Shown piece by piece: positions 1-64,000 of a DNA stretch of 64,000 bases. Source of the stretch: Myxococcota bacterium (GTDB taxonomy: Bacteria > Myxococcota_A > UBA9160 > UBA6930). Within the stretch, counting starts at the first letter, position 1; the number at the start of each line of letters is the position of its first letter. The translations under genes and the position numbers were made by a program. The stretch lies in assembly GCA_028277885.1 (NCBI GenBank), contig JANQFK010000023.1, positions 62,001-126,000 of the forward strand. The letters run 5' to 3'. The notes under the pieces were generated by a model. That model had not been told where the DNA came from. It saw only the letters and a program-made list of their open reading frames with translations, and made no database searches.

Positions 1-2
1 GC

Positions 3-458
3 AGCGAGCAACCCCCCGCCTGGCTGTTCTCCTTCGTCGACCTCGCGTTCCTGCTGCTCATCGCAATGACGCAGATCGGCGGCGACGGCCAGGACATCTC
101 CGTCGAGCTGGGCGAGATCGTGGTGCCCCGCGTCTCCGAGGCGGCGACCACGGAGCTGCCCACGCGCGTGGCCGAGCGCTGGCAGCTGCGCGTGCACCCC
201 GGCGGCAGCGAGGACGCGCCCTTCGAGCTGGTCGACCCCGCCGCCCTGGATCCCGCGGCCGGCGGCGAGGCGCGGCTCGCGCCCGCGGCCCTGCGCGCGC
301 GCCTCGCGGACCTCCAGCAGGCCGGAGCGGACAAGCCGCTCCTGGCGCCCCACGCCGAGTCCCACAGCCAGGACCTGCTCCTCGCGGCGAGCGCCCTCGA
401 GGAGCTCTGGCCGAGGCGTCGCCGCGCGACGGTGGCGCCGGTGTTCGCCTGGCAATGA
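3..458 (+). CDS. ExbD/TolR-like biopolymer transport protein, 5' truncated by window edge
   Basis: Frame open from base 3; translation SEQPPAWLFSFVDLAFLLLIAMTQIGG has the ExbD-type single TM with membrane Asp (FVDLAFLLL), followed by a periplasmic-type region; overlaps next CDS by ATGA. Confidence 0.6.
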   Translation, partial: SEQPPAWLFSFVDLAFLLLIAMTQIGGDGQDISVELGEIVVPRVSEAATTELPTRVAERWQLRVHPGGSEDAPFELVDPAALDPAAGGEARLAPAALRARLADLQQAGADKPLLAPHAESHSQDLLLAASALEELWPRRRRATVAPVFAWQ

Positions 459-1777
459 GCGACTGGCGGATCCGCAACCAGTACGGCTACGGCGTCGCGG
501 GGCTCGAGCTCGCGCCGACCCCGCCGCCCCTGCGCGCGCGCCGGCCCCTCACGCTGCGCGAAGCCCTGGCCGAGCTGCGTCGTCACGGCGCCGGCGGCGC
601 GCTGCGCGCCGCGGGCGAGGTGGCACCCGGCGTGGCCATGGGGGCCATGCTCGTGTTCGCGCTGCTCGCCGCCTGGCTGCGCCCCGACGTGGACGACGGG
701 CGCGTCGAGATGGTGCGGCTCGAGCTGCCGCTGCCGCTCCCCGAGGCGATCCCGGAGCCGCCGGCGGAGCCCGTTCCCGAGCCCCTCGCGCCGCCCGCGC
801 CGGAGCCCGTCGCCGAAGTCGCGCCCGATCCGGTCGCGGCGCCGACCGTGCGCCCGCGTCCCCGGGTCGAGCCCGTCGCCGAGGCCGTGGTCGCCGAGGC
901 GGCGCCGAAGCCCCGGCCTCGCGTCGCGCGTCCGCGCCCCGAGCCCGTGGCGCCCCGTGCCCGCCCGCGCCCCGAGCCGCTGCGCATCGCTCCCGTCGCC
1001 CCGCCCGCCGGGGCCGCCGAGCTCGCCGAGGGGCGGCCCGAGCCCCAGCGGCTCGCGCGCGCGCTGCCGGCCCCGCGTCCGGACGCGCCCCGCGCCCCCG
1101 CGCCGCGCTTCCGCATGGAGCCTCTCGCGCCGGCCCCGTCCGCCCGGCCGAGCCCGGCCCCGCGCGCGTCCTCGCCGACGCGCAGCCGCTCCGCACCGGC
1201 TCCGCGGGGCGCCACACCGGTGGCCGCGCCGCGCTTCGACCTGGCCGCACCCCCCGCCGCGCCGGCGCCGGCCGCCCCGCCGGCGGGCCGCGCCGCTCCG
1301 GCCCGGCGCGCCGCTCCGCCCCGGCCCCAGCCGACGCGCACGGCATCGCGATCCGGCGGCGTGCGCCGGCCGACGCTGACCGCTCCCGCCGCCGCCGTGA
1401 CGACGCCGGCGAAGACCGCGAGCCCGGCGCCGCGGGTCGCGCGCAGCACGCCGGATCCGTCCCGGGCCGCGCGCCGCGGCCCCGAGCCCGAGCGCCTGGC
1501 CGCGGTCCCGCTCAGTGCCCTGGCGGCCTGCGTGTCGGACCGGGAGGAGGATGCGCTCAAGCTCGAGGTGGTGGCGGCCGTGGGCGGAGCCCGCCAGTGC
1601 GTGAGCGAGGCGGGCCGCTACCGCTTCGTCGAGACCAAGAACCTCAATGCCTTTCTGATGAGGATCGAGCGGGCGCCGTCCCGCAGGGCGACGGACCGCT
1701 GCATCGAGCTGCGGCTCGCCCTCGAGTGCCTGCGCGCCCGGCGATCCTCGGGCTCCGGAGGCTCGGGACAGGGATGA
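455..1777 (+). CDS. TonB-like proline-rich envelope protein
   Basis: ATGA overlap with preceding gene; cytosolic N-terminus, one TM (MGAMLVFALLAAWL), long Pro/Ala/Arg-rich spacer with EPxPEP runs, small C-terminal domain with Cys residues. Confidence 0.55.
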   Translation: MSDWRIRNQYGYGVAGLELAPTPPPLRARRPLTLREALAELRRHGAGGALRAAGEVAPGVAMGAMLVFALLAAWLRPDVDDGRVEMVRLELPLPLPEAIPEPPAEPVPEPLAPPAPEPVAEVAPDPVAAPTVRPRPRVEPVAEAVVAEAAPKPRPRVARPRPEPVAPRARPRPEPLRIAPVAPPAGAAELAEGRPEPQRLARALPAPRPDAPRAPAPRFRMEPLAPAPSARPSPAPRASSPTRSRSAPAPRGATPVAAPRFDLAAPPAAPAPAAPPAGRAAPARRAAPPRPQPTRTASRSGGVRRPTLTAPAAAVTTPAKTASPAPRVARSTPDPSRAARRGPEPERLAAVPLSALAACVSDREEDALKLEVVAAVGGARQCVSEAGRYRFVETKNLNAFLMRIERAPSRRATDRCIELRLALECLRARRSSGSGGSGQG

Positions 1778-3846
1778 GACGACTTCGATCGATGCTGGCG
1801 CTCGGCGTGGCGCTGGTGCTGGCCGGCGCCGCAAGGGCCGAGGGCGACGACCGCTGGGCCGGCTACCTCGACTACGCCTACGTGTACTCCTCCGCCGAGC
1901 CCGAGGCCCTGCGCGTGCGCCTGGAGGGCTACGGGCGCGAGGCCGGGATCCAGCTCGAGCGCTACATCACCGAGGAGTTCGAGGCCCGGCCGGCCTCGGA
2001 CGGGCCCATCGACGAGGCGCGCGCCCGGCGCAAGGCCGTCGCGTACCTGCTCGACTACCTGGCCCGGGCGGAGCCCGAGTCCCTGGAGCGCAGCGTGGAC
2101 GCGATCCGCGAGCTGCGGGACCGGCTCGGCCGGCACGAGAACCGCTACTGGTACCACTACATCCTCGCCCACCGCGCCCTCGAGAAGGGACGCCACCACG
2201 ACTTCGTGGGCGAGCTCCTCGAGCTGTGGCTGGCCGTGGTGGTGCCGCTGGAGTCGCCCTACGAGACGCTCCAGACCCTGTCGCTCAGCGAGGCGCCCAA
2301 CTCGGGCTTCGCCTCGGCGCTCCCGTTCATCTACGAGAACGTGTCGCGAATGGTCCTGCTGCGCAGCCAGCAGATGGGGATGACCCGCGGCCTCGACCCC
2401 CTCGGCGCCATCGTGCGGCTCCTCTACGACGGCCGCGTGGGTGCGCACCCCGAGGTGATCCCGCTGGCGGCGTCGTCGCGCGACTACCTCGAGCGGATCG
2501 TGCAGCGGCTCGACGGGGCCGAGTCCGACGCCGGGAGCCTCACCTTCACCCTGACCCTGTTCGAGGCCAGCAAGTACCACGACGAGGCCCGGGCGCTGCT
2601 CGCCACCGAGGGGCTGAGCGAGAACACCCTCGAGGCGATCCGCGTCGCCACCGGCGCCTACCAGGCGGCCCTCGACCGCGCCGACACCGAGCAGGGGCGC
2701 TGCGCGGTCTACACCCGCGTGCTGCGGCAGATCGGCGAGGTGTACGCGGCCAAGCAGCGCCTCGGCGTGGACCCCGAGGTGGAGACCCCCTTCAGTCTCG
2801 AGGAGGCGATCGAGGTGTACGCCACGCTGCACCGTGCCCGCGGTGGCTGGGCGTCCCTCGGCTACGCCAAGACCGGGCGCCAGTCCTACGTGGACGCCAT
2901 GCACGGGCTGTGGGAGGAGATCCAGGAGGCGCACCTCAACGTCGCCGACTACTACCTGACCCGCAGCACCGAGCAGCCCCACCGCGCCGACGAGCACGCC
3001 CGCAACGCCGCCCGGCTGTTCAGCCGCTACCTCGGCTTCTTCCTCGAGTACGCGACCGAGGACGGCAAGGGCGGCGTCCCCGAGTCGGCCTACTTCGCGG
3101 CCCACGAGGCCGCGCGGGGGACCGGCGACGCCTTCCTGCTCTACGCGATCCATCCCGCGCCCGAGGAGATCGACCTCGCCATCCGCCGCTACCACGGGGC
3201 GATCCGCCTGTTCCCCTTCGACCGGCGGGTGTGGTCCTCGCTCACCGCCGCGCTCGAGCGCCAGGGACGCGAGAGCCGCTACATGGGGCTGGTGCAGCCC
3301 GCCGCCGAGGCGGTGTCGCGCTCCCGGGCCCTGGATCGCTGGATCGAGAACCGGGAGCCCGAGGCCGAGCGCGTCGCCACCCTGCGCCGCGCCTTCTCCG
3401 AGAGCCTGGCCCTCGTCTACCTCGGCTTCGCCGAGGAGACGGGCGTGGAGGAGCTCGAGGCGAGCGTGGTGGCGCTGCGCAGCGAGCGCGACGGGCTGGC
3501 CACGCGGCTCGCCGACCTGAGGCACCGCATCGGGGGGAGCCGCGGCGCCGCCGTGCCCGCCTCCCTGGACCCCGACGCACCGGCACCGGCCATGAACGGA
3601 GCCGGCCCGCTGGACGCCGCCGAGCTCGCCGGCCTGCATCGCGAGCTGGAGGAGACCAGCGCCCACCTCGACCGGGTCGAGAAGCAGATCGAGGCCCGCA
3701 CCCGGGCGCTGCCCCTCTACAAGGCGACCCTGCGCACCGACGGGCTGGCCGCCGAGCTGCGCGCCCGGCGCGACCACCCGGTCCACACCCTGCTGCGACG
3801 CATGTTCTACGAGGATCGCAGCGAGCCCCAGGGAGAGGAGCGATGA
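1774..3846 (+). CDS. Secreted helical/TPR-like envelope protein of unknown function
   Basis: In-frame ATG at 1774 overlapping upstream stop; signal peptide MRRLRSMLALGVALVLAGAARA; helix-rich body with C-terminal coiled-coil-like segment. Confidence 0.7.
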   Translation: MRRLRSMLALGVALVLAGAARAEGDDRWAGYLDYAYVYSSAEPEALRVRLEGYGREAGIQLERYITEEFEARPASDGPIDEARARRKAVAYLLDYLARAEPESLERSVDAIRELRDRLGRHENRYWYHYILAHRALEKGRHHDFVGELLELWLAVVVPLESPYETLQTLSLSEAPNSGFASALPFIYENVSRMVLLRSQQMGMTRGLDPLGAIVRLLYDGRVGAHPEVIPLAASSRDYLERIVQRLDGAESDAGSLTFTLTLFEASKYHDEARALLATEGLSENTLEAIRVATGAYQAALDRADTEQGRCAVYTRVLRQIGEVYAAKQRLGVDPEVETPFSLEEAIEVYATLHRARGGWASLGYAKTGRQSYVDAMHGLWEEIQEAHLNVADYYLTRSTEQPHRADEHARNAARLFSRYLGFFLEYATEDGKGGVPESAYFAAHEAARGTGDAFLLYAIHPAPEEIDLAIRRYHGAIRLFPFDRRVWSSLTAALERQGRESRYMGLVQPAAEAVSRSRALDRWIENREPEAERVATLRRAFSESLALVYLGFAEETGVEELEASVVALRSERDGLATRLADLRHRIGGSRGAAVPASLDPDAPAPAMNGAGPLDAAELAGLHRELEETSAHLDRVEKQIEARTRALPLYKATLRTDGLAAELRARRDHPVHTLLRRMFYEDRSEPQGEER

Positions 3847-4406
3847 TCCGACGGACTCCGACAGGCACCCGACGCGGAGGCGCGCTCGCGGGCGTCGCGC
3901 TCCTCGCCGTCGGCCTGGGCTGCTTCGGCGGCCCGCGGCTCGAGCCCATGGACGTGATGCTCGAGCGGAGCTTCTCCGTCGAGGAGACCAGCCCCCTGGG
4001 CGGCGACTCCCTGGCCCACCGCCGCCAGGAGATGGAGCGCGCCCACCACGACATGGTGCACTTCATCGCCACCCTCGACTCCCTCCGCTACCGGCGCGAC
4101 CGGAGCGGCGCGATCCTGTTCGGGCAGTTCCTCGACGCGTACATGGGCACCCACGTGGCGCCCCTGCTCGAGGGCGACTGGCAGAGCGAGCACCCCGAGC
4201 TGCTCGGTCTCGATGCGACCCTGCGGCTCGTGCAGGCCGAGGTCCTGCTCAAGATGCGCGCTCCGGGCCGCATGCAGGACACGGTGAACGAGATCCGCCG
4301 ACGCTACGCGGGCCGCGAGGACATGCTGGTGGAGTATCCGATCGGCGAGCAGAAGCCCCTCGCCGAGGCGCTCGAGTACCTGACCCATCGCAAGTGGAGG
4401 GGCTAG
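3843..4406 (+). CDS. Putative lipoprotein of unknown function
   Basis: ATGA overlap; lipobox-like LLAVGLGC at N-terminus. Confidence 0.65.
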   Translation: MIRRTPTGTRRGGALAGVALLAVGLGCFGGPRLEPMDVMLERSFSVEETSPLGGDSLAHRRQEMERAHHDMVHFIATLDSLRYRRDRSGAILFGQFLDAYMGTHVAPLLEGDWQSEHPELLGLDATLRLVQAEVLLKMRAPGRMQDTVNEIRRRYAGREDMLVEYPIGEQKPLAEALEYLTHRKWRG

Positions 4407-4408
4407 GC

Positions 4409-5005
4409 ATGGCCTCCGAGGACCTCACGCTCACGTTCCTGCTCACCGCGGTGTCGCTGCTGGCGGTGTGCGTTCCCCTCTGGCGGGGCCTCGGCATCGG
4501 GCTGCGCGCCCTGCTGGTGACGCGCCGCGTGCCGCCCGGGGAGATCGAGCAGCGCCTGAGCCAGGGCGCGAGCCGCAGCGCCGCGGTGACGCTGCAGATG
4601 CTCCAGGTGCTGCGCCGGGCCGCGCGCGAGAACGAGCGGCGCCACCCCATGGACTTCCTGGTGGACGCCTCGCGGCAGTGCGTCGCGAACGACTACGACG
4701 CCCACTACGCCCGTCCGCTCTCGATGTGCGCCAACATCCTGCCGCCCATCGGCTTCATCGGGACCACCGGCGGGCTGATGGTGCTGTTCGTGTCCATGCG
4801 CATCGCGAGCGAGTCCCTGGAGCTCGGGGCCCTGGCCATGGCGCTGGGCTCGAGCATCTTCGCGCTGCTCGGCTACACGCTGCTCGAAGGCCTGCGCTTC
4901 CGGCTCTACCGGCGGCTGCTGGCGCGGCTCGACGAGGCCCTCGAGTTCCAGCGCGACGTCGCGCGGCGCAGCCGCGGGCGCGCCCACGCGACCGCGACCG
5001 CCTGA
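4409..5005 (+). CDS. MotA/TolQ/ExbB proton channel family-like protein
   Basis: MASEDLTLTFLLTAVSLL..., TMs with PPIGFIGTTGGLMVLFVSMRI matching the ExbB-type GxxGTxxG TM2 signature; immediately downstream of ExbD/TonB-like genes. Confidence 0.6.
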   Translation: MASEDLTLTFLLTAVSLLAVCVPLWRGLGIGLRALLVTRRVPPGEIEQRLSQGASRSAAVTLQMLQVLRRAARENERRHPMDFLVDASRQCVANDYDAHYARPLSMCANILPPIGFIGTTGGLMVLFVSMRIASESLELGALAMALGSSIFALLGYTLLEGLRFRLYRRLLARLDEALEFQRDVARRSRGRAHATATA

Positions 5006-5083
5006 CCCCGCGAGCCCCTCTCCCGGGAGGGAACAGTCGCTAGAGTCCCGGCCTCCCGAGCACCGGAAGGAGGGGATCCGCCC

Positions 5084-5878
5084 GTGGACCTGGCCAGCTT
5101 CGAGAACCTCGCGAACCTCGGCGTCCTGATCTTCCTGCAGGCCGTCCTGGGCTTCGACAACCTGCTCTACATCTCCATCGAATCCCAGCGCGCGCCGGCC
5201 GCGTCCCAGGCTCGGGTGCGGCGCTGGGGCATCCTGATCGCCCTCGCGCTGCGCATCGTTCTGCTGTTCGGGATCATGCGCCTGCTGACGAGCTTCACCG
5301 AGCCGCTGTTCTCGATCCACTGGACGGGCTGGGTGGAGGGCTCCTTCAACCTCGCCACGGTGATCTTCCTGCTGGGCGGCGCCTTCCTGATGTGGACGGC
5401 GGTGAAGGAGATCTCGCACCTGCTCTCCATCGAACACCTCGACGAGGGCCGGGAGCGCACCGCCAAGCCGGCGGTGCGGGTCATCGCCATGATCGTGCTG
5501 ATGAACCTGATCTTCTCCTTCGACTCGATCCTGTCCGCCCTGGCCATCACCCAGGTCTTCCCCGTGCTCGCCACCGCCATCGTGACCTCCGGGGTGCTGA
5601 TGCTGGTGCTGGCCGACCGCGTCTCGACCTTCATCGAGCGCAACCGCAAGTACGAGGTGCTGGGCCTCTTCATCCTGCTCATCGTGGGGGTGGTGCTGCT
5701 CGGCGAGGGCGGCCACGAGGCGCATCTCGAGCTCCTCGGCTACGAGGTCGAGCCCATGGCGAAGACGACCTTCTACTTCGCGATCGCCGTGCTGGTGATC
5801 GTGGACGTGATCCAGTCCGGCTACCAGAACAAGCTGGCCCTGGAGCGCGCCCACGCCCAGCGGCCCGCCCACGCCTGA
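5084..5878 (+). CDS. TerC family integral membrane protein
   Basis: Polytopic; QAVLGFDNLLYISIE and LIFSFDSILSALAIT Asp-containing TM motifs typical of TerC. Confidence 0.8.
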   Translation: MDLASFENLANLGVLIFLQAVLGFDNLLYISIESQRAPAASQARVRRWGILIALALRIVLLFGIMRLLTSFTEPLFSIHWTGWVEGSFNLATVIFLLGGAFLMWTAVKEISHLLSIEHLDEGRERTAKPAVRVIAMIVLMNLIFSFDSILSALAITQVFPVLATAIVTSGVLMLVLADRVSTFIERNRKYEVLGLFILLIVGVVLLGEGGHEAHLELLGYEVEPMAKTTFYFAIAVLVIVDVIQSGYQNKLALERAHAQRPAHA

Positions 5879-5881
5879 CGC

Positions 5882-7108
5882 TCAGCCGAGGCTCACCGGC
5901 AGGCTCGAGTAGCCCCGCAGCACGAAGCCCGGGCGCCGCGGCGGGGCGTCGCCGGCCAGGGCCATCTCCGGGAAGCGCCGCGCCAGGGCGCCGATGGCGA
6001 TCTCGCCCTCGAGCCGGGCCAGCCCGGCGCCCAGGCAGAAGTGTGCGCCGTGGCCGAAGGAGAGGTGGCGGTTGTCGCGCCGGTCGAGCACCAGCCGGTC
6101 CGGGTCGGGGAACTGCCCGGCGTCGCGGTTCGCCGAGCCCAGCAGGGTGTTGACCTCGTCTCCCTTCGGGATCCGGGTGCCGTGGATCTCGACGTCCTCG
6201 AGGGGGACCCGCGAGGTCACCTGCACGGGGCTGTCGAAGCGCAGCAGCTCGTCCACCGCGGTGGGCAGCAGGGCGGGCTCCCGGCCGAGGCGCTCGAAGG
6301 CCGCGCGGTCCCGCAGCAGGGCCGCCATGCCGTTGCCGATCAGGTTGGTGGTGGTCTCGTGGCCCGCGCCCAGGATCAGCGCGCAGGTGCCCAGCACCTC
6401 CCAGTCGTCGAGGGCGTCGTCGGCCTCCTGGGCCGCCACCAGCGCGCTGACGAGGTCCTCCTGGGGCTCCTTGCGGCGTGCCTCGATGACGCCCTTCAGG
6501 TACTGGACCAGCTCCAGGAAGCTCGGCACCGCCACCGCCAGGTGCTCGTCGCGGAGCGTGCCGTCGAGCAGCATCGCGGCGTGGTCGGACCACACCTTCA
6601 GGCGCTCCCGGTCCTCCACGGCGACGCCCAGCAGCTCGGCGATCACGATGATGGGGAGCGGAACCGCGAGGTCGCGCACCACGTCGAAGCCGCCCTCACC
6701 GGCGTGGGCGTCGAGGATCTCGTCCACCAGCGCCTCGATCCGCGGGCGCAGGTGCTGCACGCGTCGCGGGGTGAAGGCCTTGTTGACCAGTCCGCGCAGC
6801 CGGGTGTGCTCCGGCGGGTCGCGGAAGAGCATGATGCCCTCGTAGGCGCGCACCAGCGGATGGTCGCCGCCTCCCTGCTCCCGAAGCGCCGAGAACATCT
6901 CGAGCAGGTTCTTGCGCGCCGAGAAGCGCGGGTCCCGCAGCACGTCGATGCAGTCCTGCCAGCGGGGCAGGATCCAGATCGGGACCTCGACCCCGTCGAG
7001 GCGCTCGAACAGCTTGAAGTGGACCGGGCCGGCCTCGCGCATGCGCGCGTACACGGGGTAGGGGTCGTGCTGGAAGTCGGGATCGCTCGGCTCGTAGTAC
7101 ACGTCCAA
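5882..7108 (-). CDS. Cytochrome P450
   Basis: FGHGAHFCLGAGLARLE heme loop, AGHETTTN I-helix; likely TTG start (LDVYYEPSDPDFQHDPYPVYARM). Confidence 0.9.
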   Translation of the reverse strand: MDVYYEPSDPDFQHDPYPVYARMREAGPVHFKLFERLDGVEVPIWILPRWQDCIDVLRDPRFSARKNLLEMFSALREQGGGDHPLVRAYEGIMLFRDPPEHTRLRGLVNKAFTPRRVQHLRPRIEALVDEILDAHAGEGGFDVVRDLAVPLPIIVIAELLGVAVEDRERLKVWSDHAAMLLDGTLRDEHLAVAVPSFLELVQYLKGVIEARRKEPQEDLVSALVAAQEADDALDDWEVLGTCALILGAGHETTTNLIGNGMAALLRDRAAFERLGREPALLPTAVDELLRFDSPVQVTSRVPLEDVEIHGTRIPKGDEVNTLLGSANRDAGQFPDPDRLVLDRRDNRHLSFGHGAHFCLGAGLARLEGEIAIGALARRFPEMALAGDAPPRRPGFVLRGYSSLPVSLG

Positions 7109-7260
7109 GGCGGGTCTCCTGGGCGCGCGGCGACGTCGGCAGCCCCTGCAAGGAGCCTGCCAGGCCCCTGGGCGAGCGAGCCGCCCCCTGGGCCCCCACA
7201 CGCTGCAGCACGCGGACGACACTGTCGAGCTGGCGCTTCACCCGGCGCGCGGGTGCCGCC

Positions 7261-9483
7261 TCAGGAGAGCCAGTCGCGCACCTTTCCGAGCAGCCGCCGG
7301 GGGCCCCGGAAGAAGCGGCGGCTGCCGAGGCGGAGCTCCCGCAGCAGGTCCGGGCTCGTCAGCTGCGACCGGAGCGCCAGGAAGGGCCAGCTCGCCCCCG
7401 CCGCCTGCCGAGCCGGCAGGGAGCGGATCTCCTGGGGCACGTACTTCCCCGCCTGGAGGTAGCCGCTCAGTATCAGCGCCTGGGCCTCGGTCTCGGAGAA
7501 GGCGTCGAGGTCCGTCCGGATCGCGGCCAGGGCGGCCTGCACGGGCTCGGGGACCCCGTAGGGGGTGGACTTCGGAGCGGCGGTGGGCGTGGAGGCAGCG
7601 CCCGGCTGCTTCCAGTCCACGGTCCCGGCGTCGAGGTCGCGCTTCAGGTGGAGGAAGCTCAGCTCCCGAAGCCGGGAGGAGCGCTGGCGTGCGCTGAGCT
7701 CCCGGTACAGGATCGAGCGGATCGTCGACTGCAGGATGCTGTTCGAGCGCAGCGAGACCCCCAGGGCCGCCCACTTGGGGTCGTCCTGGCTGTCCATCTG
7801 GCCGCTCGCGTCGCTCACGATCATCGCGTTGCAGTCCTGCTCGAGCAGGGTCAGGACGCCCTGGTTGTCCCGCACGCCGCCGTCCACCAGCCGCACGGTC
7901 TTGCCCGGATACAGGCCCTTCAGGACCAGCGGACGGAAGATCCCGGGCACGCAGGCGGAGGCCGCCACCGCGCCGCCCAGGGAGGCGGACGAGTGGGGAG
8001 CCGGCGCCTCGTCGTAGTACATGCGGCGCAGCCGCTCGTTGCGGTCGATGGACTCGTCGATGTGGGCCGTCGGCTCTCCCATGAAGGTCGAGGTGTACTG
8101 CCAGGTGTGTCCCGTGTTGAGCGTCGTGGCGTTGAGCACGAGCACCGGGACCTTTCCGTGGCGTCGCCAGTTGTCCCGTCGCGGGTGGAAGGCCCCGCCG
8201 TGGCCGTGGGGCGAGACGCGCAGATCGCGCAGCGGGATCGGGCCCTCGCGCCCCAGCACGGGTCCGTAGATGCGCTCCTCGTAGAGCTCCGCGATGCGCA
8301 CGCTGCGGGTGTAGCCGGGCTTCGCCAGCAGCTTCACCACGGCGGTCGGGCTCTTGATCACGCTGTTCCGGACGTCGCTCGCGACGGCGGCGACGAAGTC
8401 GCGCGCCACCTCCCGGACGATCTCCACGTAGTCGATCTTGCCGTCGGGGCGGCGCTCGAGCTCCCGCCGCAGCACCAGGTAGTAGTGCGCGCCGAGGATG
8501 GAGCCCCCCGACACGCAGGACAGGACCTCGACGTGACGCAGCAGGTCGAGCTCCGCGAGCTTCGCCAGCACGCCGATGTGGAACAGGGAGGCCCGGAAGC
8601 CTCCACCGGAGAGGGCCAGGCCGAGCTTTCCCGCGAAGGCCGTGGTGAGGGCCTCGGGGTCGCCGCCGATGAGCTTCTGGAGGGCGTCCTTGGCACGGGC
8701 GTCGGCCTCCGCCCCGCGGATCCTCAGGATCGAGGCCAGCTGGCGGGCGGTGGTCTCCACCATCCACTCCTCGGGGTCGCAGCGCGCGGCCTCGGCGAGC
8801 CAGCTTCCGGCCCTGGCGTAGTCGCCCAGCCCCAGGTGGGCCTCGGCCAGGGTCGCGGTCGACCAGTAATCCTTCGCGGCCGGGTCCTGGAGCTTCTGCT
8901 CGAGGTGGTCGCGGATCCTCTCCCGGATGCGCTGCGCCTTCTCGCGGTGCCCCGCGGCGTCGCCGGGCCCGGAGTCGCCCTCCTCGGTCTCGGCGAGCAG
9001 GTCGTGGACGAAGGCGGCGTTGATCCCGGTGTAGCCGTCGTCGACCTCGGGGCCCTGCTGCCAGGCGCGCCGGTAGAAGTCGAGCGACTGCTCGAGATGG
9101 CGCTCGCGGCCGTCGATCTCCCACAGGCGCTTGTGGATCGCGCCGGCGATCCCCAGGGTCTCGGGATCGCTCGTGGTGGTGAGGGCGTCACCCGGGTCGT
9201 CGAGGATGCAGATCGCCTCCCGCAGGCCCTCCTCGCTGATCACCTCGGGGTTCTTGTAGGTGCACAGCGCGTGCTGCTGCCGGAGCCGGGTCGCCAGGGC
9301 CGGGTCGTCGCCGGCGCCGAGGCGCTCCCGGGCCAGCGCGAAGATCCTCTGCGCGTAGGGGAACGCGCGGGCGCGCTTGAGCTCGTCGCCGAGCCTCGCG
9401 AGATCGGCGGGGCTCGCCGGGGTCTCCCCTCCCTCGAGCTGGGCGATGGCGCGGTCGACCGGAGAGCGATGGTCCTGCGGCAT
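7261..9483 (-). CDS. Patatin-like phospholipase with long N-terminal (TPR-like) region
   Basis: LALSGGGFRASLFHIGVL oxyanion motif, CVSGGSI nucleophile elbow, VDGGVRDNQG Asp motif; helical repeat N-terminus starting MPQDHRSPVDRAIAQ. Confidence 0.85.
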   Translation of the reverse strand: MPQDHRSPVDRAIAQLEGGETPASPADLARLGDELKRARAFPYAQRIFALARERLGAGDDPALATRLRQQHALCTYKNPEVISEEGLREAICILDDPGDALTTTSDPETLGIAGAIHKRLWEIDGRERHLEQSLDFYRRAWQQGPEVDDGYTGINAAFVHDLLAETEEGDSGPGDAAGHREKAQRIRERIRDHLEQKLQDPAAKDYWSTATLAEAHLGLGDYARAGSWLAEAARCDPEEWMVETTARQLASILRIRGAEADARAKDALQKLIGGDPEALTTAFAGKLGLALSGGGFRASLFHIGVLAKLAELDLLRHVEVLSCVSGGSILGAHYYLVLRRELERRPDGKIDYVEIVREVARDFVAAVASDVRNSVIKSPTAVVKLLAKPGYTRSVRIAELYEERIYGPVLGREGPIPLRDLRVSPHGHGGAFHPRRDNWRRHGKVPVLVLNATTLNTGHTWQYTSTFMGEPTAHIDESIDRNERLRRMYYDEAPAPHSSASLGGAVAASACVPGIFRPLVLKGLYPGKTVRLVDGGVRDNQGVLTLLEQDCNAMIVSDASGQMDSQDDPKWAALGVSLRSNSILQSTIRSILYRELSARQRSSRLRELSFLHLKRDLDAGTVDWKQPGAASTPTAAPKSTPYGVPEPVQAALAAIRTDLDAFSETEAQALILSGYLQAGKYVPQEIRSLPARQAAGASWPFLALRSQLTSPDLLRELRLGSRRFFRGPRRLLGKVRDWLS

Positions 9484-9539
9484 GGCTCGAACCTCCCGCC
9501 TGGCTCCCGGGAGCGGGACGTCCCGGAAGCGCCAGCCCG

Positions 9540-9545
9540 ATTCTA
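9540..9545 (-). promoter_or_regulatory. Candidate -10 box (TAGAAT on minus strand) for the patatin-like gene
   Basis: ATTCTA on + strand, 22 bp downstream (minus strand direction) of the CRP-like palindrome. Confidence 0.4.
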
Positions 9546-9567
9546 CGAGCCCGGAGCGCGCCGGCGG

Positions 9568-9583
9568 TGTGAAGCAGTTCACA
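9568..9583. promoter_or_regulatory. CRP/FNR-superfamily-type operator TGTGAAGCAGTTCACA
   Basis: Exact match to TGTGA-N6-TCACA, perfect palindrome arms TGTGAA/TTCACA; upstream of minus-strand patatin gene start at 9483. Confidence 0.6.
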
Positions 9584-9653
9584 AGCCGGAGACGGCGTTG
9601 CTGCCCGCGGGCGTGCCGTGGAGGAATGCGGCCCTCTCGGGGAGGACCGCTCC

Positions 9654-10006
9654 ATGCCCTGCGTCCACCCCGCTCTGGCCTTCGCGCTCACCATGCGCGC
9701 CCTCGCGAGCCTGGCGACCCTCTCGATCGAGCCGAGGCTGTTCCACACCCTCATGGAGGACGCGTCCCTGCGCGAGCGCGTGATCGCCCAGCCCGAGAGC
9801 CTCGAGCGCTTCGAGAGGGCCGGGAGGCGATCGTGCCGCCGCTCCCCATGCCGATGACCGGTGCGCTCATCGGCCTGGTCGGCCCGTTCTGGTACGACGC
9901 GATCCTGTGCCCGGGCCCCCCGCGGAAGGCGCTCCGCGACGGCGGCGATGCCGAGGCGGAGCGCGCGACGGCCTGGGGGCCGACCCGGGACGGCTCGCCC
10001 GGCTAG
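9654..10006 (+). pseudogene. Small hypothetical gene apparently split by a frameshift
   Basis: Frame from 9654 (MPCVHPALAFALTMRALASLATL...FERAG) and the -1 frame (GREAIVPPLPMPMTGALIGLVGPFWYDAILCPG...) join smoothly near 9820; second frame stops at 10004-10006. Confidence 0.35.
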
Positions 10007-11010
10007 CGCGGATCCGGCGCGACGCGGATCATGCGCTTGCCGCGGTTCTCTCCCGCCAGCAGGCCGATCAGGCCCCGCGGTGCGTTCTCGAGGCCCTCGA
10101 TCACGTCCTCCACCACCACCAGGCGGCCGTCGGCCGCCCAGGCGGCGAGGTCGCGCTCGGCCTCGGCGTCGCGATCCGCGAAGTCGGAGACGATGAAGCC
10201 CTCCAGGCGCAGCCGCTTGATGACGATCAGCCCCGGGACGCCCACGGGGCCGGTCAGCGGTCCGCCGTCGTACATCGAGACGGCGCCGCAGCAGGAGATG
10301 CGCCCGTGGTCGTTCATGGCGAACAGCGCGGCCTGGAGCACCGCGCCGCCGACGTTGTCGAAGTAGACGTCCACGCCCCTGGGGCAGTGCTCGGCGATCG
10401 CGGCGGAGACGTCCTCGCCCTTGTAATCGATGCAGGCGTCGAAGCCGAGGGTGTCCACCACCCAGCCGCACTTCTCCGGGCCGCCGGCCACGCCCACCAC
10501 CCGGGCGCCCTTGAGCTTGCCGATCTGGCCCACCAGGGAGCCCACGGACCCCGCCGCCGCCGACACCAGCAGGGTCTCGCCGGCCTCGATGCCCGAGACG
10601 TCGAGCAGGCCGTGGTAGGCCGTCTTGCCCGCCACGCCGAGCACCGAGATCAGGTGGGTGAGCGGGCGGTGGTCCGGCGCGCGTCCCACGGCCCGCGCGT
10701 CCAGGGCGGCGTACTCCTGCCAGCCCGACTCCGCGAACACCAGGTCGCCGGGCGAGTAGTCCGGGGCCCGGGACTCCACCACCTCGGACAGCGCGTAGCC
10801 GTGCATGACGTCGCCCTCCTCGACGGCCGACTTGTAGGTGGCGCCCTGCATCCAGGCCCGGTTCGCGGCGTCCTGGGAGAGCAGGATCGTGCGCAGGAGG
10901 AGCTGGCCATCCGAGGGCACCGGCATCGGGGCCTGGCGCAGCTCGAAGTGGGACTCCTCGAGCTTCCCCTTCGGACGCTCGCGGAGCAGGATCTGGGTGT
11001 TGTCGGCCAC
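10003..11010 (-). CDS. NADP-dependent medium-chain dehydrogenase/reductase, CurA/LTB4-dehydrogenase-like
   Basis: MADNTQILLRERPKGKLEESHFELRQAPMP, ETLLVSAAAGSVGSLVGQIGKLKGARVVGVAGG Rossmann motif, GVDVYFDNVGG. Confidence 0.9.
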   Translation of the reverse strand: MADNTQILLRERPKGKLEESHFELRQAPMPVPSDGQLLLRTILLSQDAANRAWMQGATYKSAVEEGDVMHGYALSEVVESRAPDYSPGDLVFAESGWQEYAALDARAVGRAPDHRPLTHLISVLGVAGKTAYHGLLDVSGIEAGETLLVSAAAGSVGSLVGQIGKLKGARVVGVAGGPEKCGWVVDTLGFDACIDYKGEDVSAAIAEHCPRGVDVYFDNVGGAVLQAALFAMNDHGRISCCGAVSMYDGGPLTGPVGVPGLIVIKRLRLEGFIVSDFADRDAEAERDLAAWAADGRLVVVEDVIEGLENAPRGLIGLLAGENRGKRMIRVAPDPR

Positions 11011-11094
11011 GGGCTCTCTCCCGTCCTCCTCCCGGCCCCCCGGGCCGCGGAAGGTACCGGATCGGCAAGGTCGGGGTGGAGAGCGGCGCTCCGA

Positions 11095-11155
11095 AGCGAA
11101 GCGAGCCCTTCGGGCTCGCCTCGCGCTGGAGCCGACCGGTTCCGGGTCGGCCCCC
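11095..11155 (-). repeat. Dispersed double-hairpin repeat, copy A
   Basis: Contains GCGAGCCC-TTC-GGGCTCGC and GCCGACC...GGGTCGGC inverted repeats; starts at stop codon of the 11156..11704 gene. Confidence 0.7.
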
Positions 11156-11704
11156 CTAGGCGAAGGAGCGGGCGAACAGCTCCTCGATGGCGCGGCGGCC
11201 GTTCTCCTCGAGGAAGCGGGTGCCCGTGCCCGCGAAGTGGGGATGCGTGACGGTGGGGCCCGGGTCGGGCTCCCAGGTCTCGCCGGTCCAGTGGAACCAG
11301 CCGTCGCGCTCCTGGTCGAAGACGTAGAGCGGCTTGTTGCACAGCTTCGCGAACTCGGCGCCCCAGCCCGTGCCGCCCTTCACCGTCTGGTCCTCCAGGA
11401 TCCAGCCGACCACGTAGATCTCCTGGCCCTGGTTGACCTGGTGCCAGATGCTCTGGAGCACCTTCTTGAACAGCGTCGTGTCCGGGTACTTGCGGTTCAT
11501 GAGCTTGCTCACGTAGGCGAGGCTCACGTCGCCGTGGCGCAGCTCCTCCCGGGTCAGCACCCGGATGCCGCGCTGGCGGGCGTCGCGGTGGCCCTCGAAG
11601 GTGAAGTTCACCTCCTCGATGCCGTGGCGCTCGGCGGCGGCGCCGAACTCCGCCTCGGCGCCCTGGGCGGCGCCGCTGAAGAGGATGGTCTCGTCGGGCT
11701 TCAC
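11156..11704 (-). CDS. Hypothetical protein, possible SLOG/LOG-like Rossmannoid nucleotide-binding domain
   Basis: IYVVGWILEDQTVKGGTGWGAEFAKLCNKPLYVFDQ resembles the GGxGTxxE / aromatic arrangement of SLOG-type folds. Confidence 0.45.
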   Translation of the reverse strand: MKPDETILFSGAAQGAEAEFGAAAERHGIEEVNFTFEGHRDARQRGIRVLTREELRHGDVSLAYVSKLMNRKYPDTTLFKKVLQSIWHQVNQGQEIYVVGWILEDQTVKGGTGWGAEFAKLCNKPLYVFDQERDGWFHWTGETWEPDPGPTVTHPHFAGTGTRFLEENGRRAIEELFARSFA

Positions 11705-11752
11705 GGGGTCCTCCGGTCCGGAGGACAGACGATGACGAATTCCGCCGGCCGC

Positions 11753-12703
11753 TCAAGCGGCCCCGGCGGCCGCCGGCGCGGGGCGTGCCCGGCGGGCATT
11801 GCGCACCAGGGGCGGGATGGCGACGGGCAGGGCGGCCCCCCCGTAGAGGAGGGCGACGAAGAAGACCTGGTCTCCGACGGGGTCCTCGACGCCCGCCACC
11901 GCCGGGAACATCGAGGCCTTCACCAGCAGCGCCAGGTTGGTGTTCCGGATCGTCGCCTCGATGGCGACGGTGAGCCGGTCCTGGTCGGGCAGGCCCGCCA
12001 GCCGGCCGCTCCAGATCGCCACCCGCTGGAAGGCCAGGGCGACGGCGAAGATGGCGACCACCGCCCGCCCGCCGTAGGCGCCGGCGTCGATGCGGCCGCT
12101 GCCGGCGCCGCCCACCACCATCCCCAGCAGCACCAGCAGGCTGATCGCGATGCAGATGCGCGTGAAGCGTCCCTTGTGGTCCGGGAGCCCGCGTCCCACC
12201 GCCATGCCCGCCGCGAGGGGCAGCAGCAGGAAGAGCGCGATCTCGGTGAGCAGCCTCGCCACGGGCATCTCGAAGCCGGGCGGAAGGTGGGCGGCGGAGA
12301 ACAGGCGCAGGATGAGGGGCGCCGTCACCAGGCAGCCGAGGGTGGAGAGCGCGGTGAGGGTGATGGAGAGCGGGGTGTTGCCGCGGCCCAGGAACACCGC
12401 CACGTTGGAGATGGTGCCGCCGGGCACGGCCGCCACCAGGATCAGCCCGACGGCGAGCCCGGCCTCGAGGCGCAGCAGCAGCCCCACCGCGGCGGCCACC
12501 AGGGGAACCGCGACGAGCTGGACGAAGAGCCCCGCCCCGATGCTGGCCGGCCGCTGGGCCACCCGGGAGAAGTCCTCGAAGGTGAGGGTCGCGCCCATGC
12601 CCAGCATCGCGAAAGCCAGCTGGGTGGCGGCGAAGACGTGCTCGTAGTCGGGGTAGCGGTCGAACACGGTTCCCGGGAGCCGATCCCACGCCCCGGGCTG
12701 CAT
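11753..12703 (-). CDS. Bile acid:sodium symporter (BASS/SBF) family transporter
   Basis: Polytopic; MLGMGATLTFEDFSRV, VPGGTISNVAVFLGRGNTPLSITLTALST typical of BASS proteins. Confidence 0.8.
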   Translation of the reverse strand: MQPGAWDRLPGTVFDRYPDYEHVFAATQLAFAMLGMGATLTFEDFSRVAQRPASIGAGLFVQLVAVPLVAAAVGLLLRLEAGLAVGLILVAAVPGGTISNVAVFLGRGNTPLSITLTALSTLGCLVTAPLILRLFSAAHLPPGFEMPVARLLTEIALFLLLPLAAGMAVGRGLPDHKGRFTRICIAISLLVLLGMVVGGAGSGRIDAGAYGGRAVVAIFAVALAFQRVAIWSGRLAGLPDQDRLTVAIEATIRNTNLALLVKASMFPAVAGVEDPVGDQVFFVALLYGGAALPVAIPPLVRNARRARPAPAAAGAA

Positions 12704-12847
12704 CCGCGGCCGCGCGTCTCAGCGATCTCATCAAGGTAGGGCGCCACGCTGCGGGGTCCCAGCGCCGCCCCTGTGAGTGGTCATTCTTCCCCTGGGGTCG
12801 CGAGCGCGCCCGGGCGGGGCCGCTCCTCCTTCGTCCTGCTGCCGCCC

Positions 12848-12907
12848 GCCTGGTTGAGCGAGCCCTTCGGGCTCGCTTTTCGGCGGAAGCCGACCCAGGC
12901 GGCTCCC
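12848..12907 (-). repeat. Dispersed double-hairpin repeat, copy B
   Basis: GAGCGAGCCCTTCGGGCTCGCTTTTCGGCGGAAGCCGACCCAGG; directly follows stop codon (12908-12910) of the minus-strand thioesterase gene. Confidence 0.75.
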
Positions 12908-13738
12908 CTACGCGCTTCGGGGCATGGGCCGGAACAGCAGGGTCCCCGTGCCGCTTCCGGCCAGCGTGCCGTCCTCGCTCCAGATCCGGCTCGCGAAGGC
13001 CAGGCGCCCGGACGCGGCCAGTGGCGCGCGGCACTCCACGAGCAGCCACTCGCTCGCGAGGGGCCGGTGCAGCGCGGCGTGGAAGTCGAGGCTCACGGCG
13101 ATGAAGCGCTCGTCGCGGGGATGGCGCATGCGGGCCGCGGGGTAGGAGAGCGTGTCGAGGAGCACGAGGGCGCGGCCCGCGTCGAGCACGGGGTCGGCGA
13201 AGCTCGCCTCGGGCCGGAATCGGAACCAGCCCCGCGAGACCGGCTCCCGCTCGACCTCCACGGCGTCGACCATGGGGTCGATGGTGCGGCGCTCCACGTT
13301 CCTCCAGAACGGGTGGATGCGATCGGGCGGGAAGACCTTCTCGATGGGGTCCACCCCGTGGGAGGGAGGCACGTCGGGCATGGGGATCCCGTCGTGCTCG
13401 AGGCCGTCGCCCGGGCTCGCGAACCACAGCGTGGCCTCCAGCAGGCGGCGCTCGCCCTGGCTCATCACGACCCGGCGCAGCTCGGCGGTGCGCCCGCTGC
13501 GCAGCACCTCGACGGCGAGGTCCACGGGCTCGAAGCGTCCCGCCGAGAGGAAGTTCACGTGGCTCGTGACCAGCACGGGGAACGCGCAGTCGACGGCCGC
13601 GGCTCGCGCCGCGATGGTGGTCAGGTAGCCGCCGTTGGGGCCGAACAGGTTCCACGCACGGCGGAGCTCGGCCCGGAAGCGGCCGCCGCCCCGGGTCTCG
13701 ACGAGGGAGTCCGGGCCGAGTCCGCGGGTCTCCTCCAC
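12908..13738 (-). CDS. Acyl-CoA thioesterase (TesB/4HBT-like double hot-dog)
   Basis: RRAWNLFGPNGGYLTTIAARAAA and C-terminal hot-dog half with SLDFHAALHRP. Confidence 0.75.
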   Translation of the reverse strand: MEETRGLGPDSLVETRGGGRFRAELRRAWNLFGPNGGYLTTIAARAAAVDCAFPVLVTSHVNFLSAGRFEPVDLAVEVLRSGRTAELRRVVMSQGERRLLEATLWFASPGDGLEHDGIPMPDVPPSHGVDPIEKVFPPDRIHPFWRNVERRTIDPMVDAVEVEREPVSRGWFRFRPEASFADPVLDAGRALVLLDTLSYPAARMRHPRDERFIAVSLDFHAALHRPLASEWLLVECRAPLAASGRLAFASRIWSEDGTLAGSGTGTLLFRPMPRSA

Positions 13739-13884
13739 GCCCCGAGCCTACCCGATCCCCGCTTCGCGCCGCGCACTGGAGTGGCGGCCCCGCCCTGTGT
13801 CAAACTCTCCCCAGCGCTCGGGGGGACGCCGCCACGACCGGCTCGACGCAGACACGATCCCAGCGGGCCCCGCGGCCGCGCCTG

Positions 13885-14625
13885 GTGGACTGGCTCTTCA
13901 CGCCGCTCTTCCTGCTCGCCTTCGGCCTCACCCTGCTCGTGTTCGACCCGCTCCAGCGGATCGCCCGGCTGTTCGGCCAGCGTCCCCAGGAGCTCGTGGC
14001 CGGCGCGCTCCAGAGCACCCTCGTCGCCGCCTTCCGGCTGTGCGGGACGCGTCTCGCGGTGCAGCGCTCCCCCGCCGTGCGCCCGCGCACCGGCTACCTC
14101 CTGATCGCCAACCACCAGAGCATGTTCGACATCCCGATCCTGGGCGCGCTCCTGTTCAGCAACTTCCCCAAGTACGTCTCGAAGCGCGAGCTCGCGAGCT
14201 GGATCCCGAGCATCTCCTACAACCTGCGCCGCGGCGGCAACGCCATCATCGACCGCAAGGACCGCGAGCAGGCGACCCGCACCATCCGGGAGCTCGGGGA
14301 GCGGGTGCAGGCCCGGGGCGTCTCGGCGGTGATCTACCCCGAGGGCACCCGCGCCCGGGGCGGGGAGCTCGGGCCCTTCAAGCCGGCGGGCGCCCTCGCA
14401 CTGCTGAGTGCGGCGCCGGAGCTGCCCGTGGTGCCGGTGGCGATCGACGAGTCCTGGCGCCTGCTGCGCTTCAACCTGCTGCCGGTGCCCTTCGGGACGC
14501 GGGTGCGCGTGTTCATCGGCGACCCCATCGAGCGCCGGCCCGGCGAGGATCCCCAGGCCCTGCTGCTCGAGTGCCGCCGACAGATCGAGAAGACCCTGGC
14601 GGACTGGCGGGGGGAGGCGGCCTGA
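13885..14625 (+). CDS. 1-acyl-sn-glycerol-3-phosphate acyltransferase (PlsC family)
   Basis: LLIANHQSMFDIPILGAL (HX4D variant NHQSMFD) and VIYPEGTRARGG. Confidence 0.9.
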   Translation: MDWLFTPLFLLAFGLTLLVFDPLQRIARLFGQRPQELVAGALQSTLVAAFRLCGTRLAVQRSPAVRPRTGYLLIANHQSMFDIPILGALLFSNFPKYVSKRELASWIPSISYNLRRGGNAIIDRKDREQATRTIRELGERVQARGVSAVIYPEGTRARGGELGPFKPAGALALLSAAPELPVVPVAIDESWRLLRFNLLPVPFGTRVRVFIGDPIERRPGEDPQALLLECRRQIEKTLADWRGEAA

Positions 14626-14632
14626 GCCGCTC

Positions 14633-16234
14633 CTACTGGAGGTAGCCCAGGGCCTCGAGGGTCTCGACGAGCTCCGGGTCGAGCTCCCGCAGGCCCGCCG
14701 GCCCCGCCCGCCCACCGAGCTCGCGCTGGGCGCGCACGTGCTCGACGAGACGCGGCTCGGGCTCGGTGCCCTCGGGGCTGCGGTAGCCGGGATCGCGCAC
14801 CAGGTCGTAGCGCTGCCAGCGGTCCGGGTGGTCCCATACCACCGCCCGGTCTCCCGAGACGAGCCCGTCCCGGGCGGGCGGCCGCGACGGCATGGCGTGG
14901 AACACGGCGTCGGCGCCGTCCGCGCAGGCGCCCTCGGCGGTGACGCGGGCGCGGCCCTCGCCGAGGCCTTCCGGGAGGCCCGCGAGGCTCAGCAGCGTCG
15001 CGCCCAGGTCGACGTGGGAGACCAGCCCGTCGCAGCGGCGCGGTGGCACTCCGCCCGCGGGCTTGACCACGAGCGGGATGCGCACGACCTCGGGGAACAG
15101 GCTCTTGCCGTGGCCCTCCCGCGGCCCGTGCTCCTCGAGCCCCTCCCCGTGGTCCGAGGTCACGACGACCACGCTCGGCGCGTAGCGGCCCCGCTGCTTC
15201 AAGGCCGCCAGCAGGCGGCCCAGCTCCCGGTCGACGGCGCGCACGCTCGCCCCGTAGGCGACCTCGGCCTCGCGGCCCGGACGCAGGCGCCGCTCCTCCT
15301 CGAGCAGGCGCCGCGGGGGGCGCCGCGGCCGGTGCGGATCCATGTAGTGGAGCATCAGGAAGAGCGGGCGCTGCGGGTCCCGCAGGCGCAGCAGCCACAG
15401 CGCGCGCTCGGTCTGGGTGCGCGCGCTCGCGAAGCGCGCCCGGCTGGTGAACGCGAAGGTGCCGGGGAGCACGAGGTCGTCCTGCACCAGGTTCCGGAAG
15501 CGCGCGAAGCCCCGCTCGATCCCGCTGCCGGGACCGAGCCAGGGGTTCGTGGTGGCGCTCGCGGTCTGGTAGCCGTGGGAGGCGAAGCGCTCGGCGAGGG
15601 TCTCGACGTCGGCGCGCAGCGGTCGGCGCCCGTCGCCGAGCTCGGCCTCGGGGTCGACGCCCGCGCCGTGGTCCCGGGCGTGGCGTCCGGTGAGCAGCGA
15701 GCCGAAGCTCGGGAGCGTCCAGGGTGCGCTCGCGTAGGCGCGGCCGAAGCGCAGGCCCCGCTCGCCCAGGTCGTGGAGGTGGGGCGTGCGTTCGGCGTCG
15801 ACGAAGTCCGCGCGCAGGGTGTCCACCACCACGAGCAGGACGTCGGGCCGACCCTCGGGGCCCGGCCGCACGGGCAGCACGTGCAGCACGCCGAGGGCCA
15901 CCAGCCCGAGCAGGGCCAGGCCGGCCACCGGAGCCGGCAGGCGCGGCGCCCGGGGCTCGCGGCGGGACGCCCGGGCCGCCGCGGCGGCCAGGGCGCCCAG
16001 GGCGAGCCCGGCGACCAGCGCCAGCCCGGCGACGCGCCCGAAGGAGAGCAGGGCCTCGGGAGCCAGGACCGCCAGGGAGAGGCCGTGCCGCAGCAGCGCG
16101 AGGACCAGGGCGGCTCCCCAGACCCCGACCGCCACGGCCAGCAGCCACGCGCCGGGGGCCAGCAGCGCCCGGGCGCGGCGGCGCCAGGGCGCACCGGGAC
16201 GGGCGGCGGCGGAGCGGGCGAGGAGCGGGCTCAC
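14633..16234 (-). CDS. Membrane-anchored sulfatase / alkaline phosphatase superfamily protein
   Basis: N-terminal TMs then RPDVLLVVVDTLRADFVDAERTPHLHDLGERGLRFGRAYASAPWTLPSFGSLLTGRHARDHGAG; TSDHGEGLEEHG. Confidence 0.8.
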   Translation of the reverse strand: MSPLLARSAAARPGAPWRRRARALLAPGAWLLAVAVGVWGAALVLALLRHGLSLAVLAPEALLSFGRVAGLALVAGLALGALAAAAARASRREPRAPRLPAPVAGLALLGLVALGVLHVLPVRPGPEGRPDVLLVVVDTLRADFVDAERTPHLHDLGERGLRFGRAYASAPWTLPSFGSLLTGRHARDHGAGVDPEAELGDGRRPLRADVETLAERFASHGYQTASATTNPWLGPGSGIERGFARFRNLVQDDLVLPGTFAFTSRARFASARTQTERALWLLRLRDPQRPLFLMLHYMDPHRPRRPPRRLLEEERRLRPGREAEVAYGASVRAVDRELGRLLAALKQRGRYAPSVVVVTSDHGEGLEEHGPREGHGKSLFPEVVRIPLVVKPAGGVPPRRCDGLVSHVDLGATLLSLAGLPEGLGEGRARVTAEGACADGADAVFHAMPSRPPARDGLVSGDRAVVWDHPDRWQRYDLVRDPGYRSPEGTEPEPRLVEHVRAQRELGGRAGPAGLRELDPELVETLEALGYLQ

Positions 16235-16403
16235 GCTGCGGGGATCGGAGCCCGCCGGGCCCCGCTTGAGCGCCGGGCCCCCGCCGCGGGGCGGCTCGCT
16301 GCGCGGCCCCGGTGCCGCGCGGGGGCGACGCGCCCCGGCCGCCCCTACCCTAGGCGGTCCCGCCCGGCCAGGGCCCCGGCGCGCGGATCCGGAGGATGCC
16401 GAC

Positions 16404-18080
16404 ATGGGAGCGACCTGGGAGGAAGCCGTGGCCAGCCTGACCGGGCCCGGCGGGAGCTTCGCGATCGTCGAGGCGGAGGTCCGCGGCCAGCCGGTGCGCG
16501 TGTTCGAGCGGACGCCGCCCTCCCTGCGCGCGCTCTTCGCGGCGGCCCGGGCGCGCGGCGACGACACCTTCCTGGTCTACGAGGACGAGCGCTGGAGCTT
16601 CGCCGAGGTGATGGAGCGCGTCGACGCCCTCGCCGCCGGCCTGGTGCAGCACTGCGGCGTGCGCCCGGGCGACCGCGTCGCCATCGCGATGCGGAACTTC
16701 CCCGAGTGGGTGGTCTCCTTCGCGGCGATCACCTCCATCGGAGCGATCTCGGTCTCCCTGAACGCCTGGTGGACGAGCGAGGAGCTCGACTACGCGCTGC
16801 ACGACTCCGGCAGCCGCGTGGTGATCGCCGACGCCGAGCGACTCGAGCGGATCGCACCGCTGCTCGGCGACCTCGACCTCCAGGGGGTCGCGGTGCGCAG
16901 CCCGGGCCCGCTTCCCGAGGGCGTGCGCTCCTGGGACGAGACCCTGGTACCCGGCGCCGCGCTGCCCGAGGTGGACGTGCAGCCCGACATGGACGCCACC
17001 ATCCTCTACACCTCGGGCACCACCGGCCATCCCAAGGGCGCCGTCTCCACCCACCGGGCCGTGCTCTCGGCCCTGCTGGCCTTCGCCTGCCGCAGCGCCC
17101 TCAACACCGCGCTCGGGGCGGGAGCGCCGAAGGACCACCCGCACCCGACCAGCTTCATCCTGGTGGTGCCGCTCTTCCACGTGACGGGCTGCGTGCCCGT
17201 CATGCTCTCGTGCTTCGCGGTCGGCTACAAGCTGGTGATGATGCGCAAGTGGGAGCCGGCGCGCGCCCTCGAGCTGATCGAGCGCGAGCGCGTCACCCAG
17301 TTCGTCGGCGTGCCGACCCAGTCCTGGGACCTGCTCGAGTGCCCCGACTTCGCCGAGCGCGACACCTCGAGCCTGGTGAACGTGGGCGGCGGGGGCGCGC
17401 CCGCCCCGCCGGAGCTGGTGCGGCGGGTGGATCGCAGCTTTCGCACCGCGCGGCCGGGAATCGGCTACGGCATGACCGAGACCAACGCCTACGGCCCCGG
17501 CAACAGCGGCGACGACTACCTGCGCAAGCCCACCAGCTGCGGGCGCGTGGTGCCCGTGGTGCAGATGCGGGTCACCGACGACGCGGGCCGCACCCTCGGC
17601 CCGGGCGAGGTGGGCGAGCTGTGGTTCCGCGGCCCGAACCTGATCCGCGGCTACTGGAACAAGCCCGAGGCCACCGCGGAGACCCTCGTCGACGGCTGGC
17701 TCCGCTCCGGCGACATCGGCTTCATCGACGAGGAGGGCTTCGTCTTCGTCCAGGACCGCGCCAAGGACATGGTGCTGCGCGGCGGCGAGAACGTCTACTG
17801 CGCCGAGGTCGAGGCGGCCATCTACGAGCACCCGGACATCCACGAGGCCGCGGTCTTCGGCGTTCCCCACGACCGCCTGGGCGAGGAGGTGGCGGCCGCC
17901 GTGGTGCCGAAGGCCGGCCGGAGCCTCGACCCCGAGCAGCTGCGCGGGTTCCTGGCCGAGCACCTCGCCCCCTTCAAGATCCCGAGCCGGGTCTCGGTCC
18001 ACGCCGAGCCGCTGCCCCGCAACCCCGCCGGCAAGATCCTGAAGCGGCAGCTCCGCGACGAGCTCGCGGCGAGCGCCTAG
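16404..18080 (+). CDS. AMP-dependent acyl-CoA synthetase
   Basis: ATILYTSGTTGHPKGAVSTHRA P-loop, GYGMTETNAYG, GWLRSGDIGFIDEEGF, PRNPAGKILKRQLRDEL. Confidence 0.93.
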   Translation: MGATWEEAVASLTGPGGSFAIVEAEVRGQPVRVFERTPPSLRALFAAARARGDDTFLVYEDERWSFAEVMERVDALAAGLVQHCGVRPGDRVAIAMRNFPEWVVSFAAITSIGAISVSLNAWWTSEELDYALHDSGSRVVIADAERLERIAPLLGDLDLQGVAVRSPGPLPEGVRSWDETLVPGAALPEVDVQPDMDATILYTSGTTGHPKGAVSTHRAVLSALLAFACRSALNTALGAGAPKDHPHPTSFILVVPLFHVTGCVPVMLSCFAVGYKLVMMRKWEPARALELIERERVTQFVGVPTQSWDLLECPDFAERDTSSLVNVGGGGAPAPPELVRRVDRSFRTARPGIGYGMTETNAYGPGNSGDDYLRKPTSCGRVVPVVQMRVTDDAGRTLGPGEVGELWFRGPNLIRGYWNKPEATAETLVDGWLRSGDIGFIDEEGFVFVQDRAKDMVLRGGENVYCAEVEAAIYEHPDIHEAAVFGVPHDRLGEEVAAAVVPKAGRSLDPEQLRGFLAEHLAPFKIPSRVSVHAEPLPRNPAGKILKRQLRDELAASA

Positions 18081-18082
18081 GC

Positions 18083-18961
18083 GTGGGGGGCGGGCGGATC
18101 CTCGTCGAGGACGCCGACGGCGTCCGGCTCCTCACCCTGAACCGTCCCGAGCGGCGCAACGCCTTCGACCACCGCATGTGGCTGGAGCTGCGCGACGCAC
18201 TCCACGATGCGCGGCGGGACGACGCGGTCCGCGTGGTGGTGATGACCGGGGCCGGGTCCGCCTTCACCGCCGGCGCCGATCTCGGCGAGATGGCCGCGCC
18301 CCCCGCCGTGGAGGGCGCCGGCGAGCACGGCTTCGGGAGCTGCGTCGAGGCCTTCATCGACTTCGACAAGCCGCTGGTGGCGGCGGTGAACGGCGTGGGG
18401 GTCGGGGCCGGGCTCACCCTGCTGCTCTACTTCGACTACGTCTACATCGTGCGCGGCGCCCGGCTGCGCGCCCCCTTCGTGACCCTGGGCGTGGCCCCCG
18501 AGGCCGGCAGCAGCTACCTGCTCCCCGCCACCCTGGGCCACCGCGCCGCCCTGCAGCTGCTCTACGAGTCGGACTTCGTTCCGGCGGAGCGCGCCGTCGA
18601 ACTCGGCATCGCCGACGAGCTGTGCGAGCCCGACGCACTGCTCCCGCGCGCCCGGGAGCGCGCGCGCTGGCTGGCGCGCAAGCCGCTCGGCTCCCTGCGC
18701 GCCACCAAGCGCCTGCTGCTGGCGACCCGCAACGACCGCATCCGCGCCGCCCGCGCCCGGGAGGACGCGGCCTTCGAGCGGCGCGTGGGCTCGCCCGAGA
18801 ACGTCGAGGCCATCCGGGCCTTCTTCGAGAAGCGCGACGCCGACTTCTCGCGCGTGCCGAGCGCCGACCGCGAGCCGGCCGGCTCCGACTCGGCCCAGGG
18901 GGCCGACCCAGGATGGGTCGGCTTCCGCCGCAAGGCGAGCCCGAAGGGCCCGCTCGGCTAG
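18083..18961 (+). CDS. Enoyl-CoA hydratase/isomerase family protein whose C-terminus is encoded by a dispersed repeat
   Basis: GTG start; VRLLTLNRPERRNAFDHRMW, GAGSAFTAGADLGEM, VAAVNGVGVGAGLTLLLYFD; last ~20 aa (GADPGWVGFRRKASPKGPLG) lie inside repeat copy C. Confidence 0.85.
   Translation: MGGGRILVEDADGVRLLTLNRPERRNAFDHRMWLELRDALHDARRDDAVRVVVMTGAGSAFTAGADLGEMAAPPAVEGAGEHGFGSCVEAFIDFDKPLVAAVNGVGVGAGLTLLLYFDYVYIVRGARLRAPFVTLGVAPEAGSSYLLPATLGHRAALQLLYESDFVPAERAVELGIADELCEPDALLPRARERARWLARKPLGSLRATKRLLLATRNDRIRAARAREDAAFERRVGSPENVEAIRAFFEKRDADFSRVPSADREPAGSDSAQGADPGWVGFRRKASPKGPLG
18901..18961 (+). repeat. Dispersed double-hairpin repeat, copy C (inside ECH 3' end)
   Basis: GGCCGACCCAGGATGGGTCGGCTTCCGCCGCAAGGCGAGCCCGAAGGGCCCGCTCGGCTAG. 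Confidence 0.8.
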
Positions 18962-20229
18962 CTCGAGAGCGCCCGCATCCACGGCGCCAGCAGGTGGACG
19001 AGGGCCACGCTCGCCACCCCCACCGCGAGGGCGGCGGCGAGCCCCACCGCCAGGGGCTGGAGGCCCAGGCTGCGCAGGCGGCGCAGGTTGGTGCCGAGGC
19101 CCACCGACGCCATCGCGATGGTGAGGCACCAGGCCGACACCTGGGAGAGGGTGTCGATCCCCGACGCCCAGGCGTCGGCGCCGAGCCACCCGCCGAAGGG
19201 CGCTTCGCCCAGGTCGCCGACGGTGCGCAGCAGCGCCATGGCGACGAAGCCGAACACGAAGAGCGGCACCATCTGGAGCAGCGGCGGACGCGTGCGGCGC
19301 CCCGGCGCGCCGGCGGGGCGCGAGCGGTGGTAGACCAGCGCCATGGCGGGGATCACCACGACCATGAACAGGTTGCGGACCAGCTTGGTCACGGTGGCGG
19401 TGTCGAGGGCCTCGGGGGCGCCGTACTGCTGGCCGTAGAGCAAACCCGCGCCGGCCACCTGGGCGGTGTCGTGGATGGCGGTCCCGAGGAAGAAGCCCGC
19501 CAGCAGCGCATCGCCGCCGAACACCCACTGGGAGACGAAGGGGTAGGTGATCAGTGCGAGCAGGCCGAACACCGTGATCGTCCCCACCGCGTAGCTGACC
19601 TCGTCCTCGCTGGCGTCGATCACCGGCCCGGTGGCGACGATCGCGGTGTTGCCGCAGATCGCGGTCCCCACCGCCACCAGGGTGCCGAGCCGACCCGGCA
19701 GGCCGAGCGCCCGGTTGACGGCGCTCACCAGCAGCAGCGCGGTGAGGATGCAGCCCGCCACGATGGGCAGGGCCACCAGCCCGATGGCGCCCACGGCGCC
19801 CAGGCTCAGGCGGATGCCGAGCAGCGCCACCCCCACCCGGAGGAGCCTCTTGAGCGCGAGCTGGAGACCGACCTCGTAGACGGCGGGCAGGCCCACGCTG
19901 TTGCGGATCGCGAGGCCGGCGAGGATCGCGACCAGGATCGGGCTGATCGGCGACTTCTCCATCCCCAGGGTGACGGTCCCGAGCCAGACCGAGAGCTCGC
20001 GGCCGAGCAGCGCGAGGGTGAAGGCGAGGGCGAGCCCGGGAACGAGCTGCCCGCCCATCTCGAGCAGCGCGTGGCCCCGCGCCCGCCAGCCGCTGCGCTG
20101 CGCCCGCTCCTGGGCGGTCTCCGCCGGGTCCACCCAGTCGGGCACGCCCTCCATGCTGCCGACGAAGCGGAACAGCTCGGGATTGCGGTACGGGTCGCCG
20201 GAGGGAAGCGGGGCTGCCGTCGGGGTCAC
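18958..20229 (-). CDS. YeiH/UPF0324 family putative sulfate exporter-like membrane protein
   Basis: Polytopic; VAVGTAICGNTAIVATGPVI, GFFLGTAIHDTAQVAGAGLLYG; GTG start; overlaps ECH stop at CTAG. Confidence 0.8.
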   Translation of the reverse strand: MTPTAAPLPSGDPYRNPELFRFVGSMEGVPDWVDPAETAQERAQRSGWRARGHALLEMGGQLVPGLALAFTLALLGRELSVWLGTVTLGMEKSPISPILVAILAGLAIRNSVGLPAVYEVGLQLALKRLLRVGVALLGIRLSLGAVGAIGLVALPIVAGCILTALLLVSAVNRALGLPGRLGTLVAVGTAICGNTAIVATGPVIDASEDEVSYAVGTITVFGLLALITYPFVSQWVFGGDALLAGFFLGTAIHDTAQVAGAGLLYGQQYGAPEALDTATVTKLVRNLFMVVVIPAMALVYHRSRPAGAPGRRTRPPLLQMVPLFVFGFVAMALLRTVGDLGEAPFGGWLGADAWASGIDTLSQVSAWCLTIAMASVGLGTNLRRLRSLGLQPLAVGLAAALAVGVASVALVHLLAPWMRALSS

Positions 20230-20305
20230 GCCGGACTCCTCGTCTCGAGGGAACGCTCGCGAGAAGATGACGGCTGGCGTGGCGCAGCGCCCGCCGGGCT
20301 GGCCG

Positions 20306-20944
20306 CTAGCGCGGTGGACGGGTGAGCGCCGCGAGGGTGCCGGCCGCGGCACCCACGAGGTGGGCGAGGGGAACCGGCACGACGCCCGGACCGAGATCCG
20401 CGAAGAAGGCGGTGCGCGTGGTTGCCTCCCAGGCGAGCTTCGCAGCGAAGGCCGCGACGCTCGCCAGCACGCCGAGCGCCGCCCCGAGCCGCGCATCGCG
20501 CCAGGCGCTGCGCGCCGAGGCGGTGGCCAGGGCGGCACACAGCGCGGCATCCACGCCCGACAGGCCGCGGTAGACGCCGATCCCCGGCTCGAGCCACAGC
20601 ACCGCGAGCGGGACCGCGAGCACCGAGGCCGCCACGCTGCGCACGAAGAGCACGCGGTCCTCCGCGGCGCAGAGCGCACCGAACACCCCGAAGACCAGCC
20701 CGTCCCAGAGCAGCTGGGAGGCGGTCCAGTGGGTCCAGTGCCCGGAGACGAGGCGCCACCACTCGCCCCGGGCGACGGCGCCGCGGTCGAGGGCCAGGGC
20801 CTCGCTCGCGCCCGGGAGCCCGTGCAGCAGCAGGGCAAGGACCGTCAGGGCGAGGGGCGCGGCCAGGGCGCTCCGGGTCGGCGACGCCGGAGCCGGTCCC
20901 TCGCGCGGGAGCGAGGGACTGGCCGGGAGCGCGCCCGCGCTCAC
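20306..20944 (-). CDS. Rhombosortase-like rhomboid family intramembrane protease
   Basis: GEWWRLVSGHWTHWTASQLLWDGLVFGVFG, YRGLSGVDAALCAAL (GxSG serine), AHLVGAAAG (His TM); start GTG overlaps upstream stop (GTGA). Confidence 0.75.
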   Translation of the reverse strand: MSAGALPASPSLPREGPAPASPTRSALAAPLALTVLALLLHGLPGASEALALDRGAVARGEWWRLVSGHWTHWTASQLLWDGLVFGVFGALCAAEDRVLFVRSVAASVLAVPLAVLWLEPGIGVYRGLSGVDAALCAALATASARSAWRDARLGAALGVLASVAAFAAKLAWEATTRTAFFADLGPGVVPVPLAHLVGAAAGTLAALTRPPR

Positions 20945-23049
20945 GAGCGCGGTGCGACGGGAGACCGGCGTCGCCGCGCTGCCCAGACGGCGCCCGCGAG
21001 GCCCAGGGCGAGCGCCCCGGAGAGCGGATCGAAGGCACCGCCGCCTCCTTCCCCGCCGAAGTCGATGTCCCAGCTGCGCGACGCCCGGGGCGGCGTCGAC
21101 GGCGCGCCGGCGGAGGGGGTCGGTCGCGCGCCGGCGCCCGGGGCGGCGCCGGTCGGCGCCGCGGGCTCGCTCCGGCCCGCGGCCTCGGTGGCCGCCACGC
21201 GGCGCAGCGCGGCCAGCTCCTCGCGCAGGCGCGCCTGCTGCTCGCGGTCCCGCGTCACGCGCAGCGCGTTGCGGCGCTCGATCTTCCAGCGGCGGAACTC
21301 GGCGTCGTTCTCGAGCACCAGGAACGAGGTGTACTCCGTCGCGATGGAGAACCCCTCGCCCAGCCGCACGATCTCGGCCACCACCGCGTCCCGGGAGCCG
21401 TTGCGGTCGGCCTCGGAGAGCAGCCGCTGCACCCGGTGCCAGGCCCACATGCGCTCGATCTCGGGGTTGCCCCCGTCGGCCTTCGGCAGGGCCACCTCGA
21501 CCTCGCGGGTCAGCGTGCGGCCCCCGATGTCGGCGGTGAGCGTCGCCTTCACGGGCCCGCTGCCCCGGTAGCGGCCGTACAGCCGCACCGGCATGCCGTG
21601 GTAGAGGTTCGGCAGCACGGGCGGCTCCACGTCGTGGACGCGGTCGCCCTCGAAGCGGATCGCCAGGTTGGTGGCGACCGGGTGCTGGAGCTTGCGCCGG
21701 AAGGCCTGGGCCTGGCGCGCGAAGTCGTCGCCCCGGGAGAGGAAGGCGGCGAGGCCGCCGGCGTCCTGGGCGAGCCGGCGCAGCAGCGGGCGGTCCACCT
21801 CGTTCCCCACCCCCACCGCGAACACCCGGGCGCCCGCGGGCCGCTCGCGGATCAGCCGCAGCAGGGCGGCGCGCTCGGACTGCTCCGTCATGCCGTCGGA
21901 GAGCACGACGACGTTGAGGGTGCGGTCGGGATCGCCGTAGCGGTACGCCGCGGTGAGGGCCGGGTTCAGCACGGTCCCGCCCCGGGCCTGCTGGGAGCCC
22001 AGGAAGCTGCGCGCGCGGGCCCGGCTCGTCTCGTCCACCGCGCGCAGCTGGCCGAACAGGCGCCGCGCCTGGACGTTGAAGGTGATCAGCTCGAAGCGGT
22101 CCTCGGGCCCGAGGGTCTCGACGAAGGCGCCGATGGAGTCCTGGGAGAGCGAGAGCTTGCCGTCCCGCGCCATGCTGCCCGAGACGTCGAGCACGAACAC
22201 GTAGTCCATGCCGCCGCTCGACCCCGCCAGCTCCTCGCCGGCGGTGAGGCTCAGTGCGAAGAACCCGTCCTCGCCGGCCTGGCGCGAGGTGATGACGTCC
22301 ACGCCGGTGTGGGGCCGCGAGGCCCGGTAGGCCAGCACCACGTCCCGGGCCAGGTCGCCCTCGGCGGTCTCGAGGCTCGCCTGGAGGTAGCCCGGCTCGA
22401 AGCGCGCCACCGCGAAGGCGTCGGGGTGGCTCGGGCTCCCGAGCTCCACCAGGGGCACCTCGGAGCGGGCGTCGAGGGTGAGGGCGAACCGGCCGGTGGT
22501 GCGGGAGTCGACGTCGCGGCGGGTCACCGTCGCCAGGGGGTAGACGTAGGTGGCCCAGTCGGCGTCGAAGTCGAGCTCCTGGTAGTAGGTCACGCGTACC
22601 CGCTGGGCGGCGCCCGGCCCGATGGGGAAGATGCGCATCTCGAAGGTCTTGTAGTCGGTCTGCTCGAGCAGGCCCGGGTCCCGGCGCTTCTGCTTGTAGC
22701 TGTCGTAGATCTGGCGCGCGCGCTGCTTCTCGACGACCTCGCCCACCATCTCCTTGCCGCCGATCCACATGCTGAAGTTCGCTATCGAGGCGCTCTTCGG
22801 GACCGGGAAGGTGTAGAGGGCCTCGACCTGCCGGTTCTCGGTGTTGCGGAACACCTGGTCCACCTCGGTGACCGCGATGCCGTTGTTGATCGTGACCCGG
22901 ACGGCGTGCTCCTCGATCTCGAGCACGCCTCCGAAGCCGCCGTCGGCGATCAGCAGGCCCGCGGCCTGGGAGAGCGACGGGGCGAGCAGGAGCAGCAGCG
23001 CGGCGAGGGCCGCGCGGATCGCGGACGCACGGGGGGCGTGGAGCTTCAT
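20941..23049 (-). CDS. VIT and VWA domain protein with GlyGly-CTERM-like sorting tail
   Basis: Signal peptide; VDQVFRNTENRQVEALYTFPVPKSASIANFSMWIG (VIT); DYVFVLDVSGSMARDGK and VVVLSDGMTEQ (VWA/MIDAS); tail GGEGGGGAFDPLSGALALGLAGAVWAARRRR. Confidence 0.85.
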   Translation of the reverse strand: MKLHAPRASAIRAALAALLLLLAPSLSQAAGLLIADGGFGGVLEIEEHAVRVTINNGIAVTEVDQVFRNTENRQVEALYTFPVPKSASIANFSMWIGGKEMVGEVVEKQRARQIYDSYKQKRRDPGLLEQTDYKTFEMRIFPIGPGAAQRVRVTYYQELDFDADWATYVYPLATVTRRDVDSRTTGRFALTLDARSEVPLVELGSPSHPDAFAVARFEPGYLQASLETAEGDLARDVVLAYRASRPHTGVDVITSRQAGEDGFFALSLTAGEELAGSSGGMDYVFVLDVSGSMARDGKLSLSQDSIGAFVETLGPEDRFELITFNVQARRLFGQLRAVDETSRARARSFLGSQQARGGTVLNPALTAAYRYGDPDRTLNVVVLSDGMTEQSERAALLRLIRERPAGARVFAVGVGNEVDRPLLRRLAQDAGGLAAFLSRGDDFARQAQAFRRKLQHPVATNLAIRFEGDRVHDVEPPVLPNLYHGMPVRLYGRYRGSGPVKATLTADIGGRTLTREVEVALPKADGGNPEIERMWAWHRVQRLLSEADRNGSRDAVVAEIVRLGEGFSIATEYTSFLVLENDAEFRRWKIERRNALRVTRDREQQARLREELAALRRVAATEAAGRSEPAAPTGAAPGAGARPTPSAGAPSTPPRASRSWDIDFGGEGGGGAFDPLSGALALGLAGAVWAARRRRSPVAPRS

Positions 23050-23271
23050 GGCGTTCTCCTTCGAAGTCGAGCTCGGGCTCGACGTCCGAGGGATCTTCAA
23101 CTCCCGTGCCACCCGCGGCGCACGCCTCGCGGGCGGGGGTGAACGCGCCGCCGGGCGCACACTTGGACGGGGTCCTGCGGGAGCCGCGCGGCGCGCGTGG
23201 CGGCGCTCGCCGTACATCGCGTGTACGTCGACCGACCTGGGTTGGACCGGCGACCGGCTCCGGTGTCGCGG

Positions 23272-25215
23272 TCAGTCGCCCTCGGGGTGCCGGGCGACGA
23301 CGTCGAGCAGGCCCGCCCCGTAGCTCGCGATCTTCGCCGGGCCGATGCCGTGCACCCGGGCGAGGGCCTCGGCGTCCCGCGGCCGCTGGCGCGCGACGTC
23401 GCGCAGGGTGCGGTCGCTCGCCACCACGTAGGGGGGCACGCCCCCCGCGCGGGCCACGGCCAGGCGGTGGCGCCGCAGGGCCTCGAACAGCGCCTGGTCG
23501 TCGGCGTCGAGATCGGCGTCCGGCGCCTCGCGGCGGGGCCTGCGGTCGCGGGGCGGCGCGTCGGCGTCGGTGACCGGGGCCCGGCGCTCGGTGGGGAGCA
23601 GCAGGCGGGCGGCCTGCTCGCCGCGCATCACCCGCAGGCCCTCCTCGGTGAGGGCGGCCACGGGCCGGTCGCCGCCGAAGAAGTCGACCCAGCCCGCCGT
23701 CACGCAGCGGCGCAGCAGGCGGGTGATCCAGAGCTCGGAGCGCTCCGAGAGCGCGCCGAAGGTCGGCGTGCGGTCGAGGCCGCTCGACTCGAGGCGCGCG
23801 TCCTTAGCGCCGCGCAGCAGCTTGGCGGCGGCCTGAAGGCCGAAGCGGCCGTGGATGCGCGCCACGCCCGAGAGCGCCTTGCGCACCACCAGGTCCACGC
23901 TCTCGGCGTCGGCCACGTCGCGCTCCACGAGGTCGCGGCACACGTCGCAGCGCCCGCAGCCCGCGAGGGTCTCCTCCTCGTCGCCGAAGTAGCGCAGGAT
24001 GGCGTCGTGGCGGCAGCTGCCGCCCTCGGCCCAGCGCATCAGCTCGAGGAACAGGTTCCACTTGTGCTGGGCCACCTCGGCCGAGGGCGCGTCGGCGTCG
24101 ATCAGGTGGCGGCGCAGGGGCATGTCGCCCGCGGAGACCAGCAGCAGGCCCGTCGCCTCGGCGCCGTCGCGGCCGGCGCGGCCCACCTCCTGGTAGTAGG
24201 CCTCCACGGAGCTCGGCGGCGCCAGGTGCACCACCGCGCGCACGTCGGCCCGGTCGATCCCCATGCCGAAGGCGTTGGTGGCCACCACCACCTCGATCTC
24301 GCCCTCGGAGAAGCGCCGGTGCACGGTCTCGCGCACCTCGCCGTGGAGCCCGGCGTGGTAGCCCTCCACCCGGTAGCCGCGCCGCGCCAGGCGCTCGGCC
24401 TCCTGGTCCGTGGCGCGCCGCGTGGGGGCGTAGACGATGGCGCAGCCCGAGACGCTCCCGGGGGCTCCCAGGGCCTGGCCCAGGGTGGAGTCCACCGCGG
24501 CGTCGCGCTCGCGCTTCGAGTGCACCTCCCGGGCGCCGAGGGCCAGGTTCGGGCGCGCGAAGCCGCGCACGAGCTGGGGCGTGTCCTCGGCGAGGCCGAG
24601 GCGCTCGAGGATCTCGTCGCGCACCACCGGGGTGGCGGTGGCGGTGCAGGCCAGCACGCGGGCGCCTTCGAGCTCTCCCAGCACCGAGCCGATCTGGAGG
24701 TACTCGGGCCGGAAGTCGTGGCCCCACTCGCTGATGCAGTGGGCCTCGTCGATCGCGACCAGCGGGCAGTCGAGGTCGCGCAGCAGGCCCCGGAAGCCCG
24801 GGAAGGCGAGCCGCTCCGGCGCCACGTAGGCGAGCTTGTAGACGCCCCGGCCGAGGTCGCGCATGCGGGCGCGCAGCTCGTCGCCCTCGAGGGTCGCGGC
24901 CAGGAAGGTGGCCGGCACCCCCAGCGCATCCAGTGCCGCCACCTGGTCCTGCATCAGCGCGACCAGTGGCGAGACCACCAGGCTGGTGCCCGGCAGCAGG
25001 CTGGCGGGCAGCTGGTAGACGAGGCTCTTGCCCCCGCCCGTCGGTGCCACCAGCAGCAGGCGGCCGACGCGCAGCAGGGTCTCGACGGCCTCGCGCTGGC
25101 CCGGCCGGAACTTCTCGAGCCCGAAGCGCGCCAGGGCGCCCTCGAGGTCCAGGGAAGCGTCCGGCGAGAGCAGGGGGTCCGGGGCAGCGGAACCCGGATC
25201 GGGTGCGTCCGACAC
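23272..25215 (-). CDS. recQ: ATP-dependent DNA helicase RecQ
   Basis: LLLVAPTGGGKSLVYQLP Walker A, VAIDEAHCISEWGHDFRPEY, Zn cysteines CRHDAILRYFGDE...CGRCDVC, C-terminal HRDC-like segment. Confidence 0.95.
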   Translation of the reverse strand: MSDAPDPGSAAPDPLLSPDASLDLEGALARFGLEKFRPGQREAVETLLRVGRLLLVAPTGGGKSLVYQLPASLLPGTSLVVSPLVALMQDQVAALDALGVPATFLAATLEGDELRARMRDLGRGVYKLAYVAPERLAFPGFRGLLRDLDCPLVAIDEAHCISEWGHDFRPEYLQIGSVLGELEGARVLACTATATPVVRDEILERLGLAEDTPQLVRGFARPNLALGAREVHSKRERDAAVDSTLGQALGAPGSVSGCAIVYAPTRRATDQEAERLARRGYRVEGYHAGLHGEVRETVHRRFSEGEIEVVVATNAFGMGIDRADVRAVVHLAPPSSVEAYYQEVGRAGRDGAEATGLLLVSAGDMPLRRHLIDADAPSAEVAQHKWNLFLELMRWAEGGSCRHDAILRYFGDEEETLAGCGRCDVCRDLVERDVADAESVDLVVRKALSGVARIHGRFGLQAAAKLLRGAKDARLESSGLDRTPTFGALSERSELWITRLLRRCVTAGWVDFFGGDRPVAALTEEGLRVMRGEQAARLLLPTERRAPVTDADAPPRDRRPRREAPDADLDADDQALFEALRRHRLAVARAGGVPPYVVASDRTLRDVARQRPRDAEALARVHGIGPAKIASYGAGLLDVVARHPEGD

Positions 25216-25280
25216 GTGACCTTCCGAGGAGGAGCCGGGCCGAGGCGGGGGAGCGCGAAGCTAGCAGCTCGCCCGCCGGC

Positions 25281-26213
25281 TCACAGGTAGACGACGAGCC
25301 CGCCCACCAGCAGGAAGCCCGCCACCGCGGCCACCACCCCGGGGTCGGTGACGGCCAGCTCCGCGGGCTGGCCGCCCCGGCCCTCGGAGTAGGCGAGGTG
25401 GAGGTAGCGGAGCAGGCCGTAGAGCACGAAGGGTGCGCCGGCCAGCATGCCCCGGGAGCCGAACTTCGCCACGGTCTCGGCGTCCATGGCGTAGAGCAGG
25501 TACGTGACGAGGGCGGTGCTCGTGGTGAGCGAGATCGCGGCGTCGAGGAAGCGCACGTCGTACTGGCCGAGCACGGCGCGGTGCAGGCCCGCGTCGTCGC
25601 CGATCAGCAGCAGCTCGTGGCGGCGCTTGCACAGCGCCAGGAACACCGCGAGCACGCCGGTCGCGATCAGCAGCCACTCCGAGGCCGGAACCTCGGCGGC
25701 CAGGGCCCCGCCCTCCACGCGCAGGATGAAGAAGGCGCCGATCACGAGCACGTCCACGATCACCACGTGCTTCAGCCAGACGCTGTAGCCGAGCTGCAGG
25801 ACCAGGTAGGCGGCGAGCACGCCGGCGAAGCCCAGCCCGAGCCGCGAGCCCAGCGCGAAGGCGCCCAGGAGCGCCAGCGCGCCCGCGATCCGCGCGGCGC
25901 GGGGCGTCACGGCTCCCGCGGCGAGGGGGCGTCGGCGCTTCACGGGATGGGCGCGATCGGCCTCCAGGTCGCGCAGGTCGTTCACCACGTAGCCCGCCGC
26001 CGAGGCCAGCACGAAGGCCAGCACCGCGCAGCCCACCCGCAGCAGGGCGTCGGGCTCGAAGATGCGCTCGCCGAAGATGGCGGGCGCCACCACCAGGCCG
26101 TTCTTCACCCACTCCTTCGGCCGCAGCAGCCGCAGCAGGGCGAGGGGATCGGCGACGGCGGCCGCGGGCTCGCGCGGCGCTTCGGAGAGCGTGGACGGAT
26201 CGGGGCTAGGCAC
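25281..26213 (-). CDS. UbiA family prenyltransferase, decaprenyl-phosphate phosphoribosyltransferase (DPPR synthase)-like
   Basis: LLRPKEWVKNGLVVAPAIF, YVVNDLRDLEADRAHPVKRRRPLAAG (NDxxDxxxD), GTG start. Confidence 0.85.
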   Translation of the reverse strand: MPSPDPSTLSEAPREPAAAVADPLALLRLLRPKEWVKNGLVVAPAIFGERIFEPDALLRVGCAVLAFVLASAAGYVVNDLRDLEADRAHPVKRRRPLAAGAVTPRAARIAGALALLGAFALGSRLGLGFAGVLAAYLVLQLGYSVWLKHVVIVDVLVIGAFFILRVEGGALAAEVPASEWLLIATGVLAVFLALCKRRHELLLIGDDAGLHRAVLGQYDVRFLDAAISLTTSTALVTYLLYAMDAETVAKFGSRGMLAGAPFVLYGLLRYLHLAYSEGRGGQPAELAVTDPGVVAAVAGFLLVGGLVVYL

Positions 26214-26643
26214 GTCCCGCGATGTAGTCCTCGAGCTCCTCGATGGTCTTCTGCTGCTCGCCGATGATGCCCTTCACCACGTCGCCGATGGAGATGATCC
26301 CGGCCAGCTGCCCGTTCTCCACCACGGGCAGGTGGCGGACGCGGTTCTCGGTCATCAGCGCCATGCAGTCCTGGCCGGTCTGCTGGGAGGTGACAGTCAC
26401 CACCTCGGTGCTCATGATCTCGCGCACGCGGGTGTCCTTGGAGAAGCGGCCCTTCAGGATCACCTTGCGGGCGTAGTCGCGCTCCGAGAGCAGGCCCACC
26501 AGCTCGCCCTCGCGCACCACGCACAGCGCGCCGACGTCCCGGCTCGCCATGGCCTCCAGGGCGTCGAGGACGCTCGCGTCGGGGTCGATGGTGTGGACCG
26601 CGTAGCCCTTGTTGCCGAGCAGGGATCGAACCGTCGTCTTCAT
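26206..26643 (-). CDS. CBS-domain pair protein
   Basis: Two CBS repeats: DVGALCVVREGELVGLLSERDYARKV and RVRHLPVVENGQLAGIISIGDVVKG. Confidence 0.9.
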   Translation of the reverse strand: MKTTVRSLLGNKGYAVHTIDPDASVLDALEAMASRDVGALCVVREGELVGLLSERDYARKVILKGRFSKDTRVREIMSTEVVTVTSQQTGQDCMALMTENRVRHLPVVENGQLAGIISIGDVVKGIIGEQQKTIEELEDYIAGRA

Positions 26644-26732
26644 GCGAACGCCTCCAGCGACCCCATTCTACAGCGCCCCGCGGGGTCTCCGGGATCCGAA
26701 TTGGTGGAGGATCCTTTCCGCAGCAGATCCGG

Positions 26733-27869
26733 CTAGTTGGGGTGCCGCGCGGCGGTCCGCGAGCCGGGCTCGGGGGGCTGCGGGTCCTCGGGAGCCGCCA
26801 CCCGCAGCTTCTCCTCGACGAACACCGCCACCACCACGTCGGGCCGCAGCCGCCGCACCAGCGCGAGATCGAGGGGCCCTCCGGTGCGCACGAAGACCGC
26901 CTCCTGGAGCTGCTCGGCGAGGATCGGGATGAGGGCGTACCCGAAGGAGTCGTGGAAGACCACGGCCCGGGGCAGCCGCGGGTCTCCCGTCGCGAGCTCG
27001 AGGCGGGCGAGGCGGTGCCCGGCCCAGCTCGGGTCGACGGGCGGCGTCTCGCCCACGGGCCGCGCCCGGGGCGGGCTCCGGCGCGCCAGCACGGCCCGGT
27101 CCTCGGCGTAGCGCAGGCCGAAGATCGAGAGCTGGTTGGAGAGGTTGCCGCCGTGCTCGTCGGCGACCCAGCGCACGTCGAAGTCGTCCCGCGCCGGGAG
27201 CCGCACCGCGGGGAAGCGCGCCCGCAGCCGCTCGAGCACGAGGCGGGCGCCGTGGAGCCCGCCGAGCTGGTTCCAGTGGGTGTCGGTGCGGTGGTAGAGG
27301 CGCTCCCGGGCGGCGCGGGTGCGGAACGGGCCGCGCAGGTCGAGGAGCTCCACGCCGTGCTCGCGACGCAGCCGGGCGGCGAGGCCGTCCGTCGGGCAGT
27401 CCTCGGCCAGCCGCTGCCGGGCGGTGTCGGGGAAGAACTCCGGGTGCACGGTATGTTTGTTCGGCGCCAGCACCCACAGGAAGGGGATCCCCTCGGCATC
27501 GAACCAGCGCTGGCGGCGCTCGGCGAGGGCGAGCCAGGGCGCCAGCTCCGCCTCGTCGAGGCGCACGCAGTGGGAGGCGGGAAGCTCCGCCTCCCGGCCC
27601 ATGTAGAGCCAGCCGTCCCGACCGATGGAGATGCCGGCGCGGTCGCGATCGTAGACCCAGACCACCTCGCGGCTCTTGCGGATCAGCAGGCTGCGGAAGC
27701 CGAAGTGGTCGCGGAAGTGGCGATCGAAGGCGGCCGGGAAGCCGGCGAGCCCGTCGAGGGAGAGGGTCGGCGCCTCGGCGAGGCGGCGGTTCTCGGCGGA
27801 GAGCGCCTCGTTCACCCCGCCCAGCCAGCCGAGGGCGGGGAGCCCGACCAGCAGCGCGAACGCCGCCAC
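26733..27869 (-). CDS. AlgJ/AlgX-like SGNH O-acetyltransferase accessory protein
   Basis: IGRDGWLYMG, LWVLAPNKHTVHPEFFP, TDTHWNQLGGLHGARLVLERL, VVFHDSFGYALIPILAEQ. Confidence 0.75.
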   Translation of the reverse strand: MAAFALLVGLPALGWLGGVNEALSAENRRLAEAPTLSLDGLAGFPAAFDRHFRDHFGFRSLLIRKSREVVWVYDRDRAGISIGRDGWLYMGREAELPASHCVRLDEAELAPWLALAERRQRWFDAEGIPFLWVLAPNKHTVHPEFFPDTARQRLAEDCPTDGLAARLRREHGVELLDLRGPFRTRAARERLYHRTDTHWNQLGGLHGARLVLERLRARFPAVRLPARDDFDVRWVADEHGGNLSNQLSIFGLRYAEDRAVLARRSPPRARPVGETPPVDPSWAGHRLARLELATGDPRLPRAVVFHDSFGYALIPILAEQLQEAVFVRTGGPLDLALVRRLRPDVVVAVFVEEKLRVAAPEDPQPPEPGSRTAARHPN

Positions 27870-27930
27870 GTGGAGGCGGTCGCGGACGGGATGGGGGCGC
27901 GGGCGCGGCGGCGGGCTCAGGGCGACCTCC

Positions 27931-29370
27931 TCAGAACCGGAAGTAGATGAAGGGGTCGAAGGTGCGCACCGCGAGCTGGGTCGCGCAGGCCAGCCACACC
28001 GCCGCGATCCCCGCGGTGCTCGTCGCGGCGCCGAGCCCGTCCCAGGCGCCGGCCCAGCGCCCCGGCGCGCGCTCGCGCCAGGCGTCGAGGCGGTCCCGGG
28101 CGGCCGCCCACCAGGGCGTCGCGCCGAGCACGCCCGCCGCGAAGGCCGCCAGCACGGCGCCGTCGGCCTGGTCCACCAGGTAGCCCGGCGCCGCGGTGCT
28201 CGAGCCGCCGAGGGGGAGCATCGCGCCGAGCATCGCCAGGGCGTGGGGCAGGTCGTCGGCGCGGAAGAACACCCACGCCACCATCACCACGGCGAGGACG
28301 TAGAGGTGGGCCAGCGGCCGCGGGACCGCGAGGCGCGGGGCCGCGCGCTCGGCCACCAGGAAGGCGCCGTGGAACAGGCCCCAGACCACGAAGCTCCAGC
28401 TGGCGCCGTGCCACAGACCGCAGAGCAGGAAGACCAGCAGGAGGTTGCGGCCGGTGCGCAGCGCCCCGCCGCGGCTGCCGCCGAGGGGCACGTAGAGGTA
28501 GTCGCGGAACCAGGTCGAGAGCGAGATGTGCCAGCGTCGCCAGAAGTCGCGGATCGACGCCGCCGCGTAGGGGTGGCGGAAGTTCTCGGGGATGCGGAAC
28601 CCGAGCATGCGACCCAGCCCGATCGCCATGTCGGAGTAGCCCGAGAAGTCGAAGTAGATCTGGAGCGTGTAGCAGGCCACCCCGAACCAGGCGACGCCGG
28701 CGTCGAGCTCGCCGGCGCCGAGGGCGAAGATCCGGTCCGCCGGGCCGGCCAGGGTGTCGGCGATCAGCACCTTCTTGGCGAGCCCGATGCTGAAGCGGCG
28801 CACGCCCTCGGCGAAGCCCCCGAGATCGACGCGTCGGGCCGCGATCTGGGGCGCGAGGTCGCGGTAGCGCAGGATCGGGCCGGCGATCAGCTGGGGGAAC
28901 AGGGAGATGAAGAGGCCGAGGCGCAGGGGCCGCGTGGGCTCGCGCACCTCGCCGCGGTGCAGGTCCACGAGGAACGAGATGGCCTGGAAGGTGAAGAACG
29001 AGATCCCGATGGGGAGGTGGACCGGCGCCAGCTCGACGGGGCCGAGGCCCAGGGCCGAGGTGGCGACGGACAGGTTGTCCGCGACGAAGTTCGCGTACTT
29101 GAAGACGCCGAGCAGGAGCAGGTTGGCCGCCACCGCGAAGCCCAGCACGCGCCGCGGCGGCAGCCGCCCGGCCTCGAGGGCGCGCCCGGCGGCGGCGTTC
29201 ATCGCGATGGAGGCGAGCATCACCGCCGTGTAGGCGAGCTCGCCCCAGGTGTAGAAGAGCAGGCTCGCCACCAGCAGCAGGGCGTTGCGCGCGCGCGGCG
29301 GCAGCGCGGTGTGGAGGAGCAGCACCCCGGGCAGGAACAGGAACAGGAAGGTGGGCGAGCTGAAGACCAT
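27931..29370 (-). CDS. MBOAT family O-acyltransferase (AlgI-like)
   Basis: FNFISFFTFQAISFLVDLHRGE-type motif, SGYSDMAIGLGRMLGFRIPENFRHPY, RRWHISLSTWFRDYLYVPLGGSRGG, GLWHGASWSFVVWG. Confidence 0.9.
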   Translation of the reverse strand: MVFSSPTFLFLFLPGVLLLHTALPPRARNALLLVASLLFYTWGELAYTAVMLASIAMNAAAGRALEAGRLPPRRVLGFAVAANLLLLGVFKYANFVADNLSVATSALGLGPVELAPVHLPIGISFFTFQAISFLVDLHRGEVREPTRPLRLGLFISLFPQLIAGPILRYRDLAPQIAARRVDLGGFAEGVRRFSIGLAKKVLIADTLAGPADRIFALGAGELDAGVAWFGVACYTLQIYFDFSGYSDMAIGLGRMLGFRIPENFRHPYAAASIRDFWRRWHISLSTWFRDYLYVPLGGSRGGALRTGRNLLLVFLLCGLWHGASWSFVVWGLFHGAFLVAERAAPRLAVPRPLAHLYVLAVVMVAWVFFRADDLPHALAMLGAMLPLGGSSTAAPGYLVDQADGAVLAAFAAGVLGATPWWAAARDRLDAWRERAPGRWAGAWDGLGAATSTAGIAAVWLACATQLAVRTFDPFIYFRF

Positions 29371-29467
29371 GGGCGATCCCGGGCACCGCCGGTGCCCCAG
29401 GACCCGCTCTTCGTCCAGCCGCGCGCCGCTCTTGAGAAGCCGTCGCGGGGACGGGGACTTGGGGCGA

Positions 29468-31312
29468 TCAGCTGCGCGAGGACTTGCGCTGGCTGGCGGC
29501 GAGGGCCCGCTTGCGCAGGCGCAGCGCCGCCGGCGTCACCTCGAGGAGCTCGTCGTCGGCGATCCACTCGAGGGCCGACTCGATGGTGAGGGCGCGGGGC
29601 GGCGAGACCACCGCCGCCTCGTCCTTCCCGGCGGCGCGGATGTTGGTGAGCTTCTTCTGGCGGCACACGTTCACGTTCATGTCGCCGGCGCGCCGGTTCT
29701 CGCCCACCACCTGGCCCTCGTAGACGGGCACGCCGGGGCCCAGGAAGAGGGTGGCGCGCTCCTGGATGTGGAACAGCGCGTAGGGGGTGGTGCGGCCGGC
29801 CTCGCTTGCCACGATGGCGCCCACGGGCCGCTCGGCGAGGGCGCCGGCGTGGGGCTCGTAGCCGCGCACGGTGCGGTGCAGCACGCCCTCGCCGCGCGTG
29901 TCCGTGAGGAACTCGCTGCGGTAGCCGAACAGGCCGCGGCTCGGCACGACGTAGTGCAGGTGCATGCGGCCGCCGCGGGGGTCCATGGAGACCAGGCGCC
30001 CCCGGCGCGTGGCGAGCTTCTCCATCACCGCCCCCGAGTACGTCTCGGGCACCTCGATCAGCACGTCCTCCACGGGCTCGCAGGTGCGGCCGTCGATCTC
30101 CCGCGGGATGATCTCCGGGCGCGACACGGCGAACTCGTAGCCCTCGCGGCGCAGGGTCTCGATCAGCACCGCGATCTGCAGCTCGCCGCGTCCCGCCACC
30201 TCGAACACCTCCCGGGAGTCGGTTTCCTCGACGCGGATCGAGACGTTGCCCAGGGCCTCGCGGCGCAGGCGCTCCCCGATCTGGCGGCTGGTGAGGAAGC
30301 GGCCCTCCTGGCCCGCGAAGGGCGAGGTGTTGACCGAGAAGCGCACGCGGATCGTGGGCGGGTCGATGGCGATGCGCGGCAGCGGGTCCGGCTGGCCGAG
30401 GTCGCAGACCGTGTCGCCGATCTCGATGCTGTCGATCCCGGCCAGCATCACGATGTCGCCCGCGAGGGCCTCCTCGAGCTCCACCCGGTCGAGGCCGCGG
30501 GTGCCGAAGAGCTTGGTGACCCGGAAGCTGTCGGCGGCCCCGGCCTCCGCCACCCGCACCACCGTGGCGCCCCGGCGCAGGCGGCCCCGGGCCACCCGGC
30601 CGATCACCAGGCGGCCGAGGAAGTCGTCGTAGCCCAGGGTGACGGCCTGGAACTGGAGCGCCCCGTCGGGGTCCACCCGCGGCGGCGGGGCGTGCTCGAG
30701 CACGGTCTCGAGCAGCGGACGCAGGTCCTTCATCTCGCCCTCGGGGTCGAGGCCCGCCACGCCGGCCTTCGCGGAGCTGAACACCACCGGGAACTCGAGC
30801 TGCTCGTCGCTGGCGCCGAGCTCGACCATCAGGTCGAACACCTCGTCCACCACCGCATGGGCCCGCTGCTCGGACCGGTCGATCTTGTTCACCACCAGGA
30901 TCGTGCGCAGGCCGTGGGCCAGGGCCTTGCCCAGCACGAAGCGCGTCTGGGGCATCACGCCCTCGACGGCGTCCACCAGCAGCAGCACGGCGTCCACCAT
31001 GCCGAGCACCCGCTCCACCTCGCCGCCGAAGTCGGCGTGGCCCGGGGTGTCGACGAGCTGGATGCGGACGCCCTCGAACTCCACGGCGGTGTTCTTGGCC
31101 ATGATGGTGATGCCGCGCTCGCGCTCGAGGTCCTGGCTGTCCATGGCGCGCTCGGGCACGTCCTGGTTGGCGCGCAGCAGCCCGGTGAAGCGGAACAGGC
31201 CGTCCACCAGGGTGGTCTTGCCGTGGTCCACGTGGGCGATGATGGCCAGGTTGCGCAGATCCTTGCGCGGCGGCAGCGCCTCGGCGCCGTGGCTCGGGGT
31301 CTCGGTGGTCAT
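29468..31312 (-). CDS. typA: Translational GTPase TypA/BipA
   Basis: [60 protein letters not shown]. Confidence 0.95.
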
Positions 31313-31381
31313 GGGCGCGCGGAACGTAGCGGGCAGGTCCGGATCCCGCCCGGAGGCCGCGCGGGGCCCCGGCTCTCTCGG

Positions 31382-33955
31382 CTAGAAGCCGATGTTGGGC
31401 GGCGGCTCGGTCAGGGGGTCGCAGGGCACGAGCCGCCCGCCGTCGAGCTCGTCGGGGTTCGGGTCCCCGCCGCTCGCGAAGCCGTCGCAGACTCCGTCGC
31501 AGGTGTTGGAGATGGCGCCGGGCGTGCCCGCCAGGGAGGGCGGCACCTCCGAGGGGTCCTGGAGCCAGCGCGCGATCTGGAGCTGCTCGGCCAGGGTCTG
31601 GAAGCTGCGGCCGTGGGGCTCGCAGGCCGAGACCACGTCGAAGGGACCGCCGTCGCCCAGCGGCGGCGTGTTGGCCAGCGGCGGGATGAAGGGCAGGTGC
31701 TCGGGGTTCTCGAGGTCGTACATGGCGAGGTCGTACCAGACCTGGGCGCCCACGAAGTCCGGATCGCCGGGGCCGAGGGGGCCGGCCAGGTCGGGCACGA
31801 GCGGGCGCGCGCTCACCGCCGAGCCGGTGGCCGGCACGCCGCCGCGCAGGTTCGGGAGCCCCAGGGTCCGGGCCGTGATCTCCGAGGACTCGTTGGGCAC
31901 GATGCCGTCGAAGCGCGCCACGGTCATCAGCACCTTCTTCGGGTCGCCCGAGCCCGGGAGCGGGTCGCGGGTCACGTGGGTGAGGTAGCCGGCGGGCTCG
32001 CCGCGGGCCCAGAGCTCCTGGGCGAGGCCCCACACGAGCGCCTGGTCCATGGGGTCGGGGATCACTCCCAGCAGCACGGTGGAGATCAGGCCGATGGCGC
32101 CGGAGCGCTGCACCAGCATGGAGAAGTTCGAGCCCGGGATGTCCACCGCGACGTGGCCCACGTCGGGAGACAGGGCCGAGAAGAACAGGCCCATGATGCC
32201 GCCCAGGCTGATCCCGACGTAGCCGAGCTCGGCCTCCGGCCCGGCGAAGACGCCGACGCCGCCGGGGGTCTGGAAGGCCGGGTGCCGGTTGAAGCGCCCG
32301 TCCTTGAGCATGCGGGCCAGGACCAGGGTGTTCACCATGCCCTGCTGGAGCCGGTCGGGGAGCGCGCCGAACTCGTCCAGGTTGCCGAGCAGCCCGAGCA
32401 CGAAGCTCGGCTCGGTGAGGGCGAAGTCGAAGGCCGAGAGGCCCAGCCACTCCGTCGCGCCGGCCACCCGGTCGAAGCTGCCGAGGCCCGCCTCCTGGAG
32501 GGTCTCGGAGATGCCGTCGGCCACGCCCACGATGCTCGGCCCGTTGCCGAAGAGACCGTGGCCCGTGAGCAGCGGGGGCAGCGGCGTGCCGCCGTCCTCG
32601 AGCACCTTGCACGGGATGCGGATCGTGAAGTTGGCGAGCAGGGTGCCCTGCTCGTCCGGGAGCCCGTCGCCGTCGTCGTCCACCAGCCGCGAGGGGGCCT
32701 GCGGGTTCAGGAGCGGGTCGTCGTCGAGGAAGAGCGAGACCTTGTAGGTGCCCCGGACGTCGCGCCAGGTCACGGCGCCGGGCGCGTCGCAGTCGAACTC
32801 CTCGGAGCCGGCACCGAAGGGGAGCACCTGGAAGCTGAGGAACGGGTCGTCGGGGAGCCCCAGCCGCGCGAAGGCGCGCTCGCGCATCGCCAGCATCGCG
32901 CCCGTGAGGTCGGCGTCGCTCTGCACCACGAAGTCGAAGGCGAGCAGGAGGTCCCCCCGCGCCACCCCGGCGGACTCGAGCTTCTGGAAGATCTCCAGCA
33001 TCCCGGAGCGGCGGGCCTCGACCCCGGGGACGGTCGTGGGACGGCCGTCGCGCAGCGCCGCGAAGGCGGACTCGGCCCGGACGGCGCTGCCGCTCGGGTC
33101 CACGAGGTCGCGCAGGGCCACGATGTAGCGGTGCCCCGGCGTGAGGCTCACGCCCGGGCGCAGGTAGAGCACCTCGCGCGGGTTCCCGGCCTCCACGGCC
33201 GGCGCGTCGCGCTCGACGAAGTGCAGCACCGGCTGCATGCCCGCGTCCACGTCGAAGAGCAGGGTGGGGCTGTCGGGATCCAGCGAGCGCGTGCCGTAGG
33301 TGCGGGTCTCGGGGAGCAGGCGCGAGGCCCCGGAGAGCTCGGGATCCACGCCGCCCGGGAAGTGGGTGAGGATCTGCACCATCGGGCTGAAGCCGTCGTT
33401 GCCGTCGAAGCCGTCGGGATCGAGAGGCGCGGGCGCCGCGGGCATCCCCACCGCCGGGTAGCGGACGCGCCAGCCCGTCTCGGTCTCCGCGGCCTCGAGG
33501 AAGCGGGAGGACGGGAAGGGCAGCAGGCACTCGACGCCGTTCAGCACCTCGCACTCGTCCGGGCTCTCGAAGGCCGCGAGGTCCACCCAGGTGATGGCGA
33601 AGACCTCGATCTGGAGGGCCGGCATGCTGGCGGGGCCGACCTTCACCCTCGCCTCGATGCGCTGGCGCCCTGCGTCGAGGCCCGAGAGGCTCGCGATCCA
33701 GCGGTCGCCCTCGAGGCGCGGGCTCTCGGGCACGAGGGTCTCGCCCGTCTCGGCCAGGACCTCGACGGTTTCGGGCAGCGCCATGGGGGGCAGGCTCAGC
33801 ACCACCTCGAGGGGCGCGCCCACGTCCGAGAGCTGCCCCCAGCGCGGCGCCTCGAAGTGGAACAGGCCGTCGCGGCAGCTGCTGCCGAGGGAGGCGAGGC
33901 CGAGGACGAGCAGGGCGAGGACGCGGGTCCAGGACGGCGGCGTGGGGCGCGGCAT
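31382..33955 (-). CDS. Large secreted (probable lipoprotein) alpha/beta-hydrolase-like protein
   Basis: Lipobox-like [20 protein letters not shown] nucleophile elbow; [11 protein letters not shown] calcium-loop-like motif. Confidence 0.65.
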
Positions 33956-34033
33956 GGGGTCTCCAGGAGCGGGTCGGCCGTGTCGATCGATCCTAGCAGC
34001 CCCGGAGACTCGCCGCGGGCCGGGGCGCGCCCG

Positions 34034-35509
34034 CTAGCGGCGCGCCGGCACCGCCATCACCTTGGTCTCGAGGTACTCCTCGAAGCCCTCGCGCCCGTTC
34101 TCCCGCCCGATGCCGCTCTGCCCCATGCCGCCGAAGGGGGTGTCCACGTGGAACCACTGGGCGCCGTTCACCGAGAGGGTCCCGCTGCGGATGCGGCGAG
34201 CCACGCCGAGGGCGCGCTCCAGGCTCCCCCCGCTCACCGACCCGGAGAGCCCGTAGGGCGTCCCGTTGGCGATCCGCACGGCGTCGTCGTCGTCCTCGTA
34301 GGGGATCACGCAGAGCACCGGACCGAAGATCTCCTCCTGGGCGATGGTGGAGTCCGGATCGACGTCGGCGAACAGGGTGGGCTCCACGTAGAAGCCCCGG
34401 GGCAGGTGCTTCGGCACGCCGCCGCCCAGCACCAGGCGCGCGCCCTCGCGCCGGCCCTTCTCGACGTAGGCGAGCACGCGCTCCTGCTGGCGGCGGCTGA
34501 TCTGGGGGCCCTGGAGGTTCCGCGGGTCCCGGGGGTCGCCGTAGCTCCAGCTCTCGAAGGCCGCCCGGGCGATGGCCAGGCCCTCGTCGTAGCGCGAGCG
34601 CGGCAGCAGCAGCCGCGTGTTGATCGCGCAGCCCTGGCCGCCGTGGACGCAGGTGGTGCCCACCATGGCCAGCGCCTTGTCGAGCTTCGCGTCGTCGAGC
34701 ACCACGTGGGCGCTCTTGCCACCGAGCTCGAGGAACACCTTCTTCAGCGTCGCCGAGGCGCACTCCATCACGCGCCGGCCCGTCGCCGTCGAGCCGGTGA
34801 AGGTGACGAGGTCGACCCGCGGGTCCGTGGCCAGGATCTCGCCGACGCCGTGGTCCGAGGAGGCCACCACGTTCACCACGCCCGCCGGGAGGTCGGTGCG
34901 CTCGGCGACCAGCCGGCCGAGGTGGGTGGCGCACCAGGGCGTGTCCGGCGCCGGCTTCAGCACCACGGTGCAGCCCGCCGCCAGCGCCGGTCCGAGCTTC
35001 GCCAGGTTCAGGTACAGGGGCACGTTCCACGGCGTGATGGCCCCCACCACGCCGGCGGGCTCGCGGCGCAGGATGCGGCCCTGGGGCTGCCCGAGGTAGG
35101 GCACGTCCTCCAGGCGTCGCTCGAAGGCGTAGCTCTCGGCGAGCTCCGCCCAGTAGGCGACCATCTGGATCGGGTCGTCCACCTGCATGAAGGGCGTCGT
35201 CGAGACGGGCGCTCCCACCTCGTGGACCACGATGGAGCGCAGCGTCTCCTTCTCCTCGCGCAGGGCCTCGAGGAGCTGGCCCAGGCAGCGCGCCCGCAGC
35301 GCCGCGTCCTCGCGCCAGGAGGTCTCGTCGAAGGCGCGTCGCGCCGCCGCCACGGCGGCCAGCGCGTCGTCCTTGGTGCCGTCGGCGCAGTCGCCCAGCA
35401 CATCCCCGGTGGCGGGGTCGACGTTCTCGAAGCGAGCCCCGTTGCTGGCCTCGACCAGCTCGCCGTCGATCAGGTTGCGCGTCTCGGGGCTCGGGGGAGC
35501 GAGGGCCAT
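34034..35509 (-). CDS. Aldehyde dehydrogenase (NAD(P)-dependent)
   Basis: GAITPWNVPLYLNLAKLGPALAAGCTVVLKPAPDTPW, FLELGGKSAHVVLDD, GQGCAINTRLLLPRS (catalytic Cys). Confidence 0.93.
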   Translation of the reverse strand: MALAPPSPETRNLIDGELVEASNGARFENVDPATGDVLGDCADGTKDDALAAVAAARRAFDETSWREDAALRARCLGQLLEALREEKETLRSIVVHEVGAPVSTTPFMQVDDPIQMVAYWAELAESYAFERRLEDVPYLGQPQGRILRREPAGVVGAITPWNVPLYLNLAKLGPALAAGCTVVLKPAPDTPWCATHLGRLVAERTDLPAGVVNVVASSDHGVGEILATDPRVDLVTFTGSTATGRRVMECASATLKKVFLELGGKSAHVVLDDAKLDKALAMVGTTCVHGGQGCAINTRLLLPRSRYDEGLAIARAAFESWSYGDPRDPRNLQGPQISRRQQERVLAYVEKGRREGARLVLGGGVPKHLPRGFYVEPTLFADVDPDSTIAQEEIFGPVLCVIPYEDDDDAVRIANGTPYGLSGSVSGGSLERALGVARRIRSGTLSVNGAQWFHVDTPFGGMGQSGIGRENGREGFEEYLETKVMAVPARR

Positions 35510-35528
35510 GGGTCCTCCTGGGGGTCGT

Positions 35529-36308
35529 TCACGCCGGCTCGTCCCGGTGCCTGCGGCTGCGCCCGCCGGGCTGGACCTCGACCACGGTGGGGTAGGACTC
35601 GTCCACCGGGATCCGGACCGTGCGCACGATGGCGCGGGCGACGCTCTCGGCCGGCATCCAATGCAGGTTGCGGTAGACGCCCCAGTACTTCCAGGAGGCG
35701 AGGATCTCGTGGATGCGGTCCTGGGGCATGCGGGTGCCGAACTCGCTGCCCGTGGGGCCCACGCGGATCAGGATCGAGCGCACCCCGGTGCCCTCGGTCT
35801 CCATCTCGAGCACCCGGGCGAAGGCCTCCAGGCCCGCCTTGGCGGCCGCGTAGGCGCCCTGGTAGGGGCGCGGGCGGGCCGCGCTGTCCGAGCCCACGAA
35901 CACCACGTCGCCGGCGCGGCGCTCGAGCATCCCCGGGAGCAGGGCGCGGGTCACGTAGAGCGCGCCGAGGAGGTTCACCTCGACGTCGGCGCGGAGCTCC
36001 TCGACCCGGGCCTCGTGGACGAGGGCCGCGAGGTTCTGGCCCGCGTTGTTGACCAGCACGTCGCAGGGCCCGAGCTCCGCGCTGGCCGCGGCGCAGAACG
36101 CGTCCACCGAGCCGGGGTCCGCCACGTCGAGGGCGTGGGCGAAGGCCCGGCCGCCCGCCTCCTCGACCTGCTTCGCCACGGCCGCCAGGCGCTCCATGCG
36201 CCGGGCTCCCAGGGCCACGCGCCAGCCCAGGCGTCCGCACTCCACCGCCGTGGCCGCGCCGATCCCCGAGGAGGCGCCCGTCACGAAGACGCTGCGCCCC
36301 TCAGCCAC
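35529..36308 (-). CDS. Short-chain dehydrogenase/reductase
   Basis: VFVTGASSGIGAATAVECGRLG, LVNNAGQN, YQGAYAAAKAGLEAF. Confidence 0.93.
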   Translation of the reverse strand: MAEGRSVFVTGASSGIGAATAVECGRLGWRVALGARRMERLAAVAKQVEEAGGRAFAHALDVADPGSVDAFCAAASAELGPCDVLVNNAGQNLAALVHEARVEELRADVEVNLLGALYVTRALLPGMLERRAGDVVFVGSDSAARPRPYQGAYAAAKAGLEAFARVLEMETEGTGVRSILIRVGPTGSEFGTRMPQDRIHEILASWKYWGVYRNLHWMPAESVARAIVRTVRIPVDESYPTVVEVQPGGRSRRHRDEPA

Positions 36309-37482
36309 GGCGCAGCTCGAGGGGCAGGGCGGCGAAGCCGCGCACGTTCACCGAGTGCACGCGCACCAGGCCCGCGGGCTCGACCTCGTAGTCCGGGAAG
36401 CGCCGCCAGAACTCCTCGAGCACCACCCGCGCCTCGAGGCGCGCCAGGGACGCGCCCAGGCAGAAGTGCGTGCCCTGGCCGAAGGAGACCATGGCCGAGG
36501 CGTTGCGCCGGATGTCGTAGGCGTCGGGGCTCTCGAAGGCCCGCTCGTCGCGGTTCGCCGAGCCGAGCAGCAGCAGCACCCGGGCGCCCTCGGGCACCCG
36601 CTGGCCGTGCAGGGCGAGCTCGCGGTGGGTGACCCGGCCGATCACCTGGCTCGAGGCGTCGTAGCGCAGGGTCTCCTCGATCCAGCCGGGGATCCGCCCC
36701 GGATCGTCGGCGACGAGCTTGCGCTGGTCCGGGTTCCGCCACAGCCAGTAGAGCGCGTTGGCGAGGAGCTTCGTGGTGGTCTCGTTCCCGGCCACGATCA
36801 TCAGGTTGCAGAAGGAGACGATCTCGGCGGGGGCGAGGCGCTGGCCGTCGATCTCCGCGGCGAGCAGGGCGCTGATCAGGTCCTCGCCGGGGGTGCGCGT
36901 GCGCTCGGCCACGCGCTCCGAGAAGTAGCGCCAGATGTGCTGGAAGGCCTCGAGCCCCTCGGGCGGCACGTCGAGGACGCCCTCCTCGCGGTGCACCAGC
37001 CGATCGGCCCAGGCGCGCAGGGTGCCGCGGTCGGTCTCGGGCACGCCCAGCATCTCGCTGATCACGTCCATGGGGAGCCGGCCCGCGAGGTCGGCGACGA
37101 AGTCCGAGCGACCCGCCTCGGCCATGCGCTCGAGGTGCGCCACCGCCATGGCGCGGATGCGCGGCTCGAGGGCGGCCACGCGCCGCGGCGTGAAGCCCCG
37201 GGAGACCAGCGCCCGCATCTGGGTGTGACGTGGCGGGTCCATGGCCAGGAACGACATGCCGAGGTGGGCGTGGGGCCCCGAGGCCGCCGGGTCGAGGGTG
37301 ACGCCGTGGGCGTTCGAGTAGCGCTCGGTGTCCTTGATGGCCGAGAGCACGTCCGCGTGGCGCGAGAGCGCCCAGAAGTCGAGGGCCTCGTTGCGGTAGA
37401 GGGGCGCCTCGGCGCGCAGGCGCGCGTAGATGGGGTAGGGGTCCTCGTGGGCCTCGTAGGCGTAGGGGTCGTAGACGAGCAA
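36301..37482 (-). CDS. Cytochrome P450
   Basis: FGQGTHFCLGASLARLE heme loop, VAGNETTTKLLAN I-helix; likely TTG start. Confidence 0.92.
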   Translation of the reverse strand: MLVYDPYAYEAHEDPYPIYARLRAEAPLYRNEALDFWALSRHADVLSAIKDTERYSNAHGVTLDPAASGPHAHLGMSFLAMDPPRHTQMRALVSRGFTPRRVAALEPRIRAMAVAHLERMAEAGRSDFVADLAGRLPMDVISEMLGVPETDRGTLRAWADRLVHREEGVLDVPPEGLEAFQHIWRYFSERVAERTRTPGEDLISALLAAEIDGQRLAPAEIVSFCNLMIVAGNETTTKLLANALYWLWRNPDQRKLVADDPGRIPGWIEETLRYDASSQVIGRVTHRELALHGQRVPEGARVLLLLGSANRDERAFESPDAYDIRRNASAMVSFGQGTHFCLGASLARLEARVVLEEFWRRFPDYEVEPAGLVRVHSVNVRGFAALPLELRRG

Positions 37483-37753
37483 CGCGGCGCGCTCCCGGGA
37501 TCTCGACGGGCCACGCTATCCCATCCGATCTCGCCGCGAAGCCGCCGCGCGCCCGACCGGCCCGGGGGCCCGGAGCGCTCTCCGGGGCCGCCCGCGACCA
37601 AGCCCGGTCCAGCGGATGGCCGCGCCGGCCCGCCCCGCCAGCCCGGTCCGGAGAGCGGCCCCGCGGGGACCAATCGAGTTGGAGTCCTCGGCCGATCCTG
37701 CCGATCCAGGAGGTGCGCGGGCGCGTCCTCGAGGTGCTCCGCGGGAGGGTGGA

Positions 37754-39628
37754 GTGTCCGAGCAGAGCGAGCCCAGGCCCGAGGACGCCGACTCCCTGAC
37801 GCTCCTGCTGGTGGCGGAGGACCCGCTGAGCGCCCGGCGCATCCGCGAGATGCTCGAGCGCCGCGAGGGCGAGGGCTCGCGCTTCTCGATCACCAGCGTG
37901 CCGCGGGTGGAGGACGCCCTCGTGCGCCTCCAGCACGGCGGCTTCGACGTGATGCTCCTCGACCACTCCGTGGACGAGGCCCACGGCCTCGACTCGCTCC
38001 AGCGCGCCCGGGTGGCGGCGCGCGCGGTGCCCGTCGTGGTGCTCACCTACCAGCGCGACGAGGACTTCGCCCTGGAGGCGGTGCGCACCGGCGCCCAGGA
38101 CTACCTCGCCAAGGGCGAGGTCACGCCGGCGCTGCTCGCCCGCACCCTGCTCCACGCCGTGGAGCGCCATCGCATGATGCGCGAGCTCACCCAGGCCCAG
38201 CAGCGCCAGCACTTCCTGGCCAGCCACGACGCCCTCACCAAGCTGCCCAACCGCTACTCCTTCCTCGCGTCGCTGCGCGGGCTGCTCGCCGAGGCCGAGC
38301 GCCGCCGCGAGGAGGTCGCGGTGCTGTTCTTCGACCTCGACGGCTTCAAGCGCATCAACGACAGCCTGGGCCACGCGGCCGGCGACGAGCTGCTCGGCGA
38401 CGTCGCGGGGCGGCTGCGGCGGCTGATCGGCAAGCGCGACCTGGTGGCGCGCCTCGGCGGCGACGAGTTCGTGGCCGCGCTGCCCGCCGTGCGCGACCCC
38501 CAGCGTCCCCTCGAGCTCGCCGAGACCATCCGCGCCGCCATCGAGAAGCCCTACTACCTGAACGGCCTCGAGTGCTGGGTGAGCACCAGCATCGGCATCT
38601 CCCGCCATCCCCGGGACGGGCGCGACGCCGACGCGCTGATCCGCTGCGCCGACGCGGCCATGTACCAGGCCAAGGGGGCGGGCAAGAACCAGATCCGCGA
38701 GTTCGACGAGCAGATGAACGAGAGCGCCCAGGAGCGCTTCGATCTGGTGAACGGCCTGCGCGACGCCATCCACAGCGGCCTGCTCGCGCTGATGTTCCAG
38801 CCCCAGGTCGACATCCAGCGCGAGGAGCTGGTGGCCGCCGAGACCCTGGTGCGCTGGCACCACCCGACCCGCGGCGCCATCTCCCCCACCGAGTTCATCC
38901 CCGTGGCCGAGGAGACCGGGCTGATGGTGCCCCTCGGCGAGTGGGTGCTGCGGACGGCCTGCGCGACGGCGGCGAGCTGGAGGGCGGTGCCCGGCGCCCG
39001 CGTCGCCGTCAACATCTCGGGGCGCCAGCTCGAGCAGCCCGACTTCTCGAGTCGCGTGCAGCGGATCCTCGAGGAGACGGGCCTGCCCCGGGAGCGGCTC
39101 GAGATCGAGCTCACCGAGTCCCTGGCGGCCAGCGACGGCGCGCTGGCCGTGCTCGAGCGCCTGCGGGAGCTGGGCATCCGCACCGCGATCGACGACTTCG
39201 GCACCGGCTACTCGTCCCTCACCCGCCTGCGCCGGCTGCCCGTCGACACCCTCAAGATCGACCGCTCCTTCGTGCACGGCGTGTCGCTGAACGACCCCGA
39301 CGCGGTGATCCTCGAGTCCATGATCCGCATCGCGTCGGGGCTCGGCCTCGAGGTGGTGGCCGAGGGCGTCGAGACCCTCGAGGAGATGGACGCGCTGCGC
39401 GCCCTCGGCTGCACGCTCATGCAGGGCTACCTGTTCAGCAAGCCCCTGCCGAAGATCGACTTCGAGGCCGAGGTGGGGCGCGAGGACGCCGAGTGGCGGA
39501 TGCCCCTCGACCGGCCCGAGGCCTGGCTACCGCTCGGCGAGCGCGCCGCGGAGCCCGAGCCCGGACCCGACGACGAGGGCAACCTGCCCGCCGTCCGCAA
39601 CCTCGGCAGCCGGCCGCGCCACGGCTAG
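37754..39628 (+). CDS. Response-regulator receiver-GGDEF-EAL protein (c-di-GMP turnover)
   Basis: REC with VMLLDHS; LVARLGGDEFVAALP; EAL domain with AETLVRWHHP (ETL in place of EAL) and DDFGTGYSSLTRL; GTG start. Confidence 0.92.
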   Translation: MSEQSEPRPEDADSLTLLLVAEDPLSARRIREMLERREGEGSRFSITSVPRVEDALVRLQHGGFDVMLLDHSVDEAHGLDSLQRARVAARAVPVVVLTYQRDEDFALEAVRTGAQDYLAKGEVTPALLARTLLHAVERHRMMRELTQAQQRQHFLASHDALTKLPNRYSFLASLRGLLAEAERRREEVAVLFFDLDGFKRINDSLGHAAGDELLGDVAGRLRRLIGKRDLVARLGGDEFVAALPAVRDPQRPLELAETIRAAIEKPYYLNGLECWVSTSIGISRHPRDGRDADALIRCADAAMYQAKGAGKNQIREFDEQMNESAQERFDLVNGLRDAIHSGLLALMFQPQVDIQREELVAAETLVRWHHPTRGAISPTEFIPVAEETGLMVPLGEWVLRTACATAASWRAVPGARVAVNISGRQLEQPDFSSRVQRILEETGLPRERLEIELTESLAASDGALAVLERLRELGIRTAIDDFGTGYSSLTRLRRLPVDTLKIDRSFVHGVSLNDPDAVILESMIRIASGLGLEVVAEGVETLEEMDALRALGCTLMQGYLFSKPLPKIDFEAEVGREDAEWRMPLDRPEAWLPLGERAAEPEPGPDDEGNLPAVRNLGSRPRHG

Positions 39629-39692
39629 GAGGCCGACCCAGGATGGTCGGCTCCCGCCGCAAAGCGAGCCCGAAGGGCTCGCTCAGCCAGGC
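39629..39692 (+). repeat. Dispersed double-hairpin repeat, copy D
   Basis: Starts right after TAG stop 39626-39628: GAGGCCGACCCAGGATGGTCGGCTCCCGCCGCAAAGCGAGCCCGAAGGGCTCGCTCAGCCAGGC. Confidence 0.85.
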
Positions 39693-39719
39693 GTGACGGC
39701 CGGGAGACACGGCCGCGAG

Positions 39720-40535
39720 TCACGACCTGGAGTCGGGCCGGGAGGCCGGGTCCTCCTTCTCGTCCTCGTCGGCCTCGGTCAGCAGGTCGACGGTGGGCAG
39801 CGGCGCGCCCTCGAAGCGCGCCGGGTCGAGCCAGCTGCGCAGCCGGTAGCCGAGGATCAGCACGATCATGCGCAGGCCGAGCCGGGCCGCGACCCACTTG
39901 TTGCCCGTCACCGAGGAGGCGCCGACCCGCTCGGTGTAGTTCACGGGCACCTGGATGATCTTCATCCCCTTGAGGATGCTCAGCACCATCATCTCGGGGC
40001 CGAAGAACGAGCCGTCCACGGTGAAGTGGGGCTGGAGCCGCTCGAGGGCGTCGCGGCGCACGCAGCGCAGGGTGCAGCCGACGTCGGTGAGCGCCGTGGT
40101 GTTGAAGAGCCCCTCCATCAGCTTGGCGACGGCGTAGTTGCCCCACTTGAGGAACAGCCCCATGTTGGCGCCCTGCCAGATCAGCTCCTTCATGGTGCGG
40201 GTGCCGTAGACGACCTCGAAGTCCTCCGCGTAGGCGAGGAGCTTGCGCACGTCCCGGCCCCGGAAGGTGCCGTCGGGCTCCGAGACCAGGATCAGGTCGC
40301 CCGAGGCCTCCCGGAAGCCGCGTCGGATGGCGGCGCCGTAGCCCTGGCGCGGCTCGTGGATCTCCCGGGCGCTGGTGAGGGCCACCTCCTCGCTGGTCCC
40401 GGGAGCCGCGTTGTTGTTCACCACGAGGATCTCGTCCACCACGCCGGTGGCCTCGAACTCCTCGATGCTCGCGCGGATCGAGTCGCGCTCGGCGTAGGTC
40501 GGCAGCACCACGGAGACGCTCCGTCCGCACCACAT
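39720..40535 (-). CDS. Family 2 glycosyltransferase
   Basis: VSVVLPTYAERDSIRASIEEF, DEILVVNNNA, LILVSEPDGTFRGRDV. Confidence 0.88.
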   Translation of the reverse strand: MWCGRSVSVVLPTYAERDSIRASIEEFEATGVVDEILVVNNNAAPGTSEEVALTSAREIHEPRQGYGAAIRRGFREASGDLILVSEPDGTFRGRDVRKLLAYAEDFEVVYGTRTMKELIWQGANMGLFLKWGNYAVAKLMEGLFNTTALTDVGCTLRCVRRDALERLQPHFTVDGSFFGPEMMVLSILKGMKIIQVPVNYTERVGASSVTGNKWVAARLGLRMIVLILGYRLRSWLDPARFEGAPLPTVDLLTEADEDEKEDPASRPDSRS

Positions 40536-40537
40536 GC

Positions 40538-41173
40538 CTAGGCGCGCTCCGCCACGACGTACATCTGGGCCGCCAGGGGGCGCAGCGGCGACGCCAGGTA
40601 GAGCCGGATCAGGATCGGCCGCTTGGGCAGGCGGCTCCTCATCGAGAACGGCAGCAGACCCGGCACCACGCGCCGCACGGGCAGGCCGTGGGCCGCCAGC
40701 CGCGGGCCCACGTTGCGGTCGTCGAAGATCGTCTTGTGGGTCGGATCGTCGAAGTAGTGCTCGGCGCACAGCCGGTGGTTGGGCTGGATCAGCACCAGCC
40801 GGCCCCCGGGCGCCAGGACGTCCCGCACGCGGGGCAGCAGCCTCGCCAGCTCCGCCTCGTCGAGGTGCTCGAGGAAGTTGCTCGCGAAGACGAGGTCCAC
40901 GCTGCCGGGCTCGAGGCCCGGAAGCTCCACCGCGTCGGCGAGCCGGAACTCCACCTCCGGGCCCGCGTGGACCGCCATCTCGGGGTTCAGGTCGTAGGCG
41001 ATGCGGCGCTCGGCGGGGAAGGCGTTGGCGAAGTCGCAGTAGCCCGCGCCCAGCTCGACCAGGGTCCCCACCGGCGGGACGTCCCGGGCCACGTAGCGCG
41101 CGATCTCCCGCCAGACGCCGCGGCGGGCCTCGAGCACGGGGTAGGCGCCCACGTAGGGGTTGGCGGCGCTCAC
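40538..41173 (-). CDS. Class I SAM-dependent methyltransferase
   Basis: GTLVELGAGYCDFANAFP, VDLVFASNFLEHLDEAELARLLPRVRDVLAPGGRLVLIQPN; GTG start overlapping upstream stop. Confidence 0.85.
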   Translation of the reverse strand: MSAANPYVGAYPVLEARRGVWREIARYVARDVPPVGTLVELGAGYCDFANAFPAERRIAYDLNPEMAVHAGPEVEFRLADAVELPGLEPGSVDLVFASNFLEHLDEAELARLLPRVRDVLAPGGRLVLIQPNHRLCAEHYFDDPTHKTIFDDRNVGPRLAAHGLPVRRVVPGLLPFSMRSRLPKRPILIRLYLASPLRPLAAQMYVVAERA

Positions 41174-43014
41174 GGGGCGAGGCTCCGGCGCAGGGCCCGG
41201 ATGTCCTCGGCCAGGTACGGGAAGCGCGCCTCGTCGTAGTTGGCGGCCAGCAGGGTCCGGCTCTCGGCCGCGAGCCGCGGGTCGTTCTGGGCGAAGCGCG
41301 TGAAGGCGACGAAGTAGCCGAAGGAGCGCCGCACGAGGGCCTCGCGCTGGGCGGCCTCGGCGCCGGCGGCGAGGTCGAAGTAGCGCCCGGCGAGCTTCAT
41401 CGCGTTGGCGCGGTCCGGGGCCAGCGCGTAGGCGCGCTCGAAGTGGGCCAGCTGCTCCGCGACCGGCGCGGCCTCGAGCACCGCGATGCGGCCGAGCAGC
41501 TGGTGGAGCCGCGAGAGGTGGAGCTGGTCCGGCACCCGGTAGCGGCTCGGCTGCCGGCCCATGGCGCGCTCGCGCTCGAGACCGCGGGCGATCTGCGCGC
41601 GGGCGCGGTCCAGCCACTCGGCCCGGCGCGCCGGGTCGGGCTCCGCCTCGGCGCGCCGCACGTGGATCTTGGCCAGGGCCTGGAGGGAGAGCAGGGAGGG
41701 GGCGTCGAGGCTCGCCTCGTGGGTCCACAGCGTCTCGTTGTTCCGCCACACGCCGAGCTGGCGCCAGGTCTGGACCGCCGAGGCCGTCGCGAAGAGCAGC
41801 GCCAGGGCCACCACGCCGAAGGAGACGAGCGGCGCGCCCTGCGCCCGGGCCCGCAGCTCGAGGCCGAGCTGGGTCGCCAGGGCGAGCAGTCCGAAGCAGG
41901 CGAGGTAGAGGTAGCGGTCCGCGCTCCAGAACCCCACGTAGGCGAAGCCCAGGTAGGGGACGAGCAGCACGCCGAAGGCGAGGGCGTGGAAGGCGAGGTC
42001 GCGGCGCCGCCAGAGCAGGATGGCGAGGACGCCGGCAGCGAGCAGCGCGATCGCGGCCGCGGCGGCCTGCTCGACGGGGCTGAGCGGGATCTCGACGTGG
42101 GGCCAGCGGTAGAACATCGAGAGCTGGCTCGGCCAGACCAGGTGCTTCACGTACAGCCCGAGCAGCAGCGGGGCGAAGCGCGCCATGGTGGCGAGATGGC
42201 CGGGATCGAGCCCGTCGGGCCCGCGCCAGCCGATCACCCCGTAGTCGCGCACGATGCCCTGGTACCAGAGGAAGATGCCGACGGAGAGCGCGGCGTGGGG
42301 CGCGAGCCGGGGCAGGGCCGCCGCGAGCGACTCCCGCCAGCGGAAGGGCGCGTCGGGGGCGCGGCTCCCGTCGAGGTAGGGCTGGAAGACGCGGTGCAGC
42401 CCGAGCAGCACGCAGAGCACGACGGCGCTGATCTTCGAGAGCAGGGCGAGGAGCGTCAGGAGCAGCGTGGTGGCCCACAGCAGGCGTCGCGTGCGGGGCT
42501 CGGGGGAGGCCAGCTCGAGGGTCTGGGCGACGAGCGCCAGCAGCATCCACGTGGTGGAGAGCAGGTCCTTGCGTCCCATCACCCAGCCCACCGGCTCGGC
42601 GTGGACCGGCACCACCACGAACAGGCCGGCCACGATGCCGGCGAAGGCGAGGCGCCGGGTGGCGAGGGCCAGGAAGGCGAAGAGCAGGGCGGCGTTCAGC
42701 CCGTTCAGGAGGACGTTCCCGAGGTGGTAGCCGAGGGGGTTGGCGTGGCCGAAGAGGCGGGCGTCGAGGGCCCAGCTCACGTCGCGCACGAGCAGCGGCT
42801 CCTCGCGCGGGAAGTGCTCCACGAAGATCTGGCCGAGGCTGCTCGTGAAGGAGCGCTCGTCGTAGAGGTTCGGGTGGGCGAGCAGCACCGTGGTGTCGTC
42901 GAAGTTCACGAAGTCGAAGCCGACGGCCCGGCCGTAGAGGGCAAGGCTGGCCAGGAACAGCACGAGCCCGGCGAGCAGGAGCCGCCGGGGCGTCACGGGC
43001 TGGCTGTCGGGCAC
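41170..43014 (-). CDS. Polytopic glycosyltransferase/TMTC-like protein with C-terminal helical repeats
   Basis: LYGRAVGFDFVNFDDTTVLLAHPNL with acidic loop after TM1, LGYHLGNVLLNGLNAAL, MGRKDLLSTTWML as in DUF1736/TMTC and PMT-related proteins; C-terminal helical repeat. Confidence 0.65.
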   Translation of the reverse strand: MPDSQPVTPRRLLLAGLVLFLASLALYGRAVGFDFVNFDDTTVLLAHPNLYDERSFTSSLGQIFVEHFPREEPLLVRDVSWALDARLFGHANPLGYHLGNVLLNGLNAALLFAFLALATRRLAFAGIVAGLFVVVPVHAEPVGWVMGRKDLLSTTWMLLALVAQTLELASPEPRTRRLLWATTLLLTLLALLSKISAVVLCVLLGLHRVFQPYLDGSRAPDAPFRWRESLAAALPRLAPHAALSVGIFLWYQGIVRDYGVIGWRGPDGLDPGHLATMARFAPLLLGLYVKHLVWPSQLSMFYRWPHVEIPLSPVEQAAAAAIALLAAGVLAILLWRRRDLAFHALAFGVLLVPYLGFAYVGFWSADRYLYLACFGLLALATQLGLELRARAQGAPLVSFGVVALALLFATASAVQTWRQLGVWRNNETLWTHEASLDAPSLLSLQALAKIHVRRAEAEPDPARRAEWLDRARAQIARGLERERAMGRQPSRYRVPDQLHLSRLHQLLGRIAVLEAAPVAEQLAHFERAYALAPDRANAMKLAGRYFDLAAGAEAAQREALVRRSFGYFVAFTRFAQNDPRLAAESRTLLAANYDEARFPYLAEDIRALRRSLAP

Positions 43015-43145
43015 GGGGCTCCCCTCCCACCGACTCCAGGCACGGTCCGCCGGCAGCAGGGACGGCGGGCCCACGTCTGGCATCGGCCGGTGGGGGTCGG
43101 GGCTGAAGCCCCTCGGGCGCCGGCTCCGAGGGGCGGGCGGGGCCC

Positions 43146-43967
43146 CTAGATGCCCTCGCCGAGGTTCGGGGTCGGGCCCTGGCGCAGCTCGAGCCGGGGC
43201 TCGCCGATGGTGACCCGGGTGTAGGGCGGCACGGACTCCGAGAGCCACACGTTGCCGCCGATCACCGCGCCGGTCCCGATCACCGTCTCGCCGCCCAGGA
43301 TGGTGGCGTTCGGGTAGATGGTGACGTCGCTCTCGATGGTGGGATGGCGCTTGCTGCCCACGTCGGCGCGGCCGCGCTTGTTCGAGAAGGCCGCGAGGGT
43401 GACGCCGTGATAGAGCTTCACGCGATCGCCGATCACGCAGGTCTCGCCGATCACGACGCCCGTGCCGTGGTCCACGAAGAAGTGCGTGCCGATGCGGGCG
43501 CCGGGGTGGATGTCGATCCCGGTGGCGCTGTGGGCCTCCTCGGTCATGATGCGCGCCACCACGCCCTCGCCCACCTGGTAGAACGCGTGGGCGATGCGGT
43601 AGGTCGAGACCGCGCGGATCGAGGGGTAGGCGGCGATCACCTCGCCGTAGCTGATGGCCGAGGGGTCCCGCTCGAAGGCCGCCGCCACGTCCGTGGCCAC
43701 CAGGCGCCGGATGTCCGGGAGGCGCTCCATGAGCGCGGTGGCCTTCTCGCCGCCGACCAGCGCCGCCACGATCCCGTGCACCACCCGCAGGTCGCTCTCG
43801 AGCTGCTCGGTGGGGGTGTGGTCGGTCACCAGCGCGCGCAGGGCCCCCAGCGCATCGCCCACCCGCCGCGTGTAGGGCAGCACCTCGGTGCCGGCCTCGG
43901 TCACGGGATCGGTCTCGCTGCGGATCTTGCGCAGGGCCTCGGCGACGTTCTCGATGCCGTCCGCCAT
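43146..43967 (-). CDS. cysE: Serine O-acetyltransferase
   Basis: Left-handed beta helix; HSATGIDIHPGARIGTHFFVDHGTGVVIGETCVIGDRVKLYHGVTL. Confidence 0.9.
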   Translation of the reverse strand: MADGIENVAEALRKIRSETDPVTEAGTEVLPYTRRVGDALGALRALVTDHTPTEQLESDLRVVHGIVAALVGGEKATALMERLPDIRRLVATDVAAAFERDPSAISYGEVIAAYPSIRAVSTYRIAHAFYQVGEGVVARIMTEEAHSATGIDIHPGARIGTHFFVDHGTGVVIGETCVIGDRVKLYHGVTLAAFSNKRGRADVGSKRHPTIESDVTIYPNATILGGETVIGTGAVIGGNVWLSESVPPYTRVTIGEPRLELRQGPTPNLGEGI

Positions 43968-44140
43968 CGGGTCCTCCTCGGGCCGCCGACAGTCTAGCGC
44001 CGGCCCCGCGGCGGCCCGCGGGGGGCGAGGGCCGGGCAGGGGCCCGGGGTGAGCCCCGTCACCGCGCGCGGGGCGGCGCCGGGCGATACCCCGGACCGAC
44101 GGCGCCGGCGCCTGCGCGCGCCCCGCCGAGGAGAGGACCC

Positions 44141-44812
44141 ATGACGAACCCCCGCTCCCGATGGCTCCGCCGGCTCGCTCCCGGGCTGGCCTTCGCGCTG
44201 GCCGCGACCCTCGCCTCCGCAGAGGAGGTGGACGTCGAGTCGCCCGGGGCCGGCGCCGCCCCCGCCAAGGCCGCGCCCCTGCCCGAGGTCGGGGTGCAGC
44301 CGGCTGCCCAGCCCGCAGCCCAGCCTGCAGCCCGGATGGACTCCGCCGCCCCGGCGACCGAGGGCCGCGCCGAGCCGGCTCGGCCGGCCGCGAGCGCCAC
44401 CCCTGCGAAGCCTCCGAGGCCGGAGGGCAGCGTGTCGCGCGCCGCCTTCGCCACCTCGATCCACGAGCGCGAGCCCGTCGGCGAGGTCACCCACCTGACC
44501 GAGGACACCGAGCGCGTCTTCTTCTTCAGCGAGCTGATCGGCCTCACCGGGCGCACCGTCGTCCATCGCTGGGAGCACCAGGGCGAGCTCATGGCCGAGG
44601 TTCCCTTCGAGGTGGGCGGGCCCCGCTGGCGCGTGCACTCGAGCAAGCGGCTGCTGCCGGGCTGGACCGGCGCCTGGACCGTCTCGGTGGTCGACGAGGC
44701 GGGCGAGGTGCTCCACACCCGCTCGCTCGTCTACGACCCGGTGGTGTTGACCGGCTCCACCGAGGCCGCGCCCGAGGAGAGCGAGCTTCCCCCCGCCTCG
44801 CTGCTGGAGTAG
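44141..44812 (+). CDS. DUF2914-like secreted protein
   Basis: Signal peptide, AQPAAQPAAQPAA linker, FFSELIGLTGRTVVHRWEHQGELMAEVPFEVGGPRWRVHSSKRLLPGWTGAWTVSVVD. Confidence 0.7.
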   Translation: MTNPRSRWLRRLAPGLAFALAATLASAEEVDVESPGAGAAPAKAAPLPEVGVQPAAQPAAQPAARMDSAAPATEGRAEPARPAASATPAKPPRPEGSVSRAAFATSIHEREPVGEVTHLTEDTERVFFFSELIGLTGRTVVHRWEHQGELMAEVPFEVGGPRWRVHSSKRLLPGWTGAWTVSVVDEAGEVLHTRSLVYDPVVLTGSTEAAPEESELPPASLLE

Positions 44813-44873
44813 GCGCGGCCCCAGCCGACGGCGGCTCTCCGGGGCCGCCCGCCGGAGGGCGCCCGGCCGCACT

Positions 44874-45872
44874 ATGCTAGGCGGCGTGGCGGAGCACGAC
44901 GGCCGGATCTTCGAGCGGGCCGCCGAGGCGATCGGCGCGCTGCCCTGCGAGGCCGTGCTGCCGGGGGACCGGCCCCTGGAGAGCACGACGCCCGACGCGG
45001 ACCTGCGCACCGCCGCCAACCTGCTGTGGTGGCGCAAGGTCGGCGCGCTTCCGGTGCTCGAGGACGGCCGCCTCGTCGGCTGCTTCGCCGAGGAGGATCT
45101 GCTGCGCGCGCTGGCCCAGCGGCTCGCGGGCGGCGACGCCGCGGCCTCGGCGGACGGTCGCCTGGGCGTCTGGGACGCCGTCCTCGCCAAGACCACGGTG
45201 CGCGAGGCCATGACGCCCGTCGAGCGGCTGCCGGTCGCGGAGCCCGGCGCGACCCTGCTCGGCGCGCTGCGCGAGTCCGTCGCCGACGACGGCTCCCACG
45301 GCCGCTACCTGTTCCTGGTGGACGAGAGCGAGGGCCAGCGGGTCCGGCTCGCCTCCTTCCGCGACGTGGCGCGGACCCTCACCACGCTCTACGACGGCCA
45401 GGGCTCCCTGGGCGCGCTCGGCGGCGACGCGGCGGACCGGGCGCGCCATGCGACCCAGGGCGTGCTGGGCCTGCCCATCGGCTCGGTGCGGCGCAGCAAG
45501 GCCTTCGGCCACGAGCCGCGGGTCGTGGCCTCCACCCTCAACGTGGCCGAGGCGATCCAGGCGATGTGGAGCGGGGGGCGCGGCTACGTGATCGTGACGA
45601 CGCCCGAGGGCGAGCCCATGGGCATCTTCACGCGGCGCGACGTGCTGCGCGCCTGCGTGCCGCGCTACGCCGACCTGGCCGCGCTGCCCCTGGCGGGCGC
45701 CATGAGCCGGCGCGTTCGCACCGTCACCGAGACCGTCACCCTGTGCGGCCTGTTCAAGCTGATGGCGCTCGAGTCCTGTCGCCACATGCCGCTGGTCGAC
45801 GACTGGGACCGGGTCCAGTCCGTGATCTCCATGTGGGAGACCGTCTCGCTGCTGGTGGGTGAGGCTCCCTAG
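44874..45872 (+). CDS. CBS-domain protein (multiple CBS motifs)
   Basis: WWRKVGALPVLEDGRLVGCFAEEDLLRAL; GYVIVTTPEGEPMGIFTRRDVL; ESCRHMPLVDDWDRVQSVISMW. Confidence 0.8.
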   Translation: MLGGVAEHDGRIFERAAEAIGALPCEAVLPGDRPLESTTPDADLRTAANLLWWRKVGALPVLEDGRLVGCFAEEDLLRALAQRLAGGDAAASADGRLGVWDAVLAKTTVREAMTPVERLPVAEPGATLLGALRESVADDGSHGRYLFLVDESEGQRVRLASFRDVARTLTTLYDGQGSLGALGGDAADRARHATQGVLGLPIGSVRRSKAFGHEPRVVASTLNVAEAIQAMWSGGRGYVIVTTPEGEPMGIFTRRDVLRACVPRYADLAALPLAGAMSRRVRTVTETVTLCGLFKLMALESCRHMPLVDDWDRVQSVISMWETVSLLVGEAP

Positions 45873-46453
45873 GGCAGCTCCCCGGGGTAGGCCGGCTCCG
45901 CCAGGGCGCGCATGTACGCCACCACGGCCCAGATCTCGTCCTCGGAGAGCACCGAGCCCCAGGCCGTCATCAGCGGCGACTTGCCCACCGCCATGCCGCC
46001 CTCGTCCACCACCTTGTAGAGGTGGTCGTTGGAGAGCGCGTTCATGTAGCCGCCGTCGGTGTGGTCGGCGGGCTTCGGGTTCATGCCCGCGGCCGCCGGG
46101 CCGTCGCCGGCGCCGGCGGCGCCGTGGCAGCTGGCGCAGTAGCTCGCATAGAGCGGCTCGCCGGTCGCCGCGTCCCGGCTCGCGGCCGGCGCCGTCTGGG
46201 CGGCCGGGCTCGCCGTCGCGGCGGCGGGCACGGCCGCTGCCGGGGCCGCGGCGGGGGCGACGGCCGGCACGGCGGGCGCCTCGACGACCCGCCCCGGGAT
46301 CTCGCCGTTCGCCGCGCGGCGGATCCGCTCCTCGACGCCGTCGTCGGGAAGGATCCGACTCTTCACCATCGCGTCGTCGGAGACGTTGCAGCCCAGGGCC
46401 GGCGCCAGTCCGAGGACCCCGGCCAGGGCGGCGACCACGATTCGCAGCTTCAT
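45869..46453 (-). CDS. c-type cytochrome lipoprotein
   Basis: Lipobox LAPALGC, YASYCASCHGAAGAGDGPAAAGMNPKPADH heme motif, distal Met segment. Confidence 0.85.
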   Translation of the reverse strand: MKLRIVVAALAGVLGLAPALGCNVSDDAMVKSRILPDDGVEERIRRAANGEIPGRVVEAPAVPAVAPAAAPAAAVPAAATASPAAQTAPAASRDAATGEPLYASYCASCHGAAGAGDGPAAAGMNPKPADHTDGGYMNALSNDHLYKVVDEGGMAVGKSPLMTAWGSVLSEDEIWAVVAYMRALAEPAYPGELP

Positions 46454-46605
46454 CGGAACGAGACCTCCTCACCCCCGGGCGGACCCCACCGCCCGACGCG
46501 GTCGGAGGGATACCTGTTGAACGGCGGGGCGGCAACGTCCCACGTCTGAGGCCGCGCCTCAGAGGCTCGACCGCAACCATATGAAAAATATGGGGAAAGA
46601 CGGAC

Positions 46606-47988
46606 TCAGAGTCGCTCTCGGATCCATACCGTCTTCAGGTTGGTGAACTCCCGGAGCCCCTCGGCGCCGAGCTCGCGCCCGTAGCCCGAGCGACCGATGC
46701 CGCCGAAGGGCAGGCGCGGATCGCTCTTCACCACGCCGTTCACGAAGACCGAGCCCGCCTCGAGCCTCGGCACCAGGGCCTCGGCGCGCTCCGCGTCGCC
46801 GCTCCAGACGCTGGCGCCGAGCCCGTAGTCGGTGTCGTTGGCCAGCGCGACGGCCTCCTCGACGGAGCCGGCGCGCAGCACGGCGGCCACGGGACCGAAG
46901 GTCTCCTCGCAGCCGGCGGCCTGGTCCGGGGTCACGCGGTCGAGCAGGGTGGGGGGGAAGAAGAAGCCCACGCCCTCGGGCCGCTTGCCGCCGAGCACGA
47001 GGCGGGCGCCTGCCGCGAGGCTGCGCTCGACCTGGGACTCGAGGGCGTCGCGCAGGTCCGCCCGGGCCAGCGGCCCCACGTCCACCGAGCGGTCGAGCCC
47101 CGGGCCCACCCGCAGCGCGGCGAGCTCGGCGCGCAGGGCCTCCACGAAGGCGTCGGCCACGGGCTCCATCACCACGAAGCGCTTCGCGGCGATGCAGCTC
47201 TGGCCGGAGTTGAGGGTGCGCGACACGCAGGCCTGGCGGGCCGCGGCGGCGGGGTCGGCGTCGTCGAGCACCACGAAGGGGTCGCTGCCGCCGAGCTCGA
47301 GCACGCTCTTCTTGAGCGCCGCGCCGGCGCGGGCGGCGACGTCGGCGCCCGCGCGCTCGCTCCCCGTGAGGGTCACGGCGCGCACCGCCGGGTGGGCGAT
47401 CAGGGCCGCCACGCGCTCCCGCGCCACGAGGAGGTTCTGGAACGTTCCCTCCGGCGCGCCGGCCCGGGCGAGCAGGGACTCGATGGCCTCGGCACAGCCG
47501 GGCACGTTCTCGGCGTGCTTCAGCAGGCCCACGTTGCCCGCCATCAGCGCCGGCGCGGCGAAGCGGAACACCTGCCAGTAGGGGAAGTTCCACGGCATCA
47601 CGGCCAGCACCGCGCCGAGCGGGTCGTGGCGCACGCCGCTGCGGTCGGCGTCGCTCTCGAGGGAGCGCGGGGCGAGCAGGGCCTCGGCGCTCTCGGCGTA
47701 GAAGTCGCAGCCCACGGCACACTTCTCGATCTCGGCCTCGGCCTCGGCCTGGGCGATGGGCTTGCCCATCTCGCGCACCATGCGCCGGGCGTGCCCGTCC
47801 CGCTCTGCGCGCAGCAGCTCCCCGGCGCGGCGCAGCACCGCGGCGCGCTCGACGAAGGAGGTCTCCCGCCAGGCCGCGAAGCCGCGGGCCGCGCGCTCGA
47901 GCCGGGCGGTCACCTCGGGCTCGGGGTGCTCGTCGTAGCGCGCGAAGCACTCCTCGGTCGCCGGGTCGAGGGAGCGGAACGGGCTCAT
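46606..47988 (-). CDS. Aldehyde dehydrogenase (succinate-semialdehyde dehydrogenase-like)
   Basis: VMPWNFPYWQVFRFAAPALMAGN, LELGGSDPFVVLDDAD, NSGQSCIAAKRFVV. Confidence 0.93.
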   Translation of the reverse strand: MSPFRSLDPATEECFARYDEHPEPEVTARLERAARGFAAWRETSFVERAAVLRRAGELLRAERDGHARRMVREMGKPIAQAEAEAEIEKCAVGCDFYAESAEALLAPRSLESDADRSGVRHDPLGAVLAVMPWNFPYWQVFRFAAPALMAGNVGLLKHAENVPGCAEAIESLLARAGAPEGTFQNLLVARERVAALIAHPAVRAVTLTGSERAGADVAARAGAALKKSVLELGGSDPFVVLDDADPAAAARQACVSRTLNSGQSCIAAKRFVVMEPVADAFVEALRAELAALRVGPGLDRSVDVGPLARADLRDALESQVERSLAAGARLVLGGKRPEGVGFFFPPTLLDRVTPDQAAGCEETFGPVAAVLRAGSVEEAVALANDTDYGLGASVWSGDAERAEALVPRLEAGSVFVNGVVKSDPRLPFGGIGRSGYGRELGAEGLREFTNLKTVWIRERL

Positions 47989-48009
47989 GGGCACCTCCTG
48001 CCCCCATGC

Positions 48010-48075
48010 CAGGAGGCCGACCCAGGATGGGTCGGCTTCCGCCGCAAAGCGAGCCCGGAGGGCTCGCCCAGCCAG
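48010..48075 (+). repeat. Dispersed double-hairpin repeat, copy E
   Basis: AGGAGGCCGACCCAGGATGGGTCGGCTTCCGCCGCAAAGCGAGCCCGGAGGGCTCGCCCAGCCAG; nearly identical to copy D but in a divergent intergenic region. Confidence 0.85.
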
Positions 48076-48215
48076 CGCCGGCCGCGCAACTCCCGGATCC
48101 GGCAGGGGTTCCAATCGGGGCCCGGTGCGACCGGCCCGCGCGTTCGAATCCCGGAACGCGAAGGGCGGTCGAACCTCCAGGCCCCCGGGGCGGGTGCCCG
48201 AGGCGGGGCCGGGTA

Positions 48216-48239
48216 GTGTTGGAGGAGCGTCGTCAACAC
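48216..48239. promoter_or_regulatory. Inverted repeat GTGTTG-N12-CAACAC, candidate operator
   Basis: Perfect 6-bp arms in the intergenic region ~58 bp upstream of the GTG start at 48297. Confidence 0.35.
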
Positions 48240-48296
48240 CGCATCGTTGGGTGTGGGGCGCTGGGGGACGACGCGTCGGTAGGAGGAGGGCTCGGC

Positions 48297-49418
48297 GTGG
48301 CCGACCAGGAAGACGGAAGCATCGCCTATCCCCAGGTGTTCACCCTCCACTGGGAGGGCCCGGCGGCCGCCGAGGTCCCGGTGGAGGCCGAGCTCGGAGA
48401 GGGCCGGGGGCCCGACGAGGACCCCGACGTGAGCGCGGTCCAGCGCACCGAGCGCGGCCAGGCGCTCTGGGAGCAGATCCGCCGCGAGGCCGAGCGCCGG
48501 GGCGACGCCGACCTCTGGCGCCGCAAGCTCTCCGCCTACGCCTGGGTGAAGCTCGAGGCCCGGGGCACCGCCGGCGACTACGCGCGCCGCTTCGAGGTCA
48601 ACCACGCCACGGTCCGGACCTGGATCAGCGACGTCGCGAAGCTCGCCTACCAGGTCGGCTACCGGCTCCACGAGGATCGGCTGCTGCTGGTGGGCGACGC
48701 GCCCGAGGGGCTGCGGCAGCTGCGCGAGCTGGTGAACCACGACGCCGCCTCCAGCGAGGCCTGGCACTGCCTGCGCGCGGTGGAGGCCGAGTTCCGCGGC
48801 GAGGACGCCTACTTCCATCTGAACGAGGGCCACGTGCTGCGGGCCCGGCGCTGCCTGCGCGAGTCCGACGAGACGCTCAAGGAGGGCCTCGCCATCGCGG
48901 AGGCGCGGCGCATCCGCTCGCTGCTCTGGAACGCCCGGGGCCAGACCTTCTGGGACTGCGAGCCCGAGTCGAGCCACCCGCTTCCCGACCACCTGGAGCG
49001 CGCCGAGAAGGCCTTCCGGCGCGCCGCGATCCTGGACCAGTCCACCTACTTCCCGTTCGTGAACCTCGCCCAGCTGGCGGTGGACGGCGGGGACCTGCGC
49101 CGTGCCGAGTACTGGATCGGCGAGCTCTCGGCGGCGCGAAAGGCGATGGAAGAGCCCATGCGAGACGATCTGGCGCGCTACCTGGACCAGGCGGAGTGGA
49201 GCGGCGCAGTGGCCGAGGAGCGCTTCTGGAAGGGCGGGCCGCTGCGCTGGCTCCGGGAGGCGGCCGGCAAGGGGGTGCTCGTGCTGGCGGCGCTGCTGCT
49301 GCTGGCCTGGACGCTCACCGCCCCCCCGGCGAGTGCCCACCCCGACCCGGGCGTCGAGCCCGTCGTGGCCCACGGCGGCCCGCGCGGCAACGCCAAGGGC
49401 GGCGCCGGCGGCAACTGA
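48297..49418 (+). CDS. Predicted membrane-anchored HTH/TPR-type regulator of unknown family
   Basis: GTG start; GTAGDYARRFEVNHATVRTWISDVAKLAYQVGYRL resembles an HTH; helical repeat-like middle; single C-terminal TM VLVLAALLLLAWTLT. Confidence 0.55.
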   Translation: MADQEDGSIAYPQVFTLHWEGPAAAEVPVEAELGEGRGPDEDPDVSAVQRTERGQALWEQIRREAERRGDADLWRRKLSAYAWVKLEARGTAGDYARRFEVNHATVRTWISDVAKLAYQVGYRLHEDRLLLVGDAPEGLRQLRELVNHDAASSEAWHCLRAVEAEFRGEDAYFHLNEGHVLRARRCLRESDETLKEGLAIAEARRIRSLLWNARGQTFWDCEPESSHPLPDHLERAEKAFRRAAILDQSTYFPFVNLAQLAVDGGDLRRAEYWIGELSAARKAMEEPMRDDLARYLDQAEWSGAVAEERFWKGGPLRWLREAAGKGVLVLAALLLLAWTLTAPPASAHPDPGVEPVVAHGGPRGNAKGGAGGN

Positions 49419-49615
49419 GCGCCGCCGCTCCGCGCGGCATCCCGCACCCACCCGACGCCCGGGCACTCGCCCGGGCGTCGCGCGTTTCGGGCCCCTGCCG
49501 CTCGGCTTCCCCCGGCCCGCGTCCGCCTGTTGGGCGGCGCGCTCCGACGCCACGTCGTGGGGTGAAGGCCGGTGCCGGCGGAGGAGGAGCCGGGCTGCGC
49601 CACGGAGGAGTGCCG

Positions 49616-50137
49616 ATGTCGGGTCGAGACGCCGCAAGCGTGCGGGCTTCGAACGGGGGGAGGTCCGCGCGAGCGTTGCGACGTCACGCGCGCAGGGTCG
49701 CGGTCGCTGCGGCGGCCGCGGCCCTCTGCGCGGGCACGGCCTGCGCGGGGTCGCGGGGGCCGGGGCCGATCGCGCCCGGCGCGCTCGCTGCCGAGGTGGA
49801 CGCGGCCCACGGCCTCTACGCCTCGGGCGAGTACGAGCTGGCGGCCCGGCGCTTCGGCTTCGCGTCCACCGAGGCGCGCCGGGCGGGGGACCGCGACCTC
49901 GAGCGCCGCACCAAGGCGGCCGAGTGCACCGCCTGGCTGAGGGCCCAGCGGATCGCGCGCTTCGCGACCTGCACCGACCGCCTCGAGGGCCTCCAGCGCC
50001 GGGCGCGCAGCTCGGACCCCGGCGTCAACACGCTGATCGCGCTCGGCGCCATCGCGGGGGGCCGCCCCGCACCGCCGCTGCGCATCCCGGGCGAGGTGCG
50101 TGAGGTGCTGCGCGCGGCCGCCGGAGAGGAGCGATGA
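49616..50137 (+). CDS. Putative lipoprotein with TPR-like segment
   Basis: AAALCAGTACAG lipobox-like region; AHGLYASGEYELAARRFGFASTEARRAGD; ATGA overlap with next gene. Confidence 0.6.
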   Translation: MSGRDAASVRASNGGRSARALRRHARRVAVAAAAAALCAGTACAGSRGPGPIAPGALAAEVDAAHGLYASGEYELAARRFGFASTEARRAGDRDLERRTKAAECTAWLRAQRIARFATCTDRLEGLQRRARSSDPGVNTLIALGAIAGGRPAPPLRIPGEVREVLRAAAGEER

Positions 50138-51048
50138 TGCGCTGGATCGTCTCGACGCTGGTCGGAGTGGCCCTGGCCGCGGCTGGAACGGCGGCCGCCG
50201 CAGCCCCGCGCGAGCGCGCCATTCAACAGATTCCCGAGCTCATGGGCCGCATCCTCGAGTCCCAGGAGGCGATTCGCGAGCAGGAGTCGAAGCTGGTGCC
50301 GCGCATCGAGCGCTGGAACGGCCAGCTCGAGCGGGCCCGGGGCAAGATCGAGTCGGCCAGCTCCGAGGACGAGGCCGCGACCGCGCTGGTCGACTACGTG
50401 GAGGCCTACGCGGAGCGGCTCGAGGAGCAGCAGGCCGGCCTCGACGCCATCCGGCCCTCGATCGTGCGCATGCGGGCCGACGCCCGGCAGCTGATCGACG
50501 CCGCCGAGTCGATGGCCGGCCCGCGGGAGACGCCCGAGGATCGGCGCAGCTTCTTCCAGGACCACTACCAGGGGGTCGCCTCGGCGACGGGTGAGCTCGC
50601 CAGCCGCCTCCAGCGCGAGGAGGAGGCGGCCACCGCGGGCGCGGTGCTCCACGCCAGCTGGGCGTCCCACGCGGCCCTCGACGTTCCCATCGAGGAGCTG
50701 GGCCCGGAGGGCGCGATGGCGTTCGCGCGCAAGGTCGAGGGGCTCTACGCCCGCTACCAGGCGCGCTCGGGCCAGCTGCGCTCGGAGCGCCAGGCCGTGC
50801 GCCGGCTCCTCGACGTGCTGATCGAGCGCCAGCTCGCGCGGCGCCTCGACACGCTCTTCGAGGGCGGCGACTCGATCGGGCTCGGAGCCCTGCTCGCGGG
50901 GGCCGGGAGCTCCCAGGACTGGCAGGACCTGGGCGGCCTGGTGCGCCGCACCCTCGGGCTTCCCGCCGGGGCGGGAGGCGGCCTCCAGCGCGAGACCGCC
51001 TCCCTCGACCGGCTCGATTTCTTCGCCAGCGGCGAGCACCGGGAGTAG
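50134..51048 (+). CDS. Secreted coiled-coil protein of unknown function
   Basis: Signal peptide MMRWIVSTLVGVALAAAGTAAAA, long charged helices. Confidence 0.7.
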   Translation: MMRWIVSTLVGVALAAAGTAAAAAPRERAIQQIPELMGRILESQEAIREQESKLVPRIERWNGQLERARGKIESASSEDEAATALVDYVEAYAERLEEQQAGLDAIRPSIVRMRADARQLIDAAESMAGPRETPEDRRSFFQDHYQGVASATGELASRLQREEEAATAGAVLHASWASHAALDVPIEELGPEGAMAFARKVEGLYARYQARSGQLRSERQAVRRLLDVLIERQLARRLDTLFEGGDSIGLGALLAGAGSSQDWQDLGGLVRRTLGLPAGAGGGLQRETASLDRLDFFASGEHRE

Positions 51049-51053
51049 CAACG

Positions 51054-51524
51054 ATGAGAAGGCACTCGAAGTCCTGGACGGCTCCGCGGCTCGGCCTCGC
51101 CCTCGCCCTGGCGGGCCTGACGCTGGGTCTGGTGGCCCCCGCGGCCGCGAAGGAGAGCGAGTCCTGCCGGCAGTGGCGCGGCGAGCACCGCGGCTACGAG
51201 GTCGAGGTGGTGCGCCTCTACCTCACGGGCGCCACCCAGCGCGCCCTCGACGAGGCGGTGTTCGAGCTGCTCCAGCGCGAGGCGTACCTCACCTCCTGCG
51301 AGCAGAGCGTGCGCGCCGCGCGGGTCGACCTGGTGGGCTGGCGCCTGGTGGGACGCGTGCCCGAGGAGTACCCGAGCGCCGTGGTGGAGTCGCTGCTGGC
51401 CCGGGCGGGCTTCGACGTCAGCCTGGACGCGCTGCTCTCCGGCGCCGTCGGAGTCGCGTACCGGCCGGCCCCGCCCGCGCGCACCCGGGGCCCGCGGGCC
51501 CGCGACCTCCGTGCTGCGCGCTAG
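51054..51524 (+). CDS. Small secreted protein of unknown function
   Basis: Signal peptide LGLALALAGLTLGLVAPAAA, two Cys residues (ESCRQW, TSCEQS). Confidence 0.65.
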   Translation: MRRHSKSWTAPRLGLALALAGLTLGLVAPAAAKESESCRQWRGEHRGYEVEVVRLYLTGATQRALDEAVFELLQREAYLTSCEQSVRAARVDLVGWRLVGRVPEEYPSAVVESLLARAGFDVSLDALLSGAVGVAYRPAPPARTRGPRARDLRAAR

Positions 51525-52002
51525 CGCGATGGGGTGCGCGCTCGGCGCGCTCCTCGCGGCGCCACTGGTGCTCGCCGGGAGCGGCGGGCCCGGCCTCGCC
51601 GCGCTGCCCGCCGCCGCCGTCGCGGGCTTGGTGGCCGCCGTGGACTCGGTGGGCTGGGTGCTGGTGCCGCAGGTCGTGCTCGCCGTGGCGGTGATCGGGC
51701 TCGCCCTCGAGCAGCTCGCCTCGCGGGTCGCCGGCTTCGGCGCGGCCCCCACCCCGGCGTGGCTGCCGCCCGCCGTGGAGTCGGCGCTGCTGCTGGGCCT
51801 GCTCGGAACGATCAGCGGCATGGTGACGGGCTTCGTCGAGCTCTCGCCCGAGGCCCTCGAGCCCGGCCCGCTGGTGCAGTCCCTGGGCCGGGCGCTGCGC
51901 AGCAGCTTCGTGGGCTTCGGGATCGCGCTGATCGGCGTGTGGACCCAGGCTCCCACCACGCACGCGACCGCCGCCACAGCCGCCGACGGGGCCCCCGCGT
52001 GA
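51511..52002 (+). CDS. ExbB/TolQ/MotA-like proton channel subunit (short)
   Basis: ESALLLGLLGTISGMVTGFVELSPEALEPGPLVQSLGRALRSSFVGFGIALIGV matches ExbB TM2-TM3 signature. Confidence 0.65.
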   Translation: MLRASAMGCALGALLAAPLVLAGSGGPGLAALPAAAVAGLVAAVDSVGWVLVPQVVLAVAVIGLALEQLASRVAGFGAAPTPAWLPPAVESALLLGLLGTISGMVTGFVELSPEALEPGPLVQSLGRALRSSFVGFGIALIGVWTQAPTTHATAATAADGAPA

Positions 52003-52402
52003 GCACTCCCTCCATGCTCGGCTCCGGCATCTACTTCATCGACGTGCTGGCGTGCCTGCTGTTCTGCCTGGCCCTGGCGCTGGTGGGCGCGCGCTTCGGA
52101 CGTGAGCAGTCCGTGGTGATCGACCTGCCCGGGGCCGAGGCGGCGGCCGCCAGCGGGGCGGACCTCTCCGGCACCTCGCTCCAGGTGAGCACCCGCGACG
52201 GACGCACCGAGATCCGCCTCGACGACGAGCGCGTCGCCCTCGAGGAGCTGGGAGCCCGGCTGCGCGAGGCGCCCCCGCCCTCCCTGGTGGTGCGCGCCGA
52301 GGATTCGGACCTCGCCCGCGTGATCGCCATCGCCCACGCGGCGGGGGTCCACGACATCGAGCTCGCCTACGAGGTGGCGCCGAGCCCGCAGGGCCGGCCG
52401 TG
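51999..52402 (+). CDS. ExbD/TolR-like protein
   Basis: GIYFIDVLACLLFCLALALVG TM with Asp, compact periplasmic domain ending DLARVIAIAHAAGVHDIELAYE; overlaps neighbours. Confidence 0.65.
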
Positions 52403-52981
52403 ATCCGGGCCACCCTCGTGCTGATGGCCGTGGTGCTGGCGGGCGTGGGCGCGGTGCTGTGGACCGCGCGGAACCTCGATCCGCTGCGCGTGGTCGAGCG
52501 CATCGCGCCGGCCCGGGTCCACACCGTGGACCTGAGCGGGTCCGGCGCGTTCCCGCGCGGGCGGCCCGAGGACGAGGCGCCGCCGGTCGAGATCGAGGAG
52601 CGGGCCGCGCCCCCGGCGGCCGCCGCCGCGAGCCCGGTGCCCACCCGGACCGCGCCCCCCGCGTCGCCCGTCCGGCGGCAGCCCGAGCCGGTGCCGGAGC
52701 GGGAGCCGGGTTCGCACGCGGGCTCCGAGCCGGAGCTCCAGACTCGCGACCTGTCGCCGCGGCGCGAGCTGCGCGAGGCGGCCGATCCGGCGTCTCTTGC
52801 CGAGGCCGCGCCGGGGGCCCCGCTGCAGGAGCCCGCCGGTGGGTCCTCGGCCGCGAGCGACGCGACCGCCGCCGTCGCCGAGGTGCCCCTCGCGCTGGAG
52901 CCGCGCCTGGCTCCCGACGAGTCGGCGGCGCTGATCCGCCGCATGCTGGCGCTCTACGAGCGGGCGGGAGAGCCGCGGTGA
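52400..52981 (+). CDS. Single-TM proline-rich TonB-like protein
   Basis: N-terminal TM LVLMAVVLAGVGAVLW then long Pro/Ala/Glu-rich periplasmic region. Confidence 0.5.
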   Translation: MIRATLVLMAVVLAGVGAVLWTARNLDPLRVVERIAPARVHTVDLSGSGAFPRGRPEDEAPPVEIEERAAPPAAAAASPVPTRTAPPASPVRRQPEPVPEREPGSHAGSEPELQTRDLSPRRELREAADPASLAEAAPGAPLQEPAGGSSAASDATAAVAEVPLALEPRLAPDESAALIRRMLALYERAGEPR

Positions 52982-53787
52982 GGCGCCGGGCCTGGCTCGT
53001 GTGGCTGTCGCGCGGCGTGGTGGCGCTCTGGATCGGCGCCTACCTGGCGTCGCAGGTGGGGCCCGCCGCGCCGGTCGAGGCGACGGAGGTGGCCGAGAGC
53101 GCCGCGCGCGTGCAGCCGCGGCCCCTCGAGCCGCCCCGCCGGCCGCCCGAGCCTCGCGAGGCGAAGACCGCGAAGCCCGCGGCCCCGCCCGAGCCGAGCG
53201 CCGAGCCCGAGCCGACCCCGGAGCCCGGCCCGAAGCCCGCCCGGCTGGGCGCCGCCGAGGTGGAGGAGGGCGACCGCATCCTCGCGGGTGGCGGCGACTT
53301 CCCGGTGCTGAGCTGCACCTACGAGGACTTCCCGAGCTTCGACCACTACGCCCGCGCGATGGCGGCGCTGGGCGCGCGCTTCGTGGTGGTGCGCCAGCGG
53401 CGCATCGTGGCCGCCATCGACCCCGCGAGCGGCCGCTTCGAGGAGGCGCGGGTGGACGCCGGCTTCTCTCCCCGCGCCCGGGACTACACGGGGGAGCCCG
53501 CCCTCGCCCCGCTGGCCCGCGCCGCCCGCGAGCGCTTCGGTGGAGGCGCCGTGGTGATGATGCTGGTGCCCCGGACCATCGACGCGGGGCTCTTCGGAGG
53601 GATCTCCCGCGCCCTCGCCGGGCGCGGCGAAGCCCACCAGGCCTATCGCGAGATCCGCGGCCGCTACCAGCGCGCCCCCGGCGGAGGGGTGCGCCTGCGC
53701 GTGGACCGCGGAACCCGCCTGGACGGCTCGGAGGTGGAGATGGACCTGCTCTTCGAGCTCGCCGGGCTCGCGGACCGCTCGGCGTGA
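52978..53787 (+). CDS. Single-TM proline-rich protein with C-terminal globular domain of unknown family
   Basis: GTG start overlapping previous stop; TM WLVWLSRGVVALWIGAYL; PEPSAEPEPTPEPGPKP linker; conserved-looking domain FPVLSCTYEDFPSFDHYARAMAALG. Confidence 0.6.
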   Translation: MRRRAWLVWLSRGVVALWIGAYLASQVGPAAPVEATEVAESAARVQPRPLEPPRRPPEPREAKTAKPAAPPEPSAEPEPTPEPGPKPARLGAAEVEEGDRILAGGGDFPVLSCTYEDFPSFDHYARAMAALGARFVVVRQRRIVAAIDPASGRFEEARVDAGFSPRARDYTGEPALAPLARAARERFGGGAVVMMLVPRTIDAGLFGGISRALAGRGEAHQAYREIRGRYQRAPGGGVRLRVDRGTRLDGSEVEMDLLFELAGLADRSA

Positions 53788-54389
53788 GGCGGGCCGGCCT
53801 CGCGGCGGGCCTCGTCGTCGCGCTGCTCGGGAGCGCGCCGCTCGTGGCCCGGGCCGACGAGGGCATCGCGCGTCGCCTCCACGCGCTGCGCGTGCTGGCT
53901 CCGCGCGACGGCGAGGCGTCGGCCGCGCTGCCCGAGGGACCCGCGGCGTCCCACGCCGACTGCGCGAGCGGCGCCTGGTGGGAGGCGAGCGCCTACGCGG
54001 TGCGGGCCCGCACCCGCCAGGCGATCCAGGACGCCGCGCTGCGCTTCGCCGTGGACGAGAGCCTGATCCGCAGCGTGATCCGCCACGAGAGCGCCTACGA
54101 GATCCGCGCCGTCTCCCACAAGGGCGCCATGGGTCTGATGCAGCTGATGCCCGCCACGGCCCGGGAGCTCGGCGTGGCCTGTGCGTTCGATCCGCGGGAG
54201 AACGTGCTCGGCGGAACCCGCTACCTGCGCCAGCTCTACGACCGGCTCGGCAGCTGGCCGCGCGCCGTGGCGGCCTACCACGCGGGTCCGAGCCGGGTCG
54301 AGCGCGGCCGCATCCCGGGCGAGACCCGCACCTACGTGCGACGGGTGATCACCACCTGGCGCCCGCACCAGGACTACGCGCTCGACTGA
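53784..54389 (+). CDS. SLT-family lytic transglycosylase
   Basis: VDESLIRSVIRHESAYEIRAVSHKGAMGLMQLMPATARELGV catalytic Glu and GLMQLMP; AYHAGPSRV; GTG start overlapping previous stop. Confidence 0.88.
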   Translation: MRRAGLAAGLVVALLGSAPLVARADEGIARRLHALRVLAPRDGEASAALPEGPAASHADCASGAWWEASAYAVRARTRQAIQDAALRFAVDESLIRSVIRHESAYEIRAVSHKGAMGLMQLMPATARELGVACAFDPRENVLGGTRYLRQLYDRLGSWPRAVAAYHAGPSRVERGRIPGETRTYVRRVITTWRPHQDYALD

Positions 54390-55459
54390 CCCGCCCGGTC
54401 CGCGGCGTCGGGCGCGAGGCCGAGGGGCAGGCACGCGACGGCGAACTCGCGCTCGAGCCGGCGGGCGAGGGCGTCGCGCTCCTCGGGCCCGCGGGCCACG
54501 AGCTGGGCGCAGCCGTCGCCCTGGGAGCCCACGCCCTTGCCCCCCCAGGCGAGATCGCGCGCCGCGCCGCTCTCGAGCACCTCGTGGAGCCGCGGCGCCG
54601 CGAGCTCGGGGCAGGCCGGCGCCACGAGGGCGTCGAAGAGCGCCTGGGCCTCGCTCATCAGCTCGCCGAGCCCGCGGGCGTCGCCCTCGTGCAGGAGCGC
54701 GCGGGCGCGCCCGAGGAGCGCGGCGTTGCGCGGACCCAGGGCCTCGCGCACGCCCTCGGCGAGCCGGCCCGGGGTGTCGGGGAAGCAGGCGTTCAGGTCC
54801 GACAGGATGCGCCGGGTGTCCTTCCCCCGGCGCAGGTCCACGATCAGCAGCGCGATCTCGCCGCCCGGGGCGACGGGCTCGATCTCGAGGCCGTCGCCGT
54901 CGAAGGTCAGCATCACGGGCCGTCGCCCGTAGGCGCAGATCTGGTCCATGCGGCCGCACGCCGAGCCCGCCAGGCGCTCCCCCGCGTAGGCGAGCTGCAT
55001 CTCGTCCCGGATCGAGAGCCCGAGCTCCCAGGCGCGCCCGAACGCGCGGGCCACCAGCACGCACACCGCCGCCGAGGACGACAGGCCGCTGCCCATGGGC
55101 AGGTCCGCCTCCAGGACGTGCAGCTCGAGCCCGCCGGCGGCGTCGAAGCGGCGCAGGACCTCGGCCGCCACGCCGGCCGCGTAGCCGAAGAAGGCGTCGC
55201 GGCGGGCCACCTCGGCGAGGGCGTCGGGCGAGGCGGGCACGCGCAGCGGCCCGCGCGGGGTGCCGTCCGGAAGCACGCTCTGCACCACGAAGGCGTCGGG
55301 ATGCCGGCGGAAGCGCGCGCGCAGGCCCTGGTCGGTGCCGCTCACCAGGCAGCGGCCGGGCGGGAGCTGCGGCGCGCGGACGCGGTGTCCGCCCGCCCAG
55401 TCCGAGTGCTCGCCGAACAGGCACAGCCGGCCCGGCACGAAGAGCTCGTTCGCGTCCAC
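54374..55459 (-). CDS. GHMP kinase (galactokinase/mevalonate-kinase-like)
   Basis: VPGRLCLFGEHSDWAGGHR, ADLPMGSGLSSSAAVCVLVARAFG, CGRMDQICAYG; GTG start. Confidence 0.85.
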   Translation of the reverse strand: MDANELFVPGRLCLFGEHSDWAGGHRVRAPQLPPGRCLVSGTDQGLRARFRRHPDAFVVQSVLPDGTPRGPLRVPASPDALAEVARRDAFFGYAAGVAAEVLRRFDAAGGLELHVLEADLPMGSGLSSSAAVCVLVARAFGRAWELGLSIRDEMQLAYAGERLAGSACGRMDQICAYGRRPVMLTFDGDGLEIEPVAPGGEIALLIVDLRRGKDTRRILSDLNACFPDTPGRLAEGVREALGPRNAALLGRARALLHEGDARGLGELMSEAQALFDALVAPACPELAAPRLHEVLESGAARDLAWGGKGVGSQGDGCAQLVARGPEERDALARRLEREFAVACLPLGLAPDAADRAGQSSA

Positions 55460-55590
55460 GGGCCGCGATCCTAGCGGCGCTCGCCCGGCGACGTTCCGGC
55501 TCCGCGGCCCGTACCGCGTTGCGGGCCCCAGGGCCGCGTGCCACCCTGGCCGTCTCGCGAGGCGATGCACGTGGCACTCCCGGAGCCCCG

Positions 55591-56481
55591 ATGATGCGGC
55601 GCATCGCCAGGCCGCTCCCCGCGTCGGCGGCCGTCGTCGGCGTCGTCACCGCGGCCGCACTCGGGCTCGGCGCGGTCGCGGGTTGCGGCGAGCCCGGTCG
55701 CGAGCTCGAGCTGGTGGGGCTGGTCGAGCGCTCGGTGATCGAGCTGGTGGCGCCGCGCTCCGAGACCCTGGTGGCCGTGGAGGCGGAGCGCGGCCAGTCG
55801 GTGGCGGCGGGCCACGTCGTGGTGAGCCTCGACCCCACCCTCGCCGAGGCGGACCTGGCGGGCGCCGAGGCCGCGCTGGCCGGCGCCCGCACCGCCGATC
55901 GCGTGGCCGGCCAGGAGCTCGCGCGCCTGCGGGCGCTGCGCCGCGACAACGTGGCCTCCGCCCAGGCGCTGGAGCGCGCCGAGCTCGGGCGGGACGAGGC
56001 GGCGGCGCGGCTGCGCGAGGCCCAGGCCGGGCTCGCGGCGGCGCGCAAGCACCTGGCGGACCTGCGCCTCGCGGCCCCCGGGCCCGCCGTGGTGGACCAG
56101 CTGCCCTTCGAGGTGGGCGAGCGGGTGCCCGCCGGGGCCGTGGTGGCGGTGCTGCTCGCCAAGTCGGCGCCCTGGGTGCGGGTGTGGGTGCCCGAGGACG
56201 CCTACGCGCGGGTCTCGCCGGGAACCCCCGCGCGCGTCGCGGTGGACGGCGTGCCGGGCGTGCTCGAGGGACGCGTCCTCGACCTCGCCCGGGAGCCCGA
56301 GTTCACGCCCCACTACGCCCTCACCGAGCGCGACCGCGTGCACCTGGTCTACGAGGCGCGGGTCGAGATCCGTGGCGCGCCGCCGAACCTGCGCCCGGGC
56401 ATCCCCGCCGAGGTGGTGCTGCTCCCGCGTCCCGCCATGCAGGCCGATCCCACCCCCGGCCGCGCGCTGAGGGACGGCTGA
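55591..56481 (+). CDS. HlyD-family periplasmic adaptor (possible lipoprotein)
   Basis: GAVAGCGEPG; VAVEAERGQSVAAGHVVVSLDPTLAEADLAGAEAAL; RVWVPEDAYARVSPGTPARV. Confidence 0.85.
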   Translation: MMRRIARPLPASAAVVGVVTAAALGLGAVAGCGEPGRELELVGLVERSVIELVAPRSETLVAVEAERGQSVAAGHVVVSLDPTLAEADLAGAEAALAGARTADRVAGQELARLRALRRDNVASAQALERAELGRDEAAARLREAQAGLAAARKHLADLRLAAPGPAVVDQLPFEVGERVPAGAVVAVLLAKSAPWVRVWVPEDAYARVSPGTPARVAVDGVPGVLEGRVLDLAREPEFTPHYALTERDRVHLVYEARVEIRGAPPNLRPGIPAEVVLLPRPAMQADPTPGRALRDG

Positions 56482-56485
56482 GCCC

Positions 56486-57457
56486 ATGGCCGCCGCCGTC
56501 GACGAGCCCGGCGTCATCGAGGCCCGCGGGCTCACGCGCAGCTTCGGGAGCCTGGTCGCGGTGGACGGCGTCGACCTCTCGGTCGGGCGCGGCGAGGTGT
56601 TCGGCTGCCTCGGTCCCAACGGCTCGGGGAAGTCCACGCTGATGCGCATGCTCCTGGGCCTGCTGGCGCCGAGCGCCGGCGAGGCCCGGGTGCTCGGCCG
56701 GCGCATCCCCGAGGAGGCCGAGGAGCTGCGCCCGGCGGTGGGCTACATGACCCAGCGCTTCTCGCTCTACGAGGACCTGCGCGTGGGCGAGAACCTCGAC
56801 TTCGCCGCCCAGGCCTTCGGCCTGCCGCGCGCGCGCCGTCGCGCTCGCGTCGCCGCCGCCATCGACGAGTACGGCCTCGAGCCGCACCGCCGCAAGCTGG
56901 CGGGGAACCTCTCGGGCGGCTGGAAGCAGCGCCTCGCCCTGGCGGTCGCCACCATCCACGAGCCCGAGCTGCTGGTGCTCGACGAGCCGACGGCGGGCGT
57001 GGACCCGGAGAGCCGCCGCGAGTTCTGGGAGCGCCTGTTCGAGGTGGCGAGCCGCGGCACCACGATCTTCGTCAGCACCCACTACATGGACGAGGCGGTG
57101 CGCTGCCACCGCCTCTGCATCCTGCGCGACGGACGCCGCGCCGCCCTGGGCACGCCCGGCGGGCTCACCCGCGGCCTGGCCGGGCGCGTCCTCGACCTCG
57201 CCGTGGATCCGCCGGAGCGCGCCATCGCGGCCCTGCGCGGCTCGCCCCGGGTGGCCAGCACCACCCAGCTCGGCGACACCGTGCACGTGCTGCTCGCCGC
57301 GGACGCGCCGCCCGCCGCCCGGGCCGGCGACGAGCTGGTCGCCTTCCTCGAGGCCGCGGGCCTGCCCGGCGCGCGGGCGACGCCGAGCGCCGCGAACCTC
57401 GAGGACGTCTTCGTCGCGCTGCTGCTCGGCGAGGAGCTGGTCGAGGACGCCGGGTGA
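56486..57457 (+). CDS. ABC transporter ATP-binding protein
   Basis: CLGPNGSGKSTLMRMLLG Walker A, NLSGGWKQRLALAVA signature, LLVLDEPTAGVD Walker B. Confidence 0.95.
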   Translation: MAAAVDEPGVIEARGLTRSFGSLVAVDGVDLSVGRGEVFGCLGPNGSGKSTLMRMLLGLLAPSAGEARVLGRRIPEEAEELRPAVGYMTQRFSLYEDLRVGENLDFAAQAFGLPRARRRARVAAAIDEYGLEPHRRKLAGNLSGGWKQRLALAVATIHEPELLVLDEPTAGVDPESRREFWERLFEVASRGTTIFVSTHYMDEAVRCHRLCILRDGRRAALGTPGGLTRGLAGRVLDLAVDPPERAIAALRGSPRVASTTQLGDTVHVLLAADAPPAARAGDELVAFLEAAGLPGARATPSAANLEDVFVALLLGEELVEDAG

Positions 57458-58692
57458 GCGCGTCCTCCCGCGTGTCCTCCCGCGCGTCCTTCCTGGTGGA
57501 GGCGTCGCTGGGGGCGCTGCGCCGCACCCTCGCCATGGCGAGGAAGGAGTTCCTCCAGCTGCTGCGCGACCGGCTCAGCGTGGGGTTCATCGTCGGCATC
57601 CCGTCGCTCCAGCTCGTGCTGTTCGGCTACGCGATCAACCTCGACGTGCGCCACATCCCGACCGCGGTGCTCGACCGCTCCCAGAGCACGCTCTCGCGCA
57701 AGCTGGTGGGCGAGCTGGCCGCGACCCAGACCTTCCGCATCGTCCGGAGCGCACGCAGCGAGGCCGAGGTGCTGGAGCTGCTCGAGCGCGGCGAGGTCGG
57801 CGCCGCGGTGGTGATCCCGCCGGACCTCGACCGGCGCCTGCACCGCGGCCGCGGCGCCGAGATCTCGATCCTGGCCGACGCCAGCAACCCCACCGTGGCG
57901 AGCGCGGTGGCGCTCTCGGGCCAGGGCTACGGCCGCTCCCTGGCGGCGCGCATGCAGCCCTTCCTGAGCGGCGAGGCCTCGGCGGCGCTGCGCCTGGTGC
58001 CCGGCGACCGCACGGGCTTCGGGCCCGAGTCGGACCTGGTGCGCCCGGAGCCGGTGCGGGTCGAGGTGCTGCCGTTCTACAACCCCGAGAAGCGCACCGC
58101 GGTCTTCATCGTGCCGGGGCTGGTGGGCGTGATCCTCACCATGACCATGATGCTGATGACCGCCCTGGCGCTGGTGCGCGAGCGCGAGCGCGGCACCTTC
58201 GAGTTCCTGATCGCCACCCCGGTGCGGCGCTCCGAGGTGATGGTGGGGAAGATCCTGCCCTACCTGGTGGTGGGCCACGTCCAGGTCGCGATCGTGCTGG
58301 CCCTGGGCGCGCTGCTCTTCGACGTGCCCCTGCGCGGATCGCTGCTCGACCTCGGCATCGGCTCGCTGCCCTTCCTCGGCGCCATGCTCTCCATGGGCCT
58401 GGTGGTCTCGTCCCTGGCGCGCAACCAGTTCCAGGCCACCCAGATGTCGTTCTTCTTCTTCCTGCCCTCGATGCTGCTCTCGGGCTTCATGTTCCCCTTC
58501 GAGTCCATGCCGCGGCCCGCCCAGTGGATCGGCGAGCTGCTGCCCCTCACCCACTTCCTGCGCATCGTGCGCGGGGTGCTGCTGAAGGGCGCGCCCATCG
58601 AGGTGCTGTGGGGCGAGGTGGCGGCGGTGCTGGCCTTCCTCGCCGTGGCCCTCGGGCTGGCGGTGCGGACCTTCCGGAAGCGGCTCGCGTGA
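57454..58692 (+). CDS. ABC-2 type transporter permease
   Basis: MARKEFLQLLRDRLSVGFIVGIPSLQLVLFGYAINLDVRHIPTAVLDRS; RERERGTFEFLIATPVRRSEVMVGKILPYLVVG. Confidence 0.93.
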   Translation: MSASSRVSSRASFLVEASLGALRRTLAMARKEFLQLLRDRLSVGFIVGIPSLQLVLFGYAINLDVRHIPTAVLDRSQSTLSRKLVGELAATQTFRIVRSARSEAEVLELLERGEVGAAVVIPPDLDRRLHRGRGAEISILADASNPTVASAVALSGQGYGRSLAARMQPFLSGEASAALRLVPGDRTGFGPESDLVRPEPVRVEVLPFYNPEKRTAVFIVPGLVGVILTMTMMLMTALALVRERERGTFEFLIATPVRRSEVMVGKILPYLVVGHVQVAIVLALGALLFDVPLRGSLLDLGIGSLPFLGAMLSMGLVVSSLARNQFQATQMSFFFFLPSMLLSGFMFPFESMPRPAQWIGELLPLTHFLRIVRGVLLKGAPIEVLWGEVAAVLAFLAVALGLAVRTFRKRLA

Positions 58693-60035
58693 GCGGCGGC
58701 GGCGCCAGGCCCCGGCGCGTGCTGATCCTGGGCGCCGCCGGGCGGGACTTCCACGACTTCAACGTGGCCTTCCGCGACGACCCGGGCGTCGAGGTCGTGG
58801 GCTTCACCGCGGCCCAGATCCCCGACATCGCGGGCCGTCGCTACCCCGCCGCGCTGGCCGGGCCGCGCTACCCCGACGGCATCCCCATCTACGAGGAGTC
58901 GCGCCTCGAGTCGCTGTGCGCCGAGCTCGGCGTGGAGCGGGTGGTCCTCGCCTACAGCGACCTCTCCCACGTGGACGTCATGCACCTGGCCTCCCGGGTG
59001 CTCGCCTGCGGGGCCGACTTCGTCCTGCTGGGCCCGGAGCGCACCATGCTGCGCGCGTCGGTACCCGTGATCGCGGTCTCCGCGGTGCGCACCGGCTGCG
59101 GCAAGAGCCAGACCACCCGCTGGCTGGCGGGCCGCCTGCGCGAGGCCGGCCGGCGCCCGGCGGTGATCCGCCACCCCATGCCCTACGGCGACCTCGCCGC
59201 CCAGGCGGTGCAGCGCTTCGGCTCCCGCGCCGACCTCGACGCCGCCGACTGCACCGTGGAGGAGCGCGAGGAGTACGAGCCCCACCTCGAGGCAGGCGGC
59301 GTGGTGTTCGCCGGGGTGGACTACGCCGGCATCCTGGCCCGCGCCGAGACGGAGGCCGACTGCATCCTGTGGGACGGCGGCAACAACGACTTCCCGTTCC
59401 TGCGACCGGACCTCCACGTGGTGCTGGTCGACGCCCTGCGTCCCGGCCACGAGGAGAGCCACCATCCCGGCGAGGCGGCGCTGCGCATGGCGGACGTGGT
59501 GGTGGTGGCCCGCGCCGACGCCGCGCCGGCGGCGGACGTGGCGCGCGTCGCCGAGGCGGCCCGGCGCCTCGCGCCCCGGGCGCCGGTGGTGCGCGCCGGC
59601 TCGCCGGCCCGCCTCGAGGACCCGTCCGCGGTGGCGGGCCGCCGGGTGGTCGTGGTGGACGACGGGCCCAGCCTCACCCACGGTGGCATGGCGTGGGGCG
59701 CGGGATACGCGGCGGCCCGGGCCGCCGGTGCGGTGATCGTGGACCCGCGCCCCCACGCGGCGCCGCCCCTCGACGCGCTGTTCGATCGCCATCCCCACCT
59801 CGGCCCGGTGCTGCCCGCCATGGGCTACACGCCCGGGCAGCTCGCCGCCCTCGCGCGCACCCTCGAGGCCGCGGACGCCGAGGCGGTGGTGGCGGGGACG
59901 CCCGTGGACCTGGCCCGCCTGGTCGACGTCTCGAAGCCGGTGATCCGCGCCCGCTACGACTTCCGGGAGCTCGACTCGCCCGGGCTGTGGGAGCTCGTGG
60001 CCGCCCGCCTCGAAGCGCTCGCCGGATCGCGGTGA
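58689..60035 (+). CDS. P-loop GTPase resembling cyclic 2,3-diphosphoglycerate synthetase
   Basis: RVLILGAAGRDFHDFNVAFRDDPGVEVVGFTAAQIP; AVRTGCGKSQTTRWL; ILWDGGNNDFPFLRPDLHVVLVDALRPGHE; GTG start. Confidence 0.8.
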   Translation: MSGGGARPRRVLILGAAGRDFHDFNVAFRDDPGVEVVGFTAAQIPDIAGRRYPAALAGPRYPDGIPIYEESRLESLCAELGVERVVLAYSDLSHVDVMHLASRVLACGADFVLLGPERTMLRASVPVIAVSAVRTGCGKSQTTRWLAGRLREAGRRPAVIRHPMPYGDLAAQAVQRFGSRADLDAADCTVEEREEYEPHLEAGGVVFAGVDYAGILARAETEADCILWDGGNNDFPFLRPDLHVVLVDALRPGHEESHHPGEAALRMADVVVVARADAAPAADVARVAEAARRLAPRAPVVRAGSPARLEDPSAVAGRRVVVVDDGPSLTHGGMAWGAGYAAARAAGAVIVDPRPHAAPPLDALFDRHPHLGPVLPAMGYTPGQLAALARTLEAADAEAVVAGTPVDLARLVDVSKPVIRARYDFRELDSPGLWELVAARLEALAGSR

Positions 60036-60051
60036 TAGGCTCGCACCCTTC

Positions 60052-60657
60052 ATGGAGATCGTGCTGATCCGCCACGCCCAGCCCGAGCGCGTCGTGGGCT
60101 CGCGGGAGCGCGCCGATCCCCCGCTCACGGCGCGCGGGCGCGAGCAGGCCGAGCGCACCGCGGCCTGGCTGCGCGAGGAGGAGATCGCCGCGGTGTGGAG
60201 CAGCCCGCTGCGCCGCGCGGTGGAGACTGCCGGGCCCCTGGCCGAGGCCCTGGGTCTCCCGGTCCGGACCGACGAGCGCCTCTCGGAGTTCGACCGCGAC
60301 TTCGCCGACTACCTCCCGATCGAGGAGCTCCGCGCGACCGACCACCCGCGCTGGCGCGCCATGCGGGACGGCCGCTGGGAGGACTTCGCGAGCATCGACC
60401 TCGGGAGCTTCCGCGAGCGGCTGGAGTCGTCCCTGACCGAGCGCATCGCCGACCACCCCGGCGAGCGCGTGGCGGTCTTCGCCCACGGCGGCGTCATCAA
60501 CGTCTGGATCGGCCTCGTGCTCGGCATCGAGCGTCCGCTCTGGTTCGACCCGGGCTACGCGAGCCTCCACCGCGTGGCCGCGGCGCGCAGCGGCCGGCGC
60601 TCGGTGCTCAGCCTGAACGAGACCGCCCACCTCACGGCCCGATCCGCCGGCTCCTAG
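60052..60657 (+). CDS. Histidine phosphatase family protein
   Basis: MEIVLIRHAQPERV (RHxxP-like), WSSPLRRAVETAGPLAEAL, VAVFAHGGVI. Confidence 0.9.
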   Translation: MEIVLIRHAQPERVVGSRERADPPLTARGREQAERTAAWLREEEIAAVWSSPLRRAVETAGPLAEALGLPVRTDERLSEFDRDFADYLPIEELRATDHPRWRAMRDGRWEDFASIDLGSFRERLESSLTERIADHPGERVAVFAHGGVINVWIGLVLGIERPLWFDPGYASLHRVAAARSGRRSVLSLNETAHLTARSAGS

Positions 60658-60691
60658 CCGGACTCCCCGGGGGACGTGGGGCAGCGCGCCC

Positions 60692-60719
60692 TTAACCAGC
60701 GGTCAATCCCTGTTATGAT
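60692..60719 (+). promoter_or_regulatory. Candidate sigma70-type promoter (TTAACC-N16-TATGAT)
   Basis: AT-richer island in a GC-rich intergenic region, 16-bp spacer, ~80 bp upstream of start codon 60802. Confidence 0.35.
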
Positions 60720-60801
60720 CGGATGCACGGCGTTCAGGCCCGCCCCGAGCGCCCGACTCCCTTCCCAGCGCCGCCACAGCGCCACCACTCCGGGAGATTC
60801 C

Positions 60802-63800
60802 ATGCCCGCGCGCCCCTTCTCGATCCGTACGTCCTCCACCCTCGTCCTGGTGCTGGCCGCGGCACTGCTCGGTGCCCGCTGCGACAGCGCCGACCTGCCC
60901 GAGTCCGGCGCCGCGCTCTTCACCAGCCCCCAGGCCAACCCCGTGGCGCTCTCCGCCGACGGCAGCCGGCTCTGGGTCGCCAACACCACCGCGGGCTCGG
61001 TCTCGGTGGTGGACGTCTCGGACCCGTCGGCGCCGGTGGAGATCACCGAGATCAACGTGGGGCTCGACCCGGTGGGCATCGCGGTGCGGCCCAAGGCGTC
61101 GTCCGACGACCGCGAGCTGGTCTTCGTCACCAACCACATCTCGGACAGCATCAGCGTGATCGACGCCGCGAGCCTCGACGTGGTGCAGACCCTCCAGGAG
61201 GTGGATCCGGCCACCGGCGTGACCCGCACCGACGAGCCCGTGGGCATCGCCTTCGCCGGCCCCGACCGCGCCTTCGTGGCCCTCGACAACCCCAACGAGA
61301 TCCTGGTCCTCGACGTCGACGCCACGGGCCGCGCCAGCATCAACCCCCAGCGCCTCGCCATCACCGCCCAGGCGCCGCGGGCCCTGGCCGTGGCCGACGG
61401 CCTGCTCTACGTGGCGGCCTTCGAGTCCGGCAACCAGACCGAGGTGCCGACCTGCCTGCCCCTCGACGCGCGCGGGCTCGACGAGAGCGACGACTTCGAC
61501 GAGGGCTGCGAGTTCAACCTGCGGGTCATCGACGGCATCAACAACTTCCAGACCTTCGACCTCGACGTCGGCGTGATCATCGAGTTCGCGGCCCAGAGCC
61601 CGAACATCGGCGGGCGGGTGATCCGCGACCGCGACATGCCGGACCGCGACTTCTTCGTCTTCGACGCCGCCACCCTGGCGCCCGTGGACGTGGTGGACGG
61701 TGTGGGGACCCTGCTCTACGGGGTCGCGCCCGGGGCCGACGGGCGCGTCTACGTGACCAACACCGACGCCCGCAACCAGCTCGACGGGCTGGCGGCCCTC
61801 GACAACCGCATGTTCGACAACCGCCTGGCGATCCTGGACTGCAGCGCGGCGGGCTGCGGCGAGCCCACCCACGTGGATCTCGAGGCCAACGCCCTCGGCA
61901 CCAAGGTGCCCACGCCCTACGGGATCGCGGTGAGCGGCGACGGCGTCACCCTGGTGGCCTCGGTGGCGGGCTCCGACGGCAAGCCCTCGACGGCGCCGGG
62001 GACGCCCCCGGGCCAGGGCGACCTGCCGGGCCTGGTGACCCTCGACGCCGACGGCAACGTGCTGGGCGCCGTGCAGACCGGCGCCATTCCCCAGGGCCTC
62101 GCCCTGGCGTCGGACGCGAGCGGCGCGGCCAGCGTCGCCTACGTGCTCAACACCGTGGAGAGCACGCTCTCCCTGGTGGACGTCTCGGACCCCGCGGCCC
62201 CCGCCGTCACGGCCACCATCCCGGTGGGCTCGGACCCGACGCCCGCCGTGGTGCGCCAGGGCCGCATCGCCTTCAGCACCGCCCGCGCGTCCACCAGCGG
62301 CACCTTCTCCTGCGAGTCGTGCCACCCGAACGGCAACATGGACCAGCTGCTCTGGACCATCAACACGACGGTGGGTCCCGACGACGGCATCGATCCCAAC
62401 GGCGAGCTCGCCGAGCCCCGCACCACCATGCCGATCCGCGGCCTGCGCGACACCCTGCCGCTGCACTGGGACGGCACCCTGGGCGATCCCTTCGGCGGCC
62501 CCAACGGCGCCACCGGGCTCGGCGTGGACCTCGACCCGAACTGCACCGACGAGCAGTCCTGCTTCCGCCACCTCGCCAACGCCAGCCTGAACGGCGTGAT
62601 GTGCCGCAAGACCGGGGAAGGCTGCCCGACCGGCGTCGCCACCAGCGACGAGGGCGCGCTGCTGCCCGGCGCGCTCACCGACTCGGACCGGGACGCCCTG
62701 GCGACCTTCATGGGCTCGGTCTCCTACCCGCCCTCGCCGAGGCGGCGCCCCTCGGACGTGCTGAGCGCCCAGGCGAACCTCGGCGTGCAGGACTTCTTCA
62801 CCGACGAGGACGCGGCGGGCGTCGGCACCGGCCAGGGGATCGGCGGCGCCGTGGGCTTCGCGCCCATCACCTGCGCGGACAACTCCGGCGGCTGCCACGC
62901 GCTGCCTCTCGGAGTGGACACCAACTCCGTCACCGTGGGCGCCTTCGAGGCGCCGACCATGCGCGGGATGTGGGACCGCTGGCTGATCTTCAGCAACGGC
63001 ATCTTCAACTCCGAGGAGGCCCTCACCCTGGGCCAGATGTGCGCCGACGGCACGCCGCCGCCCTCGGGCTTCCTGCCCCGGGATCCCTGCGACCTGGACC
63101 TCTCCTTCGTCGGCCTCGACAGCCTGCGCCCCAACTACCCGAGCGGCGAGGAGGTCTTCGACCCGGCGGTGGGTCCGACGGAGCGTGGCTCCTGGATGGC
63201 CAGCTTCGAGATGATCTTCGAGCTCGCCTACGGCGTGCCCGGAGCCAACATCTGGGAGTTCCTGAACGAGATGAGCGTCGGCCTCGCCGGCCTCGCCGGC
63301 CGCCAGATCTCCATCGACGCCGCCGACGCGGACTCCGCCGAGACCGTCGCCGCCCTGGCCCAGGTGGAGCAGGCCGCCGTCGAGGGCCGCATCACCGCCG
63401 TGGCCCGCAACGCCGCGATCGGGGAGATGCGCCTCGACCCCGCCACCGGCTCCTGGACCAACGTCGGCGGCACCGCCTGGAGCTCGGAGCAGCTGCGCGC
63501 CTTCGCGGTGGACCAGGACGCGGTGGTGACCGTCACCGCCGAGCTGCCCGAGAACGTCTCCATCGGCGGCACGGACCGGCAGCCGCTGCTCGACATCGAG
63601 CCCGAGGCCCGGGAGACCGAGCAGATCGGCGACCTGCTCGCGATCCCGCGCTTCCCGGCGGGCCAGCACAGCCTGAGCGTGCTGGGCTTCTCGTACATCG
63701 AGCCCGGCGCCGTCATCTACGTGGACGGCGAGGTCTGCACGTCGAGCGACGGCTGCTCCGTGGCGCTGTTCCCGGGCGGCGGCTTCGAGGGCGCCGACGC

Positions 63801-63909
63801 CCTGGCGCTGGCCCTGAAGCCGCTCACGCCGGGCACCCACGTCGTGCAGATCCAGAACCCGTCGGGCTGGTTCAGCAACGAGATGCCCGTCTTCGCCGAG
63901 GCGAACTGA
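60802..63909 (+). CDS. Secreted beta-propeller (YncE-like) / c-type cytochrome lipoprotein
   Basis: Lipobox AAALLGARC; repeated VSVVDVSDPSAPVEI / SLVDVSDPAAPAVTATIPVGSDP blades; TFSCESCHPNGNMDQ CxxCH heme motif. Confidence 0.8.
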   Translation: MPARPFSIRTSSTLVLVLAAALLGARCDSADLPESGAALFTSPQANPVALSADGSRLWVANTTAGSVSVVDVSDPSAPVEITEINVGLDPVGIAVRPKASSDDRELVFVTNHISDSISVIDAASLDVVQTLQEVDPATGVTRTDEPVGIAFAGPDRAFVALDNPNEILVLDVDATGRASINPQRLAITAQAPRALAVADGLLYVAAFESGNQTEVPTCLPLDARGLDESDDFDEGCEFNLRVIDGINNFQTFDLDVGVIIEFAAQSPNIGGRVIRDRDMPDRDFFVFDAATLAPVDVVDGVGTLLYGVAPGADGRVYVTNTDARNQLDGLAALDNRMFDNRLAILDCSAAGCGEPTHVDLEANALGTKVPTPYGIAVSGDGVTLVASVAGSDGKPSTAPGTPPGQGDLPGLVTLDADGNVLGAVQTGAIPQGLALASDASGAASVAYVLNTVESTLSLVDVSDPAAPAVTATIPVGSDPTPAVVRQGRIAFSTARASTSGTFSCESCHPNGNMDQLLWTINTTVGPDDGIDPNGELAEPRTTMPIRGLRDTLPLHWDGTLGDPFGGPNGATGLGVDLDPNCTDEQSCFRHLANASLNGVMCRKTGEGCPTGVATSDEGALLPGALTDSDRDALATFMGSVSYPPSPRRRPSDVLSAQANLGVQDFFTDEDAAGVGTGQGIGGAVGFAPITCADNSGGCHALPLGVDTNSVTVGAFEAPTMRGMWDRWLIFSNGIFNSEEALTLGQMCADGTPPPSGFLPRDPCDLDLSFVGLDSLRPNYPSGEEVFDPAVGPTERGSWMASFEMIFELAYGVPGANIWEFLNEMSVGLAGLAGRQISIDAADADSAETVAALAQVEQAAVEGRITAVARNAAIGEMRLDPATGSWTNVGGTAWSSEQLRAFAVDQDAVVTVTAELPENVSIGGTDRQPLLDIEPEARETEQIGDLLAIPRFPAGQHSLSVLGFSYIEPGAVIYVDGEVCTSSDGCSVALFPGGGFEGADALALALKPLTPGTHVVQIQNPSGWFSNEMPVFAEAN

Positions 63910-63939
63910 AGCCCTCGGCCCGGATTCCCGAGACGGATT

Positions 63940-64000
63940 CTAGGGCGCGAGCAGCGGACCCAGCGGATCGAAGCCGCCGCCGAAGGCGGGGTGCAGGTAC
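63940..64000 (-). CDS. Possible 3' end of a minus-strand gene truncated by window edge
   Basis: Open frame ending YLHPAFGGGFDPLGPLLAP-stop on minus strand; too short to identify. Confidence 0.25.
   Translation of the reverse strand, partial: YLHPAFGGGFDPLGPLLAP

Follow-up and report, generated by a model that had tools for sequence, protein, structure and literature searches.

Transport, division, motility and phage defence can all draw on motors of the ExbBD/TolQR type, which are driven by the proton motive force (PMF); 5:2 PMF motors, it has been argued, energise diverse systems that are still undiscovered (PMC12204202). In the TonB2-type system the accessory proteins TtpB2 and TtpD2 are essential (PMC6957404). 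The Agl-Glt core of Myxococcus contains one TolQ-like and two TolR-like subunits and a transducer with FHA and TonB_C domains (PMC3169522). Here we analyse a related locus in a window of 64,000 nucleotides, that is, the whole stretch of DNA considered, from a Myxococcota bacterium. A literature search, incomplete in its coverage, turned up no published description of this cluster.

The cluster (49616–54389) consists of eight tightly coupled genes on the plus strand, B through I, encoding, in this order, a lipoprotein, a coiled-coil protein, a two-Cys protein, ExbB-like and ExbD-like proteins, two single-TM linker proteins and an SLT transglycosylase (Table 1). All eight genes listed in the preliminary description, where most were said to overlap, are indeed in place: overlaps are seen at six of the seven B–I junctions, of 4 nt in five cases and of 14 nt at D/E, the C/D pair being separated by a 5-nt gap. 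The GC3 values of the nine genes A–I (0.92–0.96, against GC2 of 0.49–0.68) are as expected for real genes in a window with 74.6% GC. Gene A, of the HTH-TPR-TM type, is placed apart, 5' of the operon; the A–B gap is 197 nt and has a perfect 12-bp inverted repeat inside.

Table 1. Genes and candidate regulatory elements of the cluster (window coordinates).
Feature	Position	Strand	Remarks
Promoter-like motif TGTTG-N14-ACACCGCATC	48217..48245	+	80 nt 5' of gene A
Gene A, putative membrane-anchored regulator	48297..49418	+	HTH, TPR-like helices, one TM
Terminator-like perfect 12-bp inverted repeat, 4-nt loop	49453..49480		between A and B
Promoter-like motif TGTTG-N14-ACGCCACGTC	49528..49564	+	88 nt 5' of gene B
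Gene B, secreted helical protein, probable lipoprotein	49616..50137	+	signal-sequence Cys conserved
Gene C, secreted long-helix (coiled-coil) protein	50134..51048	+	orthologues; all-helical model
Gene D, small secreted protein	51054..51524	+	two invariant Cys
Gene E, compact ExbB/TolQ-like channel subunit, 163 aa	51511..52002	+	MotA_ExbB 5.7e-5
Gene F, ExbD/TolR-like subunit, TM Asp D15	51999..52403	+	ExbD 4.3e-5
Gene G, TM + linker + C-terminal helix	52400..52981	+	conserved helix SAALIRRMLALY
Gene H, TM + Pro-rich linker + C-terminal domain	52978..53787	+	orthologues; modelled domain
Gene I, secreted SLT lytic transglycosylase	53784..54389	+	SLT 1.3e-26

The cluster, and with it the H gene, is present in 16 genomes, all from one class of uncultured Myxococcota. 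Twelve of them have the order B-CDEF-GHI (order 1), and the other four have genes of the same types arranged as B-GHI-CDEF (the sister order; three clusters are complete and one is ended by the contig end). The C gene, searched independently, was found in exactly the twelve order-1 genomes having H; full gene sets surround H and C, and the flanks are unrelated between genomes. Since the orthologues recur together in 16 genomes, the cluster is more than a chance assembly: it is a true evolutionary unit, conserved as a whole in two orders, which settles in its favour the co-occurrence test suggested in the preliminary description. Homology between the two orders is clear for H (hhalign E 1.4e-15) and A, weak for B, D, E and F, and not detectable by hhalign for C, hence the C of the sister order may be its analogue in position only. 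The CDEF and GHI blocks are both kept whole across the rearrangement, which suggests that CDEF is a motor-adaptor unit and GHI a rod-hydrolase unit. Comparison of the two arrangements indicates the genes that go together and points to blocks that might be subcomplexes. A back-translated search of GTDB contigs with H alone gave no match, and H was not found in plasmids.

Elsewhere, the genome that holds the cluster of the window carries a tolQ-tolR-tolA-like-tolB-TPR locus (contig C37, where TolB_N adjoins TolQ/TolR), a DUF3450/TtpC/ExbB locus, and an ExbB-ExbD pair with a TonB_C-like neighbour, all separate from it. Hence the cluster is not the housekeeping Tol or Ton system, as had been proposed from the window alone; its patchy distribution, in 16 of the 91 genomes of the class, also argues for this when set against Tol-Pal. 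The operon contains neither TolB nor Pal, and no outer-membrane barrel or receptor, in agreement with the earlier observation that no TonB-dependent receptor or Pal/TolB was nearby. The cluster resembles ExbBD-TonB in having ExbB/ExbD-family subunits and adjacent genes for single-TM Pro-rich proteins, but E is much shorter, TonB_C, the SHLS motif and an operon receptor are lacking, and A, B, C, D and the SLT enzyme are added. Like Tol-Pal (TolQRA-TolB-Pal-CpoB), it is an operon in which a motor and linkers are combined with a lipoprotein and helical proteins of the periplasm; it differs in lacking TolB and Pal, and the genome has its tol locus elsewhere.

The E gene encodes a MotA_ExbB protein (PF01618, 5.7e-5) with a score of 23.3 bits, just over the cut-off of 22.9; all eight orthologues match this family at E ≤ 0.01, and the sister-order E scores 33.5 bits (4e-8). 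F matches ExbD (PF02472, 4.3e-5) with 24.0 bits, just under the cut-off of 25.4. Eight of its nine orthologues match at E ≤ 0.01, and the sister-order F is above the cut-off (33.3 bits, 5.7e-8). Together with the Pfam match of I, this backs the ExbB-like, ExbD-like and SLT names given to these genes at the outset. Sequence searches of E and F against the PDB yielded nothing useful.

E lacks most of the usual cytoplasmic region before the channel helices: about 20 residues separate these from the first TM, versus about 100 in the ExbB/TolQ proteins of the class. It keeps LGxLGT, including the channel Gly-Thr, and in the last channel helix the canonical AEALIAT segment is replaced by xALRSS. Given the missing region and this replacement, proton flow is not assured. 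The Asp of F at the TM helix start is part of FIDVL or FIDIL in every complete order-1 protein, and of PDIML in the sister-order L036.

The G and H proteins had been called TonB-like. This holds for their layout only: no Pfam or NCBIfam match to the TonB_C or TolA C-terminal domains was found in either, and the SHLS motor-binding motif is absent from the TM helices of 13 H and nine G proteins, a set in which one H and one G are truncated or N-terminally shifted. In the corresponding region of H, His follows Ser/Cys in three proteins, and Arg is found in most others. By none of the tests made, on sequence or fold, are G and H members of the TonB/TolA family. The linker of G is Pro/Glu-rich and variable, and its C-terminal helix, SAALIRRMLALY, is conserved. 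H (45–54% identity in ten relatives) ends with a conserved alpha/beta domain of about 175 aa, modelled as a monomer with pLDDT mostly 86–97. Neither a fold search (best E 0.13, probability 0.11) nor a sequence search gave a meaningful match to H in the PDB. The vWA force transducers (PMC12204202) are similar in that a TM helix, a disordered linker and a globular domain are encoded near TolQ/TolR-like genes, but the H domain has no Pfam match, no significant PDB fold match and no SHLS.

The B protein is 42–49% identical to its orthologues. The Cys at the end of the signal sequence is conserved in relatives, but the lipobox of the window protein itself is poor, so that the original assignment of B as a lipoprotein rests on the relatives. 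C is 59–66% identical in seven relatives; its monomer model is all-helical (pLDDT 69.9), and a fold search retrieved generic helical bundles only, with no specific match. D has an invariant Cys pair, C38 and C82, as befits the small secreted Cys protein recognised previously, and the sister-order D likewise has a Cys pair.

The I gene encodes an SLT protein (PF01464, 1.3e-26, 92.9 bits), and the ten orthologues checked all retain intact catalytic motifs, ES and GLMQLMP. The wall hydrolase attributed to the cluster is thus usually part of the operon, but is not obligatory: in two of the twelve B-CDEF-GHI genomes (G058 and G022) no SLT gene was found after H.

The A protein has a TM segment at about residues 318–347, followed by a conserved C-terminal tail, GGAGGN. 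Its orthologues in L028, L029 and L034 are 60–62% identical and adjoin B; it is also homologous to the divergent A of L035 (hhalign E 1.2e-9), and a distant A (L119) matches TPR_2 (3.8e-6) and, weakly, Sigma70_r4_2 (0.0022). Similar A–B hairpins, there followed by T-rich stretches, are seen in L029 and L121, and in some genomes A is placed divergently relative to the operon. The regulator does precede the cluster, as described earlier, but A is probably a transcription unit separate from B–I.

The promoter-like motif is near-private to the upstream regions of A and the operon. The 5.2-Mb genome has two exact matches, of which the site 5' of B is one, and six sites at no more than one mismatch, including that 5' of A. 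The 14-nt spacing is identical upstream of B in nine genomes, and boxes resembling the motif precede A in L028 and L034, as does a weaker one in L029. In a class-wide search the sites upstream of B were the consistent matches and the number of matches was at the background level, hence we do not claim a wide regulon; two matches (G040 C174 and G019 C257) looked like chance when inspected. A scan for sigma-70 promoters gave no match.

Our preferred reading, to which we give slightly better than even chances, is that B–I form one operon for a dedicated accessory trans-envelope machine of the ExbBD type, regulated by the membrane-anchored A. E and F would form an inner-membrane ExbBD/TolQR-type motor, presumably proton-conducting and PMF-driven. 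G and H would be anchored beside it by their single TM helices, with the linkers crossing the periplasm and the conserved C-terminal parts acting on a wall or outer-membrane partner, to which force might be transferred. The SLT enzyme would open peptidoglycan so that the rods G and H could reach through; in genomes without the local gene, this role would fall to another SLT. The periplasmic proteins C and D may act as adaptors at the motor side, with B as a lipoprotein anchor on the outer-membrane side. A may sense the periplasmic or assembly state via its TM and tail and control both promoters. The machine might serve transport, adhesion or envelope remodelling. We infer the composition of the complex, the structure models being those of monomers. 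In favour of this reading are the Gly-Thr in E, the Asp in F, the stronger Pfam matches of both in the sister order, the gene overlaps, the conserved gene sets and blocks, the separate tol, TtpC and TonB loci and the published case for undiscovered systems with 5:2 PMF motors (PMC12204202); the changes in E, the lack of SHLS in G and H and of a barrel or receptor in the operon, the SLT gene missing twice and the C homology not detected between the two orders speak against it. The gene set is defined and conserved; it includes a channel subunit of compact size, a domain that is a candidate transducer and has no known fold, and in most genomes a wall hydrolase. More tentatively, and with the balance tilted against it, it might represent a distinct class of PMF-driven force transduction: E without the cytoplasmic domain, H as a transducer with a fold not in the PDB, rods that act across the wall together with a lytic transglycosylase dedicated to them, and a membrane-anchored regulator.

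An unlikely alternative is a divergent relative of the Vibrio TonB2-type system (TtpB/DUF3450, TtpC, ExbB2, ExbD2, TonB2, TtpD), energising outer-membrane transport. The order is alike, with a helical periplasmic accessory followed by ExbB, ExbD and a linker protein; essential accessories, TtpB2 and TtpD2, are known there (PMC6957404), and the genome has six TBDT plug domains, all elsewhere. C weakly matches DUF3450 (0.002, 17.9 bits against a cut-off of 32.6). However, only three of eight C members match this family, alongside other coiled-coil families, and alignment with the DUF3450 profile (hhalign probability 1.6%, p 0.03) does not support C as DUF3450/TtpB. Moreover, the operon has other transducers and no TtpC, TonB_C or receptor, and true DUF3450 loci are separate in the same genome and occur above the cut-off in 65 of the 91 class genomes.

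We rate as equally improbable a system for sensing and wall remodelling, in which E, F, G and H would report the envelope or wall state to A, A would control transcription, and the SLT enzyme would adjust the wall. The HTH-TPR-TM architecture of A with its conserved tail, the motif shared by A and B and the SLT gene usually within the operon are in line with this, but the hairpin separates A from the operon, A is divergently placed in some genomes, no sensing domain was recognised, the motif is only a putative target of A, and two genomes have no SLT at the locus.

The chances of a reduced-size Agl-Glt-like adhesion or gliding machine are slim: the phylum is the same, and a motor, a Pro-rich transducer and envelope proteins make up the Agl-Glt core layout (PMC3169522), but the single F does not correspond to the AglQ/AglS pair, and the operon encodes no FHA or TonB_C domain, large TPR protein or barrel. 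Just as slim are those of a static trans-envelope scaffold in which E and F have lost their motor role, as the shortened E and the altered residues of its last channel helix might suggest; against this, F keeps its TM Asp and E its Gly-Thr across families, including the diverged sister order.

As to defence, PADLOC assembled no system (Zorya or others) from the cluster genes; the weak partial matches were those of the coiled-coil protein C to LmuB (7.2e-5), H to PD-T4-6 (0.005) and E to ZorA (0.039).

The cluster outlined in the preliminary description consists of nine real, correctly positioned genes, as established by a gene check in the window.

Genes of the cluster in the window (start codons are our choice)
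Gene	Position	Strand	Product	Remark
A	48297-49418	+	putative membrane-anchored regulator	one of nine genes at the locus
B	49616-50137	+	probable lipoprotein	first gene of the overlapping B-I set
C	50134-51048	+	secreted coiled-coil protein	within B-I
D	51054-51524	+	two-Cys secreted protein	within B-I
E	51511-52002	+	ExbB-like	MotA_ExbB match
F	51999-52403	+	ExbD-like	ExbD match, just below cut-off
G	52400-52981	+	linker protein	N-terminal TM and linker
H	52978-53787	+	linker protein	N-terminal TM and linker
I	53784-54389	+	transglycosylase	SLT match

Genes B-I are coupled by short overlaps. The A-B distance is 197 nt, with a perfect hairpin inside; two relatives have similar hairpins at this place, and genomes further removed carry A in divergent orientation. 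Hence A is probably a separate transcription unit. In region L028 (7661-7928), the A-B interval holds four to five copies of a ~32-bp repeat with a TGTTGGGG box. The operon is flanked (54374-57457) by a - strand GHMP-kinase (galactokinase-like) gene, then by + strand genes that read as HlyD-like and as an ABC transporter ATPase, a flank not kept in relatives.

The H gene is present in 12 genomes of the window's order, its own included, and an independent search with C yielded the same 12. Larger regions around the cluster have the same genes in identical order, with unrelated flanks. Contig breaks affect the named relatives, which are MAGs, and in 4 of the 12 genomes the cluster is divided between two contigs. 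H matches are weaker in the sister order, where regions L036 and L037 carry the same gene types arranged B-G-H-I-C-D-E-F. L117 and L035 are of the same kind with a divergent A, a contig end falling inside H in L035. By hhalign (E-values of single comparisons), homology across the two arrangements is clear for H and A, weak for B, D, E and F, and undetectable for C. Among 379 genomes of the phylum, the combined H profile matched 16, every one from the window's class, and all named records behind the C matches come from Myxococcota, Myxococcales or delta-proteobacterial MAGs. Given this patchy distribution, the system is accessory.

Orthologues of E, F and I bear out the family matches (MotA_ExbB, ExbD, SLT); the family search of the window's A-D, G and H gave nothing specific. 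A more distant A protein, that of L119, has a TPR_2 match and a weak one to sigma-70 region 4, consistent with the predicted HTH-TPR-TM make-up of A. An invariant GGxGGN tail ends A after its TM in four relatives; GDSMG motifs take its place in the diverged A proteins of L119 and L035. A weak DUF3450 match of C was unsupported by profile comparison and was rejected.

Aligned with canonical ExbB/TolQ of the class, E is without most of the cytoplasmic region and has xALRSS at the position of canonical AEALIAT, and LGxLGT is retained; F retains the TM Asp. The G and H proteins, earlier called TonB-like, each have a single N-terminal TM and a linker; the SHLS motif of TonB/TolA (PMC12204202) is absent from both, and their likeness to TonB is one of layout only. 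G ends in a conserved helix. H has a conserved C-terminal domain, modelled with high confidence (AF2, monomer) and with no fold match in PDB.

The cluster is distinct from the housekeeping Tol and Ton systems, as had been suggested: the same genome holds a tolQ-tolR-tolA-like-tolB-TPR locus, a DUF3450-TtpC-ExbB2 locus (L126:1-2906, cut by the contig end) and an ExbB-ExbD pair adjoining a TonB_C-like protein (tolA-like and TonB_C-like being readings of translations), as well as six plug domains. The L126 DUF3450 is of a diverged type (7.9e-24).

The SLT gene follows H in ten of the 12 H-bearing genomes of the window's order and in L036, L037 and L117. It is absent after H in genomes G058 and G022, though their contigs run on to a glutathione-S-transferase-like gene on the opposite strand and an AMP-ligase-like gene, respectively (names from translations). 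Hence the hydrolase, described earlier as the machine's own, usually belongs to the locus without being obligatory there.

Since the blocks CDEF and GHI stay intact through the rearrangement, we propose, from family knowledge and gene order, that they may be a motor-adaptor and a rod-hydrolase block, both of which B would anchor, while A would regulate the machine.

TGTTG-N14-RCGCCRTGTC precedes B at constant spacing in nine genomes, but the B regions of L118, L119 and L120 showed no such motif; a related site precedes A in the window and relatives. This motif is a putative promoter or a candidate binding site for A. Genome matches within one mismatch number six, two of them at this locus, and the reversed control gives five. 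Class-wide, the pattern does not rise above background, B sites excepted. The two genomes without SLT after H (L031 of G058, L017 of G022) are also without a clear motif before B (L120 and L118, respectively). In genome G000, an exact copy on contig C39 (L127:1501-2076) precedes a possible G-like gene with a TM, a Pro-rich linker and C-terminal AALLRRLMAIRDRM, divergent from a TlpA-like gene; coding of the G-like gene is uncertain because its GC3, 0.83, is low for the genome. Adjoining this site (L162:5325-6566) is a secreted-looking protein with many NPCA repeats.
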